The notes under the pieces are model-generated. The model was not told where the DNA came from. It worked only from the letters and a program-made list of their open reading frames with translations, and made no database searches. Shown piece after piece: positions 1 through 64,000 of a stretch of DNA of 64,000 bases. The stretch lies in assembly GCF_003014735.1 (NCBI RefSeq), contig NZ_PYAX01000004.1, forward strand, positions 186,001 to 250,000, given 5' to 3'. The DNA comes from Saccharothrix carnea. Its GTDB lineage: Bacteria > Actinomycetota > Actinomycetes > Mycobacteriales > Pseudonocardiaceae. Numbering within the stretch: the first letter of the stretch is position 1; each line of letters begins with the position of its first letter. The position numbers were made by a program, and so were the translations under genes.

Positions 1-1
1 G

Positions 2-1000
2 CTGGTCCTGGTCGGCGGCACGACCGGCGGGCGGGACCCGCGGCCCGTGACCGGACGCACCCGCTTCGAGCTGGGTTCGCTGACCAAGACGTTCACCGGC
101 CTGCTGCTGGCCGAGATGGCCGACCGGGGCGAGGTGGACCCGACCGACCCGGTCGTGCGCCACCTGCCGCCGGGCGCGGCACCCGGACTGGGCCGCGAGG
201 TCACCCTGGAGCGCCTGGCCACCCACACCGCCGGCCTGCCGCGCCTGCCACCCGGCCTGTGGCGGGCGGCGCTGCCGCACTGGCTCACCAACCCCTACCG
301 CGACTTCGGCGCCGACGACTTCGACGCGGCGCTGCACCGCACCCGGCCCGGGAATCCCGGTCGGTACCACTACTCGAACTTCGGCGTGGCGCTGCTGGGC
401 CGGGCCCTGGCCGGTGCCGCCGGCCTGTCCTACGGGCAACTGCTGGCCGAGCGCGTGCTGGGTCCGCTGGGCCTGCACGACACCGACCTCTCCGCGTCCG
501 CACAGGTCACCGGGCACCTGCGCGGACGTCCTCGGCCGCGGTGGGAGATACCGGGCCTGCCCGCCGCCGGCGGGTTGCGCTCCTCGGCATCCGACCTGCT
601 GCGCTACCTGACCGCCCACCTGCCACCGCCGTGCCCCTCACCGCTGGGCAGGGCCTGCGCCGACGTCGCCCGGCCGCGAGCGTCGGCCGGTCACCACGAG
701 GTGGGGCTGGTGTGGAACGTGCGCCACCGATCGGGCCGTGACCTGCTGTTCCACTCCGGCGGCACCCGCGGCTGCACGGCGTTCGCCGCGTTCAGCCCCA
801 CCACCGGGACCGCGTTCGTTGCCCTGGCCAACGCCGGCCCGACGGTGGGCAGCCGGTTCGTGCAACACGCCTACGAGGCGGCGTGGGAACTCGTGGAGCG
901 CGAAGCCCACCCGGTCGAAGGGCCGGTCGCCACCACGACCGCGCCCGGTCAGCGGCCTTCTTCCTCGGTCAGCTGCCCGAGCAGCGCGAAACCGTGCTGA
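2..1000 (+). CDS. Serine hydrolase, beta-lactamase/PBP-like family (5' end missing)
   Basis: The reading frame is open from the window edge, so the N-terminus is cut off; a GTG at 47 lies inside the fold and is probably not the start. The protein has the three signatures of class C beta-lactamase/DD-peptidase-like hydrolases: the nucleophile motif SLTK, the YSN motif and a C-terminal HSGG triad element. Such enzymes hydrolyse esters, amides or D-amino-acid peptides through an acyl-serine intermediate; the substrate cannot be told from sequence. The last 52 bp overlap the convergent next gene, which encodes a paralogous protein. Confidence 0.85.
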   Translation: MVLVGGTTGGRDPRPVTGRTRFELGSLTKTFTGLLLAEMADRGEVDPTDPVVRHLPPGAAPGLGREVTLERLATHTAGLPRLPPGLWRAALPHWLTNPYRDFGADDFDAALHRTRPGNPGRYHYSNFGVALLGRALAGAAGLSYGQLLAERVLGPLGLHDTDLSASAQVTGHLRGRPRPRWEIPGLPAAGGLRSSASDLLRYLTAHLPPPCPSPLGRACADVARPRASAGHHEVGLVWNVRHRSGRDLLFHSGGTRGCTAFAAFSPTTGTAFVALANAGPTVGSRFVQHAYEAAWELVEREAHPVEGPVATTTAPGQRPSSSVSCPSSAKPC

Positions 1001-1947
1001 TCCACCGAGATCGCGGTCGCGGAGAGGAGGACCACCGCGGTACCGGCCGCACGGTCCAGGCCCAGCCAGCTGCGGAAGCCGCCGGTGCCGCCGTTGTGCC
1101 AGGTGACGGCACGGCCGTCGCGCTCGATCGTGATCCACGCCGCGCCGATGCGCACCACCCGGCCGGTGAAGTCCTCGACGGCGTCCAGGGCGGTGATGCC
1201 GGGGGCGGTGCCGTCGAGCAGCGCGGCGGCGAAGCGGGCCATGTCACCGATGCGCGCGCGGACGCCTCCGGCCGGCCCCAAGGCTTCACCCGTCCACGGC
1301 TCGCGCTTGCGGCCCCACCTGGTCGTGCCGGTGAGCGCGGCCGGTCGCAGGTCGGCCGGGGTGGCGGGCGCGTAGCAGACGTCCAGGCCGAGCGGAGTGG
1401 CGATCCGGTCCCGGAGCAGGCCCTGGAACGTCGTGTCGGCGGCGCCGGCCAGGGCGTGCCCCAAGAGCTGGAAGCCGAGGTTGGAGTACCGGGGGCGGGA
1501 CGGTCCGGGGCGCACGCCACGGGCCTGCGTGAGGAGCTGGTCGAGCGTTTCGCCGTACGGGTTCGTGCCGTGCAGCCACAGCGCCAGCGACCTGCGCACC
1601 GGCGAGGCCGCGGCGGGCAGGCTCGGCAGGCCCGAGCGGTGGGTGGTGATGGAGGACAGCGTCACGCCGGCCACCGGGGTGCCGTCCAGCGGCAGCAGGT
1701 CGCCCAGCGTGGTGGACGACCCGACCTCACCGCGTTCCCGCGCGTCGGCGTAGAGGAGGCCGGTGATCCCCTTGGCGATCGAGCCGATCTCGAAGTCGGC
1801 GTCGGCGGACGCGCCCACGCTCGCCACCGAGGTCCCGGCGGGCGAGACCGTGGCGACGGCGGCCACCGGGTGCCGAGGCCCCAGGCGCGTGACCGACTTC
1901 TCCGCAAGCGTTGCACCCGACAAGACCCACCCCTTGGAACTCTTCAC
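949..1947 (-). CDS. Serine hydrolase, beta-lactamase/PBP-like family
   Basis: 332 residues with SIAK (nucleophile Ser and Lys), YSN and HNGG motifs in the order expected for class C beta-lactamase-like hydrolases. The text around the YSN motif (NPYG, RYSNLGFQLLGHALAGAA) closely resembles that of the facing gene, so the two are probably an inverted duplicate pair. No signal peptide is obvious. The listed start is a GTG with no clear ribosome binding site. A TTG at 1923 is preceded by AAGGGG at good spacing and may be the true start. The 3' end overlaps the convergent partner by 52 bp. Confidence 0.85.
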   Translation of the reverse strand: MKSSKGWVLSGATLAEKSVTRLGPRHPVAAVATVSPAGTSVASVGASADADFEIGSIAKGITGLLYADARERGEVGSSTTLGDLLPLDGTPVAGVTLSSITTHRSGLPSLPAAASPVRRSLALWLHGTNPYGETLDQLLTQARGVRPGPSRPRYSNLGFQLLGHALAGAADTTFQGLLRDRIATPLGLDVCYAPATPADLRPAALTGTTRWGRKREPWTGEALGPAGGVRARIGDMARFAAALLDGTAPGITALDAVEDFTGRVVRIGAAWITIERDGRAVTWHNGGTGGFRSWLGLDRAAGTAVVLLSATAISVDQHGFALLGQLTEEEGR

Positions 1948-2039
1948 GCGACGACGGGCAAACCGTAGTCGGCGTGCCTGTGGACGACACGCTCCGATCG
2001 GCTACCGGTGGTGCGACTTTGGTATGAGCCCGGCCCCGC

Positions 2040-2474
2040 TCATCCCCTCAGGTAGGAACGCCCGTCGTAGCCCTCGTCGTCGTCCGGCGCGGGTCGCGCG
2101 GGGCGGCGCAGGTGGCGGTCGACGTTGTCCGAGATGGCCCGTGCCGCGGCGGACTCGGTGCCGACCGTCTCGGCGATGATCTCCTGGGAGCGGTCCGCGA
2201 CCTGGCCGCGCGCCGCGGCGAGGGTGGCCATGATCGCGCGTGCCACCGCGTCCGGGGTCGCGCGGTTGATCCGGTCGGACAGCCGCAGGTCGACCAGCGC
2301 CCCGGTGGAGTCCACGGTGACCTCGGCGATGCCGCCGGGATCCTGCGCGGTGACCCGGATGGCCCGCATCCGGTCGCTCATCGCCTGGGTGTCGGCGGCC
2401 AGCTTGTCGATCCGGCCCTTCCAGGCGGCCATCCGCTCACGGGCCCCGTCCGGGTCGAGAACGCCCTCGTCCAT
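2040..2474 (-). CDS. YbaB/EbfC-like nucleoid-associated protein
   Basis: 144 residues. The layout matches the YbaB/EbfC family: an N-terminal amphipathic helix, a central beta stretch (AEVTVDSTGALVDLRLSD) and a long C-terminal helix, then a charged disordered tail. Small dimeric members bind DNA. Actinomycete genomes carry many divergent copies, often beside secretion or conflict genes. It follows the large NTPase on the same strand after about 125 bp containing a small hairpin, so co-transcription is possible but not certain. ATG start. Confidence 0.7.
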   Translation of the reverse strand: MDEGVLDPDGARERMAAWKGRIDKLAADTQAMSDRMRAIRVTAQDPGGIAEVTVDSTGALVDLRLSDRINRATPDAVARAIMATLAAARGQVADRSQEIIAETVGTESAAARAISDNVDRHLRRPARPAPDDDEGYDGRSYLRG

Positions 2475-2551
2475 GTCCCCCAGCCCTCACCTCGCGTGTG
2501 CCGTGGTGGGGGGAGTGTAGGGAGCCGCGAGTCCGGCGGGGGCCGGAACGG

Positions 2552-2572
2552 GACCGGTTCACCCGACCGGTC
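2552..2572 (-). terminator. Hairpin downstream of the STAND NTPase gene
   Basis: GACCGGT and ACCGGTC form a perfect 7-bp stem with a 7-base loop, about 28 bp past the stop codon of the minus-strand NTPase gene. There is no T tract. It may be a weak or partial terminator between the NTPase and the YbaB-like gene. Confidence 0.4.
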
Positions 2573-2599
2573 GCAGGCCCGGCGGCACGCGTTCCGCAG

Positions 2600-5500
2600 T
2601 CAGGCCGGTGATGTCGACGTGGGGGTCGAGATGGCCAGCAGCTCGTCGACGAGCACGGCCAGCACCGCTGGTTCGTATTCGGCGATCAACCCCGTCGCCT
2701 TCGTCCACCGCTGCTGGTTGAGGACCGCCACGATCGGCTCCGTGCAGTGGGCCGGCCCGGCGTGCCTGACCCAGGCGACCCACGCGACGCACTGGTTGTC
2801 GGGATCGGGTATCGACCGGATGAGTTGCGCCGCTCGGTCGAAGGAGCCCTCGGCGATCAGGACGTCCAGCGGTGAGGGCTCGCCCCGGAATGCGGGTCTC
2901 TCGTCGACGGGGTCGGTCGGCGCGACCCCGCGCAGCTCGGTCAGCGCCAAGTACCGCCGGTGTGTATTGGTGATCGAGTTGGCGAGCGCTTCGGCTCGCG
3001 CCAGACCGTCGGCGATGGCGACCGTCTGGATCAACCCGGACCTTTCCCAGGTCGTGTCGTCGACCGCGTCGACCAGCGCCCCGGCTTCGCCGATCAGCCG
3101 GTCGACCTGTGCCGGATCGCCGACCGCGGCCGTCATCCCGATCAGCTTGACCAACGTCCGGAACCGTGTGCCGACCGGGCTGATCGTGCCGGCCAAGGTC
3201 GTGACCCGGGCGACCAGCTCGCTGGCTCCCCGGCGGTCGCCCGCTCTCACCATCGACCACGCGATGCCGATGAGCACCCGGCAGCGCTCGCCGGGTTCCG
3301 GGACGGTGTCGGCCAGTCGCACCGCCCGGCCGGGGTTCCCGTTGGCCGCCAACGCCTCCGCCAGGAGGTGCAGGGCCTCGGTGTGCTCGTCGGAGGCGGG
3401 AATCGACTCGGTGAGCGCCTCCGCCCAGTCCAGATCACCGATCCGCACCACGGCTCGTACCAGGGCGAGCAGAGCCTGCTTCCGCTCGATCTCGCTCACG
3501 GCCAACCGGGCCTGAGCCTCCGCGGTGGTCCCGATGGCACGGGCCGTGTCCAGGTCTTCGTCCGCCACCGCGTTCATCAGCGCGGTCAGCGCCTGGACCC
3601 GCTCGTAGTGCCCGGTGATCAGCTCGGCGACGGCGAGCAGCCGGTCGAGTCGGTCGACGTCGACCGCGGCCTTGATCAGCGCGACCAGGGCCTGGCCGTC
3701 ACCGACCGGGTTGCCGATCTTCCTCGCCAGGACCTCGGCCTCGGTCGCGGCGTCACGCGCCCGGTCCAGGTCACCTCGCGCGATGGCTTCTCGGGCGAGG
3801 AGGATCAGTTGGTCGCAGTCGCCGACCTGGTCGACCGGCACCCCCTCGAACTCCGAACGTGCACCGGGGTCCGGGGCCGGCTTCGGACCGACCGGCCGGG
3901 AGCGGATCATCTTGGCCGGCACGCGTGACCCGTCATCCTCGCCGGCGACGATGCGCGCCTTGGACAGCGCGTTCTCGGCCGCGCGAGTCACCTCGGACTT
4001 GGACAGCGTTCTGGATGCCGAGACCGCCTCCGAGGCGAGATCGCGCGCCCGCTCCCCCTGGCCGTGGTCCGCGGCTGCCTCCGCGATCGCGGTGAGCGCG
4101 CGCACCAGCCAGAGCCGGTTGTCGATCGACCTGGCACACGCCTCGGCCTGGTCGACGTCCCCTGCCTCGGCGATCGCCCGCGCCACCGCGCACAGCGCCC
4201 GGCTTCGCGCGATCAGGTCGGTGATCAGCCCGGTGATGGCCCGCGCCCGCTCGTGGTCCCCGGCCCCGGCCAGTGCCTCGACCACGATGACCAGCGACTC
4301 GTGCCGTTCGACCGCGTTGGCGATGGAGTGCGCCACCAACTCGGCGCGGTCGAGCTCCCCGGTGGCGACGAGCGCCTCGACCAGCGCGACCTGCGCCCTG
4401 CGCCGCCAGTACGGGCTGGTGATGGACTGCGCGAGGGCCTCCGCCCTGTTGACCTGGCCCAGCGCCGCCCAGACCGCGGGCAACTCGAGCGGGATGTAGG
4501 AGTTGCGCTTGCGGAGGTGGTCGCGGTGCACGGCCAGCCTGGCCATGGCCGCCACCGCGGCGGTGCCCGCGAGTGCCCCGTCCGCGATGGTCTCCTGGGT
4601 GCTGACGATCTCGGCGATGGCCGCGACGTCGCCACCGGAGACGTCCAGCATCCGGTTGTGGCGAGCCAGGTCCGTGCCGCAGGTGATCATAATCGGGAGG
4701 TCGCCGACCGCCTTGAGCATGTTGAAGTAGCCGCTCAAGAGGTACTCCGGGGAGGATGGCGGCCATCCCGCTTCGCGGTAGCGCACGTACATCCGGTGGA
4801 GTCGGTCGCGGTAGCCCTCGATCCGGGAGTCCCCGAGCATGGTGATCGCGGCTGTCTGGAGTTCTTCGTGGCCCAGCACGTAGACCGCGGTGTCCGGCTG
4901 CCAGTGCGCGTCCCTGAGGGTGAAGCTGCGGCCGGTGACGGTGCGCAGGTGGTCGTCCACCTCCCACTGCGACCTGCCGGTCAGCTCGGCCAGGTCCCGA
5001 GGGCTCAGCCCGCCACCCGCCGCGGCGACCAGCCCCAGCAGGTCCTGTTGGACGTCGGTGCCGGTGAGCAGCTCTTTCAGCTCGCGTTCCATCTCCGCGC
5101 GGATGGCCGTCGCCCTCGCGGAGGTGGCGAGCGTCCGGGCGATACCGGCGTCGCGGAGCGGGTGGTGCTCGGGCACGTCGGGCGGGATCGGCGGTTGCGG
5201 CCTGCTGGAGACGACCACGCGCAGTCCGGGCGGCAGCTCGGCCGGCAGCAACGCCGCGATGCTGTGAGCGTCCGGGCCGGTGGTGACCCCGCGGTCCTCG
5301 TCGAGCCCGTCCACGACCAGGACCAGCGACTCCCCGCGCTCCTGGCAGACGTGGGCGGCGTCGGCGAGCAACCCGAGCATGTGCGCTTCGCGGGTGTGCA
5401 CCGTCAACAACGCCGGCAGTGCGTCGTCCAGCAGGGTGGCGAGCTGTTCGAGCACGTTCTCCACGAACGCCGCGCGGTCGTTCTGGCTGGACATCCGCGC

Positions 5501-5863
5501 CGTGATGAAGAAGGACACCATTCGCACACCGGGCGGCGGGTGGAGGACGAACCACGACAGCAGGGCCGACTTGCCCGCCCAGGCGGGCGCCCGCCAGAGG
5601 GCGTAGCTGCCCGCGCACGCCGGGTCGGTGGCGAACGCGGCGAGTTCGGCCCGCTCGGCGTCGCGGTCGACCAGCTCCCCGGGCGCGATCTGCTTGACCT
5701 GCTCGCGGTACCGGGTGCGCACCGGCGCACCGGTCCGCAGGTTGATGTCACCGATGTGCACACCGGTGTTGGCGACGTAGCCCGCCGCGCCACCGGTCCG
5801 GGCGGCGCTGTGCACCCCGCCGGCGACACTGGCCGCCTGCACCACCGCCCCGATGACATCCAT
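2600..5863 (-). CDS. STAND-type NTPase with helical (TPR-like) repeats
   Basis: 1087 residues. An N-terminal segment with a Gly/Ala-rich region and VHIGDIN (about residues 35-41) resembles short leader motifs of actinomycete NACHT/STAND proteins. The P-loop is APAWAGKS (92-99), in which the usual first Gly is Ala; Walker B is LVVDGLDED near 182-190. From about residue 420 onward there are repeated helical pairs of the type RAEALAQSI...AL..LV.AL, typical of TPR-like sensor arrays. No catalytic effector domain is visible in the protein. Such architectures act as oligomerising signal or conflict proteins. ATG at 5863; a GTG one codon earlier is equally possible. Confidence 0.75.
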   Translation of the reverse strand: MDVIGAVVQAASVAGGVHSAARTGGAAGYVANTGVHIGDINLRTGAPVRTRYREQVKQIAPGELVDRDAERAELAAFATDPACAGSYALWRAPAWAGKSALLSWFVLHPPPGVRMVSFFITARMSSQNDRAAFVENVLEQLATLLDDALPALLTVHTREAHMLGLLADAAHVCQERGESLVLVVDGLDEDRGVTTGPDAHSIAALLPAELPPGLRVVVSSRPQPPIPPDVPEHHPLRDAGIARTLATSARATAIRAEMERELKELLTGTDVQQDLLGLVAAAGGGLSPRDLAELTGRSQWEVDDHLRTVTGRSFTLRDAHWQPDTAVYVLGHEELQTAAITMLGDSRIEGYRDRLHRMYVRYREAGWPPSSPEYLLSGYFNMLKAVGDLPIMITCGTDLARHNRMLDVSGGDVAAIAEIVSTQETIADGALAGTAAVAAMARLAVHRDHLRKRNSYIPLELPAVWAALGQVNRAEALAQSITSPYWRRRAQVALVEALVATGELDRAELVAHSIANAVERHESLVIVVEALAGAGDHERARAITGLITDLIARSRALCAVARAIAEAGDVDQAEACARSIDNRLWLVRALTAIAEAAADHGQGERARDLASEAVSASRTLSKSEVTRAAENALSKARIVAGEDDGSRVPAKMIRSRPVGPKPAPDPGARSEFEGVPVDQVGDCDQLILLAREAIARGDLDRARDAATEAEVLARKIGNPVGDGQALVALIKAAVDVDRLDRLLAVAELITGHYERVQALTALMNAVADEDLDTARAIGTTAEAQARLAVSEIERKQALLALVRAVVRIGDLDWAEALTESIPASDEHTEALHLLAEALAANGNPGRAVRLADTVPEPGERCRVLIGIAWSMVRAGDRRGASELVARVTTLAGTISPVGTRFRTLVKLIGMTAAVGDPAQVDRLIGEAGALVDAVDDTTWERSGLIQTVAIADGLARAEALANSITNTHRRYLALTELRGVAPTDPVDERPAFRGEPSPLDVLIAEGSFDRAAQLIRSIPDPDNQCVAWVAWVRHAGPAHCTEPIVAVLNQQRWTKATGLIAEYEPAVLAVLVDELLAISTPTSTSPA

Positions 5864-5991
5864 CACCGTCCACGGAGTTCGTCACGTCGCCCGGTGGCCG
5901 GTGCGCATCGTCGGACATGGCGCCAGTATCCCGTCACCGCATCGCACGATTGAGGGCATCACCCACCGCGTACCCCGAACGGGCGATTCAA

Positions 5992-6017
5992 CGACCGGTC
6001 CGTCCCGGTACCGGTCG
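5992..6017 (-). terminator. Inverted repeat downstream of the epoxide hydrolase
   Basis: CGACCGGT and ACCGGTCG form a perfect 8-bp stem with a 10-base loop, 80 bp past the epoxide hydrolase stop. The 233-bp gap between this gene and the NTPase start (5864-6096) shows nothing else. No T tract follows. Confidence 0.4.
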
Positions 6018-6096
6018 ATGAGCCGACCGGGGGAGAAAACCCGAACCCCCGCTCCGCCTGTCGCGGACCGGGGGTCGGGAGGCCGTTCCCGGGAGG

Positions 6097-7230
6097 TCAC
6101 CGCAGGGCGGCGAAGAACGTCCGGATGTCGTCCACCACGATCTCCGGGACTTCGAGTGCGGCGAAGTGGCCGCCCTTCTCGAACCGGCTCCAGTGCACGA
6201 TGTTGGAGTTGTCGCGTTCCGCGAACACCTTGATGGTCTGGAAGTCGTCGGCGAACACGGCCACGCCGGTCGGAGCGGCGTTCACCGGGGCGGGCTCGTC
6301 GGCGGGGGCGGCCGCGTTGTCGAAGTAGGACCGGGCCATGCCCGCGGCGGCGTTCGCGAACCAGTTGACCGACACCTCGGTGAGGATCGTCTCCAGCGGC
6401 ACCAGGGACGTGCCGTTGCCGAAGGAGTTGAACAGCTCGCTGTAGGCGAGCATCCCGATCGGCGAGTCGCTGAGCCCGGCCGCGACCGTCTGCGGCCTGC
6501 TGGCGTTCATGGTGTTGTAGCCGCCGACCTTCTGGAACCACTGCATGTGCTCCAGCCCGGCGTAGTCCTGCGGCTCCAGTCGTTCGAACTCCGCGGGGTC
6601 GCCCGAGGGGAAGGAGAACAGCTGCAGCACGTGCAGCCCCAGGAACCCCTCCGGGGCGAGGATGCCGAGTTCGCGGGCGACCATCGCGCCGTGGTCGGAA
6701 CCGTGGACGCCGTAGCGCCGGTAGCCGAGCCTGCGCATGAGGGTCTCGTAGGCGCGGGCCACGCGGGCGGTGGTCCAGCCCGCTTCGGTGACCGGGTTGG
6801 AGAAGCCGAAGCCGGGTGCGTCCGGCACGACGACGTGGAACGCGTCCTCGGCGCGCCCGCCGTGGGCGACGGGGTCGGTGAGCCTGCCGATCAGGTCGAG
6901 GTAGTCGACCGACGAGCCGGGGTAGGTGTGCGCGAGCAGCAGCGGCGTCGCGCCCTCGTGCGGCGACTCGACGTGGATGAAGTGGATCGGCTGGTTCTCG
7001 ATCTCGGTGATGAAGTGCGGGTGGGCGTTGATGCGCTCCTCGGCGGCGCGCCAGTCGAACGCGCGCCACGCCGTCACGGCCTCCCGCAGGTAGTGGTTGG
7101 GGGTGCCGTGCTCCCAGGTGTCGCCCGGCGCCGGCTGCGGCAGGCGGGTGCGGTCGAGGCGACCGGTCAGGTCGTCCAGCTCTGCCTGCGTGACCTCGAT
7201 GCGGAAGGGGCGGATCTCCGTGTTCGTCAT
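6097..7230 (-). CDS. Epoxide hydrolase (alpha/beta hydrolase fold)
   Basis: 377 residues. The first about 110 match the N-terminal lid domain of microsomal-type epoxide hydrolases (IRPFRIEV, then LDRTRLPQ and W-E-x-G-T). The alpha/beta hydrolase core has the oxyanion region HTYPGS, the nucleophile elbow HGSDHG with Asp as nucleophile, and a C-terminal GGHFA with the catalytic His. The enzyme would open an epoxide to a diol in the cytoplasm; the natural substrate is unknown. A much longer open frame extends upstream, but the ATG at 7230 begins the conserved domain. TAACGT ends 7 nt before it, suggesting a leaderless transcript. It is divergent from a WYL regulator with a shared palindrome. Confidence 0.88.
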   Translation of the reverse strand: MTNTEIRPFRIEVTQAELDDLTGRLDRTRLPQPAPGDTWEHGTPNHYLREAVTAWRAFDWRAAEERINAHPHFITEIENQPIHFIHVESPHEGATPLLLAHTYPGSSVDYLDLIGRLTDPVAHGGRAEDAFHVVVPDAPGFGFSNPVTEAGWTTARVARAYETLMRRLGYRRYGVHGSDHGAMVARELGILAPEGFLGLHVLQLFSFPSGDPAEFERLEPQDYAGLEHMQWFQKVGGYNTMNASRPQTVAAGLSDSPIGMLAYSELFNSFGNGTSLVPLETILTEVSVNWFANAAAGMARSYFDNAAAPADEPAPVNAAPTGVAVFADDFQTIKVFAERDNSNIVHWSRFEKGGHFAALEVPEIVVDDIRTFFAALR

Positions 7231-7250
7231 GACACAGACGTTAGAGTGCG

Positions 7251-7273
7251 TATAGGAAAGAACGGTTCCTATA
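7251..7273. promoter_or_regulatory. Perfect palindrome, likely WYL-regulator operator
   Basis: TATAGGAA, a 7-base spacer and TTCCTATA form a perfect 8+8 inverted repeat in the 60-bp gap between the divergent epoxide hydrolase and regulator genes. It overlaps the space where both promoters must lie. Autoregulation and control of the hydrolase by the adjacent HTH protein is the simplest reading. Confidence 0.7.
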
Positions 7274-7290
7274 TCGTGGAGGTTGTCGCA

Positions 7291-8241
7291 GTGACCGCGG
7301 ACACATCGGCGCGGCTCCTCGCGCTCCTGGGGCTGTTCCAGTCGCGGCCGTCGTGGAGCGGCACCGAACTCGCCGACCGGCTGGGCGTCACGACCCGCAC
7401 CATCCGCAACGACGTGGAGCGGTTGCGCACGCTCGACTACCCCGTCGAGGCCACCCGCGGCGCGACGGGCGGCTACCGGCTCGGAGCGGGCGGCAAGCTG
7501 CCCCCGCTGCTCCTGGACGACGAGGAGGCGGTGGCCGTGGCGATCGGGTTGCGCGCCGGCCGCGGCATCGCCGGGCTCGAAGCCTCCAGCGCCCGCGCGC
7601 TGGCCAAGCTCGAACAGGTCCTGCCGCCACGCCTGCGGCCGACGGTGGAGGCGCTGGCCTCGGTCGTCGACCACGCGCCGGAGAACACCGACACCGACGC
7701 ACCGGACCCCGAGGTCGACCACGCCGTGCTGCGCACCATCGCGACCGTGATCCACGACGTCGAGTGGTTCCGCTTCGACTACCGCGACACCTCGCTGCTC
7801 GTCGAGCCCTACCGCCTGCTCGCCTGGAAGCGCCGCTGGTACCTCGTGGCCCGCGACCCGTCCACTGGCGAGTGGGACGTCTACCGGGCGGACTGGATCA
7901 CGCCACGCATGCGCACCCACCGCCGTTTCGCCCCCACCACCCTCCCCGACGACGAGGACTACACGAGCTTCACCATGCGCCGTGTCGCGTTCACCGGCTG
8001 GCAGGTACACGCACGCCTGCGGGTCGACGCCCCGGCCCAAGCCGTCCTCGACCGGATCCACCCGGCAGTCGGCGTGGTCGAGACCGTCACCGACACCACC
8101 TCGGTCCTCGTCACCGGCGCCGACTCCCTGGACACGATCGCCGCCTACATCGGCATGCTGGGCATGGACTTCACCGTCGAGTCACCCAACGAACTCCGAC
8201 CACTGCTGCACACCCTCTCGAAGCGCTACGCCCGCGCCTGA
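7291..8241 (+). CDS. YafY-type HTH/WYL transcriptional regulator
   Basis: 316 residues. An N-terminal winged helix (RLLALLGLFQSRPSWSG, then LADRLGVTTRTIRNDVERL) is followed from about residue 140 by a WYL domain (RRWYLVARDP) and a C-terminal WCX-like region. WYL proteins sense nucleic-acid or small-molecule ligands and usually control neighbouring genes. The GTG start at 7291 has GGAGG 8 bases upstream; the frame is open much further upstream, but that part is antisense to the epoxide hydrolase. Its likely operator is the palindrome at 7251-7273. Confidence 0.88.
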   Translation: MTADTSARLLALLGLFQSRPSWSGTELADRLGVTTRTIRNDVERLRTLDYPVEATRGATGGYRLGAGGKLPPLLLDDEEAVAVAIGLRAGRGIAGLEASSARALAKLEQVLPPRLRPTVEALASVVDHAPENTDTDAPDPEVDHAVLRTIATVIHDVEWFRFDYRDTSLLVEPYRLLAWKRRWYLVARDPSTGEWDVYRADWITPRMRTHRRFAPTTLPDDEDYTSFTMRRVAFTGWQVHARLRVDAPAQAVLDRIHPAVGVVETVTDTTSVLVTGADSLDTIAAYIGMLGMDFTVESPNELRPLLHTLSKRYARA

Positions 8242-8370
8242 CCACCACAATTACCCGGGAGGTCGTGGGCGGCATGAGTGCGTCGGTGGCTGTCTGCTCG
8301 GCCAACGGAGCCTGCGCTGTGGCGCCGGACGGTTGGGCTGACGAGGCCGCGGGCGTCGGTGCGACCGGGC

Positions 8371-8431
8371 TAGAGTGGTGGCGGCTGCCAGGAAGCCACC
8401 GGTCCGCGGGAAAGGGCTCAGCCCTCCTGGC
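8371..8431 (+). promoter_or_regulatory. -10-like element and folded leader of the ankyrin gene
   Basis: TAGAGT at 8371-8376 could be a -10 box. Just downstream, GCCAGGA (8387-8393) pairs perfectly with TCCTGGC (8425-8431). That stem encloses a second tight inverted repeat, AGGGCT-C-AGCCCT. The transcript would carry a roughly 120-nt leader before the ankyrin start at 8507. No known riboswitch consensus was matched. The 265-bp gap 8242-8506 holds no supportable gene. Confidence 0.35.
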
Positions 8432-8506
8432 GCGTGCACCACGTGTCACCATCGCTCTCCTTTCGGCCTGACCGAGCGGACATCAGGCAGTCGAAAGGAG
8501 ATCATC

Positions 8507-10048
8507 GTGCCGACCCTCGGCATGCCCGACCGTCCCCACCTCGACGCCTTCCGCCGGCAGGCCCGTACCTTGCAGCGGAACGTCCGGGCCGGTGACCCCG
8601 ACGCCGCCGCGCGGGTGGCCCGGCACCACCCCGGTGTCCCGTCCGACCAAACTGGCGGGTTCCAGCTCAGCGCGGCGCAGTGGGTCGTCGCCCGCGAACA
8701 CGGGTTCGCCAGTTGGCCGCGGCTTGTGCGATACCTGGACACCGTCGCCGAACACGGCTGGGACACCAGGCTCGGCGCGGCGCCCGCGGCCGGACCGGCG
8801 GAGGAGTTCTGCCGCCTCGCCTGCCTGACCTACAGTCGTGAGGACGGGCCGGACCGGTGGGCGCGGGCCCGGCGGCTGCTGGCCGAACGTCCCGAGCTGA
8901 CCACCCGCCACATCTGGGCCGCGGCGGCGGCCGCCAGTCCGGACGATGTCGGCCGGCTGCTCGCGGAGCGGCCTCGGCGGGTGACCGAGCGCGGTGGCCC
9001 GTTCCGGTGGCGGCCGCTGTTCTACCTCGTCTACTCGCGCTTCGACCCAGACGTGCCGGCCGAGCGCGTGCTCACGGTGGCCCGGCAACTGCTCGACGCG
9101 GGCGCCGACCCGGACGACGGCTACCTCTTCGACGGCCTGCCGTCGCCGTTCACGTTGCTGACCGGGGTGTTCGGCCACGGCGAGCTCGGCAGCCGACGCC
9201 AGCCCCGCCACCCGCACTGGCAGGCGTTGGGCCGGCTGCTGCTGGAGGCGGGCGCCGACCCCAACGACGCCCAGACCCTGTACAACAGGATGTTCGAGCC
9301 GGACGACTCGCACCTGGAGCTGCTGTTCGACTACGGGCTGGGCACCGGCGACGGCGGCCCGTGGAGGACACGGATCACCGAGCTGGACACACCCGCGCAG
9401 TTGCTGCGCACCCAGCTCCGCTGGGCGGTCGAGCACCGCCGACCCGCCCGCGTGCGGCTGCTGGTCGAGCACGGCGTCGACTTCCACTCGCCGTTCGAGG
9501 ACGACGGGCCCGCGTGGAGTCCGGGCGACGGCCGGACACCGGTCGAGCTGGCCCGGCTCGACGGCGACCCGGAGATCGCCGACTACCTCGTCACCCAAGG
9601 CGCGACGCCACCCGACCCCGATCCCGTGCGCGACCTGATCGCCGCGGCGTTCCGCGCCGACCGGTCCACCCTCGACCGGGTCCGCGCCGATCATCCCGAC
9701 GCCGTGACCGACGCCCGCCGCAGCCGCCCGGGCCTCATCGTGTGGGCGGCGGCCCACGCATCCACCGAGACGGTCACGTTGCTCGCGGAACTCGGCTTCG
9801 ACGTGAACGCCTACGGCCGCGGCGACGCGCCGGTCGAACAGCCGTGGGAGACCGCACTGCACCACAGCGCGATGGCCGGCGACGTCGAGCTCACGCGCCG
9901 GCTGTTGGACCTGGGCGCCGACCCCGACCTCCGCGACCGGCGCTTCGACGCGACCCCACTCGACTGGGCCCGGCACTTCCACCAGCTGCCGACCACCGAC
10001 CTGCTCGAACCGGTCACCGCGCCCCCGCCAAGCGGCGAACGGGGGTGA
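8507..10048 (+). CDS. Ankyrin repeat protein
   Basis: 513 residues. Several degenerate ankyrin units are visible with the typical turn phrases LLDAGADPDD, LLLEAGADPND, LVEHGVDF, LAELGFDVNAYG and LLDLGADPDLRD, spread from about residue 185 to the C-terminus. The N-terminal 60 residues (FRRQARTLQRNVRAGDPDA) resemble the helical lead-in of a family of actinobacterial ankyrin proteins. No enzymatic domain or membrane segment is seen, so a protein-binding role is inferred. The GTG start has AAAGGAG six bases upstream, which is the best start in a frame open further upstream. Confidence 0.8.
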   Translation: MPTLGMPDRPHLDAFRRQARTLQRNVRAGDPDAAARVARHHPGVPSDQTGGFQLSAAQWVVAREHGFASWPRLVRYLDTVAEHGWDTRLGAAPAAGPAEEFCRLACLTYSREDGPDRWARARRLLAERPELTTRHIWAAAAAASPDDVGRLLAERPRRVTERGGPFRWRPLFYLVYSRFDPDVPAERVLTVARQLLDAGADPDDGYLFDGLPSPFTLLTGVFGHGELGSRRQPRHPHWQALGRLLLEAGADPNDAQTLYNRMFEPDDSHLELLFDYGLGTGDGGPWRTRITELDTPAQLLRTQLRWAVEHRRPARVRLLVEHGVDFHSPFEDDGPAWSPGDGRTPVELARLDGDPEIADYLVTQGATPPDPDPVRDLIAAAFRADRSTLDRVRADHPDAVTDARRSRPGLIVWAAAHASTETVTLLAELGFDVNAYGRGDAPVEQPWETALHHSAMAGDVELTRRLLDLGADPDLRDRRFDATPLDWARHFHQLPTTDLLEPVTAPPPSGERG

Positions 10049-10176
10049 GGCCGCGGTCGTTCGGTTCGAGACCGCCGGAGTAGCCGCGTGATCCCTCGCC
10101 CGCCGCAGCGCGTAACCCGACTGAGCGCTTTCCCGTCCTCCCGGTCGGTGCCAGGGTGGGAGGTGGACGACCGGGG

Positions 10177-12531
10177 GTGACCGTGGCCGGTGGGGTGATT
10201 GGCGCACGTGTGAGCCGTGCGGAGGACGTGCGGCTGCTCACGGGGCGGGCGGTGTTCATCGACGACCTGCGGCCGCCCGGTGTGCTGGAGGCGGCGATCC
10301 TGCGCAGCCCGCACCCGCATGCCCGGATCGTGCGCCTCGACACGACCGCGGCCGCCGCGCACCCCGGTGTGTTCGCCGTCGTCACGGGTGCGGACGTGAA
10401 GTCGCTGGTGCGGCGGCCGCAGCCGTTGATCTGGCGGCTGGCGCCCGGCGGTCCCGAGACGGTCGCGTACCCGCTCGCGGTCGACAAGGTGCTCTACACC
10501 GGGCACGGTCTGGCGGCCGTCGCCGCGGTCGACCGGGCCACGGCCGAGGACGCGCTGGAGCTGATCGACGTCGAGTACGAGCCGTTGCCGGCCGTCACGA
10601 CGCTGGAGCAGGCGCTGGCGCCGGACGCGCCCCGGCTGCACGAGGACTGGCCGGACAACGTGGCGGGCCGCGCCGTGGTGGCGCAAGGCGACGTGGAGGC
10701 GGCGTTCGCGGGGGCCGACGTGGTGCTGCGGGAGACGTTCCGCTTCGCCCGGCAGTGGGGCGCGTCCCTGGAGACGCGGGGCGTCGTCGCGACGTGGGAC
10801 CCGTTCACCTCGCACCTGGACGCGTGGGTCAACACCCAGAGCCCGCACCTGATCCGCGAGCTGTTCGCCGAGGTCCTCGGCTTGTCGGTGGACAAGGTGC
10901 GGGTGCGCGTGCCCGACATCGGCGGCGGCTTCGGCAGCAAGTCGGGCTTCTACGGCGACCAGGTGGTGGCCGCGGTCCTGTCCCGCGTGTCCGGGCGGCC
11001 GGTGAAGTTCCTCGAGGACCGGCGGGAGAGCTTCGTCGCCACCGTGCACGCGCGGGAGCAGCGCATCGACGTCGAGGTGGCGGCGCGGACAGACGGCACG
11101 ATCACCGGCCTGCGCGGCACCGTGCACGGCGTGCTCGGCGCCAACTTCAGCACCGTGGGCCTCAGCCCGTGCTGGACGACCGCCGCCATCATGACCGGGC
11201 CGTACGCCATCCCGGCGGTCGAGCTGGACGTCGTCGGCGTCGTCACGAACAAGCCGCCCTACGGCGCGTACCGGGGGTACGGGCTGCCCAAGGCGAACTT
11301 CGTGCACGAGCACGTGGTGGAGGCGCTGGCCCGGCACCTCGGCCTCGACCCGCACGAGGTGCGGCGGCGCAACTTCGTGACCGAGTTCCCCTACCAGAGC
11401 CCGGTGTTCGTCTACGACAGCGGCCGGTACGCCGAGTGCCTGGACCTGTGCCGCGACGCCGTGCGCCGTGCCGGGTGGGCCGACCGGGTGGCCCGTGCGC
11501 GTGCCGAGGGCGCGCACATGGGCATCGGATACGCCTTCCACAACGAGGTGTCCGCGTTCGCGCCGTCCCGGATCGTCAACATGTCGGGGCTGGACCACTC
11601 CGGGTTCGACGAGGCCGCGGTGCGCATCGACTCGAGCGGGCGCGTGACCGTCCACACCGGACAGACGTCGATGGGTCAGGGCATCCACACGGCGCTGGCG
11701 CAGGTCGCGGCGCACGCGCTGGACGTGCCGCTGGACCACGTCACGGTGGTCTCCGGTGACACCGACTCCGCCCCGTACACCGGGTACGGCACCGCGGCCA
11801 GCCGTGCCGCCGCGGTCGGTGGCGCGGCCGTGCTCAACGCCGCCACCCGACTGCGGGCCAAGGTGCTGCGCATCGCCGCCCACGTCTTCGAGGCCTCGCC
11901 GGACGACCTGGAGATCAGCGACGGCGTGGTGTCGGTCAAGGGCGTGCCGGGGCGCAGCGTGACCTTGGCGGCCATCGGTGACGCGGCCTACCGGCGACCG
12001 CACGGCGTGCTGCCCGACGACGAGGAGCCGACGCTGCACGAGCGCGAGGTGTACGACCCCGTCAACGTCGCCACGGCGTTCGGCTGCACGGCCGTGCTCG
12101 CCTCCGTCGACGTGGAGACCGGTGCCGTGGAACTCCTCGGCTACCTCATCGCCCACGACTGCGGCACGATGATCAACCCGATGATCGTGGAGGGGCAGCT
12201 CCAGGGCGGCGCGGCGCAGGCCATCGGCGGCGCGCTGTACGAGCGGCTGGCCTACGACGCGTCGGGGGAAGCGCTGACCCGGTCGTTCGCCGAGTACCTG
12301 CTGCCGACTGCCGGCGTGGTGCCGCCGTTCGGCATCAACCACATGGAGACGCCCGCCGACCACATCCCCGGCGGCTTCAAGGGAGCCGGGGAGGCCGGGG
12401 TGATCGGTGGCGGTGCGGCGATCGCGCACGCCGTGGAGGACGCGCTGGCGGAGTTCGGCGTGCGGATCACGTCGCTGCCGATCACACCGCCGGACCTGCT
12501 GGCCGCGATCCGGGCGGGGGCCGAGCGGTGA
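10177..12531 (+). CDS. Molybdenum hydroxylase large (molybdopterin-cytosine-dinucleotide) subunit
   Basis: 784 residues, the size of xanthine dehydrogenase/CoxL-type large subunits. Family motifs are present: GGGFGSKSG, GAYRGYG (about 362-368), GQTSMGQGIH and GAGEAG with the catalytic Glu near residue 737. The AYxCSFR active-site loop of form I CO dehydrogenase is absent, so a CO-oxidising role is unlikely; a purine, aldehyde or N-heterocycle hydroxylase is more plausible. It forms an operon with the FAD and 2Fe-2S subunits by GTGA overlaps. The exact start among the GTGs at 10156, 10177 and 10183 is uncertain; GGAGGTGG precedes 10177. Confidence 0.88.
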   Translation: MTVAGGVIGARVSRAEDVRLLTGRAVFIDDLRPPGVLEAAILRSPHPHARIVRLDTTAAAAHPGVFAVVTGADVKSLVRRPQPLIWRLAPGGPETVAYPLAVDKVLYTGHGLAAVAAVDRATAEDALELIDVEYEPLPAVTTLEQALAPDAPRLHEDWPDNVAGRAVVAQGDVEAAFAGADVVLRETFRFARQWGASLETRGVVATWDPFTSHLDAWVNTQSPHLIRELFAEVLGLSVDKVRVRVPDIGGGFGSKSGFYGDQVVAAVLSRVSGRPVKFLEDRRESFVATVHAREQRIDVEVAARTDGTITGLRGTVHGVLGANFSTVGLSPCWTTAAIMTGPYAIPAVELDVVGVVTNKPPYGAYRGYGLPKANFVHEHVVEALARHLGLDPHEVRRRNFVTEFPYQSPVFVYDSGRYAECLDLCRDAVRRAGWADRVARARAEGAHMGIGYAFHNEVSAFAPSRIVNMSGLDHSGFDEAAVRIDSSGRVTVHTGQTSMGQGIHTALAQVAAHALDVPLDHVTVVSGDTDSAPYTGYGTAASRAAAVGGAAVLNAATRLRAKVLRIAAHVFEASPDDLEISDGVVSVKGVPGRSVTLAAIGDAAYRRPHGVLPDDEEPTLHEREVYDPVNVATAFGCTAVLASVDVETGAVELLGYLIAHDCGTMINPMIVEGQLQGGAAQAIGGALYERLAYDASGEALTRSFAEYLLPTAGVVPPFGINHMETPADHIPGGFKGAGEAGVIGGGAAIAHAVEDALAEFGVRITSLPITPPDLLAAIRAGAER

Positions 12532-13373
12532 AGGCGGCGCGGTTCGACTACGTCCGGGCGACCACGGTGGACGTGGCGGTGGACGCGCTCGCGCGGGGCG
12601 CCGTCGCGTTGGCGGGCGGCCAGAGCCTCGTCCCGCTGCTGAACGCGCGGTCGCGGCGGCCGGAGGTCGTGGTCGACGTGTCCCGGTTGCCGTTGACCGG
12701 CGTCGAGCAGGACGGTTCGACGCTCGTGCTCGGGGCACTGACCCGGCTGCGCGCCGCCGAGACGTCCCCGGTCGTGCGGCGGGCCGTGCCGCTGCTGGCC
12801 GAGGCCCTGACGCACGTCGGTCACGTGTCCGTGCGCAACCGCGGCACCGTGGGCGGCAGCGTCGCGCACGCCGACCCGGCGGCGGAGCTGCCCGCGGTCT
12901 TCCTGGCGCTGGACGCGGTCTTCACGGCCCGGGGTCCCGGTGGTACGAGGGAGGTCGACGCCCGCGACTTCTTCCTCGGCCCGTACCGCACGGCGTTGGC
13001 CCCGGACGAACTGCTCACCGACATCCGCGTCCCACTGCCACCGCCGACTGCCCGGCACGGCCTCGCCGAACTGAGCCGCCGCCCCAACGACCTGGCGATC
13101 ACGGCGGTCTTCACCTCGGTCACGCTCACCGACCGCGTCGTCACCGAGGCCCGCATCGCCGTGGCCGGTGCGGCGCCCACTCCTATCCGTGCTCACGCGG
13201 CGGAAGAGCTGCTGCGGGGCCAAGCCCTCACCCCGGAGGTGTTGGCCGGGGTCGCGGACGCGGCGGCGGACGCGACCGATCCCGTCGACGACGTGCACGC
13301 CCCGGCCGCGTACCGCCGCGACATGACGGCCGTGCTCACCCGCAGGGCGCTGCGGCAGGCGGTGGGCGGGTGA
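12528..13373 (+). CDS. Molybdenum hydroxylase FAD-binding medium subunit
   Basis: 281 residues of the CoxM/XdhB type. FAD-binding motifs are AGGQSLVP near residue 25-32 and TVGGSVAHADP near 105-115. It carries electrons from the 2Fe-2S clusters to the external acceptor. The GTG start overlaps the stop of the large subunit by four bases. The gene order large-medium-small differs from the M-S-L order of classical cox operons. No maturation gene lies in the window. Confidence 0.88.
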   Translation: MKAARFDYVRATTVDVAVDALARGAVALAGGQSLVPLLNARSRRPEVVVDVSRLPLTGVEQDGSTLVLGALTRLRAAETSPVVRRAVPLLAEALTHVGHVSVRNRGTVGGSVAHADPAAELPAVFLALDAVFTARGPGGTREVDARDFFLGPYRTALAPDELLTDIRVPLPPPTARHGLAELSRRPNDLAITAVFTSVTLTDRVVTEARIAVAGAAPTPIRAHAAEELLRGQALTPEVLAGVADAAADATDPVDDVHAPAAYRRDMTAVLTRRALRQAVGG

Positions 13374-13867
13374 AGATCACCGTCACGGTCAACGGCCAGA
13401 CCAGCACCGCCGACTGCGAACCCCGCCGCACGCTCGCCGACTTCCTGCGCCACGACCTGGGCCTCACCGGTGTGCACGTCGGCTGCGAGCATGGCGCGTG
13501 CGGCTCGTGCACGGTCCTGCTGGACGGCGCGACGGCCCGCTCGTGCTGCGTCCTGGCGGTTCAGGCGGACGGCAGCGAGATCACCACGGTCGAAGGCCTG
13601 GCGACCACGTCCCTGTCCCCGCTGCAGGAGTCGTTCCGCCGCCACCACGCGCTGCAGTGCGGCTTCTGCACACCGGGAATGCTGGCCGTGGCGACGGAAC
13701 TGCTGCGCGACAACCCCTCCCCCACCGAGGCCGAGATCCGCACCGCGATCTCCGGCAACCTCTGCCGCTGCACGGGCTACCACAACATCGTCACCGCCAT
13801 CGCCGCCGCCCGCGACCAGGGCGACTCGCCGAACGCCGACACCCCACCGCAGCCACCCGAAGCCTGA
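13370..13867 (+). CDS. Molybdenum hydroxylase 2Fe-2S small subunit
   Basis: 165 residues of the CoxS/XdhC type. The plant-ferredoxin-like cluster is bound by C39, C44, C47 and a Cys at 59/60. The C-terminal cluster is bound by C97-x2-C100 and C132-x-C134 (CGFCTPGM, CRCTGYHN). A Pro-rich acidic tail follows residue 150. The GTG start overlaps the upstream stop by four bases, so all three subunits are translationally coupled. It ends facing the cyanase gene. Confidence 0.9.
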   Translation: MKITVTVNGQTSTADCEPRRTLADFLRHDLGLTGVHVGCEHGACGSCTVLLDGATARSCCVLAVQADGSEITTVEGLATTSLSPLQESFRRHHALQCGFCTPGMLAVATELLRDNPSPTEAEIRTAISGNLCRCTGYHNIVTAIAAARDQGDSPNADTPPQPPEA

Positions 13868-13906
13868 CCACGGCCTCCCGCCCCGGCTGGTTCGACACCG
13901 ACCGCG

Positions 13907-13929
13907 GAGGTCTACCACGCGTGGACCTC
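13907..13929. terminator. Hairpin between convergent genes
   Basis: GAGGT and CCACG pair with CGTGG and ACCTC, leaving a three-base bulge. The 153-bp gap lies between the hydroxylase operon and the minus-strand cyanase gene, so a bidirectional terminator is plausible. Confidence 0.4.
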
Positions 13930-14020
13930 TACCCCGGCTCCCGTCACATCAGCCCGGCTTCAACCCGACGAATCGTCGCGTGCCGGCCGGAGTTGACCGG
14001 GCAGGTGGGGCAGACCCGGG

Positions 14021-14470
14021 TCACCAGCGGTAGTCGAGGAACTTGCCGTCGAAGGTGACCACCACTCGGTCGCCGTCCGGGTCCGGGCGGCGCGCGATGT
14101 CGACCTTGAAGTTGATCGCGCTCATGATGCCGTCGCCGAACTCCTCGTGGATCAGCTCCTTCAGCGCCGGCCCGTAGACCGACAGCGCCTCGACGAAGCG
14201 GTAGATCGTCGGGTCGTTCATGGCGGCCGGGTCCGTGCCGCGGGACGGCTGGCACCGCAGGCTCTCCGCGACCGCGTCGTCCAGGTCGAGAAGAGCGCAG
14301 ACCGTAGTGGCCTGTTCCGGCGTCATCGGGTGCTGCCCGAGCAGGGCGGCGGTGACCCACACGACCGGGGCGCCGAGCTCGTCGGCGATCCGCGCCCAGG
14401 TCAGGCCCTTGCGCACCCGGGCGGCGACCACCAGGTCGGCGGCCTCGGACTTGCTCATGATCGGGGTCAT
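14021..14470 (-). CDS. cynS: Cyanase (cyanate hydratase)
   Basis: 149 residues, close to the usual 147-156. Catalytic R91, E94 and S117 match E. coli Arg96, Glu99 and Ser122 with a constant offset of five. The N-terminal five-helix domain (LTWARIADELGAPVVWVTAALLG) and the C-terminal decamer-forming strand region (GIMSAINFKVDI, ending FLDYRW) are intact. It converts cyanate and bicarbonate to ammonia and CO2. The ATG at 14470 has GGGAG eight bases upstream; a GTG three codons earlier is less likely. It is divergent from an FNT-family channel across 179 bp. Confidence 0.93.
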   Translation of the reverse strand: MTPIMSKSEAADLVVAARVRKGLTWARIADELGAPVVWVTAALLGQHPMTPEQATTVCALLDLDDAVAESLRCQPSRGTDPAAMNDPTIYRFVEALSVYGPALKELIHEEFGDGIMSAINFKVDIARRPDPDGDRVVVTFDGKFLDYRW

Positions 14471-14649
14471 GACGATCACTCCCAGCTCGCGGCGTGCGCA
14501 CAGACTTCCGCAGGTTCGTTGCGGCGGTGTAAACGATCACGCCAAAATCACCGACCTCCGGAGTGAGACTGTCGTGATCCGGCGGTCACACGGAGGACAC
14601 GTCCGGTGCTCAAACTCCATCACCATTCCCACCGAAGGAGCGACGTTCC

Positions 14650-15504
14650 ATGACCTACGTCAACCCGGCGGAGTTGGTCCGGAAGATGATCGACGCCGGT
14701 GAGGCCAAGGCGTTCATGTCCACCCGCGACACCGTCATCCGGGCGTTCATGGCCGGTGCGATCCTCGCGCTCGCCGCCGCGTTCGCGGTCACGGTCACCG
14801 TGCAGACCGGCAACGCGCTCGTCGGGGCGCTGCTCTTCCCGGTCGGGTTCTGCCTGCTCTACCTGCTGGGCTTCGACCTGCTCACCGGCGTCTTCACGCT
14901 CGTACCGCTCGCGTGGATCGACAAGCGGCCCGGTGTCCGGCTGCGCACGGTGCTGCGCAACTGGTCGCTGGTGTTCGTCGGCAACTTCGCCGGTGCGCTC
15001 GTCGTCGCGCTCATGATGGGAGTGATCGTCACCTTCGGGTTCTCGGTGGAGCCGAACGAGGTCGGGCAGCGGCTCGGTGAGATCGGGGAGAGCAGGACCG
15101 TCGGCTACGCGGAGCACGGCGCGGCCGGGATGCTGACGCTGTTCATCCGCGGAGTGCTGTGCAACTGGATGGTGTCCACCGGCGTCGTCGCCGCGATGAT
15201 CTCGACTTCGGTGTCCGGCAAGGTGATCGCGATGTGGATGCCGATCCTCGTCTTCTTCTACATGGGTTTCGAGCACTCGATCGTCAACATGTTCCTGTTC
15301 CCGTCCGGCCTGCTGCTCGGCGGCGACTTCTCGCTCGGCGACTACCTCTTCTGGAACGAGATCCCCACCGTGATCGGGAACCTGGTCGGCGGTCTGTCGT
15401 TCGTGGGGCTGACGATGTACGCGACCCACGCCCGCCCCGGCCCGTCCCGCAGGAACGGGCTGTCCGCGGACGTGGAGGTGCCGGTCAAGACGACGGTCAG
15501 GTAG
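14650..15504 (+). CDS. Formate/nitrite transporter (FNT) family channel
   Basis: 284 residues with six predicted membrane helices and the FocA/NirC layout. The internal repeat includes GFDLLTGVFT near residue 75 and NWMVSTGVV near 175, regions that line the pore in FNT proteins. It would pass small monovalent anions such as formate or nitrite across the plasma membrane. Its divergent position from cyanase makes cyanate, bicarbonate or nitrite candidate substrates, an inference from context only. The ATG start has GGAG 10 bases upstream. Confidence 0.88.
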   Translation: MTYVNPAELVRKMIDAGEAKAFMSTRDTVIRAFMAGAILALAAAFAVTVTVQTGNALVGALLFPVGFCLLYLLGFDLLTGVFTLVPLAWIDKRPGVRLRTVLRNWSLVFVGNFAGALVVALMMGVIVTFGFSVEPNEVGQRLGEIGESRTVGYAEHGAAGMLTLFIRGVLCNWMVSTGVVAAMISTSVSGKVIAMWMPILVFFYMGFEHSIVNMFLFPSGLLLGGDFSLGDYLFWNEIPTVIGNLVGGLSFVGLTMYATHARPGPSRRNGLSADVEVPVKTTVR

Positions 15505-15602
15505 TGACGGCCCAGAGGCGTTGCCACGTCGCTCGTGGACGTGCTGCCACGCACCTGGAGCCGGTCTGGCGCCCGCGCCCGAGAAGTTGGCGCTGAGGCC
15601 GA

Positions 15603-18278
15603 TCAGTTCCCGGATCGCTCGGGAGCCCCGGCGTCGTCGATCAGGGCGGCCAGTTCCGCGCGGTTGGAGATGCCGAGTTTCGTGCTGACGCGGTAGAGGT
15701 GGTTCTCGACCGTGCGGACGGACACGAACAGCCGCTGGGCGATGTCGGCGTTGGACAGGCCGCCCGCGACGAGGGTGAGGATCTCGTGCTGCCGGCGGGT
15801 GAGCTCCGGCGGCGCGGTGAGGGCCGCCAGCGCGGGAGTCCGGGCGTCTTCGCAGGCTTGCGCGAGCTTGCGGGCACGAGCCGTCGCGGTCTGGGCGGAC
15901 CCGTGGCGGTGGTGCCGGTAGTGGGCGCCAGCCGCCTGTGCCGCGGCGTCCACGGCCACGAGCAGTGCGCCCAGCTGTTCCAGCCGCACCGAGACGGCCT
16001 GCAAGCCCGGACCGTCGTCGGCGGCCAGGGCACGGGCGTGCGCGGCCGCGATCCGGGCGCCGGGCCCGTCGACCTCGGTGGCGAGCCGGGCCAGCCGGTC
16101 GGCCACCGTGCGGTCGCCGAAGCGGACCGCGGTGTGCAGCGCGAGGACCTCCACCGTCGACTGGCCCTGCGACGCGGCGACCTCGGCCGCCTGACGGGCC
16201 ACCGCGGCGGCTTCGCTCACCCCGCCCTCCGCCGCGACCACCCAGGATCGCGCCAGCAGCACGTCCGGGGCCAGGTAGACGCAGGTGGGGTGGTGCTCGG
16301 CCGTCATCTCCAGCAGGGCACGGCGGGCCGGAGCCGGCTCACCGCGCATCCCGAGGGCGGTGGTGAGGCCCACCAGCGCGATGAACGACCAGCCGTTGGC
16401 GTCCGCCTCGCGGTGCGCCGCGACGGCCTGGCGGTACCGGCGCGCCGCGGTCTCGACCTGGCCGCGGACGGTCGCCGACTCCGCGGCCATGAAACTGGTG
16501 AAGGCGTCGACCGGACGTCCCAGCGACTCGGTGCACGGCCCGCGGAACCGCTGCGCGATCCGGTCCGCCTGGTCCGGCAGGCCGGCCAGGAGCAGCCCCC
16601 GCGTCGCGAACACCACCACGAGTGCCCGCTCGTGCAGCCCCACTCCCGGCGCTCCGACGTCGGTCCGCCGCAAGGCCGCCTCGATGTCGTCGAGGCGACC
16701 GAGTCCTCCGCTCGCCATCGCCAGTCCCCAGCTCGCCCACGGCACCGCGGCGGCGGGGCAGCGCGGGTGGGAGAGCACCTCGGCACTCGCTTCGGCGGCC
16801 CGCGCCGTGCGTCCCAGGTGGGCGTCCAGCACCGAGCGGACCCCGGCCAGCACGAGGTCGGCGGACTCGTCGCTCGTCGTGCGCGCCGCGGCGGCGAGCT
16901 CGGCCTCGGCCTCCGCCGGTCGGCCGGCCCAGGCCAGGACCTTCGCCCGGGCCATCGCGGCCTGGGCGTGCTGGAGGTCGGTTCGGGCCAGGGCGCGCAG
17001 CGCGGCCCACTCGCCACCGGCCTCGATCATGCGGCCGGTCCAGCCGAGGGCGTTGCCCAGCAGCAGCCGCGGCTCGAACCCGCCACCGGCGGACACCGCG
17101 GCCCTGGCGAGCCGGGTGGCCAGCGCGAGGTCACCCACTTCGACGGCCCGGCGGGCGGCGTCGGTGAGCAGCGCGACCTCGGGTTGCGCACCGGAGTCCA
17201 GCAGCAGGACCGCGCGGCGCAGCGCGTCGTCGGCCCGGCGCCCGCCCGTGGCGCTCAGCGCGGCCGCGATCCGCCGGCGCAGCCGCTGGGCGTACAGCGC
17301 GCCGGCCCGCCGCCGCTGCACCTCGCCGAACATCGGGTCGGTCAGGCGGGCCTGCCAGCGCCGCCCCTGCGGGAAGACCTCGATGAGGCCCCTGGCCTCG
17401 ACCTCCTCCATCGCGCAGGCGCCGGTCAGCTCCGCCAGCAGCGGCACCTCCAGCGGACCGCCGAACGCGAGCACGTCGAGCACGTCGAGCTGGCGCTGCG
17501 GCAGCTCACCGATCCGGGTGGACACCAGGTCGAGCAACGCCGGGGACAAACCCGGCCGCCCCGACCACCGCCACACCCCGACTGACTCGCGCAGCCGGTC
17601 CGCAGCCAGCTCGTGGTCGACCAGCTGCCGCAGGTACAGGGCGTTGCCCCGGGTGATGGACCACAGCCGCTGCGTCGCGGCGTCGTCCACCGGGCCACCC
17701 AGCCTGGTCTCCACCAGGGCCGCGATCTGCCGGCAGGACAGCGGTTCGAGTTCCAGCCGCGGCAGGTGCCCGTCCTTCCACAACGCCGTCACCGCGTCCG
17801 GCACCGGCTCGCCCGTCCGCAGCGTGAGCAGCACGCTCGCCGCCTTGCGCAGCACGAGCTGGTGGACCAGCACCGCGGACAGCTCGTCGAGCAGGTGCGC
17901 GTCGTCCACCACGACGACCACCCCGGCCGGGCGGGTGTCCGCCAGCAGCTCCTCGACGGCCCGGGGCACCGCCCTGATCGGATCCGGTTCGGCGAGTCTC
18001 AGGGTCGCCGCGAAGGCACCCAGCGGCACCGTCCGCGCCGAAGCCGTGCCCGCCACCCACCGGACCAGCGCGCCCCGCCGCTCGGCCGCCGTCAGCGCTT
18101 CCTGGGCCAGGCGGGTCTTTCCCACCCCCGCCGCGCCGGTCAGCACCATTCCGGCTGGCCCGTCCGGGCGACGCCGGATCGAGGCGGAAATCAGGTTCAG
18201 CTCCTCGGTCCGGCCGACCAGGGGCCAGCTCCAGGCGGACGTGGACGGTTCCTGGTGCACCGGGGTCATGCCGTTCAT
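15603..18278 (-). CDS. LAL-type LuxR transcriptional regulator with AAA ATPase domain
   Basis: 891 residues. The P-loop GAAGVGKT is at 48-55, and the Walker B-like VVVVDDAHLL is near residue 120. A long helical TPR-like middle is followed by a LuxR helix-turn-helix in the last 65 residues (LTRRQHEIL, GLSNADIAQRL, SVRTVENHL). LAL regulators are large activators, often within secondary-metabolite clusters. It is divergent from the haloperoxidase-like gene with an inverted repeat between them, so it is the likely pathway regulator of the halogenation cluster. The ATG has GGGGGAG seven bases upstream. Confidence 0.88.
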   Translation of the reverse strand: MNGMTPVHQEPSTSAWSWPLVGRTEELNLISASIRRRPDGPAGMVLTGAAGVGKTRLAQEALTAAERRGALVRWVAGTASARTVPLGAFAATLRLAEPDPIRAVPRAVEELLADTRPAGVVVVVDDAHLLDELSAVLVHQLVLRKAASVLLTLRTGEPVPDAVTALWKDGHLPRLELEPLSCRQIAALVETRLGGPVDDAATQRLWSITRGNALYLRQLVDHELAADRLRESVGVWRWSGRPGLSPALLDLVSTRIGELPQRQLDVLDVLAFGGPLEVPLLAELTGACAMEEVEARGLIEVFPQGRRWQARLTDPMFGEVQRRRAGALYAQRLRRRIAAALSATGGRRADDALRRAVLLLDSGAQPEVALLTDAARRAVEVGDLALATRLARAAVSAGGGFEPRLLLGNALGWTGRMIEAGGEWAALRALARTDLQHAQAAMARAKVLAWAGRPAEAEAELAAAARTTSDESADLVLAGVRSVLDAHLGRTARAAEASAEVLSHPRCPAAAVPWASWGLAMASGGLGRLDDIEAALRRTDVGAPGVGLHERALVVVFATRGLLLAGLPDQADRIAQRFRGPCTESLGRPVDAFTSFMAAESATVRGQVETAARRYRQAVAAHREADANGWSFIALVGLTTALGMRGEPAPARRALLEMTAEHHPTCVYLAPDVLLARSWVVAAEGGVSEAAAVARQAAEVAASQGQSTVEVLALHTAVRFGDRTVADRLARLATEVDGPGARIAAAHARALAADDGPGLQAVSVRLEQLGALLVAVDAAAQAAGAHYRHHRHGSAQTATARARKLAQACEDARTPALAALTAPPELTRRQHEILTLVAGGLSNADIAQRLFVSVRTVENHLYRVSTKLGISNRAELAALIDDAGAPERSGN

Positions 18279-18382
18279 CCGGGTTCTCCCCCACCGATGA
18301 CATCACAGCTAGTCAGAGGGGCGAAACCGGGTGGAGATACCCGCGGCCGGACTCATTTTTCCCGGCGAACGCATTTCCGGGA

Positions 18383-18402
18383 GTGAGTAGCCGACTACTC
18401 AC
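18383..18402. promoter_or_regulatory. Perfect inverted repeat in the LuxR/haloperoxidase divergent promoter
   Basis: GTGAGTAG, spacer CCGA and CTACTCAC form a perfect 8+8 palindrome. It sits in the 201-bp gap between the divergent regulator and haloperoxidase-like genes, 78 bp before the latter. It is a candidate operator for the LAL regulator or another cluster regulator. Confidence 0.55.
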
Positions 18403-18479
18403 GACACAACACCGGGGCGCCGCGACAGTGGGAATCCGAACATCCAGCCAACACGGCAACGCCCGGAGGTACACACCCG

Positions 18480-19907
18480 ATGGATCCCATTCTCTACTGG
18501 AACGAGGTCGCCGCCGAGGCCGACCGGGTCACCCACACGACGCTCCCGGCGAGCGAACTCGGCGTCCGCGGCGGTCCCGGTGGGGCACGCGGCAACGCGA
18601 TCGTGCACCTGGCCATGCACGACGCCTACTTCGGCATCGACACCGGCCAGTACGAGCCCTACCTGGGTGACGACCTGCCCGAGGTCTCCCCCGACGCCGA
18701 CGCCGCCGCGGCGGTCGCCAGTGCCGCCCACGCCACGCTGAGCGCGCTCTACCCGACGCAGAAGGCGTTCTTCGACGCCCGGCACGCCGCGGCCGGCCTG
18801 ACCGCCGGCAAGGGTGACGTGGCAGGTCACGACTTCGGCCGGAAGGTCGCGGCCAAGATCCTCGCGCTCCGCCAGGACGACCCCGGCTTCGGCGACAGCG
18901 GGCACAGCTCCTCGGTCGCTCCGGGGCACCACCGGCAGGACCCGGACAACCCCGGTCAGGGCTTCTACGGCCCGTTCTACGGCGCCCGGTCCGCCTGCTT
19001 CGCGGCCACCACCCGCCACCACCTCGACGCGCCACCGCAGCCGGGCAGCGCCGAGTACGAGCAGGCCGTCGAGCAGGTGCGCGCTAAGGGCGTCGCACCG
19101 CACCTCATGGGCACCTTCCCGGCCGACCTGGTGTCCGCGCGTACGCCCAACGAGACCGCGATCGGGCTGTTCTGGGGCTACGAGGCGGCCAAGGGCATCG
19201 GCACGCCGACGCGGCTGTACAACCAGATCATCCGCAAGGTCGCGGTCGCCCAGGGCAACGACACCGCGCAGAACGCCCGGCTGTTCGCCCTGGTCAACGC
19301 GGCCATCGCCGACTCGACCATCCTGGCGTGGGCCGACAAGTACGAGTACGACCTGTGGCGCCCGGTGCTCGGGATCCGGGAGCACGACTCGTCCTCCGGC
19401 CCGGCCGGGGTGGGCGACGCCGCGCTGGACTCGGACGCCGACCCGTTCTGGCTCCCGCTCGGCGCACAGGCGACCAACGTGACCGGCGGGCGGAACTTCA
19501 CGCCGAGCTTCCCGGCGTACCCGTCCGGCCACGCGTCGGAGGGCGGGGCGGCCTTCCAGATGGTCCGGCACTTCTACGGCCAGACGCAGAACGGGCCCGA
19601 CAACCTGGCGGACAACCTCGAGTTCGTCTCCGACGAGCTGGACGGGATCAGCACCGACACCACCGGGACCGTCCGGACGCGCGTCGTGCGCACGTTCCCC
19701 GGCGGGATGTGGCAGATGATGATCGAACAGGGCTTCAGCCGGGTCTACCTCGGGGTGCACTGGGTGTTCGACGCCTTCGCCGTGGACGAGGCCGGCGACG
19801 TGGACCTCTCGCGCAACATCGGCGGCGTCAGGCTCGGCATGGACATCGCCGACGACCTCGCCGCCAACGGGCTCAAGGCGGCCAACGCCGCCGGACCGGC
19901 CGTGTGA
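18480..19907 (+). CDS. Vanadium-dependent haloperoxidase-like protein (PAP2 superfamily)
   Basis: 475 residues, no signal peptide. All vanadate-pocket signatures are present: K287-x6-R294-P295, P348-S349-G350-H351 and S420-R421-x5-H427-x3-D431. The same pocket occurs in acid phosphatases, but the length, the AMHDAYFGI N-terminal helix and the closeness of a flavin halogenase favour a haloperoxidase or related oxidative enzyme. It would use peroxide to oxidise halide, or act as a cyclase or phosphatase if the activity has drifted. ATG with GGAGG nine bases upstream. A strong hairpin follows the gene. Confidence 0.82.
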   Translation: MDPILYWNEVAAEADRVTHTTLPASELGVRGGPGGARGNAIVHLAMHDAYFGIDTGQYEPYLGDDLPEVSPDADAAAAVASAAHATLSALYPTQKAFFDARHAAAGLTAGKGDVAGHDFGRKVAAKILALRQDDPGFGDSGHSSSVAPGHHRQDPDNPGQGFYGPFYGARSACFAATTRHHLDAPPQPGSAEYEQAVEQVRAKGVAPHLMGTFPADLVSARTPNETAIGLFWGYEAAKGIGTPTRLYNQIIRKVAVAQGNDTAQNARLFALVNAAIADSTILAWADKYEYDLWRPVLGIREHDSSSGPAGVGDAALDSDADPFWLPLGAQATNVTGGRNFTPSFPAYPSGHASEGGAAFQMVRHFYGQTQNGPDNLADNLEFVSDELDGISTDTTGTVRTRVVRTFPGGMWQMMIEQGFSRVYLGVHWVFDAFAVDEAGDVDLSRNIGGVRLGMDIADDLAANGLKAANAAGPAV

Positions 19908-19944
19908 CCGAGCGTCGCGGCGAGGGCTCCCGGCGGCGCCCTGA

Positions 19945-19982
19945 CCGGGCCTGCCCCGTCGAACCGCACGGGGCGGGCCCGG
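19945..19982 (+). terminator. Strong hairpin after the haloperoxidase-like gene
   Basis: CCGGGCC-T-GCCCCGT pairs with ACGGGGC-G-GGCCCGG over 15 positions with one T-G wobble and an 8-base loop. It starts 38 bp past the stop codon. The halogenase therefore probably has its own promoter within 19983-20115, although none could be assigned. Confidence 0.7.
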
Positions 19983-20120
19983 ACGGCCGGCAGCCGCACG
20001 AGGAGACGTACCGCACGGTTCGTCGAATTCATCCTTCCCGGTTCTTCGCGACGGGCTCGCCGGCTGCCGGGCGATTCGGCAGACGCATTTCGACCAGACG
20101 ATCGGACGACGAAAGGAACG

Positions 20121-21785
20121 GTGATCCCGGTGCCGGGTAGCGACTCCGCCGCGGCGGACGTGTACGACGTGGCCATCCTCGGCAGTGGCATGGCCGGCGG
20201 GATGCTGGGCGCGGTGCTGGCCCGCAACGGGGTGAGGGTGCTGATCATCGACGCCGGCACCCACCCGCGGTTCGCGGTCGGCGAGTCCACCATCCCCTAC
20301 ACCTCGGGGATGATGCGGTTGATCGCCGACCGCTACGGGGTGCCCGAGCTGAAGGCGCTGTCGAACCACGACGGGACCGTCCGGGTCTCGCCCTTCTGCG
20401 GGCAGAAGCAGAACTTCGGCTTCGTCTACCACCGGGAGGGCGAGCCGCAGGACCCCCGGCAGGTCAACCAGCTCGTGGTCCCCGTGGCCTTCCGCACCGA
20501 GTCACACCTGTTCCGCCAGGACGTCGACGCCTACCTGTTCCACGTCGCGGTGAAGTACGGCGCCGAAGCCCGCCTGGCGACCCGGATCACCGACGTCGAC
20601 GTCGATCCCGCCGAGGGGGTCGTGCTGCGCTCGGACCGGGGCGAGGAGTTCCGCGCCTCCTACGTGGTGGACGGCAGCGGCCACCGGTCGCCGCTGGCCG
20701 GGAAGTTCGGGCTGCGGGAGACGCCGACGCGGGCGAGGACGCACTCGCGGTGCCTGTTCACGCACATGGTCGGGGTGCGCCCGTTCGACGAGTCGCCCAC
20801 CGCCGCGAACCACGAGCAGCCCAACCCGTGGCACCACGGCACGCTGCACCACGTCTTCGACGGTGGATGGCTCTGGGTGATCCCGTTCGACAACCACCCC
20901 GGCGCGGTCAACCCCTTGTGCAGCGTGGGTCTGACCCTGGACCCGCGCAAGTACCCGAAGGGCTCGCTGCCGCCCGAACGCGAGTTCGCGGGCTTCCTCG
21001 CCCGCTTCCCGGAGATCGCCTGGCAGTTCGAGGGGGCGCGCGCGGTGCGGCCGTGGGTGTCCACCGGCCGGTTGCAGTACTCGACGAGCAAGGTCGTCGG
21101 CGATCGGTACTGCCTCACCTCGCACGCCGCAGGGTTCATCGACGCGCTCTACTCGCGCGGGCTGGCGAACACGCTCGCGGTCGTCAACGCCCTCGGCAGG
21201 CGGCTGATCGACGCGTCGCGGGACGGCGACTGGTCGACCGAGCGGTTCGCCTACGTGGAGGACCTGCAGCAGGGCCTGTTCGACTTCCACGACGACCTGG
21301 TCTACAGCTCGTTCGTCGGGTTCGGCGACTACGAGCTGTGGAACGCCGTCAACCGCACCTGGATGCTCGGCACGATGAGCGGCAACATGATGCTGGAAGA
21401 CGCTCACCACCGGTTCCGGCACAGCGGCGACGACAGCGTCTTCGCCGAGGTCGAGCGCTACGGCAACCCGGGATCGCCGTTGCCGATCAGCGAGAACTTC
21501 GTCCGGCTGGGCACCCGGACCCGGGAACTCTGCGAGTCCGTCGAACGCGGCGCGCTGGCGCCGTCGGCCGCGGCCGCGGAGATCCTCGACGCCGTCCGGA
21601 AAGCGGACTTCTTCCCGCACGCGGACCAGTTCGGCCTGCCGGAGAACGGCTGCTACCACATGACCCCGGACCGGGTCGAGGGAGCGAAGCTGTGGGCACG
21701 CGCGAGCGCGCCGGCGGACATCGGGCCGCGCATGCTCAACGCGCTGGACAACATGGCCGTCGCCAAGGCGGAGGAAGGGTCGTGA
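20121..21785 (+). CDS. FADH2-dependent halogenase
   Basis: 554 residues. The FAD motif GSGMAGG is at 21-27, followed by VGESTIP, the signature of flavin halogenases. WLWVIP (250-255) fits the WxWxIP motif that separates halogenases from related monooxygenases. The sequence is closer to phenol/pyrrole-type or aeruginosin-type halogenases than to tryptophan halogenases, judged by eye only. It needs FADH2 supplied by the flavin reductase encoded immediately downstream (four-base overlap). The GTG start has AAAGGA five bases upstream. Substrate unknown; it may be free-standing because no carrier protein is encoded nearby. Confidence 0.85.
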   Translation: MIPVPGSDSAAADVYDVAILGSGMAGGMLGAVLARNGVRVLIIDAGTHPRFAVGESTIPYTSGMMRLIADRYGVPELKALSNHDGTVRVSPFCGQKQNFGFVYHREGEPQDPRQVNQLVVPVAFRTESHLFRQDVDAYLFHVAVKYGAEARLATRITDVDVDPAEGVVLRSDRGEEFRASYVVDGSGHRSPLAGKFGLRETPTRARTHSRCLFTHMVGVRPFDESPTAANHEQPNPWHHGTLHHVFDGGWLWVIPFDNHPGAVNPLCSVGLTLDPRKYPKGSLPPEREFAGFLARFPEIAWQFEGARAVRPWVSTGRLQYSTSKVVGDRYCLTSHAAGFIDALYSRGLANTLAVVNALGRRLIDASRDGDWSTERFAYVEDLQQGLFDFHDDLVYSSFVGFGDYELWNAVNRTWMLGTMSGNMMLEDAHHRFRHSGDDSVFAEVERYGNPGSPLPISENFVRLGTRTRELCESVERGALAPSAAAAEILDAVRKADFFPHADQFGLPENGCYHMTPDRVEGAKLWARASAPADIGPRMLNALDNMAVAKAEEGS

Positions 21786-22336
21786 GCCGCCGGCCCGCAG
21801 GGGCGGAAACCCCGTCACCGCAACACCACGACGTCGACGTGCGGCGACTGATGGTCGGGTTCCCCACGGGTGTCTCGGTCGTCACGGCGCAGGCCCGGGA
21901 CGGCAGGCCCTGGGGGATGACGTGCACGTCGCTGTGCAGCGTCGCCCCCGACCCGCCGTCGCTGCTCGTGTGCCTGCGCCGCGGCAGCCCCACCCTGGAC
22001 GCCGTCCTGGGCAGCTCGGCCCTGGCGGTGAACCTGCTGCACCGCGACGCCCGGTCGACCGCCGAGTTGTTCGCCTCCGGGGCACCGGACCGGTTCGAGC
22101 GGGTCCCCTGGCTCGCCTCGGACGGCGGCCCGCACCTGACCGACGCGGCGCACACCATCGCGGACTGCGCGGTGAGCGCCGGGCACGCGGTCGGCGACCA
22201 CGTCGTCGTCCTGGCCGAGATCGTCAGGATCACCAGCCTCCGCACGCCCGCGCCTTTGCTGTACGGCATGCGCCGGTACGGGGCCTGGGCCGAGGACGCC
22301 GACGCCGCTGCCCTCTCCTCCGACTTCACCTCGTGA
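21782..22336 (+). CDS. Flavin reductase (FMN/FAD:NADH, HpaC-like)
   Basis: 184 residues of the flavin-reductase-like domain: FPTGVSVVTA near residue 23, MTCTSLCSVAPDPPSLLVCL in the flavin-binding region, and HTIADCAV / GDHVVVLAEI near the C-terminus. It would provide reduced flavin to the halogenase, with which it overlaps by GTGA. The short N-terminal extension (about 20 residues) before the domain is hydrophilic. Function in the cluster follows from position and family. Confidence 0.87.
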   Translation: MSRRPAGAETPSPQHHDVDVRRLMVGFPTGVSVVTAQARDGRPWGMTCTSLCSVAPDPPSLLVCLRRGSPTLDAVLGSSALAVNLLHRDARSTAELFASGAPDRFERVPWLASDGGPHLTDAAHTIADCAVSAGHAVGDHVVVLAEIVRITSLRTPAPLLYGMRRYGAWAEDADAAALSSDFTS

Positions 22337-22358
22337 CAGCACCAAGGAGCCAAGGTCC

Positions 22359-23846
22359 ATGAAGGCAGCAGCCCCGGGGACGAACCCCGAGCTGGAAGCA
22401 GTGACCCCGCCGCGGCGGGGGACGGCCGAGCGCGGGCGCAACGCCGTCGCCGTCGTCGCGCTGTCGGCCGTGATCGCGGTCGGCATGATCCACGCCGTCC
22501 CCACCTTCGGGCAGTTGCGGCGCCTGGGTGACGGCGGCTGGGCGCTCGTCGCGCGGTTCCTGCTCGCGGTCGCGCTGATCATCGCGGTGGGGCGCCTCGG
22601 CGGCTGGGTCGCGGCCCGGTGCCGCCAGCCGCGGGTCGTCGGCGAGATGGCGGCCGGGATCGCGCTGGGGCCGACCTTGCTGGGCCAGTTCGCGCCGGCG
22701 GTCCAGCACGCCCTGTTCCCCGCCGACCTGGTGCCGGAGCTCGGCTTGGTCGCGCAGCTGGCGATCATCTACTTCGTCTTCCTCCTCGGCACCGATCTCC
22801 CGCTGGACCTGCTGCGCGGGTCGGGTGGCCGGGTGGCCGCGCTGGGAGCGGGCATGGTGGCCGTACCGCTCGGCTGCGGGCTCCTGCTCGCGGCCGGCCT
22901 GGCCGCGGACTACCGGCCGGCCGGCGTCGGATCGGTGCCGTTCCTGCTGTTCGTCGGCACCGCGATGAGCATCACCGCGTTCCCCGTCCTGGTCCGGATC
23001 CTGGCCGAGCACGACCTGATCCGGACCCGGATCGGCACGCTCGGGCTGGCCACCGCCGGCGCGGGGGACGCCCTCTCGTGGTTCCTGCTGGTCATGGTCG
23101 TCGCGCTGGCACACGGCGACTCGGCCGCCGCGGTTCTCCCGACAGCGGGGTGGCTGGTCCTGTTCACCGCGGTGACGCTGATCGTCGTCCGCCCCGCGCT
23201 GCGCCGGTTCCTGGCCGCCGCCGAGCACACCGCCGGTGGTCGGCGGATCGCGATCGCGGTGCTGGTGCTGTGCGCGCTGTCGGGCGCCGCCGTCACCGAC
23301 TGGATCGGCGTCCACGCGATCTTCGGGGCGTTGCTGGTCGGCGCGGTCGTACCTCGCGAGAACAGCGTGGTGCGCGGTCTCGGGCGCACCGTGGGCCGCG
23401 GGGTCACGCTCGTCCTGCCGCTGTTCTTCGCGGTGATCGGGTTCAGCATGGACATCGGGCTCCTGGGCGACGTGCGGGACCTCCTGCTCTGCGGGCTCAT
23501 GGTCCTGGTCGCCGTCGTGAGCAAGGTGGGCACGACGACGCTCGTCGGCCGGCTGACCAAGCTGACGTGGCGGGAGTCGCTCGGGCTCGGCGTCATGGTC
23601 AACTGCCGGGGCCTGACCGAGCTCGTGGTGGTCTCCACGGGACTGTCCCTCGGCATCATCGGACCGGACCTGTTCGTCATGTTCGTGGTGATGACGCTGG
23701 TGACGACGGCCATGACCGGCCCGCTGCTCGGGTGGCTCCGACTCGGCGCGACCCCGGCGGACGCCCTCTCGGCTGAGCGCTCGGGCACCACGCACGCAAC
23801 CACCGGAGAACCAGGGAGGACCCGAGGTGTCGAAGATCCGTTCTGA
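22359..23846 (+). CDS. Cation/H+ antiporter (CPA2/Kef-like)
   Basis: 495 residues with about 12-13 hydrophobic helices and a charged C-terminal tail. The middle carries the Na+/H+ exchanger signature regions (GEMAAGIALGPTLLG, FLLGTDLPLDLL, GAGDALSWFLL). No KTN/TrkA-N nucleotide domain follows, so it is the short form. Within the halogenation cluster it could export product or balance ions and pH; family members are also found in antibiotic clusters. The ATG start has AGGAG upstream, and the 3' end overlaps the next gene by 20 bp. Confidence 0.85.
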   Translation: MKAAAPGTNPELEAVTPPRRGTAERGRNAVAVVALSAVIAVGMIHAVPTFGQLRRLGDGGWALVARFLLAVALIIAVGRLGGWVAARCRQPRVVGEMAAGIALGPTLLGQFAPAVQHALFPADLVPELGLVAQLAIIYFVFLLGTDLPLDLLRGSGGRVAALGAGMVAVPLGCGLLLAAGLAADYRPAGVGSVPFLLFVGTAMSITAFPVLVRILAEHDLIRTRIGTLGLATAGAGDALSWFLLVMVVALAHGDSAAAVLPTAGWLVLFTAVTLIVVRPALRRFLAAAEHTAGGRRIAIAVLVLCALSGAAVTDWIGVHAIFGALLVGAVVPRENSVVRGLGRTVGRGVTLVLPLFFAVIGFSMDIGLLGDVRDLLLCGLMVLVAVVSKVGTTTLVGRLTKLTWRESLGLGVMVNCRGLTELVVVSTGLSLGIIGPDLFVMFVVMTLVTTAMTGPLLGWLRLGATPADALSAERSGTTHATTGEPGRTRGVEDPF

Positions 23847-25821
23847 ACTCGTCGTCGCGATCGTCGGCATGGGGCCTCGCGGCCTGTCCGTGCTCGAACG
23901 CCTGCTGGTGCGGCTCGCGGAACGGCGCGGCCCGGCGGTGTCGATCTGGGTCTTCGACCCCGCGGAGCACGGTGCGGGCCGCATCTGGCGCACGGACCAG
24001 CCCGACTGGTTCCTGATGAACACCCCCGCCGGCGAGGTGAGCATGTACTCGGGTGATCGCGACGAGGGACCACCGAGAGCGGGTGCCGGGCCCTCGCTGC
24101 ACGAGTGGCTCGCGGCGGGCAACGCCGGTCCGCGGTGGGCGGCGCTCGGGCCGAGCGGTTACGCCCCGAGAGCGTGCTACGGCCGGTACCTGCGCGACGT
24201 GTTCGACAACCTCGTCGCGCACAAGCCGGACAACGTCACCGTCCACGCGGTGCGGTCACCGGTCGAGCGGGTCCAACGGCACGAAGGACGGCTGTGCCTG
24301 ACGACCCGTTCGGGCCGCAGCGTCGTCGCCGACAAGCTCGTGCTCACCACCGGCCACCAGGTCACCGCGCCCAGGCCGTGGGAGCGGGAACTGCTCGACC
24401 ACGCCGACAGCCGGCCGGGCGTGCGGTACGTCCGCGGCGATTCGGCCGCCGACCTGGACCTCGACCCGGTGGGTGCGGGCGAACCGGTCGGCGTCCTGGG
24501 GCTGGGGCTCACCTTCCTGGACGTCGTCGTGGCGCTGACGGTCGGCCGCGGGGGCGAGTTCGAGCCCGGCCCCGCGGGCGGGCTGCGCTACCGGCCCAGC
24601 GGCCGGGAGCCGCGCGTCTTCGCCGGTTCCCGCAGCGGCCTGCCGATGCTCGCCCGCGGGGTGAACCAGAAGGCGCCGAAGTACCGGTACGAAGCCAAGT
24701 TCCTGACCCGCGGCGCACTCGCCGAAGCCCGGCACCGGGCCCGCCGCGAAACCGGGTCCGCCCAGCTCGACTTCCGCCGTGACGTGCTGCCGCTGCTGCG
24801 GCTGGAGGTCGAGCACGTCTACTACACCACCCTGATCCGCGACCGCTCCGGCGACGAGGCCGCCCGCCGGTTCGCCCGCCTCCACCTGGCCGTCGCCGGC
24901 GGCAAGGCGGCCTACCTCGTCGACAAGGCGCTGGTCGAGTTCGGCGTCGCGCACGCGGCCCCGATCGACCTGGAGCGGATCGCCCGGCCCTTCGCCGGTC
25001 GGCGGTACGCGGCTCCGGCCGAGTTCCACCGGGACGTGCTCGACCTGCTCGGGCAGGACCTGGCGGAAGCACTGCGGGGCAACGTGCACGGGCCGGTCAA
25101 GGCCGCGCTGGACATCCTCCGCGACCTCCGCGGCGCGGTTCGCGCGGCGGTGGACCACGGTGGCCTGCGGCCGCGGTCGCACCGCGACGACTTCGTCGGC
25201 TGGTTCACCCCGCTCAACGCGATGCTCTCCGCCGGTCCCCCGGCGATCAGGCTCGCGCAGGTCCGCGCGCTCATCGAGGCGGGCGTGCTGCACCTGGTCG
25301 GACCGGCCCTGCGGGTCGGCCTCGCGCCGGACGGCTTCCTGCTGGACTCGGCCCAGGTCGCCGGAGCCGGTCAGGTGGTCGGCACGCTGATCGACGCCCG
25401 CATCCCCCGGCCCTCGGTGCGGCAGGACGCGTCACCGCTGACCCGGCAGCTGCTCGCCGACGGTCTGATCTCCGAGTACGTCAACGCCAGTTCGTGCGCG
25501 GACGGCGTCTTCGCCACCGGAGCGGTGGCCACCACCCGGGCGCCGTTCCACGCGGTCGGCGCGGACGGGCGGGCGAACCCGGACCTGTACGTCCTCGGCA
25601 TCCCCACCGAGAACCTGCGGTGGTTCACGCAGATCGGCAACGGACGCCCCGGACCGCCGAGCGCGTTCCACGCCGACGCGGACGCCGTCGCCGGTGACGT
25701 CCTGGACGGCCGGGCCACCGGGGTCGGGCCACCCGCGGCGAACGGGTCCGCCCACGCCGGGAAGATCCGGGTCGACCGGACGCTGACGTGCGCGGCGGGG
25801 GCCGACCGTGGCCGCCGGTGA
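23827..25821 (+). CDS. FAD/NAD(P)-binding oxidoreductase (FAD_NAD_binding_9-like)
   Basis: 664 residues. The N-terminal dinucleotide motif VGMGPRGLSVLERL (about 13-26) is typical of this family, and the second nucleotide-binding region VGVLGLGLTFLDVVVAL lies near residue 220. The phrases MNTPAGEVSMYS and FHAVGADGRANPDLYVLGIP are also family-like. Biochemical roles in the family are poorly known, and an oxygenase or dehydrogenase on the cluster intermediate is inferred. The GTG start has GGGAGGA six bases upstream and overlaps the antiporter gene. A non-conserved tail occupies the last 40 residues. Confidence 0.75.
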   Translation: MSKIRSELVVAIVGMGPRGLSVLERLLVRLAERRGPAVSIWVFDPAEHGAGRIWRTDQPDWFLMNTPAGEVSMYSGDRDEGPPRAGAGPSLHEWLAAGNAGPRWAALGPSGYAPRACYGRYLRDVFDNLVAHKPDNVTVHAVRSPVERVQRHEGRLCLTTRSGRSVVADKLVLTTGHQVTAPRPWERELLDHADSRPGVRYVRGDSAADLDLDPVGAGEPVGVLGLGLTFLDVVVALTVGRGGEFEPGPAGGLRYRPSGREPRVFAGSRSGLPMLARGVNQKAPKYRYEAKFLTRGALAEARHRARRETGSAQLDFRRDVLPLLRLEVEHVYYTTLIRDRSGDEAARRFARLHLAVAGGKAAYLVDKALVEFGVAHAAPIDLERIARPFAGRRYAAPAEFHRDVLDLLGQDLAEALRGNVHGPVKAALDILRDLRGAVRAAVDHGGLRPRSHRDDFVGWFTPLNAMLSAGPPAIRLAQVRALIEAGVLHLVGPALRVGLAPDGFLLDSAQVAGAGQVVGTLIDARIPRPSVRQDASPLTRQLLADGLISEYVNASSCADGVFATGAVATTRAPFHAVGADGRANPDLYVLGIPTENLRWFTQIGNGRPGPPSAFHADADAVAGDVLDGRATGVGPPAANGSAHAGKIRVDRTLTCAAGADRGRR

Positions 25822-27517
25822 CACCGAGCGGTTCCGCGCCGCCCGGGACCTGCTGCTGGAGCTGCGCGAGGACCACGACGCCGCGTACGCCCGGTTCCGG
25901 TGGCCGCGGTTCGAGACGTTCAACTGGGCCCTCGACTGGTTCGACCCCATCGCCCGGGACAGCACCCGCGAGGCGTTGCGCATCGTGGACGGCGACTCGG
26001 TGGCGTCGTCGACCTACGCGGAGCTGTCCGCGCGGTCCGGCCAGGCGGCCAACTGGCTGCGCGGCCGCGGGGTGGCGCGCGGCACCCGCGTCCTCGTGAT
26101 GCTGGACAACCGGCTCGCCACGTGGGAGGTCCTGCTGGCGGCGATGAAGCTCGGCGCGGTGGTCATCCCCACCTACACGACGATCTCCGCCACCGACCTG
26201 GCCGATCGCCTCGACCGGGGCGGTGTCACGCACGTCATCACCGAGGGCGTGCTCGCCGACCGGTTCACCGGGATCGCCGGCGACCTGACCCGGATCGGCG
26301 TCGGCGAACCCGTCCCCGGCTGGGCTCCCTACAGCGACGCCTACGCCGAGCCGGCCGACTTCACCCCGCGGGGCGCCACTCGCGCGGACGACCCGCTCTT
26401 CCTGTACTTCACCTCGGGAACGACGTCACGGCCGAAGTTGGCACTGCACACGCACACCAGCTACCCGGTCGGTCACCTGTCCGGCATGTACTGGACCGGT
26501 GTGCGGCCCGGTGACCGGCACCTGAACATCTCCGCGCCCGGCTGGGCCAAGCACGCGTGGAGCAGCTTCTTCGCGCCGTTCAACGCGGAGGCGACCCTGC
26601 TGACGGTCAAGACCGGGACCGCGCCGGCGCCGACCGTGCTCGACGTCCTCACCACCCAGCGGGCCACCACCTTCTGCGCACCGCCGACCGTGTGGCGGAT
26701 GCTGCTCCAAGAGGACCTCGGACGCCGTCCGGTCGCGCTGCGCGAAGCCGGCAGCGTCGGTGAACCGCTCAACCCCGAGGTGGTCGACCGGGTCCGGCGG
26801 GCGTGGGGGCTCACCGTCCGGGACGGCTACGGCCAGAGCGAGACGACCGCGCAGATCGGGAACACCCCGGGCCTCGCCGTCCGGCCCGGTTCGATGGGCA
26901 AGCCGTTGCCCGGCTACCGGATCGTGCTGCTGGACCCGCTCACCGGCGAGCCCGGTGACGAGGGCGAGATCTGCGTCGACCTCGCCGACCGGCCGGTCGG
27001 GGTGATGCCCGGCTACCTCGACGCCCCGGAGAAGAACGCGCAGACGTTCGCGGGCGGTCACTACCACACGGGCGACATCGGCCGGCGGGACGTCGACGGC
27101 TACTTCACCTACGTCGGGCGTGCCGACGACGTGTTCAAGTCCTACGACTACCGGGTCTCCCCGTTCGAGCTGGAGAGCGTGCTGCTGCGGCACGACGACG
27201 TCGCCGAGGTGGCGGTGGTCCCCGCGCCCGATCCGATCGGCCTGGTGGTCCCGAAGGCCTTCGTCACGCTGGCCGAGGGACGCCCGTCGTCGGTGGCGGT
27301 GGCGCGGTCGATCCTGCGGTACGCGCGGGAGCACCTGGCCCCGCACCAGTGGATCCGCCGGTTGGAGTTCGGCGCCCTGCCGAAAACGATGTCCGGCAAG
27401 ATCCGCCGGACAGAACTCCGGGCCGCGGAAGAACGAAATGGCGGCGCAGGCCGCGGTTCCCGTGAATACCTTCTCGACGACCTGCTCGACCCGACCTCGC
27501 CCCCACACCACCCGTGA
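25808..27517 (+). CDS. AMP-dependent acyl-CoA synthetase/ligase
   Basis: 569 residues with the adenylate-forming core motifs: YFTSGTTSRPK (about 199-209), GYGQSETT, YHTGDIG and PKTMSGKI with the C-terminal catalytic Lys near residue 529. The sequence resembles medium-chain or acetyl-CoA-synthetase-like ACSM enzymes, with SAPGWAKHAWSS as a family phrase. It would activate a carboxylic acid as AMP ester and CoA thioester. It starts 14 bp inside the previous gene, indicating translational coupling. The acid substrate is not predictable from sequence; a halogenated or pathway-derived acid is inferred. Confidence 0.87.
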   Translation: MAAGDTERFRAARDLLLELREDHDAAYARFRWPRFETFNWALDWFDPIARDSTREALRIVDGDSVASSTYAELSARSGQAANWLRGRGVARGTRVLVMLDNRLATWEVLLAAMKLGAVVIPTYTTISATDLADRLDRGGVTHVITEGVLADRFTGIAGDLTRIGVGEPVPGWAPYSDAYAEPADFTPRGATRADDPLFLYFTSGTTSRPKLALHTHTSYPVGHLSGMYWTGVRPGDRHLNISAPGWAKHAWSSFFAPFNAEATLLTVKTGTAPAPTVLDVLTTQRATTFCAPPTVWRMLLQEDLGRRPVALREAGSVGEPLNPEVVDRVRRAWGLTVRDGYGQSETTAQIGNTPGLAVRPGSMGKPLPGYRIVLLDPLTGEPGDEGEICVDLADRPVGVMPGYLDAPEKNAQTFAGGHYHTGDIGRRDVDGYFTYVGRADDVFKSYDYRVSPFELESVLLRHDDVAEVAVVPAPDPIGLVVPKAFVTLAEGRPSSVAVARSILRYAREHLAPHQWIRRLEFGALPKTMSGKIRRTELRAAEERNGGAGRGSREYLLDDLLDPTSPPHHP

Positions 27518-27651
27518 CGGTTTTCGATACATCGGCGACAAATTCACCCGGCCTCGATTCGTCCGGCATGTCATTTCACGAATGGGTGCACGCCTGCCGA
27601 CCGGGCCCGGAACCGGCTACGCTTCGAAGTGCTCTTAACGGGGGAACGGAA

Positions 27652-27678
27652 CCCGATCGGCGACCACTCGCCATCGGG
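27652..27678 (+). promoter_or_regulatory. Hairpin in the alcohol dehydrogenase leader
   Basis: CCCGAT plus GGCGA pair with TCGCC plus ATCGGG, with a one-base bulge and loop CCAC. It ends about 10 bp before the AAGGAG ribosome binding site of the next gene. TACGCT at about 27618-27623 is a possible -10. The surrounding 184-bp gap is AT-richer than the genes. Confidence 0.3.
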
Positions 27679-27701
27679 GCTGTCTGGTAAGGAGCACTCT
27701 G

Positions 27702-28709
27702 ATGCGTGCTGCCGTCATCACCGCGTCCTCGGCTCCGCTCGAACTGCGGGAGATGCCGATCCCGGAACCCGGCGCGCACCAGGTCCTGGTTCGCATGGAG
27801 GCTTGCGGTATCTGCCACGTCGACGTCGAAATCGCCTGCGGCGACTGGCCCGCCCAACCGGCGCTGCCGCTGATCTCGGGCCATGAAGGTGTCGGCATCG
27901 TCGAACAGGTCGGCGAGGGTGTGGCCGCGAGCCGGCTCGGCAGGCGGGTGGCCCTGCCGTGGCTCTGCCGGGCCTGCGGGGAGTGCGGGTTCTGCCTGTC
28001 GGGCTGGATGGTGCTGTGCGAGTCGCAGCGGAACACCGGCCACCGGATCGGCGGCGGCCACGCCGAGTACGCGGTCGCGGACGCGCGTCACGCCGTCCCC
28101 GTGCCCGATGGTGTCCCTCCGCTCGAAGCGGCTCCGCTGACCTGTGCCGGGGTCACCGGCTACAAAGCCGTGCGGGCCGGTCGGGTCGGTCCAGCCGATC
28201 GGGTCGCCGTGTTCGGCGTGGGCGGGCCCGGTCACCTGGCGATCCAGTACGCGCGGCACGCGGGCGGCTTCGTCACCGCAGTCGACGTCGAAGCGGGCAT
28301 GCTGGACCTCGCCCGGGAACTGGGCGCGGAGCAGGTGATCGACGCGCGCACCCGCGACCCGGCCGCGGTGATCCAGGCGCAGGGTGGCGCCGACGTCGCG
28401 ATCGCGCTGACGGCGGTGCCGAGCGCTCACGAACACGCGCTCCGCTCCCTCCGGCACGGTGGCCGGCTGGTGTGCGCCCGCCCACCGGGAGGCGCGATCC
28501 CGGATCCGGTCTTTGAGGCGGTGACCCGGGGAATCACGATGGTCGGCTCGGTCGTCGGCACCCGCGAGGACCTCGTGGAGGTGTTCGCCCTGCACGCCGC
28601 GGGCCACACGGTGGTGACCGTCGAACCCCGCAAGTTGGAGGAGATCAACGAGGCCTTCGCCGACATCCTGGCCGATGGCGCACGAGCCCACCTGGCGATC
28701 GAGTACTGA
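27702..28709 (+). CDS. Zinc-dependent alcohol dehydrogenase (MDR family)
   Basis: 335 residues. Catalytic-zinc motifs are GICHVD (Cys38) and GHEG (His61-Glu62), with a third ligand in PLTCAGVT. The structural-zinc Cys set lies in CRACGECGFCLSGWMVLC. The Rossmann motif VFGVGGPGHLA is near residue 170. It reversibly oxidises an alcohol with NAD(P), resembling the AdhP group. The ATG start has AAGGAG upstream. It is separated from the ligase gene by 184 bp, so it may be a separate unit at the right edge of the halogenation cluster. Confidence 0.9.
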   Translation: MRAAVITASSAPLELREMPIPEPGAHQVLVRMEACGICHVDVEIACGDWPAQPALPLISGHEGVGIVEQVGEGVAASRLGRRVALPWLCRACGECGFCLSGWMVLCESQRNTGHRIGGGHAEYAVADARHAVPVPDGVPPLEAAPLTCAGVTGYKAVRAGRVGPADRVAVFGVGGPGHLAIQYARHAGGFVTAVDVEAGMLDLARELGAEQVIDARTRDPAAVIQAQGGADVAIALTAVPSAHEHALRSLRHGGRLVCARPPGGAIPDPVFEAVTRGITMVGSVVGTREDLVEVFALHAAGHTVVTVEPRKLEEINEAFADILADGARAHLAIEY

Positions 28710-28837
28710 GCAGGGCGCTCGCGTGCCGACTTCGCGCGTTTCCGGTACAGCGAGTCCTTCGGTGACTACACTAAGTGATCTTCAACCGACACGGCGGAGT
28801 GAACGACCCGGGTTCCTACCTTCGGACGGCGGTGATC

Positions 28838-29164
28838 ATGGGCAACGGATACAACGTCGACGTGGAGCAGTTGCGCACCCACGCGCGCAACTTGGAGGCG
28901 ATCAAGGACCGGTTCGGCGCGGTGAAGGCCGCCAGCGCCCACATCGCGCAGGACGACCAGGCGTACGGCCTCCTCTGCGGGTGGATCTCCGGCATCCTCG
29001 AGGGCCGGCACGCCGCCCAGGACGACCTGCTGGCGTTCGCCGAGAACAACCTCGCCCTGATAGCGACGGAACTGCGGGCCACCGCGGACGAGTACAGCGC
29101 CACCGAGGACGGGAACGCCGCCCTGGTCCGCTCGGCCGGCGGCGACCTCGGGGAGGCGCGGTGA
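28838..29164 (+). CDS. EspC-like ESX (type VII) secretion-associated small protein
   Basis: 108 residues. The pattern YNVDVEQLRTHARNLEAI, then AYGLLCGWI and a helical C-terminal half, matches the EspC/ESX-target family (PF10824-type), partners of WXG100-like substrates. It forms a helical hairpin and is probably co-secreted or acts as an adaptor. The start is the ATG at 28838; the frame is open to 28775 but without a better ribosome binding site. It overlaps the next gene by GTGA. A TACACT box at 28767-28772 could be its -10. Confidence 0.75.
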   Translation: MGNGYNVDVEQLRTHARNLEAIKDRFGAVKAASAHIAQDDQAYGLLCGWISGILEGRHAAQDDLLAFAENNLALIATELRATADEYSATEDGNAALVRSAGGDLGEAR

Positions 29165-29862
29165 ACGACAGGTCGCTGGTCGCCCCCGTCCAGTCCTCGC
29201 GGGAGGCGTGGACCGGCTCCGGCCTGGCCGACAGCGTCGAGGGCCTGGTCGACGCGATCAAGAGCGAGGGTTGGGTCGACGACGCGTTGGCCGGCGCGGG
29301 CCTGGGCGTCGAGGTCGCGGCGACCGTGATGGACCCCGTCAGCGCGTTGCTGGCCAACGGGTTGGGCTGGGCCATGGAGTACTTCGAGCCGCTGCGGCAG
29401 GTGCTCGACGAGCTGACCGGCAAGCCCGACGTCGTCCGATCGCACGCGGCGACCTGGAACAACATGGCGACCGAGCTGCACGACATGGCCACCGCCCTCC
29501 GGCAGCACGTCCAGGACGACCTGCCCGACTGGCACGGCGAGGCCGCGGACGCCTACCAGAACCTGATGGCCAACAACGTGGAGGCCATCGGTGGCCTGGC
29601 CGCCATCTCGGCCGCCATCGCGTCGGCCACCGAGGGCGCGGGCGGGCTCGTGGAGCTGACCCGCGAGATCGTCCGCGACCTGATCGCGGACCTCGTCGCC
29701 CGGGTGATCGTGTGGGCGGTCGAGGCGATCTTCGTGGTGACGATCCCGGTGATCGCCGCGCAGATCGCCGCGGCGGTCGTGAAGTGGGCCGGGCGCATCC
29801 TCACCTACACCATGGCCCTGATCACCAGCCTGACCAACCTGACCAAGCTGCTGAACGGATAG
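29161..29862 (+). CDS. WXG100/PPE-like helical protein, toxin delivery partner
   Basis: 233 residues. The central region has the W-x-G-like turn DWHGEAADAYQNLM near residue 125, preceded by long helices (TWNNMATELHDMATAL), as in WXG100-related N-terminal domains of polymorphic toxins. The C-terminal third is hydrophobic (VIVWAVEAIFVVTIPVIAAQIAAAV) and could insert in a membrane. It sits between an EspC-like gene and a nuclease toxin gene in a tight operon, so it probably delivers the toxin through a type VII system encoded elsewhere. GTG start overlapping the previous stop. Confidence 0.7.
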   Translation: MNDRSLVAPVQSSREAWTGSGLADSVEGLVDAIKSEGWVDDALAGAGLGVEVAATVMDPVSALLANGLGWAMEYFEPLRQVLDELTGKPDVVRSHAATWNNMATELHDMATALRQHVQDDLPDWHGEAADAYQNLMANNVEAIGGLAAISAAIASATEGAGGLVELTREIVRDLIADLVARVIVWAVEAIFVVTIPVIAAQIAAAVVKWAGRILTYTMALITSLTNLTKLLNG

Positions 29863-29872
29863 GGCGACGGCG

Positions 29873-30469
29873 ATGGTGACCCTCCTCGCGCTGCTCGCGA
29901 TCGCCGTCGCGTTCGCCCTGCACAGGCGGACCCCGGACGGACCCGACCACACCACCGGCGGACCGTCCGGCCGGGACCGGTCGGCCGGCGGCACCCCGGT
30001 CCCCCCGGTCGAGGCCGTGGCGCCGGCGCAGGTCATCGCCAGGGACAAGCTGGTGGCCGGCGAGCCGGCGGCGGCCAGGGACTCCCGCGGCCAACCCGTC
30101 CCGCCCGGCGTGCAGCGACTGCCCAGCGGCAGACGACCGGCCAACTCCAAGTACGCGGGCCGCAAGTTCGACGGGGACACGTGGACGCCGGAACTGGCCG
30201 CGAAGTACCCGGACGGGGTGGTGTTCACCAACGACGGCTTCCCCGACTTCTCGCCGTACGCCACGCACACGGTCACCATCGACCCCCACTTCCAAGGTGA
30301 CCGCACGGACTTCACCCAGGCCAACCGATTAGCCGGGCTGCGGGGCACCCCGGAGGGCTACATCTGGCACCATCACCAGGACACCCGGACCATGCAACTC
30401 GTGCCGCAGGACCTCCACGAAGGCGTTCGTCACGCCGGCGGCGTCGCGATCATGAAGGGCAGAAAGTAG
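29873..30469 (+). CDS. Secreted nuclease toxin, WHHH (colicin-like DNase/tRNase, HNH/EndoVII) domain
   Basis: 198 residues. Residues 1-16 form a hydrophobic anchor or signal, 17-90 are Pro/Gly-rich linker, and 91-198 are the toxin. The toxin domain has WHHH (165-168), MQLVP, LH (181-182) and RHAGG (186-190), the signature of the HNH/Endo VII-type colicin-like DNase/tRNase family. Unlike most polymorphic toxins, the delivery domain is encoded by the preceding gene rather than fused. Leu153 is a rare TTA codon, so translation may depend on the bldA-type tRNA. The cognate immunity gene follows four bases later. Confidence 0.8.
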   Translation: MVTLLALLAIAVAFALHRRTPDGPDHTTGGPSGRDRSAGGTPVPPVEAVAPAQVIARDKLVAGEPAAARDSRGQPVPPGVQRLPSGRRPANSKYAGRKFDGDTWTPELAAKYPDGVVFTNDGFPDFSPYATHTVTIDPHFQGDRTDFTQANRLAGLRGTPEGYIWHHHQDTRTMQLVPQDLHEGVRHAGGVAIMKGRK

Positions 30470-30473
30470 GACC

Positions 30474-30905
30474 ATGACCGTCGGGTACCGCCGCCAGGAG
30501 CCCTCACCGCCGCCGGGGCGGATCGCCGAACTGGAACGCCGGATCGGGCGCCCGCTCCCCGCCGCCTACCGCGACTACCTCGCCGGCACCGACGGCGGCC
30601 GGCTCGAGGACAACCACGAGGCCGTGCAGACGATCTTCGGCATCGGCGAGGTCCCGGACTGGGCGAACCTGTGGCGGAAGCTGGACGTCTACCGCGGCCG
30701 GGTGCCCGAGTGGCTGCTGCCGGTGGCCAACGACGAGTACGGGAACCTGTTCTGCGTCTCCCTGCGCGACAGCGACATGGGGGCGGTGTGGTTCTGGGAC
30801 CACGAAGAAGAAGCCGACGAAGGCGAGCCTCCGGCCGAGGACAACCTGACGTTCAAAGCCGAGACGTGGCCCGGTTTCCTGGCTTCACTGCGAGCAGTCC
30901 GGTAG
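30474..30905 (+). CDS. SMI1/KNR4 family immunity protein
   Basis: 143 residues. The SMI1/KNR4 (SUKH) pattern is present: IAELERRIGRPLPAAYRDYL, then DGG, and a C-terminal WPGFLASL. SUKH proteins neutralise nuclease toxins of contact-dependent and type VII systems. It lies four bases after the nuclease toxin gene, so it is very likely the cognate immunity protein. An acidic loop (EEEADEGEPPAED) may contact the basic nuclease. The ATG start has a weak upstream purine stretch. Confidence 0.85.
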   Translation: MTVGYRRQEPSPPPGRIAELERRIGRPLPAAYRDYLAGTDGGRLEDNHEAVQTIFGIGEVPDWANLWRKLDVYRGRVPEWLLPVANDEYGNLFCVSLRDSDMGAVWFWDHEEEADEGEPPAEDNLTFKAETWPGFLASLRAVR

Positions 30906-30915
30906 TCGGCGTGGC

Positions 30916-33765
30916 TCAGGCGTCGGCTTGACCGGCGCCGGTGGGCTTGTCGAGGTCGTCGAGTTGCCGCTGGACGCGTTCGGCGTCGGTGTCGCGGCCC
31001 TGCTGCCGGTACAGGTCCAGCGCTTCCCGCCAGACCGCGCGGGCCTGTGCGTGGTCGCCGAGAGCGGCGTGGGGGTGGCCGAGTGCGTCGAGGCTGTCCA
31101 CGACCTCGTAGGTGTGGCCGAAGGTGCGGCGGAGGCTGAGGGCCTGGTTGTAGTGGCGGATGGCCTGGTGGTGGTGGCCGGTGCGGTGGTCGATGAAGCC
31201 GAGGCTGTCCAGGCTGTACGCCTCGCCGTGGGTGTGCCGGTGGCGTCGGTGCAGGATGAGGGCGGCCTGGCAGTGGTCGCGTGCGGTGTCGTAGTCACCC
31301 AGGCGGGCGGAGTACCAGCCGACCGTGTTGAGCGCGTCGGCTTCCCAGGCCGGCTGGTCGAGGCCGCGACAGTCGTCCAGGGCTTGGCGGGCGTGGTTCA
31401 GAGCCTGCCGGTCGTCCCCCCGCTGTCCCCACGCCCGCGCGAGGGCGTGGTGGGTGAGAGCCCGCTGGCTGGAGTCGTGGTGGTGTTCCGCCAGGACGAG
31501 GGCCTGGCGCAGGTGCCCGATCGCCTCGTCGTGCTGACCCAGGCCGATGTAGGTGCGGCCGAGGAACCGGTGGGCGCGGATGCGGGCGGCGGGATCAGGC
31601 AGGTGGGCGGCGGCGTCCAACCCGGCCTGCCACACGGCCAGGTCGTCGTGGCGGTGCCCTCGCGTCTGGTGGAAGGCACCCAGCAACCACGCGAAGTGCC
31701 AGACGGGCTGGTGGCGGCAGTGGGCGGCGGCCGTGTGCTGGGCGGCCAGCAGGTGGGCGTGATGGGTGTCCATCCAGGCCAGCGCGGTCGCGTGGTCGGG
31801 CAGGGGGTGGGGGTGTGCGCCGACAGCCGGTGGGTCGAGCTGGATCGTCCCGCGGTGCGGGTACAGGTGGTGGTCGGCGGTGTGGGCGGTGTGCAGGTAG
31901 AAGTCCACCACCCGGTCCAACGCCGCCCGCCGCACCGGTTGCGGGAGGTCGTCGTGGGCCGTGGTGGTGGCGTAGGCGCGGATCAGGTCGTGCATCGAGT
32001 AGCGGTCGTGCGGGTGTCGCTCCAGCAGGGAGTGCTCCTCCAGTGCGCGCAGGACCTTGCGCGTCCGGGCTACGGGTAGGCCGGTGAGGGAGGCGGCGGC
32101 GGGTAAGTCGATGTCGGGGCCGGGGGCGATGCCCAGCAGGGCGAAGGCGGTGCGTTGTTCGTCGGTCAGGCCGCGCAAGGACCACGACAGCACGGCGGGC
32201 AGGCTCACGGCCGGGTCGTCGTTGTCGAACATGTCCACGCCCAGCTCGCGCAGTTCGGCGGCGAACTCCGCCAGCGGGACGTGCGGGCGGGTGGAGACGT
32301 AGCGGGACATGATCGACAACGCCAGCGGGTAGCGGCCGCACAGGTCGACCAGTTCCCTGGCGGCGACGGGCTCGGCGGCCACCCGCCGGTCTCCGATGCG
32401 TCGCGCCAGCAGTGTGTGCGCCTCGTCGTGGGTGAGGATGCCCAGTTGCAGGTGACGGGCGCCGTGGCGGTCGATCAGCAACGCCAACGTCGTGCGGCCG
32501 GTGATCAGGACCGTGCCCGTGGACGTGCCGGGCAGCAGGGGCGCGACCTGGTCGGCGGTGGCGGCGTTGTCCAGCACCACGAGCATCCGTTTGCCCGCGA
32601 CCAGGCTCCGGTACAGCGCCGCCTGCGCGTCCAGGTCGACCGGGATGCGGCCGGGATCGACCCCGAGGGCGTCGAGGAAACCGCGCACCGCCACCGCCGG
32701 GTTCATCGGCTCACCCTCGGGGCTGAAGCCGCGCAGGTCGACGAACAGTTGCCCGTCGGGGAAGCGGTCGGTGTGGCGGTGGGCCCAGTGGAGAGCAAGC
32801 CAAGTCTTGCCGATCCCGCCCGCGCCGGCGAGCGCCGAGATGACCACCGTGGCTGCCTGGCCCGAGGCGTCCAGCGCGGCGTCGAGCCCGTCGAGTTCTT
32901 CGTGGCGGCCGACGAACGGCGCCGGTGCCGCCGGTAGCTGGCGGGGTGGCGGCACCCGGCCGGTGGTCTGTTCCGGTGCGGGATCGGTGCCCGGGAGGGT
33001 GAGGGTGCGGTCCGCGGTGAGGATCCGCTGGTGCAACTGCTGCACGGCGGGGCCGGGGTCGGTGCCGAGTTCTTCCGCCAGCCGCTGCCGAACGTGCTGG
33101 TAGTGCTCCAGTGCTTCGGCCGGGCGGCCTGCGCGGTACAGCGCCAGCATCAGCTGCCCGGCCAGGCGTTCGTCCAACGGGTCCTCGGCGGCGCGCGTGG
33201 TCAGTTCGGGCAGCAGTTCGCCGTGCCGGCCGCACTCCAGTGCCCAGTCGATCCGGTCGGCACGGGCCGCGTCCCGTTCCCGGTACAGGTGTTCGCGCGC
33301 CGACTGCGCCCACGGGGTGTCCAGCTCGGCCAGCGGCTCACCCCGCCACAACCCCAGCGCCTCGTCGGTCAACGCCAGCGCACGGCGCGGGTCGTCGCTG
33401 CCGCGGGCCCGGGTGAGCAGGCGGCGGAACCGGTGCACGTCCACGCGGTCCGGGTCGACGGTCACCTGGTAGCCGGTGTCACGCCACGTGATCACGATCC
33501 CGGTCGAGGTCAGGGCCCGGCGCAGGTTGGCGAGGTAGGTCCGCAACACCGACCGCGCCCGCGCGGGCGGGTGCTCACCCCAGACCCGGTCGATGAGCCG
33601 GTCCACCGACACCACCCTGCCGACCTCGGTCAGCAGCGCCACCAGCACCGACTTCTGCCGGTTGTGCCCGATCGGCACCGGCACGTCGCCCACGCGGATC
33701 TCCAGGTTGCCCAGCACGCCGACCACGACACTCGCTGGCGCGACCCGCTCACTCTCCGCTGTCAC
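30916..33765 (-). CDS. AfsR/SARP-family regulator with NB-ARC and TPR domains
   Basis: 949 residues. Domains in order: an OmpR-like winged helix (VLGNLEIRVGDVPVPIG, then LIDRVWGEHPPARARSVLRTYLANLRRAL), a BTAD helical domain (about 110-250), an NB-ARC ATPase with P-loop GAGGIGKTWLA near residue 316 and LVVLDNAATADQV, and C-terminal TPRs. AfsR-type proteins activate secondary-metabolite or developmental genes. The GTG at 33765 follows AGGAG by only two bases, so the start may be a few codons later. A longer frame upstream is antisense to the next genes. It faces the toxin-immunity cassette and is divergent from the EACC1-caspase operon. Confidence 0.85.
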   Translation of the reverse strand: MTAESERVAPASVVVGVLGNLEIRVGDVPVPIGHNRQKSVLVALLTEVGRVVSVDRLIDRVWGEHPPARARSVLRTYLANLRRALTSTGIVITWRDTGYQVTVDPDRVDVHRFRRLLTRARGSDDPRRALALTDEALGLWRGEPLAELDTPWAQSAREHLYRERDAARADRIDWALECGRHGELLPELTTRAAEDPLDERLAGQLMLALYRAGRPAEALEHYQHVRQRLAEELGTDPGPAVQQLHQRILTADRTLTLPGTDPAPEQTTGRVPPPRQLPAAPAPFVGRHEELDGLDAALDASGQAATVVISALAGAGGIGKTWLALHWAHRHTDRFPDGQLFVDLRGFSPEGEPMNPAVAVRGFLDALGVDPGRIPVDLDAQAALYRSLVAGKRMLVVLDNAATADQVAPLLPGTSTGTVLITGRTTLALLIDRHGARHLQLGILTHDEAHTLLARRIGDRRVAAEPVAARELVDLCGRYPLALSIMSRYVSTRPHVPLAEFAAELRELGVDMFDNDDPAVSLPAVLSWSLRGLTDEQRTAFALLGIAPGPDIDLPAAASLTGLPVARTRKVLRALEEHSLLERHPHDRYSMHDLIRAYATTTAHDDLPQPVRRAALDRVVDFYLHTAHTADHHLYPHRGTIQLDPPAVGAHPHPLPDHATALAWMDTHHAHLLAAQHTAAAHCRHQPVWHFAWLLGAFHQTRGHRHDDLAVWQAGLDAAAHLPDPAARIRAHRFLGRTYIGLGQHDEAIGHLRQALVLAEHHHDSSQRALTHHALARAWGQRGDDRQALNHARQALDDCRGLDQPAWEADALNTVGWYSARLGDYDTARDHCQAALILHRRHRHTHGEAYSLDSLGFIDHRTGHHHQAIRHYNQALSLRRTFGHTYEVVDSLDALGHPHAALGDHAQARAVWREALDLYRQQGRDTDAERVQRQLDDLDKPTGAGQADA

Positions 33766-33928
33766 TGCTCCTGTGTACCGAACGTGACCAGGCGATTCAA
33801 CGCAGATTGGGCGGGTTCTGAACCGCGGACCGCGAAAGTGGGTGTGCGGCCGCCCACCAAGGGCGACCGCGGGTCGAGCCGCCACGACCGGTTCCGCACG
33901 GCTCACGGAGAAGAAGTCGGAGAGATCA

Positions 33929-34354
33929 TTGATCATCCGCGACGACGGACGGGCGACGGACGAAGAAGGCGTCACCACGTTCACGCTGGTGTCGGTCGAC
34001 GGTTCCGCGGAACTGTCCATGACGCTGCCGGGCGCGTTCGTCGACGACCTTCGTGAGCACCTGGCGGCGGAGGGGTTTCGCGTACCGCGAGGCGCCGCCC
34101 GCTCGGCACTGGCCGAGATCATCGTGGCGACGGCCGAGAACCCGGCCGCGTGGACGGCCGTTGGGGGGACCGTCGTGGCGTTCCTCCGCAGGCACCGCGG
34201 CAAGGTGCACCGCTTCGAAGTCGAGGGCGAATCAGTGTCGATCGAGGGGTATTCGTCCCGAGAAGCGGAGCGGCTGGCCGCGCGACTCGCCGAGTCGCGT
34301 CGCCGGCGCCACGACGACCCCGAACCCGGCGGGATGACCATCGGACGTCGTTAG
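33929..34354 (+). CDS. EACC1-like effector-associated protein
   Basis: 141 residues. A beta-rich N-terminus (TTFTLVSVDGSAELSM), a central hydrophobic segment (ALAEIIVATAENPAAWTAVGGTVVAFLRR, in parts) and a final strand-helix unit (FEVEGESVSIEGYSSREAERL) follow the EACC1 pattern. That small component accompanies caspase or protease effectors in computationally defined conflict systems. It may sit at the membrane and link a trigger to the effector. The start is inferred as the TTG at 33929 behind GGAGAG; the frame is open to 33842. A caspase-NTPase gene follows after 36 bp. Confidence 0.6.
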   Translation: MIIRDDGRATDEEGVTTFTLVSVDGSAELSMTLPGAFVDDLREHLAAEGFRVPRGAARSALAEIIVATAENPAAWTAVGGTVVAFLRRHRGKVHRFEVEGESVSIEGYSSREAERLAARLAESRRRRHDDPEPGGMTIGRR

Positions 34355-34390
34355 CCTCGTCAAATCCCCGTCGGCCCGCATGGAGGAACA

Positions 34391-36523
34391 GTGCCGCACG
34401 CCCTCGTGGTCGGTATCGACCAATACGCCGCGAAACGCATTCCCTCGCTCAAATGCGCCGTCAACGACGCGGAAGAGGTTTCCCAACGGCTGAAGTCCGC
34501 CGGGTTCGAGGTCGTCACGCTCACCAACCAGGCCGCCACCCGCCGGGACATCCACTGGGAACTGGAGGTGGGCCTGAACGAGCGCGTCAAGGACGCCGAC
34601 GAGCCCGTGCTGATCTACTGGTCCGGGCACGGCATGTCCGACCTGCGCGAGAGCGCGGACAGCGACCGCGGCTGGTCGACGTTCCTGCTCCCCCACGACG
34701 CGGACATCGACCAGCCACTGGCCTCGGCGTTCCCGGTCCAACAGGTGTGGGCGCTGCTGCACAGGATCAAGACCCGGCGCCTGCTCGTCATGCTGGACAC
34801 CTGCTTCAGCGGCGCCTTCGCGAGCGACAGCCGCGGTTTCTCGATCGGTGCGAAGGGCGGCACGGTCGACGCGACGGACGACTTCCTGCGCATGGAGGGC
34901 CACGGCCGGGTCGTGATCTCCGCGTGCGGCCCCGACGAGGTGGCCCGCGAGAACGACCGGCAGGGGAACGGGCACTTCACCACGGCGGTGCTCACCGTGC
35001 TGGACCGCGGCCTCGACAACGGCGACCACCGGGCCAACGTCACCACGCTGATGTCCGAGATCCGCGACCTGGTGCGCCGCGAGACCAGGGACAGCCAGAC
35101 ACCGTCGCTGCACGTGGCCGCCCAGGGCTCGGATTGGAGCATCCCGTTGCCGACCCCCGGCCTGTACCAGCCTCCCCTGCCCAGCTGGGCGTTCGTCGGC
35201 ACGTCCGGCGGGGTCGGCAAGACGACGTTGGCGATGATGACGGCCGAACTTCTGGCCGAGTCCGGCAACACCGTGCTCTACCTCGACGCCGACATCGCCC
35301 AGCACGGCGGCACGAGCGAGTGGTGCCAGCGGGCCAAGGCCGACATCGGCTCGATCCGCACCTTCGCCGACCACGTGGCGGCGTTGTCGAAGGAGCCGAC
35401 CCGCACCCAGCAACGTCACCTCAACGACAAGTTGCTGGACGTCACACCGGACTACCTCAAGAGGTTCGACTGCGGGAAGATCCTCCTGCTGCCCGCCGCG
35501 CGGACCAGCGACAAGCTGTTCGTGTTCAACCTCGTGGCCGAGATCAAGGACCGCCGGTCCAACGCGGTGTGCAGGCAGATCCTCGACGCGGCGTTCGACC
35601 GGGGCCTCCGGCAGGGCGCGAGCTGCGTCGTCATCGACTGCGGCGCCCAGTTCGACCCGCTCGTCGTCAACGCCATCACGGCCGCGCACCACCCGTTCGT
35701 GGTGGCAGCCGCCAGGGCCGGGGCCAAGGACTCGCGGGAAACCATCCTGAGCAACTGCACCCAGACCGTCGACGACTTCAACCGGATGCGCGTGGAGACC
35801 GTGGTCAACCGGGTGCCCAGCAGGGAAGCGCTGGTGCGCCACTGGGGGGATCCCGGCTACGGCAAGAGCTTCCACTGGCTGCCGTTCGACCGCAAGCTCT
35901 TCCAGGACTGGGAGGAAGGACGCCCGAACTTCGAGCTCGGCTACGACGACCTGAGCCACTCCTGGCACGAGATCCTCGTCGCCTCCGACCGCAACGGCTG
36001 CGACAGCCGGCACCGGGAGTTCCTGCCCAGCGAGTGGGACCGGTTCAGCAAGTGGTCGTTGTGGCTGGTCAACAACCCCGGCTGGGCGGAGATCACCCGG
36101 GATCACCTGAGCCGGACGATCCGCCGTTCCTACGTCGTCGCCGGCCTCTACCTCGCGATCCTCGCCACCGGTCTCACCAGCATGCTCATGCACCTGTCGG
36201 CCGAGAAGCCGGAGGAGGACCGGTCCTTCCTCCCGCAGTGGCTCGCGATCACCCTGGTGGCCGTCTTCGGACTCGGGTTGTTCGGCAACATCGTCGGCAG
36301 GCTGCTCCTGCGCCGCCGTCGCCGGGTGGTCGACGAAGTGGCGAAGCACGCCGTCTCGGTGGACGAGCTCAAGAGGTGGTTCTCCGTACCGCTGACCGAT
36401 GGCCCGTGGTGGAAGGTCTGGCAGTCCAGCCGCCGTGCCGCGATCCGGTGGCTGCACAAGCAAGTGGTCGCGGCGCGTGCGAGCCAGTTGCCCTCCGCCC
36501 AGTCGTTCGAGGTGTCCGGATGA
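34391..36523 (+). CDS. Caspase-MinD/ParA-like NTPase-transmembrane fusion protein
   Basis: 710 residues. A C14 caspase domain (1-252) has the catalytic pair His80 in WSGHG and Cys138 in LDTCFSG. A SIMIBI-class NTPase domain (about 265-560) has GTSGGVGKTT (270-279) and YLDADIAQHGG; the deviant Walker A Lys of KGGVGKT is Ser here. Two membrane helices lie near 578-602 and 615-640, and a basic cytoplasmic tail ends the protein. It would be a membrane-tethered, nucleotide-controlled protease, presumably activated on stress or infection. The GTG start has GGAGG upstream. ATGA overlap with a membrane partner gene. Confidence 0.85.
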   Translation: MPHALVVGIDQYAAKRIPSLKCAVNDAEEVSQRLKSAGFEVVTLTNQAATRRDIHWELEVGLNERVKDADEPVLIYWSGHGMSDLRESADSDRGWSTFLLPHDADIDQPLASAFPVQQVWALLHRIKTRRLLVMLDTCFSGAFASDSRGFSIGAKGGTVDATDDFLRMEGHGRVVISACGPDEVARENDRQGNGHFTTAVLTVLDRGLDNGDHRANVTTLMSEIRDLVRRETRDSQTPSLHVAAQGSDWSIPLPTPGLYQPPLPSWAFVGTSGGVGKTTLAMMTAELLAESGNTVLYLDADIAQHGGTSEWCQRAKADIGSIRTFADHVAALSKEPTRTQQRHLNDKLLDVTPDYLKRFDCGKILLLPAARTSDKLFVFNLVAEIKDRRSNAVCRQILDAAFDRGLRQGASCVVIDCGAQFDPLVVNAITAAHHPFVVAAARAGAKDSRETILSNCTQTVDDFNRMRVETVVNRVPSREALVRHWGDPGYGKSFHWLPFDRKLFQDWEEGRPNFELGYDDLSHSWHEILVASDRNGCDSRHREFLPSEWDRFSKWSLWLVNNPGWAEITRDHLSRTIRRSYVVAGLYLAILATGLTSMLMHLSAEKPEEDRSFLPQWLAITLVAVFGLGLFGNIVGRLLLRRRRRVVDEVAKHAVSVDELKRWFSVPLTDGPWWKVWQSSRRAAIRWLHKQVVAARASQLPSAQSFEVSG

Positions 36524-37245
36524 GGACGTTCGACTTCTCTTGCGCCTACGTGCGGTCCGCCGACGAGGAGGCGGGGAGCTCGTGCGGCCGCCGAGCCACC
36601 CGACGCAGGCAAGGGGAGCCGAAGTGCCTGGGACACTGGGTGGTCGAGTACCTGCTGAGCATCGCGGGCGGCACCGAGCACGCCCGGAAGACCTGGGCGT
36701 TCGCGAGCTTCGTCCTGTTCATCCTCGCGGTGGGTTCGCCTTGGTGGCTGCGCACGGTCACCCTGCCACACGCGATCGCCGCGGTGGTCCTCTCCGGCGG
36801 GTTGCTGGCCTGTTTCCTGTGGGAACACCCGCTCGGCGGGATCGCCTGCCTGGTGTCCGCGACGCTGACCGCCCCGATCTGGGCCAGGGGAAGCGCCTTC
36901 AAGTACTACCTCTTCAACCCCGAGGCGGAGATTCCGGCGGGCTCCACGAGAGCGCGCCAGCTGCTCGTCACCTCACTGGAGTTGCAGGTGGCTTTCGTCT
37001 TCACGTTCTCGGTCGTCGGGTTCGCCATCCTCTACTTCTTCAACAGCAGGTCCGAGACGAAGTTCTGGCGGGGGTTGAGCTTCGCGCTGGGCATCCTGCT
37101 GTTCCTGTCGGTGATGGTCCTCGCGGTCGCGACGAGCGGGAGGAGCACGGCCTTGGTGCCCTGGCTGGTCGTGGTGTTCGCGGCCGTTGCCGTCGCCCGA
37201 GGCGGCCGCTTCGCCAGGAAACTCGCCGCGATCCTGCGGGTCTAG
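36520..37245 (+). CDS. Multi-pass membrane protein, partner of the caspase-NTPase
   Basis: 241 residues, no family recognised. After a hydrophilic N-terminus with three Cys (about 1-55) there are five or six hydrophobic helices (WAFASFVLFILAVGSPWWL, IAAVVLSGGLLACFLW, FVFTFSVVGFAILYFF, LSFALGILLFLSVMVLAVA, ALVPWLVVVFAAVAVA). The ATG overlaps the caspase stop by ATGA, so the two are translationally coupled and likely form a membrane complex. A later internal start would remove the Cys-rich N-terminus. Role inferred only from context. Confidence 0.7.
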   Translation: MRTFDFSCAYVRSADEEAGSSCGRRATRRRQGEPKCLGHWVVEYLLSIAGGTEHARKTWAFASFVLFILAVGSPWWLRTVTLPHAIAAVVLSGGLLACFLWEHPLGGIACLVSATLTAPIWARGSAFKYYLFNPEAEIPAGSTRARQLLVTSLELQVAFVFTFSVVGFAILYFFNSRSETKFWRGLSFALGILLFLSVMVLAVATSGRSTALVPWLVVVFAAVAVARGGRFARKLAAILRV

Positions 37246-37398
37246 CGCCCACCCCGCCGATGTCACACGCGACCCGCCGGCCGCGCTGCGGCTGTGCCCG
37301 CGTCGCCGACAAGCCCACGCGCGACCTGCCGACCGCGCCGGGTGGAAGATTTCCTCTCGAGCAGCGGCAACCTCGCCGCGTCCGGGGCGCGTTCCTGA

Positions 37399-37415
37399 TG
37401 TTGTAGAGGACAACA
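37399..37415 (+). promoter_or_regulatory. Inverted repeat upstream of the sigma factor gene
   Basis: TGTTGT, spacer AGAGG and ACAACA form a perfect 6+6 repeat that ends 15 bp before the GTG start and just before the AGGAGGT ribosome binding site. It could be an operator or an RNA hairpin that limits translation. Confidence 0.35.
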
Positions 37416-37430
37416 CAGGAGGTCACCGGG

Positions 37431-37919
37431 GTGAAACGCGCCGAGGAGAACACGTACCGCGAGTACGTGACGGCTCGGATGGAGACGATGCGGCGCACCG
37501 CGTACCTCCTGTGCCGGGATTGGCACACCGCGGACGACGTCGTGTCGATCACCATCGGCAAGCTGTACCGGCACTGGCCGAGGGTCGGCGCGACACCCGG
37601 TATCGACGCGTACGTCCACAAGGCCCTGTTGCGCACCTGGCTGGACGAGAAGCGCAGGCCGTGGCGTCGTGAGCAGGTCGTCGAGGAGCTGCCCGAGCTG
37701 CCGACCGCGGAGGAGTTCGCCGTGGTCGGCCGGGCGCAGCTGCTCGACCTGCTCGACGGGCTGCCGCCCAGGCGCAGGGCCGCGGTGGTGTTGCGCCTCT
37801 ACTGCGATCTCTCGGTGGAGGAGACCGCCGAGGTCCTCGGTTGCTCGCCGGGCACCGTGAAGAGCCAGACCGCGCGGGGGCTCGACACGTTGCGCGCCAG
37901 GGCAGCGCAGTCCGACTAG
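37431..37919 (+). CDS. SigE-family ECF RNA polymerase sigma factor
   Basis: 162 residues. Sigma region 2 (YVTARMETMRRTAYLLCRDWHTADDVVS) and region 4 (LPPRRRAAVVLRLYCDLSVEETAEVLGCSPGTVKSQTARGL, in parts) are intact. The sequence belongs to the actinobacterial SigE-like ECF group, whose members respond to envelope or developmental signals. The GTG has AGGAGGT seven bases upstream. A membrane protein gene follows after 13 bp and is the likely sensor or anti-sigma partner. Confidence 0.88.
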   Translation: MKRAEENTYREYVTARMETMRRTAYLLCRDWHTADDVVSITIGKLYRHWPRVGATPGIDAYVHKALLRTWLDEKRRPWRREQVVEELPELPTAEEFAVVGRAQLLDLLDGLPPRRRAAVVLRLYCDLSVEETAEVLGCSPGTVKSQTARGLDTLRARAAQSD

Positions 37920-37932
37920 CGAGAGGTGCGTG

Positions 37933-38841
37933 ATGGACAAGCGACTGTTCGACGACGCGATCGGGGAGGTGCCGCCGTCCACGGTCGACGTGGACGCGGT
38001 CATCGTCCGCGGCCGCCGCGCGGCCCGGCTCCGCCGGGTGACGCACCCGGTGGTCGCGGCCGGGCTGGCCGTGGTGCTGCTGACCGGTGCGGTCGCGTAC
38101 TCGATGACCGGGGACGACGGTGGTGGCGTGATCGTCGGCACGGCACCCCCGACGTCCACCGCGGCACCGCGGAGCTCGGCGCCGGCGACGCCGCACCCGT
38201 CCGGACCCACGCCGGCCGACCTGGTCACGACGCTCCCGTCGATGCCGGACCCGGTGCCACCGCCGCGGTGCGGAGAGGGCGACCTGGAGACCGTCGCCGA
38301 GGCCGCCGTGCGCCTCACCCAGGTCGCCACGGCGGCCGTGCGGGAACAGCGTGCGGACGTGCAGCTGGTGGCGAACGCGATGTTCCCGGCGGGCACGCCC
38401 CGAGGGCCGCTGGAGTTCTACCAGGCGGTCGAGCCGGCCTACCCCGAGGTGTCCGTCTGCGACGTCCGGGCCTCCCTCCACGCTTGGGCGACCGCCCGTA
38501 CCCCGCTCGGGGACGGCAACATCGGGTTCGAGACCTCGCCCGCCTTCTTCCCCACGCTGAGCCCACCGTGCGACGAGGAGGGCATCCCCGATCGCACCCA
38601 CTGCGCGGAAGTCACCGGACCCCGCGGCGAGAAGATCCTCACCGAGACGCTCGACTTCGAGCGCGGCACCCGCAAGCACCAGGTGCGGATCATCCGCGCG
38701 GACGGCACGTCGCTGCGGATCCACTCGGAGAACGTCGCCATGACGACCGGCGGTGCCGGACCGACCACGCCCGCGCCTCCGTTCACCGTCGAGCAGCTCG
38801 TCGCCATCGGCACCGACCCGGCGCTGACGCTGTTCCCGTAG
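37933..38841 (+). CDS. Membrane-anchored protein, possible anti-sigma partner
   Basis: 302 residues. A short cytoplasmic N-terminus rich in Arg (1-38) and a membrane helix (VVAAGLAVVLLTGAVAYSM, about 41-59) are followed by a Pro/Thr/Ser-rich linker. A 190-residue extracytoplasmic domain has four Cys that may form disulfides. No zinc-binding anti-sigma motif is visible. Placement 13 bp after the SigE-type factor suggests that it senses the outside and restrains or tunes the sigma factor. The ATG start is preceded by GAGAGG. A strong terminator follows. Confidence 0.7.
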   Translation: MDKRLFDDAIGEVPPSTVDVDAVIVRGRRAARLRRVTHPVVAAGLAVVLLTGAVAYSMTGDDGGGVIVGTAPPTSTAAPRSSAPATPHPSGPTPADLVTTLPSMPDPVPPPRCGEGDLETVAEAAVRLTQVATAAVREQRADVQLVANAMFPAGTPRGPLEFYQAVEPAYPEVSVCDVRASLHAWATARTPLGDGNIGFETSPAFFPTLSPPCDEEGIPDRTHCAEVTGPRGEKILTETLDFERGTRKHQVRIIRADGTSLRIHSENVAMTTGGAGPTTPAPPFTVEQLVAIGTDPALTLFP

Positions 38842-38859
38842 GTCGGCCGGCGAGCAAGT

Positions 38860-38914
38860 GCCACCCGAACCGGCCCCGGAGGACCACCGTCAGGACCCGG
38901 CCGGTTCGGGTGGC
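38860..38914 (+). terminator. Strong terminator hairpin after the sigma-factor operon
   Basis: GCCACCCGAACCGGCC (38860-38875) pairs perfectly over 16 bp with GGCCGGTTCGGGTGGC (38899-38914), leaving a 23-base loop. It begins 19 bp after the stop codon of the membrane protein gene. Confidence 0.75.
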
Positions 38915-39184
38915 CACCAGCGATCACCCGCAGCTTCGCCTCCTACCGCTCCGGCTCGACCGCACTGCACCGCCTTCGACACCTGCCACGCCCTGACCGG
39001 TCCGGTACCCGCTCGTCATGTGCGCCGGGCGAACGGGATAGCCGCCTGCCTTCGGGGTGTGTCACGCCCAGCGGTCGACCGGCGATAGGGGGTTGTCGGA
39101 CCTGACGTCGGGGTGCGGGACGTGCGGAGGGGGTGGTGGCGGCTCGATGGCGTTCGGGCAAGATCGATGGTTCACCACCCTGGT

Positions 39185-39210
39185 CCGGATCGGGTGCGGA
39201 ACCGATCCGG
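39185..39210. promoter_or_regulatory. 9+9 inverted repeat upstream of the LCAT-like operon
   Basis: CCGGATCGG (39185-39193) and CCGATCCGG (39202-39210) are perfect inverted halves with spacer GTGCGGAA, ending 64 bp before the esterase start. It is a candidate operator for the esterase-NTPase operon. Confidence 0.45.
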
Positions 39211-39274
39211 CGGCCGGGTGCGACAGCGGAGAGCGCCCTGGTCGGTGCTCGATCGACGAGGGGCAGCGGGCCGC

Positions 39275-40693
39275 ATGCAGCGACTTCAGCATCTGATCGT
39301 GGTGATCCCGGGCATCGGTGGCAGCGTCCTGGAGCGGCCGGGTGGCGGCACCTGGGAGCTCACGACGGGCAAGCTGGTGACGACGGTGATCCGGCCCTCG
39401 ACGTTGAGCCTCGACCGCTTCCCCGAGATGAAGCCCACGGGGTTGATCACCACCTTCACCGCGCTGGGGTCCGTGGTGACGATACCGGGCTACGAAGGGC
39501 TGACCGCCCGGCTGGGCGACAACTTCCGAGGTGTGGTCGAGCATGTCCACCAACCCGGAAAGCCCATCCCGAACGACGTCGACGTGCTGTTGTTCCCCTA
39601 TGACTTCCGGCGTTCGGTGACCGACGCGGCGGAGCGCCTTTCCGCCGCGGTGCACGAGGCGCTGGGCACGGGTGGGCCCCGGCGGGTCCTGGTGTTGGCG
39701 CACTCGATGGGCGGTCTGGTGGCGAGGTACTGGCTCGGACCGCTCGGGGGTTGGCGGGTGTGCGATGCGCTGATGACGCTCGGGACGCCGCACCGGGGTG
39801 CGCCGAAAGCACTCGAATGGCTGGTCAGAGGGCCTGGTCTCGGGCCAGTGCGTCATGTCGGCGTACGCGATGTGCTGCGGGGGTGGCCGTCGGTGTACGA
39901 ACTGTTGCCGCAGTACCCGGCGGTGTGGGACGCCGTGGCCGGACGCGAGGTCGAACTGACCGCGTTGCCCGGCAGGTCGCGCTACGCCGGGCAGTTCGCC
40001 AGGATGGCGGCCGCGGGACGCCGGGTGCACGAGGACATCGCCGACGCGTGGGCGGCCATCCCGCCGGGCCGCGTACCCGAAGTCCTGCCGTTCTTCGGTC
40101 GCGGCCACGCCACCCCGAACCTGGCCACGGTGACGGCGAGCGGCAGCCTGGTGATCACCAAGGAGGATCCGCCCTGGCGGGGCAACGTCGGTTGGGCGGG
40201 CGACGGCACGGTGCCCGTGCTGTCGGCGATCCCGCGTGAGCTCGGCGAGACCCGGGCCGTCTGGCGCGGCACGGCCGAACGCCACGGACCGCTCGCCAAC
40301 ACGCTGTCGTTCCTCGACCCTCTCCGCTCCTACTCCGGCGAGTCGCTGCCGACCCGCGGCCGCGAGGCTCCCACCAAGCCGTGGCTCGGCCTGGACGTCG
40401 ACGACGTGGTGCCCGCGAACGTCGAGGTGCCCGTGAGCCTGACCGTTCACCCGGAGGACGTCGGTGCGGAGCGAGTGCGCATCACCGCGACCCCCGTGCC
40501 GGGCGGTACGCCCGTGTTCGACTCGACGATGGGCGGTGCCGGCCGGACGTGGCGGACCACGTTGCCCGCCCTGCGGCCGGGCCGCTACCGGTTGGAGTTC
40601 GAGGCGCGTGGTGCGGTCGGCCCGGATTCGGTGTTCGCCGACGTCGACATCGTCGTCCTGGACGCGGACGAGGAACCCGCGGAGGCCGGATGA
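39275..40693 (+). CDS. LCAT-like alpha/beta hydrolase (candidate lipase effector)
   Basis: 472 residues. The N-terminus VVIPGIGGSVLE matches the oxyanion region of lecithin:cholesterol acyltransferase-like hydrolases. The nucleophile elbow AHSMGG has Ser144; GDGTVP near residue 310 and ERHGPL near 340 supply the likely Asp and His. A C-terminal beta-sandwich-like domain (about 370-465) has no signal peptide before it. It would attack phospholipid or other esters inside the cell. Its stop overlaps the start of the transglutaminase-NTPase gene by ATGA, so it is probably the effector of a two-gene conflict system. Confidence 0.8.
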   Translation: MQRLQHLIVVIPGIGGSVLERPGGGTWELTTGKLVTTVIRPSTLSLDRFPEMKPTGLITTFTALGSVVTIPGYEGLTARLGDNFRGVVEHVHQPGKPIPNDVDVLLFPYDFRRSVTDAAERLSAAVHEALGTGGPRRVLVLAHSMGGLVARYWLGPLGGWRVCDALMTLGTPHRGAPKALEWLVRGPGLGPVRHVGVRDVLRGWPSVYELLPQYPAVWDAVAGREVELTALPGRSRYAGQFARMAAAGRRVHEDIADAWAAIPPGRVPEVLPFFGRGHATPNLATVTASGSLVITKEDPPWRGNVGWAGDGTVPVLSAIPRELGETRAVWRGTAERHGPLANTLSFLDPLRSYSGESLPTRGREAPTKPWLGLDVDDVVPANVEVPVSLTVHPEDVGAERVRITATPVPGGTPVFDSTMGGAGRTWRTTLPALRPGRYRLEFEARGAVGPDSVFADVDIVVLDADEEPAEAG

Positions 40694-43600
40694 CCCGGCC
40701 CCAGTGGAACCGCGCGGAAAACCCCGACCTCCTCCTGCGCTACGTCGAGACCGGCACCGCGGCCTCGTTGCTGCGCTCCCTCTCGCCGCGCGCCGAAGGC
40801 CTCGGCGTCGGGGCGGTGGAGCGCGCTCACGAGGTGTTCGAGGCGTTCGTGGACGCGGACATCCGCTACGCGGACGAGCCGGTGGGCACTGGTTCGGGCT
40901 GGCAGGAGATCCGGGGACCGACCGAGGTCCTGCGCACCGCCAGGCTGGCGAACTGCGTCGACTTGGCCGTCGCGTTCGCCGGGGCGTGCCTGGATGTGGG
41001 CGTGCACCCTCTCATGGTGGTGCTGGATCCGCTGACGGGTGGTCCCGCGCACGCGATCGTCGTGGTGTGGACGGCGGGCATGTGGCCTGGCGCCGGTGCC
41101 GCTGCGGACTACCGCGACTTCGCCCCGGACGCGGATGGTGACGTGACGTGGAAGCGCGGTCTCCGTCGCGAGCCGGACGACTTCGGCGCGTTCCTGCCGA
41201 TCGACGTCACCCACGTCACCCGCGCCGGCGCGACCTTCGAGGAGGCGGTGCGCTCCGGCGCCGAACTGCTGGTCTCGTCGACGTGGCGCACGTCCATCGT
41301 GGCCGACGTGGGGCTCAAGTACGCCAAGCAGGGCGAGTTCCGCGCCGAACCGCGCAAACCCACCGGCATCCACACGCACAACGAGGAAGTCGCCGGTCTG
41401 GACGGCTTCCGCCAGAACCTCCTGAGCCGCAACCTCCCCTTCGTCCACCCGGCCGATCCGCAGGACCCGACGGAACCCGGACGGCTGTTGGAACGGCTCG
41501 ACGCGGAGACCGGCCTACCCGGTGTGCTGCTGGTGGGTGCGGCGGGCGTGGGCAAGACGCGAACGTGCTTCGAGGTCGCCGAACTCGCCGTGCGCGAGGG
41601 CTGGGCGGTCATGCACGTCGCGTCGGGCGACGCGATGGTCACCAGCGCGGACCTGTTCGAGGCGATCGAGTCCGAGAGGGCCGACAAGGTCCTCGTCGTG
41701 CTGGACTACCTCAACGAGTACAGCGGGCTGCACATCCCGACGTTGCGGAATCACCTCCGACAGCAGGGATTCGGCCGGCCGACGAAGGTCGCCCTGATCG
41801 CGTCCTGCCGGCCGGGCTGGCACATCACCACCGATGCACCGCTCGGACTCCTCTTCGAGGCGGTCACCCTCGAACCCGACGCGACCAGGACCGCGGCCAT
41901 CCGTGACGCGATCATCACCGCGGTCGCACCCCGGGCTCGCGCCGAGATCGGGCTGGAGCAGATGCGCCGGACCTGCGGTGACCGGCCGGTCATCGCCATG
42001 CTGATCGCCGCCGAAGCCGAACGCCTGCACGAGAAGGGGACGTTGCGCGAGGCCCTGGCCCACATCCGCCCGGCCGATCTCCTCGACTGGCTCGAAAGTC
42101 GGCTGGACGAGGACAAGCTGCTGCCGCCACGACCGAAGAACCTGTTCACCGACGACGACACCGGCCCCAACCAGGCGTTGCAGGCCTGCGCGGCGATGCT
42201 CCTGGCCACTCCGTTCGACGAGACCGGCCTGCTCGCGTGCGGGCAGGGCCTCACCGTCAAGGCAGGACAGCTCCTGCAAGGGCTTCGGTCGATGAAGTGG
42301 GTGGTGGACAGCCCGACCGGACTGGTGCCGGTCCACGATCTCGTGACCGACCAGCTGGTCGAGAACATCCTGCTGGAACGCCACGTCGACGTCGTCAGGA
42401 CCGAGGTCGCCGACAACGTGCTCAACGCGTGCCTCGTCGCGGGTCGCGCGGTCGGTCGCTACGCGACGAACCTCAGCCGCATCATCCGCGACCTGCACCG
42501 GCCCAGGGCCATGGTCCTGCGCACGCAGTGCGCCTCCTGGTTGGCTTCCCGGGCCGAGACCGTGGGGGAGATCCTGGCGGGCGGTGAAGACGAGGGCTCG
42601 TACGCACTCGGCGCGGTACTGGACAATCCGTCGTGGTCCACCGTGGCCTTCGCGGAGTGGCCGCTCGTCGTCAACCCCTGGCTCCAACAGCACGCGAGCT
42701 CCATCTCCGCTCGCCACCTGCTGTACAAGGGCCTCCGCTCCGAGCTCGGGCGAACCGACGAACGACTGGTCGCCGCCGCGCTGACGTGGCTGACCCAACA
42801 CGGCACCACCGCCGCGGCGGGTTTCGTCCTCAGCCCGTTGCTGGGACGCCCACTCGACGACGATGCCGCCACCACCGCGGTGGCCGCCGCGCTGACGTGG
42901 CTCACCCGCCACGGCACCACCCCGGACGCGGGATTCGTCCTCGACACGTTGCTGGGACGCCCACTCGACGATCGCGCCGCCGCCACCACCGTGGCCGCCG
43001 CGCTGAGATGGCTCACCCGCCACGGCACGACCCCAGAGGCGCAGTTCGTCCTCAACTCGCTGCTCGGGCGCCCACTCGACGACGATGCCGCCACCACCGC
43101 CGTAGCCACCGCCACCACCTGGCTCACCCACCACGGCACCACCCCAGGCGCGCGATTCGTCCTCAACCGGTTACTGGGACGCCCACTCGACGACGATGCC
43201 GCCACCACCATCGTGGCCACCGCGCTGACCTGGCTCACCCACCACGGCACCACCCCAGAGGCGCAGTTCGTCCTCAACTCGCTGCTCGGGCGCCCACTCG
43301 ACGACGATGCCACCACCACCGCCGTAGCCACCGCCACCACCTGGCTCACCCACCACGGCACCACCCCGGACGCGGGATTCGTCCTCAACCGGATGCTGGG
43401 ACGCCCACTCGACGATGCCGCCACCACCGCCGCGCTGACGTGGCTCACCCACCACGGCACCACCCCGGGCGCGGGATTCGTCCTCGAACCGTTGCTGAAA
43501 CGCCCACTCGACGATCGCGCCGCCACCACCGCCGTAGCCGCCGCGAACACCTGGCTAACCCACCACGGCACCACCCCGGAGGCGGGATTCGTCCTCAACC

Positions 43601-44694
43601 CGCTGCTCACACGCCCACTCGACGATCGCGCCGCCACCACCGCCGTAGCCGCCGCGAACACCTGGCTAACCCACCACGGCACCACCTCGGACGCGCAGTT
43701 CGTCCTCAACTCGCTGCTCGGGCGCCCACTCGACGACGATGCCGCCACCACCATCGTGGCCACCGCGCTGACCTGGCTCACCCACCACGGCACCACCCCA
43801 GAGGCGCAGTTCGTCCTCAACCCGCTGCTCACACGCCAACTCGACGATCGCGCCGCCACCACCGCCGTGGCCACCGCGCTGACCTGGCTCACCCACCGCG
43901 GCACCACCCCGGACGCGCAGTTCGTCCTCAACCCGTTGCTCGCACGCCAACTCGACGATCGTGCCGCCGCCACCGCCGTAGCCGCCGCGACCACCTGGCT
44001 CACCCACCACGGCACCACCCCGGACGCGCAGTTCGTCCTCGGCCGCTTGCTCCCCATGCAGCCGGTTGGCGAACTTCGCCGCACGGTCGTCCAGTGGTCG
44101 TTGGCCTGGATCGAGGTCAACGGGGTCGGTTCGGACCTCGTGTCCAAGTTCGTGAGCAGACAACGCGAAACCACCATGCACGTCGCCATCAAGTTCATCG
44201 ACTGGGCGATGGCGAACCCCGAGAACGAGGACGTCAGCTGGCGGCTGACGCGAGTCGCCCGAGACCTCGGCAAGTGGCCGGATCTCGCCGTCCCGCTGCT
44301 GACCGCTGTCGAGAGGGTCGTGTGGACGCTGCCGGCAGCCGCGACCACGATCAACTCCGCGTCGGAGGTCGATTCGCTCATGCGGTACCTGTGCCAGGCG
44401 CCCGCGTTGACCGTGGGCATACCCGGGGCGAGGCTCGACGACCTGTTGCGCGCTTGGCTCTCCCGGCCGGAGAGCTTGAGTCCGCACTGCTCGCCGGGCA
44501 CCCACTTCCTGCCGCTCGCCTCCCGGATCTCCAGCCTGTTCGTCGTTCCGGGCAAAGCACCGAACATGCCCCACGAAACGCTCGACCGGCTCGAATCGTG
44601 GATTCATCGGTGGAAGTCCGAGGGGGACGAACGAGCCGCGGCGCTCGAATGCGTCAAGCTGGTCCGGCGGTTCCCGTACTCGGAACCCGAGTAA
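40690..44694 (+). CDS. Transglutaminase-like/STAND NTPase protein with tandem helical repeats
   Basis: 1334 residues. A transglutaminase-like papain-fold domain (about 40-180) has Cys89 (RLANCVDLAVAFAGACL) and His121 (AHAIVVVW), like the domain of DUF4011-type helicases. A P-loop NTPase has GAAGVGKTR (283-291) and Walker B VLVVLDYLNEY near 337-347, followed by a winged-helix and helical region. Twelve repeats (about 697-1136) have 37 residues each, consensus TWLTHHGTTPDAQFVLN then LLGRPLDDRAATTAVAA, one unit being 33 residues. A helical C-terminal cap ends the protein. Leu828 is a TTA codon. It probably senses a ligand and controls the upstream esterase. The ATG overlaps that gene; a longer upstream frame is a shadow. 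Confidence 0.82.
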   Translation: MTRPQWNRAENPDLLLRYVETGTAASLLRSLSPRAEGLGVGAVERAHEVFEAFVDADIRYADEPVGTGSGWQEIRGPTEVLRTARLANCVDLAVAFAGACLDVGVHPLMVVLDPLTGGPAHAIVVVWTAGMWPGAGAAADYRDFAPDADGDVTWKRGLRREPDDFGAFLPIDVTHVTRAGATFEEAVRSGAELLVSSTWRTSIVADVGLKYAKQGEFRAEPRKPTGIHTHNEEVAGLDGFRQNLLSRNLPFVHPADPQDPTEPGRLLERLDAETGLPGVLLVGAAGVGKTRTCFEVAELAVREGWAVMHVASGDAMVTSADLFEAIESERADKVLVVLDYLNEYSGLHIPTLRNHLRQQGFGRPTKVALIASCRPGWHITTDAPLGLLFEAVTLEPDATRTAAIRDAIITAVAPRARAEIGLEQMRRTCGDRPVIAMLIAAEAERLHEKGTLREALAHIRPADLLDWLESRLDEDKLLPPRPKNLFTDDDTGPNQALQACAAMLLATPFDETGLLACGQGLTVKAGQLLQGLRSMKWVVDSPTGLVPVHDLVTDQLVENILLERHVDVVRTEVADNVLNACLVAGRAVGRYATNLSRIIRDLHRPRAMVLRTQCASWLASRAETVGEILAGGEDEGSYALGAVLDNPSWSTVAFAEWPLVVNPWLQQHASSISARHLLYKGLRSELGRTDERLVAAALTWLTQHGTTAAAGFVLSPLLGRPLDDDAATTAVAAALTWLTRHGTTPDAGFVLDTLLGRPLDDRAAATTVAAALRWLTRHGTTPEAQFVLNSLLGRPLDDDAATTAVATATTWLTHHGTTPGARFVLNRLLGRPLDDDAATTIVATALTWLTHHGTTPEAQFVLNSLLGRPLDDDATTTAVATATTWLTHHGTTPDAGFVLNRMLGRPLDDAATTAALTWLTHHGTTPGAGFVLEPLLKRPLDDRAATTAVAAANTWLTHHGTTPEAGFVLNPLLTRPLDDRAATTAVAAANTWLTHHGTTSDAQFVLNSLLGRPLDDDAATTIVATALTWLTHHGTTPEAQFVLNPLLTRQLDDRAATTAVATALTWLTHRGTTPDAQFVLNPLLARQLDDRAAATAVAAATTWLTHHGTTPDAQFVLGRLLPMQPVGELRRTVVQWSLAWIEVNGVGSDLVSKFVSRQRETTMHVAIKFIDWAMANPENEDVSWRLTRVARDLGKWPDLAVPLLTAVERVVWTLPAAATTINSASEVDSLMRYLCQAPALTVGIPGARLDDLLRAWLSRPESLSPHCSPGTHFLPLASRISSLFVVPGKAPNMPHETLDRLESWIHRWKSEGDERAAALECVKLVRRFPYSEPE
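42778..44097 (+). repeat. Twelve tandem 111-bp coding repeats
   Basis: Units start every 111 bp from 42778 (GCG-CTG-ACG-TGG...). The sixth unit, from 43333, is 99 bp, and the last begins at 43987 and diverges after its first half. Many neighbouring units differ by only a few bases, including at third codon positions, so the array expanded recently or is kept uniform by conversion. All units stay in frame. This is a protein repeat array, not a CRISPR. Confidence 0.9.
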
Positions 44695-44952
44695 CCGCCC
44701 GCGGATGACGCCGCCGCACTCGCCCGGCAGACCGTCGAGGAAGGGTACGGGGCGTTCCTGACCTACAACCTGCCTCGGTCGGACACGCGCCGGTACGTCT
44801 CCGAGTTCACGCGCGAGCTGTACGACAGCGACGCGATCTACGTGGGCGGCGACGCACCCTTCGACCAGGGCACGGCGGGCATCGGGAACGCGGAGGGCTC
44901 CGAGCGCGGGGTGGGTCACCCGGCTCTCCCGGCAACCCGGGCCGGTTGTTGA
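44695..44952 (+). pseudogene. 3' remnant of an endoglycosidase H-like (GH18) gene
   Basis: Directly after the NTPase stop, in the same frame and with no start codon, the sequence reads GYGAFLTYNLPRSD, then YVSEFTRELYDSDAIYV. This closely resembles the C-terminus of endo-beta-N-acetylglucosaminidase H from Streptomyces (recalled as GYGVYLTYNL... FTRELYGSEAV). Only about 45 recognisable codons remain, with no catalytic part, so it is a gene fragment. It may mark the edge of an insertion or deletion next to the conflict operon. The rest of the gap to 44975 shows nothing else. Confidence 0.5.
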
Positions 44953-44975
44953 CGGGTCGGAGGTGCCGTGGCGGG

Positions 44976-47900
44976 TCAGGCGCCCGAGTGGATGTAGGGC
45001 GCCCAGCGGCTCGGGTCGCGGGGATCGGCGTCGCGCAGGGCCCGCACGGTCCGGTGCAGGACGTGGGCGGTGTCGGTGAGGTTCAGGCCGGTGCCGTTGA
45101 TCAGTGCCGTGTAGACGGAGGTCGCCACGTCCACGGCGGTGCGGTCGGTGACGGTCCAGAGGGTGGCGATGACGTGGCGGTAGCCGGCCAGTTGCAGTGC
45201 GGCGGCGAGGTGGATGGCCTCGTCGGGCAGGGTGGTGCCGCCCACGGCGGTGTGGCACGCGGACAGGTAGGCCAGTTCGGCGTGGGCGAGGTCCAGGTCG
45301 GCGACGTCGAGCACGGTGAGCGGTTTGTCCCACAGGTACAGCGCGCCGGTGGAGGGGTCGCGCACGTCCTGTCCGCCGTGGCAGGCGAAGTGCGCGTACG
45401 CGTGGGTCCGCAGGTCTTCGGTGACGACGGCGTGGGTGGCGGCCTCGCCGACGCGCAGGGTGTGCGACCCGGGCAGTGCGCGTTCGAGGAACTCCGCCTC
45501 CGCGCGCGCTCCGGGCAACGGGCTCAGCGCGCCGGCGCCGGGCGGTGTTTCGGGCAGGCTCACGGCGAGCAGTCGCCGGTCGGCGGTGGCGGGCGGGTCG
45601 GTCTTGCGCGCCCTGGCCAGGGCGCGCAGCGTCGGGGCGTAGGAGGAGACGACGCGGTCGAGCACGGTCCGCCCGGCCGGGGTGTCGGCCGGGTCGTGGT
45701 AGCCGGCGGCGTGCAGCGGCAGCAGGGTCAGCAGGCCGGTGGGGCACCACCACACCCGCTCGCCGCCCGCCAGGCCGAGGTGGTCGAGCACCGGTCCGGC
45801 CACGGTGTCCCACAGCCACTCCAGCGTCACGTGCAGCGTCTGCTTGGCGCTGGTGCGGGTGAGGTCGCCGGGCACGGCCGGACGTCCGAGCACGCGCAAC
45901 GCGCGCAGGTAGGCGGTCACCCGCCGGGTGGTCTCGGCCGCCGACAGGTCGGGCAGCGGGATGTGCTCGACCGGCCCGTCGCGCCGCACGACCAGCGCGT
46001 CGCACCGCACGTCGTAGACGTTGATCAGCACCACCGGCCCGTCCGGCAGGCCGTCGCGCAGGGCGGCCAGCGGCGGCACGCCCAGCAGGTGCTCCAGCCC
46101 CGGCAACGCCCGCGCCCGGGCGAGCAGCCGGTCCCACTCCTCGGCCAGCCGGATCCGGCGGTCCTGCTCGTGCCGGGCGGCGTCGGCCGGGAGCACGGCG
46201 GGCACGGTGGGCAGGGCGGGTGAGAGGCCGGTCGGCGCCTCGACGTCGCCCGCGGTGGCCAGCTGCGCGGCCACGCTGCGCAGCCGGTCGTACAGCGCCG
46301 GGTCGCGCTCGCGCAGCACCGACGTGTCGTCGCGGGTCTGCAACGCCTGCGACCACAGCACCGAGCGACCCTGTTCGAGCAGCTCCACCGCGAGCTCGGG
46401 GTTGCCGCCCTCCAACGCCGCCGCCGCACCGGCCGTGGCGAAGCCGTCCCACTGGTCCAGCCGCCGTTCGCGGTCGCCGCGCTCGACACCGTGCCAGGCG
46501 AACCGCGGCAGCAGGGCGGCCGCCGCGCCGAACCCCTCGACCGCGGACGGCCAGTCCTCGCGCCGGGCCGACAGGAAGGCCCACGCGGTGGCGGCGGACG
46601 CCCGCATGGCGGCGGTGGCGGACCGTGATCCGGCGGCGGTGCGGCAGGCCGCCACGGCGTCCTCGTAATCGGCCGCCGCGCCGTGGCGCACGTAGCGCCG
46701 GCGCAGCACCAGGCCCAGGTTCAGCCAGCCCAACGCCTGCCGCGGGTCGTCGGCCGGGATGGTCTCGATGGCCCGGCGGCTCTGCTCGACGGCCTCCTCC
46801 GCGTCACCGTCCTGACCGCGGCCGTCGTACCTGGCTTGCAGCACCGACGCCAGGTTGAGCCGGTACACGGCGCCGTTGGCGTGCGCCGGGTCGGTGATCG
46901 CGACCGCTTCGCGCAGCAGCGCGACGGCTCGGTCGAGGTCGTCGCCGCGGTCGCGGTGCTCCTGGTACCGGCTGTAGCGCATCATGGCCAGGTTCGACAG
47001 CAGGTGCGCCCGGTGCGGGTGGCCCCGCGCGCCGCGCTCGACCGCCTCGCCGGCGGCCTCGATCGCGGCGTCGAGGTCGGGTGCGTGCTTGCGTTCGATG
47101 AACCGGATGTGCAGGGCGACCGCGTGGTTGAGCAGGCAGGTGACGGCGGTCGCCTCGGACGCGTCGTCGATCGCGGACCGGGAGATGTCCACCGCCGCGT
47201 CGAGGTCCGCGGTGGAGCCGAGGTGCCTGGCCCTGGCGCACAGCGCGTTGCCGAGGTTGGTCCGCATGAGCGATCGCATGGCGCCGCCGCTGCTGTCCAC
47301 CGCCGCGCGCATCACGTCGATCGCCTCGTGCAGGTCGGTGATCGCGCCCGTCCGCTCGTACCTGGCCCACAGCGCGGTACCCAGCCCCATCAGCTGGTGC
47401 GGTGCGAGGACGTGCCCGCCGGGCAGCTCGGCGACGGCGTCCCGGCCGAGGTCGACCGCCGCGGTCAGGTCGGCGAGGGAACCGCTGTGCTGGCCGCGGA
47501 CCAGCAGGCAGTTCGCCAGGGCGACCGCGGCCGACGCCCGCTCGGGCGCCTGCAACCCCGGCCGCGCCAGGGCACGTTCGGCGGCCGTGACGGCCTCGTC
47601 CAGGTCGGCCGGGTCGCCGCGGTGGACGTACCGGGTGCGCAGCGAGTTCGCCAGCTCGGACAGGGCGCCGGCCCGGGCGCCGTCGCCCGCGGTCGTGGTC
47701 GCGGCGGCACGGCGGTGCGCTTCGACGGCTTCGTCCAGGGCGGCGATGTCGTCGGTCCGCTCGAACAGCTGGGTCAGGGACGTGCCGAGCAGCATGAGCA
47801 GCGTGGCGTGGTGCGCGTGGTCCGGCGCGGTGGCCCGCAGACCGGTCCTGGCGACCTCGATCGCCTCGGTGAGCTGGGCGGGGTCGCCGGTCTCGCTGAA

Positions 47901-50681
47901 CCGCAGTTGCAGCGCGCGGGCCAGGTGCAGGTGGACGGCGAGGTGGCCGGGTGTGCCTGCGGGGAAGCCGGGGCCCGCCTCGCGCAGCAGTTCCACGGCC
48001 TCGTCCAGCGCCTCCGGGGACCGCGACCACTGCGCGCGCATCATCAGCGCGAGCGCCAACTGGGGGCGCAGCCCGTCGTGCGGCTTGCCCGGCGTGGCCT
48101 CGGCGAGGCCTTCGCGCAGCACGGCGATGGACTCGTCGACGTCGGCGAACTCGGAGTGGTGCAGGAAGCGGAGGGTCAGGGCGAGCCCGAGGTGCACCCG
48201 GCACTCGGTCAGCGCGGGGTGCGCGCCCCGGGTGCCTGCCACGGCGGTGCGCAGGACCGCGATCGCCCGGTCGAGGTCGGCCGGATCGCGGTGCAGCTCG
48301 TACCGGCCGGAGCGCAGGGCGGCGGATTTCGCGCTCAAAGCCAGGGTGGTGGCGTCCCCGGGCGGCAGTTCGGGGAGCAGCTGTTCGACTTGCCGGATCG
48401 TGTCCTCGATCGCGTCGTCCAGGTCGGCGGACGTCCCCTGGTGCTGGACCCGCTGGTGCAGGACCAGGGCGAGGTTGTTCAGCAGGGGGCCGCGTCCGCT
48501 GCCCGTCGTGACCGGCAACGCGGACCGCAGCACCGCCGTGGCGTCCGCCAGGTCCGCCGTGGACCCGGTGACCAGGTAGCGCTCGACCAGCAGCTCGCTC
48601 AGCGTGAGGACGGTGAACACGCCGGGGGCGGTGCCCAGCGTCATCGCTTCCCGACAGGTCTCGATCGCCTCGGTGAGGCCCGCCGGGTCGCGTTCCGCCC
48701 GGGCCGCCCAGCCGACCGCGCCCGCCAGCGCGTTGAGCGCGTCCGCCCGGTGCGGGTCGTCGGCCGGGGTGCCGTCGACGGCCGCGCGGGCGAGGCGGAC
48801 GGCTTCGCCGAGGTCGTCGGGCTCGCCCGCGATGGTGAAGCGGAGCTGCCGCACGAGCGCGGCGGTGCGGTGGACCCGGGGCAGCTCGCGGTGACCGGCG
48901 GGCAGCAGCGCGGCGGCGCGGTCCGCCGCGTCCACCGCGCGGTCGAGGGCGGTCCGCTCCCCGGTGCTGTTGAACCGCGCGGTCCAGGTCGAGGCGAGTT
49001 CGTGCAGGTGGCCCGCGCGGTCCACGTCGTCGGGGACCAGCGACGCGATCGCGCGCAGCACCGCGATCCGCTCGTCGAGGTCGGCGCGGCGCCCGGTGCG
49101 GTCGAACCTCTGCCGCAGCAGGTCCGCGTGGTTGCGCAGGTGTTGGGTGCGCAGCGCCTGGTCGGGGATGCCGGTCCGGACGGCTTCCCGGGCCGCTTCG
49201 ACCGCCGCGTCCAGGTCGCGCTCCTCGCCGGAGAGCCGGAACCACTCCCGGGTGACCTCCGCCAGCTTGAGCCGGGCCGCCATGAGGACGTGGTGGTCCG
49301 CGTCCGCCACGGCCTCCCGCAGCAGCCGCATCGCCTCCTGGAGCACCGCGGTGTCACCGGTCTCCCCGTACCGGGTGGTCAGCACGTCGGCCAAGGCGAA
49401 CAACGCGCGGACGCGCTGGGCGGGCTCCACGGCCTCGGCCGACAACGCCGCACGGGCCGCCCGCTCGGCCGCGGGGTGGTCGTCGCGCGCCGCCCGGCGG
49501 ACGTTCGCCAGCACGGCGTCCACCTCGTGCCGCAGCGGGTGGCCCTCGGGCACGGCGGCGTCGGCGATGGCGGCGAGCCTGGTCGCCTCGGCCAGGTCGC
49601 CCTCGTCGGGTGTGCCGTAGGCGCGCGCGTGCACCAGCCGCAACACCAACCCGGTGATGAGCTTGAGCAGCGCCGTGACCTCCACGTCGTCGGACGCCGT
49701 GCCGCCACCGGCGGACCACACCGCCGACATGTGCCGGACGCACTCCTCGACGTCGGCGACGTCGGCGTCCTCGCCGCCGCGGATGAACCTGATCTTGAGG
49801 GCTTCGCTGAGGATCACCAGCGCGATGCGGCGGTCGGGATCTCCCTCGGCGCACGCGGCCACGACGTCCCTGGCCACCGCCACGCACTCGCCCACCTCGT
49901 CGGACGGCGCGCCGCGCTCGCACCGGACCGCGAGCGCGGTGGCGAGCGCGAACAGGCACCTGAGGCGGTCGGTGTCGTCGGGCGGCAGCGTCTTCGCGCC
50001 GCGCAGGAGTTCCGTGGCCTGGTCCAGGTCGGCCTCACGGCCCAGCACCTGGAAGCGGGTGTGCAGGGCCAGGCCGAGGTTGAGCGCCGCCGCGGCGCCG
50101 AGCGGGTGGTCGGGGTGCTCCAGGGCGGCCCGGCCCGCAGCCACGGCCTCGTCCAGGTCGGCCACCGCGCCGCCGCGCTCGTGCCGGGCGGCCAGCAGGA
50201 CGAGCAGGTTGTACCGGTGCACGGTGAGGTCGTCGCCCTCGACCGTCCGGCACGCGGCACGGCACGCCTCCACGCCGAGGTCCACCAGCTCGGGGTTGCC
50301 GGTCGTCATCGCGCCCCGGGCGATCACGGTGGCGTAGTAGCTGCCGATACCGTCGAGGGGCATCACGGGGACTTCGGGGTTCTCCGCACGCCACTCCAGC
50401 ACCGGCGGGGGCACCGCCCGGGGTAACAGCGCGGCGATCGGGCCGTAGAGGCTCAGGCACACGTCGAGGTCGGGGCCGCCGATCTCCGGCCGCAGGGCGC
50501 CGTAGCGGAGCCAGTGCAGCGACGCCACGGTGGCCACGGCGTCGAGGGCCACGTCCCCGGTGATGGCCGGCAGCACCAACCGGGCGGCCTGCGCCAGCGC
50601 GTCCGGGCCGAGCACGTCGGTGGGATCACCGACCTGCCCGCACCGCGCGATGCGGTCACTCAGGGGAATGGCGTCCCGCAT
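44976..50681 (-). CDS. Giant TPR-CHAT domain protein (caspase-like protease)
   Basis: 1901 residues. More than twenty TPR-like helical repeats with the recurrent phrase LDEAVEAxRxA and ADLDxA fill residues about 100-1450. The C-terminal CHAT (caspase HetF associated with TPRs) domain, about 1570-1901, has the catalytic His in HFACHGG near 1768 and Cys in LSACHTA near 1809. CHAT-TPR proteins are peptidases of bacterial gasdermin, CRISPR-Craspase and other conflict systems. The start at ATG 50681 is supported by GAGG nine bases upstream; the frame is open further but without support. It is divergent from a small protein and a membrane protein that probably act with it. Confidence 0.88.
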   Translation of the reverse strand: MRDAIPLSDRIARCGQVGDPTDVLGPDALAQAARLVLPAITGDVALDAVATVASLHWLRYGALRPEIGGPDLDVCLSLYGPIAALLPRAVPPPVLEWRAENPEVPVMPLDGIGSYYATVIARGAMTTGNPELVDLGVEACRAACRTVEGDDLTVHRYNLLVLLAARHERGGAVADLDEAVAAGRAALEHPDHPLGAAAALNLGLALHTRFQVLGREADLDQATELLRGAKTLPPDDTDRLRCLFALATALAVRCERGAPSDEVGECVAVARDVVAACAEGDPDRRIALVILSEALKIRFIRGGEDADVADVEECVRHMSAVWSAGGGTASDDVEVTALLKLITGLVLRLVHARAYGTPDEGDLAEATRLAAIADAAVPEGHPLRHEVDAVLANVRRAARDDHPAAERAARAALSAEAVEPAQRVRALFALADVLTTRYGETGDTAVLQEAMRLLREAVADADHHVLMAARLKLAEVTREWFRLSGEERDLDAAVEAAREAVRTGIPDQALRTQHLRNHADLLRQRFDRTGRRADLDERIAVLRAIASLVPDDVDRAGHLHELASTWTARFNSTGERTALDRAVDAADRAAALLPAGHRELPRVHRTAALVRQLRFTIAGEPDDLGEAVRLARAAVDGTPADDPHRADALNALAGAVGWAARAERDPAGLTEAIETCREAMTLGTAPGVFTVLTLSELLVERYLVTGSTADLADATAVLRSALPVTTGSGRGPLLNNLALVLHQRVQHQGTSADLDDAIEDTIRQVEQLLPELPPGDATTLALSAKSAALRSGRYELHRDPADLDRAIAVLRTAVAGTRGAHPALTECRVHLGLALTLRFLHHSEFADVDESIAVLREGLAEATPGKPHDGLRPQLALALMMRAQWSRSPEALDEAVELLREAGPGFPAGTPGHLAVHLHLARALQLRFSETGDPAQLTEAIEVARTGLRATAPDHAHHATLLMLLGTSLTQLFERTDDIAALDEAVEAHRRAAATTTAGDGARAGALSELANSLRTRYVHRGDPADLDEAVTAAERALARPGLQAPERASAAVALANCLLVRGQHSGSLADLTAAVDLGRDAVAELPGGHVLAPHQLMGLGTALWARYERTGAITDLHEAIDVMRAAVDSSGGAMRSLMRTNLGNALCARARHLGSTADLDAAVDISRSAIDDASEATAVTCLLNHAVALHIRFIERKHAPDLDAAIEAAGEAVERGARGHPHRAHLLSNLAMMRYSRYQEHRDRGDDLDRAVALLREAVAITDPAHANGAVYRLNLASVLQARYDGRGQDGDAEEAVEQSRRAIETIPADDPRQALGWLNLGLVLRRRYVRHGAAADYEDAVAACRTAAGSRSATAAMRASAATAWAFLSARREDWPSAVEGFGAAAALLPRFAWHGVERGDRERRLDQWDGFATAGAAAALEGGNPELAVELLEQGRSVLWSQALQTRDDTSVLRERDPALYDRLRSVAAQLATAGDVEAPTGLSPALPTVPAVLPADAARHEQDRRIRLAEEWDRLLARARALPGLEHLLGVPPLAALRDGLPDGPVVLINVYDVRCDALVVRRDGPVEHIPLPDLSAAETTRRVTAYLRALRVLGRPAVPGDLTRTSAKQTLHVTLEWLWDTVAGPVLDHLGLAGGERVWWCPTGLLTLLPLHAAGYHDPADTPAGRTVLDRVVSSYAPTLRALARARKTDPPATADRRLLAVSLPETPPGAGALSPLPGARAEAEFLERALPGSHTLRVGEAATHAVVTEDLRTHAYAHFACHGGQDVRDPSTGALYLWDKPLTVLDVADLDLAHAELAYLSACHTAVGGTTLPDEAIHLAAALQLAGYRHVIATLWTVTDRTAVDVATSVYTALINGTGLNLTDTAHVLHRTVRALRDADPRDPSRWAPYIHSGA

Positions 50682-50750
50682 GCCCACCGACCTCGTGTGT
50701 TCACCCGCTACGGTTCGGACCGACACACAGCGTGACACAAGGGGGACGGT

Positions 50751-51149
50751 GTGGCGGTGGAAATGGACGAGGGACAGGCGTTGGTGCTGTGGTGCCTGCT
50801 GCTGCCCGACCTGCGCCGGGCCGCGGCGGCCGGCCGCTGGTCCGACCGGCTCGAACGCACCGCGGCACAGGTGCGGGACGGCGGGTCGGCGCTGGACGCG
50901 TGCCGCCGGTTCGACCTGATCCCCGGCGACGATGCGGACGACGGTACCCGCGGCTTCGGCGAGCAACCCGGCGTCGCCAACGCCTACCCCGACCCGCGCG
51001 GGGCACGGCCACCGGGCACCGGTCGCGGCGAGTACCGCTGCCCGCGCGGTGTCTGCGGGCGGTACGACCGCCGTGACGACGAAGGCCGCCCGCCGGTCTG
51101 CGCGCTGTTCGACGACGAGCCGATGCTGCCCACCGGGTCGCCGCGGTGA
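50751..51149 (+). CDS. Small CPxGxC-motif protein, CHAT-system associated
   Basis: 132 residues. An N-terminal helical part (ALVLWCLLLPDLRRAAAAGRWSDRL) is followed by a disordered Pro/Gly-rich linker and a C-terminal YRCPRGVCGRYDR...PPVC unit with Cys97, Cys102 and Cys117, which may bind a metal. Similar small proteins accompany caspase/CHAT-TPR conflict genes in actinomycetes (family recall, not checked). It is divergent from the CHAT gene with a 69-bp gap. GTG start with GGGGGA upstream; an ATG four codons later is possible. GTGA overlap to the next gene. Confidence 0.6.
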   Translation: MAVEMDEGQALVLWCLLLPDLRRAAAAGRWSDRLERTAAQVRDGGSALDACRRFDLIPGDDADDGTRGFGEQPGVANAYPDPRGARPPGTGRGEYRCPRGVCGRYDRRDDEGRPPVCALFDDEPMLPTGSPR

Positions 51150-51961
51150 ACCCGTTCCTGCAGTCGCTGGGCGGCAAGCTCGCCGAGCGGTGGGTCACCA
51201 CGCTGGTGCTGCCCGGCGCGCTGTTCGTCGCCGCGGCCGTGTGCGCGGTCCGGCTCGGCCACCGCCACGCGCTCGACGTCGTCCGGGTGGGCAACGACGT
51301 CGTGGCGGCGTTCCCGCGGCTGCCGGTCGCGGTCGCCGCCATCGGCCTGGTGCTGGGCGCGACGGCCGCCGCCTTCGCCGCGCAGGCGCTCGGCGGGCTG
51401 GTGCAGTCGGTGTGGGTGAAGCCGTGGCGCGGGCCGGCGGGCTGGTTGGCCCGGCCGGTGGTCGCGGTGCGGCGGTGGCGGTTCGACCGGGCCGCGGCCA
51501 GGGCCGGGATCGACCCGGTGCCCGCCTACCGGCCGCAGCGGGCCACGTGGATCGGCGAGCGGTTCCGGTTGCTGGACTCGCGGGTCGCGGCGCAGTACCA
51601 GGGCCTCCGCCTGGGCCCGCTGTGGCCGCGGCTGTGGCTGCTGGTGCCCGAACCGGCGCGGCTGCCGGTGCAGGCGGCGGAGACCAGGTTCGGCTCGGCC
51701 ACCACCCTCGTCGGCTGGGGCGTGCTCTACGCGTCACTGGGCTGGCGCTGGTACCCGGCCGCCGTGATCGGCCTCGGCGTGGCGTTGGTGGGCTGGCGCC
51801 GCGCCCGCACGGCCGCCACCGCGCTCACCGAGCTGATCGAGGCCACCGTCGACACCCACCTCGACCTCCTCACCACGGCCATCGGCCACCCCCTGCCCCC
51901 GTCCGGCCTGACCCGCGACCTGGCCGCCCGCATCAACGACCGCTTCACCAAGGGCGACTAA
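51146..51961 (+). CDS. Membrane protein, CHAT-system associated
   Basis: 271 residues, no known family. Hydrophobic helices lie near residues 12-34 (TLVLPGALFVAAAVCAVRL), 60-85 and 190-215 (GWGVLYASLGWRWYPAAVIGLGVALVGW, in parts), with a basic cytoplasmic loop between helices two and three. The GTG start overlaps the small Cys-motif gene by GTGA, so the pair is co-translated. With the divergent CHAT protease it resembles the effector/small component/membrane component layout seen again at 33929-37245. Confidence 0.65.
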   Translation: MNPFLQSLGGKLAERWVTTLVLPGALFVAAAVCAVRLGHRHALDVVRVGNDVVAAFPRLPVAVAAIGLVLGATAAAFAAQALGGLVQSVWVKPWRGPAGWLARPVVAVRRWRFDRAAARAGIDPVPAYRPQRATWIGERFRLLDSRVAAQYQGLRLGPLWPRLWLLVPEPARLPVQAAETRFGSATTLVGWGVLYASLGWRWYPAAVIGLGVALVGWRRARTAATALTELIEATVDTHLDLLTTAIGHPLPPSGLTRDLAARINDRFTKGD

Positions 51962-52126
51962 CCCACCCGCCGCTCGGCCCCTCCCACCCATCCCTCGCCG
52001 GCCGCCCTCGGTCCTCGGTCCGAGTGATCTGCCGGTGAGCCCGGTGTCGGCTCGTCGGGCACGTCGGCGGCCGGTTGGTAGCCTCAGGACCCGTCCACCC
52101 ACCCGTTGTTGGAGACCGTGAAACCG

Positions 52127-53779
52127 ATGCTTGACCGCGCCGTGATCGACGCCCTGTTCCCCGCCGACCTGCCGGAGCCGGCGCACTGGGAACAGCGCTA
52201 CCCGGCCCGGCAGCTGCCCGAGGGTGCCGAGGTCACCCGGTTCGGTCCCTCGCCGACGGGGTTCGTGCACATCGGTGGCGTGTACGCGGCGATGATCGAC
52301 CGCGACGTGGCCCACCGCACCGGCGGCACCTACGTGCTGCGGGTCGAGGACACCGACCAGGCACGCGAGGTCGAGGGGGCGGCGGCGCAGTTCAACAACG
52401 CCTTCGCCTACTTCGGCCTGCCCGCCGACGAGCACGACGAGGTCGGCGACTACGGCCCCTACTACCAGTCGCGGCGCGAGGCGATCTACCTGACCTACGT
52501 CCGCGAGCTGCTGCGCGAGGGCAAGGCGTACCTGTGCTTCGCCACCCCCGACGAGCTGGCCGACATCCGCGCCCGCCAGGACGCCACGAAGATGCCGCCC
52601 GGGTACTACGCGGGCTGGGCGCTGTGGCGTGACCGCGACCCCGCCGACGTCCGGGCCAAGCTGGACGAGGGTGCGCCGTACGTGGTCCGGTTCCGGTCGC
52701 CGGGTGTCGAGGCCAGAGCGAAGTTCCAGGACGTGATCCGGGGCGAGCTGGAGCACGAGGACAACCGCAACGACGTGGTGATCCTCAAGTCCTCCGCCAA
52801 CGACGTCCGGCTGCCCACCTACCACTTCGCGCACGCCGTGGACGACCACCTGATGCGCACCACGCTGGTGATCCGGGCCGAGGAGTGGATCTCCTCGGTG
52901 CCGCTGCACCTGCAGCTGTTCGCCGCGCTCGGCTTCGAGGCACCCCGCTACGCCCACATCGCGCCGCTGATGAAGCAGATCCCCGGCGGCAAGCGGAAGC
53001 TGTCCAAGCGCAAGGACCCCGAGGCGTCGGTCGACTTCTACATCGAGCAGGGCTTCCCGGCCGAGGCGGTGCTGTACTACCTGCGCGGGCTGGCGAACGG
53101 CCGGCTGGCCGAGACGCCGCTGGCCGAGGCGCTGGACGCGCCGATCCGGCTCGACGAGTGCGGTGTCGCCGGTCCGCTGGTCGACCTGGTGAAGCTGGAG
53201 GACATCTCCGCCGACCACATCTCCACGCTGTCCGGTGAGCAGATCCTCGTCGCGGTGCGCGCCTGGGCCGTCGACCACGACCCCGAGCTGGTGCCGGTGC
53301 TCGACGACCGCCGTGACCTCGCGCTGGCCGCGCTGGCCGTGGAGCGGGGCGCCGACGTGCCCAACCCGCGCAAGGACCTGCGCAAGTGGTCCGGGTTCCG
53401 GGAGGCGTACGGGTTCTTCTTCCCCGAGCTGTTCACGCCGCCTGCCGTGACGGGCGAGCAGTTCGCCGGCCTGGGCGTGGCGCCGGAGCTGGTGCGCGCG
53501 TTCGCGGCCGACTTCGCCGAGGACTACCGGCCGCTGACGGACTCCGGCGAGTGGTTCGACCAGATCCGCGACCTGGCCGCCAAGCACGGGTTCGCGCCCA
53601 AGCCCAAGGACCTGAAGCAGAACCCGGACGCCTACCCGGCGGGTGGGTCGATCCGCGAGGCGTCGCAGATCGTCCGGCTGGCGCTGACCGGCTCCACCCG
53701 CAGCCCCGACCTGCACGCCGTGGCCACCACGCTGGGCACCGACGAGGTGCTGCGCCGGGTGCGCGCCGTCGCCGGCTGA
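52127..53779 (+). CDS. gltX: Glutamyl-tRNA synthetase
   Basis: 550 residues of class I GluRS. The HIGH-type motif is in GPSPTGFVHIGG (40-51), and KLSKRKD near residue 293 is the KMSKS-type loop. ILRVEDTD-like VLRVEDTDQ, the WISSVPLHLQLF region and the C-terminal anticodon-binding part are present. It charges tRNA with glutamate. It is longer than the usual ~490 residues and belongs to a form that in some actinomycetes is a second copy, possibly linked to metabolite pathways (inference). The start is uncertain: GTG at 52118 and ATG at 52127 both fit, around GGAG at 52111-52114. Confidence 0.85.
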   Translation: MLDRAVIDALFPADLPEPAHWEQRYPARQLPEGAEVTRFGPSPTGFVHIGGVYAAMIDRDVAHRTGGTYVLRVEDTDQAREVEGAAAQFNNAFAYFGLPADEHDEVGDYGPYYQSRREAIYLTYVRELLREGKAYLCFATPDELADIRARQDATKMPPGYYAGWALWRDRDPADVRAKLDEGAPYVVRFRSPGVEARAKFQDVIRGELEHEDNRNDVVILKSSANDVRLPTYHFAHAVDDHLMRTTLVIRAEEWISSVPLHLQLFAALGFEAPRYAHIAPLMKQIPGGKRKLSKRKDPEASVDFYIEQGFPAEAVLYYLRGLANGRLAETPLAEALDAPIRLDECGVAGPLVDLVKLEDISADHISTLSGEQILVAVRAWAVDHDPELVPVLDDRRDLALAALAVERGADVPNPRKDLRKWSGFREAYGFFFPELFTPPAVTGEQFAGLGVAPELVRAFAADFAEDYRPLTDSGEWFDQIRDLAAKHGFAPKPKDLKQNPDAYPAGGSIREASQIVRLALTGSTRSPDLHAVATTLGTDEVLRRVRAVAG

Positions 53780-53785
53780 AGCGTC

Positions 53786-53823
53786 CCCGGTCGGGTGAGC
53801 ACCGAGGTGGTCACCCGACCGGG
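53786..53823. terminator. Bidirectional terminator between convergent genes
   Basis: CCCGGTCGGGTGA (53786-53798) pairs perfectly over 13 bp with TCACCCGACCGGG (53811-53823), loop 12 bases. The right arm includes the stop codon of the minus-strand receptor gene. It serves both gltX and the NTPase-PBP gene. Confidence 0.75.
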
Positions 53824-56800
53824 ATGATGGCCTTCACCTGGAACGCCCCGGTGGGCCCGAGCTCGATGACGGGCAGCCGCCTGCCCACCGCGTTGCCGGT
53901 GGTGGCGTCGATGGTGAACGCGCCGCCGGCGCCGCGGATCTGGTTGCGCTCGCGGTCGGAGCGCTCCAACGCGGCGCGCACGGCCTGGCGGTTGGGCAGC
54001 TCGCCCTGTGCGAGCCCGTTGGCCGCGCGGCGGACCGCGTCCGAGGCGGCCAACAGGGCGTCGTGCATCATCACGCCCCACCCGTCGGCCAGGTCGGCGG
54101 TGTCGAAACCGAGCCCTTCGAACTTCTCGGTCAGCTGGGCGAACTCGGTGATGCCCATGGCACCGGCCGCGTCGGGGTCGACGTGCGGGGTGTAGACGAT
54201 GGTCAGGTCGGGCTCGTCGTCGCGGGGCCACAGGTCGCGCCTGGCCCGCAGCATCGAGGCGTCGGAGCCGGTGACGAGGGTGATGTTCTGCTCCAGCGCG
54301 CAGCCGCGCCCGCGCAGCTTGTCGATCAGCTCGTCCAGCAGCACCGCACGGCCCGCGTACAGCAGGGTGTTCGGGGCCCCGGTGACGCACAGGTCCTTGA
54401 GGATCTCCGAGAACTGGTTGGCCAACGACGCCTCGGTGTCGAACCGGCTCTCGATCGGGATCGACAGCGCGCCGCGCGCCGCGGCGGCCTTGAACTCGTC
54501 GTACAGCGTCGAGGTGTACAGGTCGTCCTCGTTGATGTCGTAGATCAGCATCGCCCGCGTCACGCCCTGGTCGGCCAGGTAGGACGCCAGCACGCCGATT
54601 TGGTTGCCGGTGGTGGAGCTGACCCGGGTGAACCCCTTGAGGTAGCGGGCGGGCTCGCCGTCGCCCGCGGGCTGCTCCAGGTGGAAGTCCGTGGCCGTGA
54701 CGACGGAGGCGACCATCGGCAGGTCGGCCGCCGAGAGCGCGCGGGCGGTGTGCTGGGTGTTGGTGGTGCTCTGGCCGACGCCGACCACGCCGACCAGTCG
54801 CTGCTCGTCGGCGAGTTCGATGAGCTGGTCGACCACCCGCCGCCACTCCTGCTGCCTGCTGCCGGGATTGGCCAGCAGCAGCCGCACCTTCGGTTCGAGC
54901 CCGCCTTCGTTCGCGGCGAGCTGGGCCACGTGGGCGCCTTCCAGCTGGGCCCGGACGCGCTGCCAGGTCACGCTGCCCACCTCGGTGGGCAGCAAGGGAG
55001 TGAGCACCGCGATCGTGACGTGCGGTTGGCCCTCGACCTTCCGGTTCTCCTCGAGGATGCGCCGCTGCACGTCGGCGAGCTGGTCGTCGAACACGTAGGA
55101 GCCGTCGGTGACGCCGACGCACTCGCCGCCGTGCTCGTACACGCCCTCGCCGCACCGGGTGAACAGCGTCACGGCGGCGACCGTCGCCGAGCCCAGCACG
55201 AGCGCCACCACCACGCCCAGCGCGGCCAGCCTGCGGCGTTTGCGGCGCACGGCCCGCTTCGGCGTGGGTGGCACGAAGCCGCGAGGTTTCGGCGGGCCGC
55301 TCAGCAGCTGCCGCCGGGCGGCACGGCCCCGCGTGGGCGTGCCGCCTTCCTCGGCCCTGGCTTCCAGCTTCGTGGCGGCCCGGAGGAAGTCGTTGCGGGC
55401 CACGCCGGGTTGCTGGGCGAGTGTCTTGAGGTCCCACGCCGCACTGGCGTAGAGGTCCGCGCGGTCGGCGGTGGACAGCGGGTCGGCGGCCGACCACAGC
55501 GCCGCCACGACGCGCGCGAGCGTGCGGCCCGGTTCCTCGGTGGTGGTGTGGCCGATGGCGGCGAGCACCCGTCCGGGGTCGGACTCGTCGGTGTCGAGAT
55601 CGTTGGGCGCGGCGGTGATGGCGTCCAGTTCGGCGAACCACGCCCGCGTGTCGGACAGCAGCGATTCCAGCCGGTGCACGACCGCGTCCACGTCCCGCAG
55701 CGCCAGCGCGTGGTAGTGCCGGTCCGCCTCGCGGCCGTGGTCGCGCAACCACGTGTGCACGGCCGTCCACCGCTCGGGCGTGGCGGCCAGGCGGCGCAGC
55801 AGCACGTGGCGCAGGGCGGGCAGCATGACCGCCCGGCCCGTGTCCGGGTCGCGGACCTGCACCACCACCGGCACGAGCCCCGCTCCCCCGCGCGGTGCGG
55901 GCACCAGTCCGCTGCGGGCCAGTTCGACGGCCTGCTCGACGTCCCGTGCGGCGGAGCACGCCTCCAGCGCCGCCAGGGTCGCTCCGTCCGGTGAGCCGAG
56001 CAGCTCGCGCAGCAGGCGTTCCTCGACGGTGACGGGGTCCTTGTCCACCGGGCCGCGCCACCGCGACGAGAGCAGTCGCTGCACCGATCTGGGCTCGCCG
56101 GTGTTGTCGCCGATGGCCTTGACGATCACGGCGGTCGCCGCCGGGTGGCCCGCGGTGAACCGGTAGACCTCGCCGGCCACGGCCCGGCGGGCGTTGAGCC
56201 GCGGTCCCGCGACGTCGGCGACCATGTCCTTGACCTCGTCGGGCGTCAGGTCCCGCAACGCCACCGGGTAGGAGTCGCTCTCGTAGTCCCCCTGCCGCCG
56301 TTCGACGTAGTCGTCGTAGCCGGCCTCCGCCGCGAACGGGATCTCCTGGTCCGCGGCGAGCTGCCGGGCCACCTCGCCGGCGCTGGTGGTGACCACGGTC
56401 AACGGGTCCGACTCGCCGCGCCGGGCGTCGGCCAGCGCCCGGTACAGCAGCCGGCCCGGCTTCGAGTCGATGTCGTCGAGCAGCAGCACGCAGTTCAGCG
56501 ACCACGTGCGCGCTCCGCGCCCGGTGGCGAACGCGGCCCGCAGGTCGGCCAGGAACGCCGCCCACAGCAGCTCCGTGGCCTCCTTGCGGTCGGCCTCGCT
56601 CGCGTCGTCACGGGTGAGCATGCTCAGCCGCACCAGCTCGTCGTAGGCCTGGTTGCCCGAGCCGTACCACTCCAGGCCCTGACCCAGCACGACGCGGCGT
56701 CCCCATCGCCGGGACACCAGGCCGTCCAGGATGAGGTTCGGCGCGAAGCGGGCGGCCGTGGTCACGCCCGGCACGTCGCCCACCACCGGCACCGCGCCGA

Positions 56801-57254
56801 CCACGTCCTCCGCCAGTGTGTCGAGGAACGTGCGGAGCTGGTCGACGCGGCGGGCGTTCTCCAGCTCCTGCCGGATCCGCAGTCGTGCGGCCTGGCCCGG
56901 TGTGTCGATCCGGGCGGCGATCGCGACCTGGGCGGTGACGAACCGCGGGAACGGGATCGAGCGGTAGCCGGCGGCGTTGCGGTTGAGGTCGAACGCCAGC
57001 AGCGACAGCACCTCCCACGCCGTGGTGGCCTTCAGCTCGCCGCAGTCGATCCGCGCGTAGGGGACGTTGCCGCGCAGGCCCTGCTCCAAAGAGTCCAGCA
57101 ACGCGGTCTTCCCGCAGCCCTTGGGACCGGTGAAGACCAGCACCGGCGCACGGCGGGTGACCGGGTAGCCGTTCGGCTCCGGCCGGGTGGCGAACTCGCG
57201 CACCAGCGAGACGGCCTCGTCCCTGCCGTGCAACCGTAACGCGCCATCAGCCAT
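53811..57254 (-). CDS. NTPase-transmembrane-periplasmic-binding-protein fusion receptor
   Basis: 1147 residues. A cytoplasmic P-loop NTPase domain has GPKGCGKT (43-50) and Walker B VLLLDDIDS near 256-264, followed by a winged-helix/helical region to about 640. Basic KRAVRRKRRR precedes one membrane helix (AALGVVVALVLGSATVAAV, about 674-694). An extracytoplasmic type I periplasmic-binding/ANF-receptor-like domain (about 725-1147, VTIAVLTPLLP, LVGVVGVGQSTTNTQ, AMLIYDINEDDLY) ends the protein. This joins an outside ligand sensor to a STAND-like ATPase in one chain. No transporter genes are nearby. ATG at 57254 with GGGGG five bases upstream. Confidence 0.8.
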   Translation of the reverse strand: MADGALRLHGRDEAVSLVREFATRPEPNGYPVTRRAPVLVFTGPKGCGKTALLDSLEQGLRGNVPYARIDCGELKATTAWEVLSLLAFDLNRNAAGYRSIPFPRFVTAQVAIAARIDTPGQAARLRIRQELENARRVDQLRTFLDTLAEDVVGAVPVVGDVPGVTTAARFAPNLILDGLVSRRWGRRVVLGQGLEWYGSGNQAYDELVRLSMLTRDDASEADRKEATELLWAAFLADLRAAFATGRGARTWSLNCVLLLDDIDSKPGRLLYRALADARRGESDPLTVVTTSAGEVARQLAADQEIPFAAEAGYDDYVERRQGDYESDSYPVALRDLTPDEVKDMVADVAGPRLNARRAVAGEVYRFTAGHPAATAVIVKAIGDNTGEPRSVQRLLSSRWRGPVDKDPVTVEERLLRELLGSPDGATLAALEACSAARDVEQAVELARSGLVPAPRGGAGLVPVVVQVRDPDTGRAVMLPALRHVLLRRLAATPERWTAVHTWLRDHGREADRHYHALALRDVDAVVHRLESLLSDTRAWFAELDAITAAPNDLDTDESDPGRVLAAIGHTTTEEPGRTLARVVAALWSAADPLSTADRADLYASAAWDLKTLAQQPGVARNDFLRAATKLEARAEEGGTPTRGRAARRQLLSGPPKPRGFVPPTPKRAVRRKRRRLAALGVVVALVLGSATVAAVTLFTRCGEGVYEHGGECVGVTDGSYVFDDQLADVQRRILEENRKVEGQPHVTIAVLTPLLPTEVGSVTWQRVRAQLEGAHVAQLAANEGGLEPKVRLLLANPGSRQQEWRRVVDQLIELADEQRLVGVVGVGQSTTNTQHTARALSAADLPMVASVVTATDFHLEQPAGDGEPARYLKGFTRVSSTTGNQIGVLASYLADQGVTRAMLIYDINEDDLYTSTLYDEFKAAAARGALSIPIESRFDTEASLANQFSEILKDLCVTGAPNTLLYAGRAVLLDELIDKLRGRGCALEQNITLVTGSDASMLRARRDLWPRDDEPDLTIVYTPHVDPDAAGAMGITEFAQLTEKFEGLGFDTADLADGWGVMMHDALLAASDAVRRAANGLAQGELPNRQAVRAALERSDRERNQIRGAGGAFTIDATTGNAVGRRLPVIELGPTGAFQVKAIIPVG

Positions 57255-57321
57255 GTGAACCCCCGCGGTGAGCACCCACAACCATGATCACGCAGGACGG
57301 ACGCGTTGTCACGGCATTGCG

Positions 57322-57356
57322 GGGGAACGCCGGCGTCGGTCGCGCCGGCGTTCCCC
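57322..57356 (-). terminator. Terminator of the GH43 galactanase gene
   Basis: GGGGAACGCCGGCG (57322-57335) pairs perfectly over 14 bp with CGCCGGCGTTCCCC (57343-57356), loop 7 bases. It lies 7 bp after the minus-strand stop at 57363. Confidence 0.75.
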
Positions 57357-57362
57357 GTCCGG

Positions 57363-58805
57363 TCAGACCCGGGTGAGTTGGAATTGCTGGTTCTGCCCCC
57401 CGTTGCACGGGTACTGCTTGAACTGCAGGTTCTCCTGCGAGCTGCTCGGCAGGTCCAGGCACTTGCCCGAGTGCCGGGCCACCAGCCTGGAGTAGCCGGA
57501 CCCGGCGTCGACCAGCGACCACTGCTGGTTCTGCCCGGAGTTGCAGCTCCACTGCACCACGGCCGCGCCGTCCGCGGTGCTGCTGTCGCTGACGTCCAGG
57601 CACTTGCTGGAGTGCCGTGCGATGAGCTGGTAGTAGTTCCCGCCCGCCGACTGGAGGCGGAACTGCTGGTTGTTGCCGCTGCCGCACGGGTACTGCATCA
57701 GCGCCGCGCCGTCGGCACCGCTCGCGTTGGCGACGTCGAGGCACTTGCCGGAGTGCCGCACCGCGATCCGGTGGTACGTCAGGGCCGCGGTGGTGATCGT
57801 GCCGGTCGCCGTGTCGATGACGATCTGGCCCGCGTTCGGCAGGGTCATGGTGGTGTTGTCGGAGAACGTGATCGGGAGCCAGACGTAGCTGGAGTCGCTG
57901 ACCGGTCCGCCCCACGCACCCGCCCAGCGGTCGCCCATGTACAGGTACGACGTCGTCTGGGTGCCCTGGATCGGCAGCACGTAGGCCGGTTGCGAGCGGT
58001 ACGTGGTGGAGTCGCCGACGTTGCGCATGGCGCTCCAGGGGCCGGACATGCCGGTGGCGGTGGCGTACTTGGCCTGGTTCGGCGACCAGCCCGTGGCGCC
58101 CGAGGTGAGCATGAAGTAGACGCCGTTGCGCTTGAACACCGCCGGTGCCTCGCGGTGCCCGCCCGGCCACGGGTTGCCGACCAGCTGGGCGATGCCGCGG
58201 TAGTCGGCGTTGAGGCGGTAGATGTGCAGGTCGTAGTTCTCCCGCGCGGCGGAGATCATGTACGCGGTGCCGTCGTCGTCCTTGTACAGCGTGATGTCGC
58301 GCGACATGTGGTTGAGCGGGCGGAAGCTGCCCTGGTAGGTGTAGTTGCCGTCCACTGTGGACGAGTAGGCCACGGCGGCGCGCGCTTCGCCGTAGTGCTG
58401 GCCGTTCTCCCAGTGCATCCACATGACGTACTGGCCGGTGGACGCGTTGTAGATGACCTTCGGGCGCTCCACCCAGGACGTGCGCAGCTCCGCGTGGCTG
58501 TTCTGGGTGAGGACGTTGTTGCGGAACTCCCAGGTCTTGAGGTCGGTCGAACGGTAGACCGACACGGCGCGGAACAGGTTGTCCGGGTGCCGGTTCTCGC
58601 CGAACCAGTAGTAGTAGCTCCCGACCTTGATCACGCCACCGCCGTGGGCCTGGACGAGGTTGCCGCTGGTGTCGGTGAACTGCACGCCCACGTCCACGGT
58701 GACCGGCGCGGCCTGCGCCGTGCCGCCGGGGACGAGCACGGCGGCCAGGCCGACGACCGCGGCGGTCACCGCCGCACGCCACCGCCTCGGAGACAAGCGG
58801 GACAT
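57363..58805 (-). CDS. Secreted GH43 exo-beta-1,3-galactanase-like enzyme with ricin-type lectin domain
   Basis: 480 residues. A twin-Arg-like basic N-terminus and hydrophobic signal peptide (about 1-32, ending GTAQA) come first. The GH43 five-blade propeller occupies about 35-340; HGGGVIKVGSYYYWFGE matches GH43 galactan 1,3-beta-galactosidases. A C-terminal ricin B/CBM13 trefoil has three repeats each with HSGKCLDV or HSSKCLDV and NQQF/NQQW. GH43-CBM13 proteins of this kind trim the backbone of type II arabinogalactan from plants. The ATG has AAAGGAG five bases upstream. A LacI-type operator lies 125 bp before the start. Confidence 0.85.
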   Translation of the reverse strand: MSRLSPRRWRAAVTAAVVGLAAVLVPGGTAQAAPVTVDVGVQFTDTSGNLVQAHGGGVIKVGSYYYWFGENRHPDNLFRAVSVYRSTDLKTWEFRNNVLTQNSHAELRTSWVERPKVIYNASTGQYVMWMHWENGQHYGEARAAVAYSSTVDGNYTYQGSFRPLNHMSRDITLYKDDDGTAYMISAARENYDLHIYRLNADYRGIAQLVGNPWPGGHREAPAVFKRNGVYFMLTSGATGWSPNQAKYATATGMSGPWSAMRNVGDSTTYRSQPAYVLPIQGTQTTSYLYMGDRWAGAWGGPVSDSSYVWLPITFSDNTTMTLPNAGQIVIDTATGTITTAALTYHRIAVRHSGKCLDVANASGADGAALMQYPCGSGNNQQFRLQSAGGNYYQLIARHSSKCLDVSDSSTADGAAVVQWSCNSGQNQQWSLVDAGSGYSRLVARHSGKCLDLPSSSQENLQFKQYPCNGGQNQQFQLTRV

Positions 58806-58929
58806 CTGGACTCCTTTGTCCGGCCCACAACGGGGAACGAACCAGCGACCGGCGTGGGCCCGATCGGCGCGCTGGCACTCCGGGTGGTGCACCCGGCCGC
58901 GGCGGTCGGCCGGCTCGAGGACCGCACGA

Positions 58930-58947
58930 GATGTTTGCGCAAACATC
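58930..58947. promoter_or_regulatory. LacI-family operator, perfect 18-bp palindrome
   Basis: GATGTTTGCGCAAACATC is a perfect palindrome with the central CG typical of LacI-family operators. It lies between the MFS gene and the galactanase gene, 125 bp before the galactanase ATG. It shares 15 of 18 bases with the site at 60936-60953. The regulator gene is not in the window. Confidence 0.75.
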
Positions 58948-58987
58948 ACTGCGGTCGAGCCAGTGTGGGAGCTGTGTCGTGCGGGTG

Positions 58988-60235
58988 TCAAGAGGAGGTC
59001 GACCGACTGACCTCGGGACGTTCCAACCGCAGCGAGCGCACTTCGGGCAGGAACAGGAGCAGCGCGCTGCCGAGCACCTGCCACCCGGCGGCGGCCACGA
59101 GCACCGTGCCGATGCCCACCGCCTCGGACACCGGGCCGGCCAGCGCGAGCCCGATCGGCCCGAGGGCGTACGCGCCGAGCAGCTCGTAGGCGGCGACCCG
59201 CGACAGCGCCCCGCGTGGCACCAGGGTCTGCTCGGTGGTGCGCCACAGCGCGTTGAACGTGCTGAGGCTGAACCCCACGGCGAACGCGGCCACCATGATC
59301 AACGGCAGCGGTGCGCGGGCGGCCAGCAGCACCAGCACGCCCACCCAGACCAACTGGACCACCGCGATCACCACCAGCGTGCGGCGGACGTGCAGGCGCA
59401 GCAGCACCACGCCGGCGAGGACGGCACCGGCGCCCTGCGCGGCGGCGATCGACCCCCACGCCCACGCGCCGCCCAGGTCGTTGCGCGCGACCACGGGCGC
59501 CAGCACCAGGTACGGCGCGATCACCATCAGGTTCCACAACGCCATCTGCAGCACGTTCGCCCACAGCCAGCGGCGGGTGCGGATCTCGGTCCAGCCCTCG
59601 CGCAGGTCGGCGAGCAGCCGGGTGCGCGGCACGCCCGTGCGCGGCGGCACCCGCACACCGGCCAGGAACACCGCGCTGAGCAGGTAGCTCACGCCGTCGA
59701 TCACCAGCACGACGCCCGAACCACCCAGCGCCACCAGCACGCCCGCGACAGCCGGTCCGGCCACGTCCGGGATGGACTTCGCCAGCCCCAGCACCGAGTT
59801 CGCCCGCTGGAGCCGGTCCTCGGGCACCAACTCGGCCGGCATCGCGGCCAAGGCGGGCTGGTAGAACGCCGCCGCACCGCCCCGGACTGCCGCCAGCAGC
59901 ATCATCGACCACAGCTCCGCCGTGCCGGTGAGCACCAGCGCCGCGAAGACGAACTGCGCGGCGGCGCACCCGAGGTCCGCGCCCACCATCACCAGCCGGC
60001 GCGGCACCCTGTCGGCCAGCACACCGCCCCCGACCAGGAACACCATCGTCGACACCACGCCCGACGCGAACACCAGCCCCAGGTCGCCCGCCGACGCCCC
60101 GGTGTCCAGCACCGCGAACGTCATGGCGACCGGGGCCATCGACGACCCGATCACCGACGTGGCGTAACCGAGGAAGAAGCGCCGGAAATTCCGGTCCGTC
60201 AAAAGCCCACTCGCACTCAGCACGCACCCCAACAT
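58988..60235 (-). CDS. MFS transporter
   Basis: 415 residues with about twelve membrane helices. The MFS loop motif GGGVLADRVPRRLVM lies between helices two and three, and the sequence resembles the MFS_3/enterobactin-exporter (EntS) group. Such proteins usually export drugs or small metabolites; sugar uptake is less likely. The ATG at 60235 lacks a clear ribosome binding site, and a GTG at 60241 or a GTG at 60223 is also possible. It is divergent from the VOC gene by 64 bp and upstream of the galactanase gene, but the operator between them suggests separate transcription. Confidence 0.85.
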   Translation of the reverse strand: MLGCVLSASGLLTDRNFRRFFLGYATSVIGSSMAPVAMTFAVLDTGASAGDLGLVFASGVVSTMVFLVGGGVLADRVPRRLVMVGADLGCAAAQFVFAALVLTGTAELWSMMLLAAVRGGAAAFYQPALAAMPAELVPEDRLQRANSVLGLAKSIPDVAGPAVAGVLVALGGSGVVLVIDGVSYLLSAVFLAGVRVPPRTGVPRTRLLADLREGWTEIRTRRWLWANVLQMALWNLMVIAPYLVLAPVVARNDLGGAWAWGSIAAAQGAGAVLAGVVLLRLHVRRTLVVIAVVQLVWVGVLVLLAARAPLPLIMVAAFAVGFSLSTFNALWRTTEQTLVPRGALSRVAAYELLGAYALGPIGLALAGPVSEAVGIGTVLVAAAGWQVLGSALLLFLPEVRSLRLERPEVSRSTSS

Positions 60236-60286
60236 ACGCACGCGGACCGGTCAGGAATCAAGAAGCGCCGGTCCTGTGCCCGCACC

Positions 60287-60299
60287 TAGCGTTGCGGCC
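60287..60299 (+). promoter_or_regulatory. -10 element of a leaderless transcript
   Basis: TAGCGT (60287-60292) is followed by exactly seven bases and then the ATG at 60300, and no ribosome binding site is present. This is the usual spacing for leaderless mRNA in actinobacteria. No clear -35 was found. Confidence 0.45.
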
Positions 60300-60929
60300 A
60301 TGGCAATCATCGAATCCGTCACCCTGGACGTGCCCGACACCGCGGCCGCCGAACGCTTCTACACCGCCGCCTTCGGCCTCGACGGCCAGGTCGGCTTCCG
60401 CACCTCGGACGCGCCCTCCACCGGCTTCCGCGGCTACACGTTGTCGCTCACGGTGGCGCAACCGTCCACCGTCGACAGCTTCGTCGCCTCCGCCCTCGAC
60501 GCGGGCGCCGCGGTGCTCAAGCCCGCCGCCAAGTCGTTGTGGGGCTACGGCGGCGCGGTGCAGGCGCCGGACGGTGCCATCTGGACCATCGCGACCTCGG
60601 CGAAGAAGGACACCGGGCCCGCCACCCGCGAGATCGACGGCCTCGTGCTCCTGCTGGGTGTCGAGGACATCGCCGCGAGCAAGAAGTTCTACGTCGAGCA
60701 GGGCCTGGTGGTGAGCAAGAGCTTCGCCCGCGTGTACGCCGAGTTCGACGCCGGGACGGGTCCGGTCAAGCTCGGCCTGTACCGGCGCCGCGCCCTGGCC
60801 AAGAACGCGGGCGTCCCGCCGGCGGGCGCCGGATCGCACCGGATCACCATCCGCGCCGACGCCGGCACGTTCACCGACCCGGACGGCTTCGCGTGGGAGG
60901 CCGTGCGGTCGGGACTCACCGCCAAGTGA
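60300..60929 (+). CDS. VOC (glyoxalase/bleomycin-resistance) superfamily protein
   Basis: 209 residues forming two VOC modules: IESVTLDVPDTAAAERFYTAAFGL at the start and VLLLGVEDIAASKKFYVEQGL near residue 115, each beginning the typical beta-alpha-beta unit. It may bind a metal or small molecule, but catalytic residues are not clear and the substrate is unknown. The frame is open a little upstream, but the leaderless ATG at 60300 begins the domain. It is separated from the AbfB operon by 119 bp with two operator-like sites. Confidence 0.8.
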   Translation: MAIIESVTLDVPDTAAAERFYTAAFGLDGQVGFRTSDAPSTGFRGYTLSLTVAQPSTVDSFVASALDAGAAVLKPAAKSLWGYGGAVQAPDGAIWTIATSAKKDTGPATREIDGLVLLLGVEDIAASKKFYVEQGLVVSKSFARVYAEFDAGTGPVKLGLYRRRALAKNAGVPPAGAGSHRITIRADAGTFTDPDGFAWEAVRSGLTAK

Positions 60930-60933
60930 ACTC

Positions 60934-60962
60934 TTGATGTTAACGCACACATCACCCATACT
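60934..60962 (+). promoter_or_regulatory. Promoter of the AbfB-GH43 operon
   Basis: TTGATG (60934-60939) and CATACT (60957-60962) are separated by exactly 17 bp. The LacI-type operator at 60936-60953 sits across the -35 and the spacer, so bound repressor would block RNA polymerase. The operon start lies 86 bp downstream. Confidence 0.6.
60936..60953. promoter_or_regulatory. LacI-family operator inside the AbfB operon promoter
   Basis: GATGTTAACGCACACATC is an imperfect palindrome (outer GATGT/ACATC intact). It matches the perfect galactanase operator at 58930-58947 in 15 of 18 positions and lies between the -35 and -10 of the operon. Confidence 0.65.
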
Positions 60963-60999
60963 CGCTGCGAACGTGCACTCTGGAGTCGCCCTGCCGCCT

Positions 61000-61017
61000 C
61001 TGTGTTAACGCTCACGA
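61000..61017. promoter_or_regulatory. Second operator-like half, AbfB operon leader
   Basis: TGTGTTAACGCTCACGAA repeats TGTTAACGCnCAC of the upstream site, 64 bp centre to centre and 32 bp before the ATG. It is less symmetric. Two spaced sites would suit looping or cooperative repression. Confidence 0.45.
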
Positions 61018-61048
61018 AGCGCCGACCACCGCAGATCGGAGCTCCTCG

Positions 61049-62446
61049 ATGCCACGCCGGACCGGCCCGCTCGGGCTCGCGCTGCTCGTCATCGCCTCGA
61101 CCCTCGCCCTGCCGGTGTCGTCGGCGGCGGCCGCCACGGTGCCGACCGGGGCGAGGTCGCTGGAATCGGTCAACTTCCCCGGCCGGTTCGTCCGGCACCT
61201 CGACCACCTGGGCCGGCTCGACCCCGTGACGTCCGGCAGCACGGCGCAGGCCAAGCAGGACGCCACCTTCACGGTGGTCAACGGCTTGGCCTCGCCGGCG
61301 TGCTACTCGTTCCAGGCGGCCAACGGGCAGTTCCTGCGGCACCGGGACTACCGGGTGCACCTGGAGGCGAACGCGGGCACGGCGCAGTTCCGCGCCGACG
61401 CGACGTTCTGCGCCGTCGCCGGTTCGGTCACCGGCTCGGTGTCGCTGGCCTCGTTCAACCTCCCGGACCGGCGGCTGCGGCACCGCGACTACGAGCTGTG
61501 GCTCGACCCCTACCAGGACACCGCGCAGTTCCGCGCCGACAGCTCGTTCCGGCTCACCGCGCCGTGGACGCCGAAGACCACCAAGGGGCCGGTGATCCCG
61601 GGGCTGTTCGCCGACCCGCACATCACCAACTTCAACGGCCGCTACTACCTCTACCCCACCACGGACGGGTATGCCGGGTGGGCGTCGCCGTACTACAAGG
61701 CGTTCTCCTCGACCGATCTGGTGAACTGGACCGACCACGGCGTGATCCTGGACCACGGGCCGGACGTCTCGTGGGCGGACAACTCGGCGTGGGCACCGGC
61801 CGTGGTCGCCAAGAACGGCCGCTACTACCTGTACTTCAGCGGTGGTGCGGCGTCCGGTGACACGGCCAAGCACCTGGGCGTGGCGGTGTCCGACTCGCCG
61901 ACAGGGCCGTTCCGCGACGCCCTCGGCAGGCCGTTGATCCGGGCGGGCACCTACTCGGGGCAGGCCATCGACCCCATGGTGTTCACCGACGACGACGGCC
62001 GGTCGTACCTGTACTGGGGCAACGGCACCGCCTACGTCGTCCCGCTCAACGCCGACATGACCTCGTTCGACCCCGCCAAGGTCCGCGACATCACCCCCAC
62101 GGGCTACCGCGAGGCGTCGTTCGTGGTCAAGCGCAACGGCACGTACTACTTCATGTGGTCGGAGAACGACACGCGGGACGAGGACTACCGGGTCGCCTAC
62201 GCCACCGGCCCCTCGCCGCTCGGCCCGTGGACCAAGCGCGGTGTCGTGCTCCAGAAGCGGCTGGACCTCGGCATCAAGGGACCCGGCCACCACTCCGTGG
62301 TCAAGGCGCCCACCGGCGACACCTGGCACGTCGCCTACCACCGCTTCGCCGTGCCGGCCGGCAACGGCACCAACCGGGAGGTGACCGTCGACCGCCTGAC
62401 CTTCAACGCCGACGGCACCATCGCCCCGATCGTCCCCACCCCGTGA
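61049..62446 (+). CDS. Secreted AbfB-GH43 glycosidase (arabinofuranosidase-like)
   Basis: 465 residues. A signal peptide (1-29, ending AAAAT) precedes an N-terminal AbfB beta-trefoil (about 36-172), with three repeats of the type SVNFPGRFVRH and RADATF or RADSSF. The GH43 catalytic domain follows (about 180-455): GLFADPHITNF supplies the Asp base, AIDPMVFTDDDG the second Asp and REASFVVKRN the Glu acid. It would remove arabinofuranose from arabinan or arabinogalactan side chains outside the cell. GGAG lies upstream of the ATG. The next GH43 gene follows after 16 bp in the same operon. Confidence 0.87.
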   Translation: MPRRTGPLGLALLVIASTLALPVSSAAAATVPTGARSLESVNFPGRFVRHLDHLGRLDPVTSGSTAQAKQDATFTVVNGLASPACYSFQAANGQFLRHRDYRVHLEANAGTAQFRADATFCAVAGSVTGSVSLASFNLPDRRLRHRDYELWLDPYQDTAQFRADSSFRLTAPWTPKTTKGPVIPGLFADPHITNFNGRYYLYPTTDGYAGWASPYYKAFSSTDLVNWTDHGVILDHGPDVSWADNSAWAPAVVAKNGRYYLYFSGGAASGDTAKHLGVAVSDSPTGPFRDALGRPLIRAGTYSGQAIDPMVFTDDDGRSYLYWGNGTAYVVPLNADMTSFDPAKVRDITPTGYREASFVVKRNGTYYFMWSENDTRDEDYRVAYATGPSPLGPWTKRGVVLQKRLDLGIKGPGHHSVVKAPTGDTWHVAYHRFAVPAGNGTNREVTVDRLTFNADGTIAPIVPTP

Positions 62447-62462
62447 TCAAAGGAGATCACCC

Positions 62463-63914
62463 GTGTCACGAGTCCTGACGAGGGTCGGCGCGCTGGTCGC
62501 CGCCGTGGTCCTGATGTTCACGTCGTGGTCGGTGGCGACCGAGCGGCGGGCCGAGGCGCTCGACCCGTTCACCGGCTACCTGATGGCGCACTTCACCGGC
62601 GAGCACTCCACCGGCGAGCAGATCTACCTCGCGCACAGCCGTGACGGCCTGCGCTGGACCGACCTGAACAACGGCGCGCCCGTGCTGCTGTCCACCGTGG
62701 GTACGCGCGGTGTGCGCGACCCGGCGCTGGTCCGCTCCCCCGCGGGCGACCGGTACTGGATCATCGCCACCGACCTGCGCATCGCGAACGGCACCTCGTG
62801 GTCCGACGCGGCGAACAACGGCAGCAAGTCGCTGGTCGTCTGGGAGTCCACCGACCTGGTCACCTGGTCGGCACCGCGCCTGCTCAACGTCGCGGGCGCG
62901 ATCTCAGGCGCGGGCAACGCCTGGGCGCCGGAGGCGATCTACGACCCGTCGTCCGGTGACTACGTCGTCTACTGGGCGACGAACGCGACGCTGAACGGCG
63001 TGAAGAAGCACCGGATCTACTACGTGCGCACGCGTGACTTCCGCTCGGTCACCTCGCCGGTGCTCTACATCGACCGCGGCCAGGGTCAGGGCATCATCGA
63101 CACCCAGATCATCGAGTCGCCGAGCGGTGTGGGCGGCTACCGCTACTACCGGGCCTCCGCGGACGGCCACATCACCGTCGAGGGCAGCAACTCCGTCCTC
63201 GGCTCGTGGACCACCATCGGCAACCTGTCGCACATGGGCATCTCCAACGGCACCGGCGGCGGCAACGTGGTCGAGGGTCCGATGTGGATGCAGTTCAACG
63301 GCCGCACCGAGTGGGCCCTGTGGCTGGACCAGTACGCCACCGGCCGCGGCTACATGCCGATCACGTCGACCAACCTCGGCAGCACCCGCAACTTCACCAC
63401 CCGCACCGACTACGCGCTGGGCAGCACCCGCAAGCGGCACGGCTCGATCCTCAACCTCACCGCCGCCGAGGAGAGCCGCGTGCTGGCCAAGTGGGGCACC
63501 TCCACCCCGGTCAACCGGATCCAGTCCTACAACTTCCAGGACCGCTACGTGCGCCACGCCGACTTCGACGTGCGCATCGACCCGAACGTCAGCCCGGCGC
63601 AGGACGCGCAGTTCCGCGTCATGCCCGGTCTCGCGGGCACCGGCACCGTGTCGTTCCAGTCGGTCAACTACCCCGGCTACTACCTGCGGCACAGCAACTA
63701 CGACTTCGTCCTCGCCGCCGACGACGGTTCCGCGACGTTCCGGGCCGACGCGACGTTCCGCCAGGTCGCGGGCCTCGCCAACTCGTCGTGGTCGTCGTTC
63801 CAGTCGTACAACCACACCGACCGGTACCTCCGGCACTACGCCTACCAGCTCCGGCTCGACCCGATCACCGACGCGACGGGCCGCGCGGACGCCACGTTCC
63901 GGCTGACCGGCTGA
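62463..63914 (+). CDS. Secreted GH43-AbfB glycosidase
   Basis: 483 residues. A signal peptide (about 1-33) leads into a GH43-like propeller (about 35-345) with GVRDPALVRS (Asp), NAWAPEAIYD and EGPMWM, and then a C-terminal AbfB trefoil (about 348-483) whose three units start IQSYNFQDRYVRH, FQSVNYPGYYLRH and FQSYNHTDRYLRH. The domain order is the reverse of the preceding gene. It probably acts with that enzyme on arabinose-containing polymers. The GTG start has AAAGGAG eight bases upstream. A perfect terminator follows the gene. Confidence 0.85.
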   Translation: MSRVLTRVGALVAAVVLMFTSWSVATERRAEALDPFTGYLMAHFTGEHSTGEQIYLAHSRDGLRWTDLNNGAPVLLSTVGTRGVRDPALVRSPAGDRYWIIATDLRIANGTSWSDAANNGSKSLVVWESTDLVTWSAPRLLNVAGAISGAGNAWAPEAIYDPSSGDYVVYWATNATLNGVKKHRIYYVRTRDFRSVTSPVLYIDRGQGQGIIDTQIIESPSGVGGYRYYRASADGHITVEGSNSVLGSWTTIGNLSHMGISNGTGGGNVVEGPMWMQFNGRTEWALWLDQYATGRGYMPITSTNLGSTRNFTTRTDYALGSTRKRHGSILNLTAAEESRVLAKWGTSTPVNRIQSYNFQDRYVRHADFDVRIDPNVSPAQDAQFRVMPGLAGTGTVSFQSVNYPGYYLRHSNYDFVLAADDGSATFRADATFRQVAGLANSSWSSFQSYNHTDRYLRHYAYQLRLDPITDATGRADATFRLTG

Positions 63915-63921
63915 ACCGGCA

Positions 63922-63955
63922 GGGGGTGGGCGCTCGGGCGCGGGCGCCCACCCCC
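63922..63955. terminator. Bidirectional terminator at the end of the GH43 operon
   Basis: GGGGGTGGGCGC (63922-63933) pairs perfectly over 12 bp with GCGCCCACCCCC (63944-63955), loop 10 bases. It lies between the GH43 operon and a convergent minus-strand gene. Confidence 0.75.
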
Positions 63956-63961
63956 GTCAGC

Positions 63962-64000
63962 TCACCAGTAGCTGCGCCAGTCGGCGCGCAGCCGGCGGCT
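63962..64000 (-). CDS. C-terminal end of an unidentified gene (cut by the window edge)
   Basis: Reading the minus strand, the last 12 codons encode SRRLRADWRSYW followed by TGA at 63962-63964, just beyond the shared terminator. Codon composition fits a real gene. The family cannot be told from so short a piece. Confidence 0.4.
   Translation of the reverse strand, partial: SRRLRADWRSYW

Follow-up and report, generated by a model that had tools for sequence, protein, structure and literature searches.

A candidate single-chain membrane receptor of Saccharothrix carnea joining an outer binding domain to a STAND-like NTPase, and its two-gene relatives

Computation shows that a gene of Saccharothrix carnea is predicted to encode a type I binding fold and a STAND/NLR-type switch (nucleotide-binding domain, helical lid, winged helix, and helical domain) on opposite sides of one predicted membrane helix. 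The gene lies in the window, by which we mean the whole 64,000-nucleotide stretch of DNA that was analyzed, and comparison with its relatives indicates that the NTPase and a membrane-anchored periplasmic-binding domain (SBP) together form a two-part receptor of which the window protein is the one-chain version. We consider it probable, with modest confidence, that this protein is a single-chain membrane receptor with a flytrap outside, one transmembrane (TM) helix, and a STAND/NLR-type switch inside, which signals by ligand-driven closure.

The open reading frame extends on the minus strand from 53811 to either a TTG at 57281 or an ATG at 57254 and has zero internal stops, and GC3 remains at 0.90-1.00 in all 12 blocks of up to 100 codons each, including across the junction of NTPase and SBP. 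Along the protein, a P-loop NTPase (1-640) is followed by a basic linker, one TM helix, and the SBP, with the following features:

53811..57254, minus strand: whole receptor gene, 1147 aa from the ATG at 57254, with the TTG alternative at 57281
55335..57254, minus strand: cytoplasmic STAND-like NTPase region, residues 1-640 (AlphaFold2 pLDDT 85.7; VIA-align to NRC4)
57105..57128, minus strand: Walker A GPKGCGKT, residues 43-50 (sequence motif)
56469..56489, minus strand: Walker B VLLLDDI, residues 256-262 (sequence motif)
56142..56150, minus strand: GHP, a GxP-type motif, residues 369-371 (sequence motif)
55785..56042, minus strand: winged-helix-like region, about residues 405-490, with Arg482 (model secondary structure; NRC4 match span 3-509)
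55335..55784, minus strand: helical region at the C-terminal end of the NTPase half, roughly residues 491-640 (AlphaFold2 model, helices only)
55236..55334, minus strand: cytoplasmic linker rich in proline and arginine, residues 641-673 (sequence)
55173..55235, minus strand: single TM helix, spanning about residues 674-694 with its basic side facing inward (hydropathy; helix 7-39 of the SBP model)
53814..55157, minus strand: extracellular type I periplasmic-binding (Venus flytrap) domain, residues 700-1147 (AlphaFold2 pLDDT 90.3)
55119..55154, minus strand: juxtamembrane cysteines C701 and C712, found in 80/80 SBPs counted (81 were aligned, and L046 was dropped from the percentages)
54516..54770, minus strand: ligand-type stretch with S829, T853, and Y913 (alignment to LivJ/mGluR ligand positions)

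The first-pass annotation had proposed one polypeptide with a P-loop and Walker B near its N-terminus, a membrane helix near residues 674-694, and a branched-chain-amino-acid-binding/ANF-like domain outside, and all of these elements were recovered here from the intact frame, from the AlphaFold2 models, which are confident for both halves, and from fold matches. Single-sequence Pfam searches of the window protein gave AAA at an E value of 4.8e-5, barely past the cut-off, and ANF_receptor at merely 0.11; profiles and structure settled the domain identities. The same annotation had named a frameshift or an assembly join between two genes as the way in which its reading could fail, and in many relatives the two parts are indeed encoded separately. 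However, the coding signal is unbroken over the junction, and the full-length fusion recurs in other genomes with 50-76% identity to the window protein in the NTPase and 61-79% in the SBP, including eight further genomes of the window receptor's own clade (examples of such fusions are Saccharothrix coeruleofusca, at 76%, and genomes G012, G014, and G017). We therefore reject an artefact, the probability of which we regard as negligible.

The model of the outer domain matches LivK (3td9) with a Z score of 37.3 over 346 residues at an rmsd of 2.7 (Foldseek E 1.1e-16), and its profile matches both LivK 3td9 (2.2e-10) and mGluR5 (7.1e-7). Serine, threonine, and tyrosine are the amino-acid contact residues of type I binding domains, and S829, T853, and Y913 match them; these positions, assigned to the pocket by sequence alignment rather than from coordinates, are conserved in 76/81, 68/81, and 79/81 SBPs, respectively. 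The ligand is likely to be amino-acid-like, and the conserved pocket makes small-molecule gating of the window receptor plausible. The hydropathy rule finds one TM segment only, starting at residue 674 from the ATG (683 from the TTG), and a short basic tail ahead of it and conserved cysteines after it are signs of the topology; C701 and C712 may form a disulfide. No lipobox was seen by eye in the N-terminal tails of the SBPs or at FTRC of the window protein. The linker looks flexible, which speaks against rigid coupling between the two halves.

For the NTPase half, the motifs of the STAND class are Walker A and B, an N-terminal GR[DE], a GxP after the nucleotide-binding domain, represented here by GHP at 369-371, and a winged helix behind that domain and the lid. 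GRDE at residues 10-13 of the window protein is of the GR[DE] type, a motif that is absent or altered in part of the family. VIA-align matched the model to the NRC4 resistosome (Z 12.8, 312 residues, rmsd 5.5), a P. abyssi ATPase (11.7), CED-4 (11.3), and Cdc6/Orc (11.0), and its nearest folds include those of resistosomes, of apoptosomes, and of Avs3, a phage sensor, with the caveats that Z scores up to about 13 may reflect an arrangement common to mostly helical models and that a family missing from these lists is not thereby excluded. The rmsd of 4.4-5.6 between the predicted model and its matches shows the fold class, not the subfamily, and plain Foldseek ranked HslU first for this half with query TM-scores of at most 0.30. 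Pfam NB-ARC is not among the 10 families found for the window protein up to E 1, and it appears below threshold in the relatives L086 and L095. The position of Arg482 is Arg in 81/85 NTPases, and that of the MHD His, which is His in 42/85, is Leu478 in the window protein; because of this leucine we do not class it as an NLR proper but as NLR-like in its working. Walker A is complete in all 22 fused copies that reach it (L046, the 23rd, is cut off before the motif), in 36/58 pairs, and in 4/4 loci without an SBP, and is incomplete in the other 22/58 pairs. In most of the family an N or a G follows the Walker B Asp, whereas the window protein has DD; together with the incomplete Walker A motifs, this makes hydrolysis doubtful in many relatives.

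The earlier reading had also held that it would be refuted if relatives encoded the two domains in separate genes. Such relatives exist, as the 85 loci comprise 58 adjacent gene pairs, 23 fused genes, and 4 NTPase loci without an SBP, yet they leave the receptor idea standing in the form of a two-part unit; the 23/85 is not a prevalence, since some regions were chosen for long open frames (part of a batch of 20 regions, and some of another batch likewise). Linkage was assessed on the 63 loci found with the NTPase profile, as the first 22/85 had been found partly via the SBP, and an SBP is present at 59/63, or at 41/44 after removal of 19 loci from the batch favoring long frames. L098, with no NTPase or SBP match, was dropped, and L180, in the set lacking a P-loop, has no receptor gene. 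In 54/58 pairs the two genes are either overlapping or no more than 30 bases apart, and 24 of these overlap by exactly 4, according to starts from a home-made gene caller. Changes between pair and fusion number at least three on the tree, where they are forced by the starred branches, and the gene order is always the same; the trees were built by a quick method without bootstraps, and one carries a long-branch warning. A single fused clade is rejected by the AU test (p-AU 0.000148, on 40/80 hand-chosen rows). It is because the pairs adjoin, because at least three changes preserve the same order, and because a single fused clade is rejected that we read the NTPase and the anchored SBP as a two-part receptor. 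As a separate observation, the identities of NTPase and SBP correlate over 80 loci (r 0.893, against a maximum of 0.105 in 1000 shuffles) and among the 3012 locus pairs with less than 45% NTPase identity (r 0.649), as expected of linked genes regardless of function. In Nonomuraea gerenzanensis, a TM-SBP is present with no adjoining NTPase.

Besides the window receptor, its genome encodes one split pair and three fused paralogs that lack a P-loop, and the SBP family occurs in 25/25 genomes examined from its genus, with 1-5 members each that are either active or P-loop-less. More broadly, 84/249 genomes have a best E value of 1e-40 or lower, while the 189/249 reached at E 1e-3 include generic P-loop matches; copy numbers from this survey, with 4 candidates scored per genome, and from three others, with 3, 6, and 8, are lower bounds. 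Plasmid records gave four matches from three organisms, the three records inspected carrying no annotation at the match, and none was matched with a Streptomyces-type NTPase as query.

The search for conserved partners that the first-pass annotation had suggested found no widely recurrent gene: clustering of 796 neighbor proteins (639 around NTPase loci and 157 around P-loop-less receptors) gave no third partner, the widest clusters spanning 6 loci. The 25 leading clusters were inspected by their opening residues, and the genes come from a home-made GC3 caller that may miss some. Three relatives (L037, L040, and L097) carry a cyclase-like N-terminal stretch with high GC3 and metal-binding Asp motifs seen by eye, which hints at an output domain; the Guanylate_cyc Pfam profile reaches E 0.083 in L037 (12.9 bits, where the cut-off is 21.9) and finds nothing up to E 10 in L097. 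In L081, an apparent additional domain of 456 aa at the N-terminus was discarded as a wrong start, with GC3 of 0.64-0.82 over nearly the whole stretch.

One alternative is an unusual uptake system, in which the SBP would feed a transporter and the NTPase would power or control it. The fold of the outer domain is common to many ABC importers, a sodium:sulfate symporter-like gene overlaps the end of the SBP gene in L030, and a multi-TM gene (58988-60241) lies two genes from the window receptor. However, there is a single TM helix, the NTPase has no ABC-transporter match in Pfam up to E 1, no gene of any kind, Liv-type permease and ABC ATPase genes included, recurs at more than 6 clustered loci, and the six above-cut-off Peripla_BP_6 proteins of the window's genome include none of its five receptor-type SBPs. 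We regard uptake as very improbable. A membrane-tethered transcription regulator, a MalT-type STAND activator that passes an outside signal to genes with no death or immune output, is unlikely, though less so. The STAND class includes transcription regulators, one of the fold matches is MalT (8bob), and a nutrient-type binding domain fits metabolic control, but the winged helix is internal to the switch, no separate domain for DNA binding is detected by Pfam in the window protein, and tethering restricts access to DNA.

An immune or self-killing receptor, in which a phage-, competitor-, or stress-derived molecule outside the cell would lead to death or dormancy via a separate effector, would agree with the resistosomes, apoptosomes, and Avs3 among the nearest folds. 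Against it, the outer domain resembles an amino-acid binder, the family is found in every genus genome examined whereas defence genes are often patchy in distribution, no gene is present at more than 6 clustered loci, and PADLOC gives only weak matches to P-loop stretches (best E 0.0032), so that nothing direct speaks for the death response that the first-pass annotation had considered. Periplasmic-binding domains behind TM helices are reported in a membrane-associated conflict system (PMC7159879), and we assign the immune reading a small probability, about that of the transcription regulator.

Under the single-chain receptor reading that we favor, an extracellular, probably amino-acid-like molecule would close the flytrap, and closure would rearrange or cluster receptors via the helix and linker. 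The NTPase would then shift between nucleotide states, and probably also in its assembly state, and the assembled receptor would signal to a partner whose gene lies elsewhere. The NTPases of three relatives seem to come with an output of their own, the nucleotidyl-cyclase-like N-terminal domain. Co-receptors or dampers are possible roles for the fused P-loop-less paralogs of the window's genome. NLRs generally consist of an optional N-terminal effector, a switch, and a C-terminal sensor, and the layout of the window protein is that of an NLR with its sensor moved outside the cell. The protein shares the switch fold with NLR/STAND switches (NRC4, RPP1, CED-4, Apaf-1/Dark, and Avs3) but differs in that the sensor lies across the membrane and has a small-molecule-binding fold, no effector is fused, and the MHD His is absent. 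LivK/LivJ have the same fold and aligned ligand positions, whereas the window SBP is anchored by an N-terminal TM helix, is coupled to an NTPase, and has no recurrent transporter partner.

Other receptors combine similar parts. Venus kinase receptors have an N-terminal flytrap, and Streptomyces has serine/threonine kinases fused to substrate-binding domains. Venus kinase receptors of invertebrates are described as joining a flytrap, one TM, and a cytoplasmic signaling enzyme in one chain but with a tyrosine kinase output (PMC2680970, PMC3703292). In GlnH-GlnX-PknG of Actinobacteria, an extracellular amino-acid binder likewise controls a cytoplasmic enzyme via a membrane protein, although here the binder, GlnH, is a lipoprotein on its own, four TM segments make up the membrane part of the transducer, and a kinase provides the output (PMC9769921). 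CisA of Streptomyces coelicolor, which is required for the cell-death function of the contractile injection system, is bitopic with its N-terminus inside and likewise has a solute-binding-like domain outside; it differs, by description and not by sequence, in an outer domain of about 158 residues and a largely unstructured cytoplasmic part, and the sections consulted mention no NTPase (PMC12237407). In the EACC1 two-gene conflict system, prevalent in actinobacteria, the second product is reported to end in TM helices and an extracellular periplasmic-binding domain, which there follows a caspase or cyclase and is paired with an EACC1 gene on the 5' side, whereas the window SBP follows or partners a STAND-like NTPase (PMC7159879). 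Pfam finds no caspase or cyclase in the window protein up to E 1, and a Pfam scan of three window neighbors lists no EACC1, although the Pfam copy may lack an EACC1 model. Other signaling proteins carry outer sensors such as CHASE2 or PBP, and a STAND-flytrap fusion is absent from the passages on outer sensor domains in these sources (PMC8195603, PMC1592074).

The component parts are known already, and no description of the STAND NTPase and flytrap combination was found among the leading matches in the open-licence literature searched. Immune and death sensing in plants, animals, and bacteria has STAND switches at its core, the best-known of which sense inside the cell. Here, soil actinomycetes appear to join a catcher of outside small molecules via one helix to a switch of the immune-sensor type, sometimes in one protein and often in two neighboring genes. 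We tentatively propose, and with some doubt, that a class of NLRs exists at the cell surface of filamentous actinomycetes, in which small-molecule-gated flytraps drive STAND switches across the membrane, with 1-5 members in each of 25 genus genomes, mixed assemblies of active and P-loop-less members that set the threshold, and a primary pair from which the single chain evolved at least three times. The hosts belong to antibiotic-producer groups, in which extracellular small-molecule signals control development. The ligand of the receptor should suit ordinary binding screens, and the matching split and fused forms make transmembrane gating of a STAND switch directly testable. If true, an outside amino-acid-type sensor recurrently linked to a STAND switch would constitute a bacterial receptor class comparable to the flytrap receptors of animals.

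The receptor gene of the window is a single frame of 1147 residues (53811-57254, minus strand), laid out as follows, with residues counted from the ATG at 57254:

Residues 1-640, NTPase half
Residues 10-13, GRDE motif, in the NTPase half
Residues 43-50, Walker A motif GPKGCGKT
Residues 256-262, Walker B motif VLLLDDI
Residues 369-371, GHP motif
Between the NTPase half (1-640) and the membrane helix, linker rich in proline and arginine
Near residues 674-694, single transmembrane (TM) helix
Behind the helix up to the end of the protein, C-terminal domain of about 450 residues

The P-loop, Walker B motif, and single membrane helix of the first-pass annotation are confirmed by the sequence. Pfam, run on the single sequence, returned AAA at 4.8e-5 and, below threshold, ANF_receptor at 0.11. 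Structure prediction, which had been proposed as a check, was run with AlphaFold2 on both halves; the input alignments had 20 rows for the NTPase and 24 for the periplasmic-binding domain (SBP), and the models reached pLDDT values of 85.7 and 90.3, respectively. The SBP model aligned with LivK (3td9; Z 37.3, 346 residues, rmsd 2.7), and the SBP sequence profile matched LivK at 2.2e-10 and mGluR5 at 7.1e-7, bearing out the branched-chain-amino-acid-binding/ANF-like assignment; the outer half, as modeled, is a type I periplasmic-binding fold. For the NTPase model, the best VIA-align match was the NRC4 resistosome (Z 12.8, 312 residues, rmsd 5.5), followed by WRR4A and RPP1 (both Z 12.3), a Pyrococcus ATPase (11.7), CED-4 (11.3), Orc/Cdc6 (11.0), Avs3 (9.8), and RdrA (9.7). 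Plain Foldseek gave a less clean ranking, with HslU on top, mixed with NLRs and MalT, and query TM-scores of at most 0.30, so the assignment to the STAND class, whose switches are the best matches to the modeled NTPase half, is based mainly on the agreement among the VIA-align rows, together with the motifs.

An assembly join or frameshift between two genes is ruled out by full-length fusions elsewhere and by third-position GC, which stays at 0.90-1.00 over the whole gene, including the NTPase/SBP join. The fusion is found at full length in eight other genomes of the clade, namely G012, G014, G017, G202, G166, and G149 and the named species Saccharothrix coeruleofusca (76%), Actinosynnema pretiosum, and Actinokineospora diospyrosa, with A. 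pretiosum and G014 counted once as they are probably one record. In Micromonospora yasonensis, a truncated contig crosses the junction as well. Separate genes in relatives, the other outcome to be looked for, do occur: a six-frame survey of 85 NTPase loci found 58 adjacent pairs, 23 fused genes, and 4 loci lacking an SBP (L096, L127, L159, and L161). At L161:4571-8410, the family NTPase is preceded by ~600 residues in one predicted frame, whose start may be wrong; the scanned part of this leading stretch had no Pfam match, and no SBP lies nearby. Among loci reached via the NTPase profile, 59 of 63 have an SBP, or 41 of 44 once 19 loci picked with a preference for long frames are left out. The order is invariably NTPase and then SBP, and 54 of the 58 pairs overlap or lie no more than 30 bases apart, 24 of them overlapping by exactly 4 bases. 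Pairwise identities of the two halves correlate across 80 loci (r 0.893; maximum in 1000 shuffles, 0.105), as expected for linked genes. The usual reasoning from gene fusions, applied to the split and fused forms, suggests that the NTPase and SBP work together.

A tree of 80 concatenated rows, which leaves out the partial L046 and the four SBP-less loci and which L047, a repeat of L025, never entered, requires the pair and fused states to interchange at least three times, each change being forced by starred branches; in 500 label shuffles the count never fell as low (mean, 19.4 changes). The fused sets, of 9, 11, and 2 rows, sit among pairs. A 40-row subset again gave three changes, and forcing its 14 fused rows into one clade was rejected (p-AU 0.000148). 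The change counts fit either fusion or fission.

On the receptor side, the N-terminus of the separate SBPs is a short basic tail, in many cases rich in proline, that resembles the linker of the fused form and is followed by the TM helix, and by the positive-inside rule the anchor would be oriented N-in. Just outside the membrane, C701 and C712 are present in all 80 SBPs counted, and C956 and C985 in 98%; these conserved cysteines would fit an oxidizing exterior. In sequence alignment, Ser829, Thr853, and Tyr913 fall on ligand positions of LivJ/mGluR that we take to hold the amino-acid backbone. Across 81 SBPs, position 829 is Ser in 76 and Thr in 5, position 853 is Thr in 68, Ser in 10, and Ala in 3, and position 913 is Tyr in 79. 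Because these aligned positions are kept, the ligand is expected to be amino-acid-like.

On the switch side, Walker A, scored as GxxxxGK[ST] within 90 residues of the start of the matched domain, is intact in all 22 fused copies reaching it, 36 of 58 pairs, and all 4 SBP-less loci. Walker B keeps its first Asp in 22 of 23 fused copies (the other, L046, is truncated), in 57 of 58 pairs, and in 4 of 4 SBP-less loci. At the position behind this Asp, most members have N or G; D occurs in 6 fused and 12 pair copies, including the window NTPase. Many of the NTPases carry the winged-helix motif HP-hLR; Arg482 is found in 81 of 85, and position 478 is His in 42 of 85 and Leu in the window protein. Our guess is that nucleotide would be bound tightly, with hydrolysis slow or absent.

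The SBP profile finds five members in the genome of the window. Besides the receptor gene described above, they are a split pair on contig 14 and these three P-loop-less fusions:

L041:6114-8834, fused P-loop-less receptor, 906 aa
L042:5439-8243, fused P-loop-less receptor, 934 aa
L197:3252-5978, fused P-loop-less receptor, 908 aa

In these three and 24 from other genomes, the NTPase-profile match stops at model position 300-378, short of the winged helix; all 27 lack GxxxxGK[ST], a description rather than a frequency, since the loci were chosen as SBP-type frames of ~800-1060 aa whose NTPase match was weak or partial. The Walker B Asp is retained in 22 of 27. Such receptors could possibly be co-receptors or dampers. 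In two genomes, the gene directly downstream of such a receptor encodes a one-TM protein (L041:3060-6050 and L166:6391-9486; 71% identical), the L041 copy having weak NACHT/AAA matches. The same genome as the window also encodes an 842-aa protein (L198:4297-6825) with a cytoplasmic-looking N-terminus, a TM helix, a Peripla_BP_6-type domain, and more TM helices, which, as predicted, would be another way to mount a binding domain.

Around the window gene, a secreted glycosidase-like protein (57363 to ~58800, minus strand) ends 108 bases upstream of the receptor ATG on the same strand, and two more are encoded at 61049-62446 and 62463-63914 (both plus strand); read by eye, all three look GH43-like with ricin- or AbfB-like tails. 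A 1996-aa protein (44976-50966, minus strand) matches CHAT at its C-terminus (Pfam 2.6e-44) and, weakly, TPR, and divergent from it lies a gene for a 271-aa protein (51146-51961, plus strand) with two predicted TM helices and no Pfam match.

As for output, no neighbor family recurs at more than six loci. At L037, L040, and L097, a high-GC3 N-terminal stretch ahead of the NTPase resembles a nucleotidyl cyclase (VDIAGS...GDG), with Pfam giving only E 0.083 for L037 and nothing for L097. This stretch, which the window protein lacks, is the only sequence hint of an effector.

All 25 genomes of the genus have at least one SBP-family gene (E 1e-30), and within the window's family, 84 of 249 genomes have a best match at E <=1e-40. 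In another genus of the same class, which is presumably Streptomyces, 87 of 199 genomes have matches at E 1e-15. The system is rare phylum-wide (the window's genome and 4 others among 396) and in the family of genome G320 (4 of 151). Pairs also occur in two further named carriers, Streptantibioticus cattleyicolor pSCAT and an Embleya replicon. Nonomuraea gerenzanensis encodes a TM-SBP of the receptor family (L208:3773-5335) with no adjoining NTPase gene; its record is labeled a plasmid, yet is 11.85 Mb long.

The closest precedent found in print is the EACC1 system (PMC7159879), in which a protein that mostly bears a caspase has up to 50 C-terminal variants; TM helices plus an outer PBP domain are mentioned as one of these. 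Outer binding domains steering an inner response are described in actinobacteria for GlnH-GlnX-PknG (PMC9769921) and CisA (PMC12237407). A STAND NTPase coupled to such a flytrap was not described in the open-licence literature searched. The STAND switch and the flytrap receptor are both known kinds, and we take their coupling here to be a variation on them.
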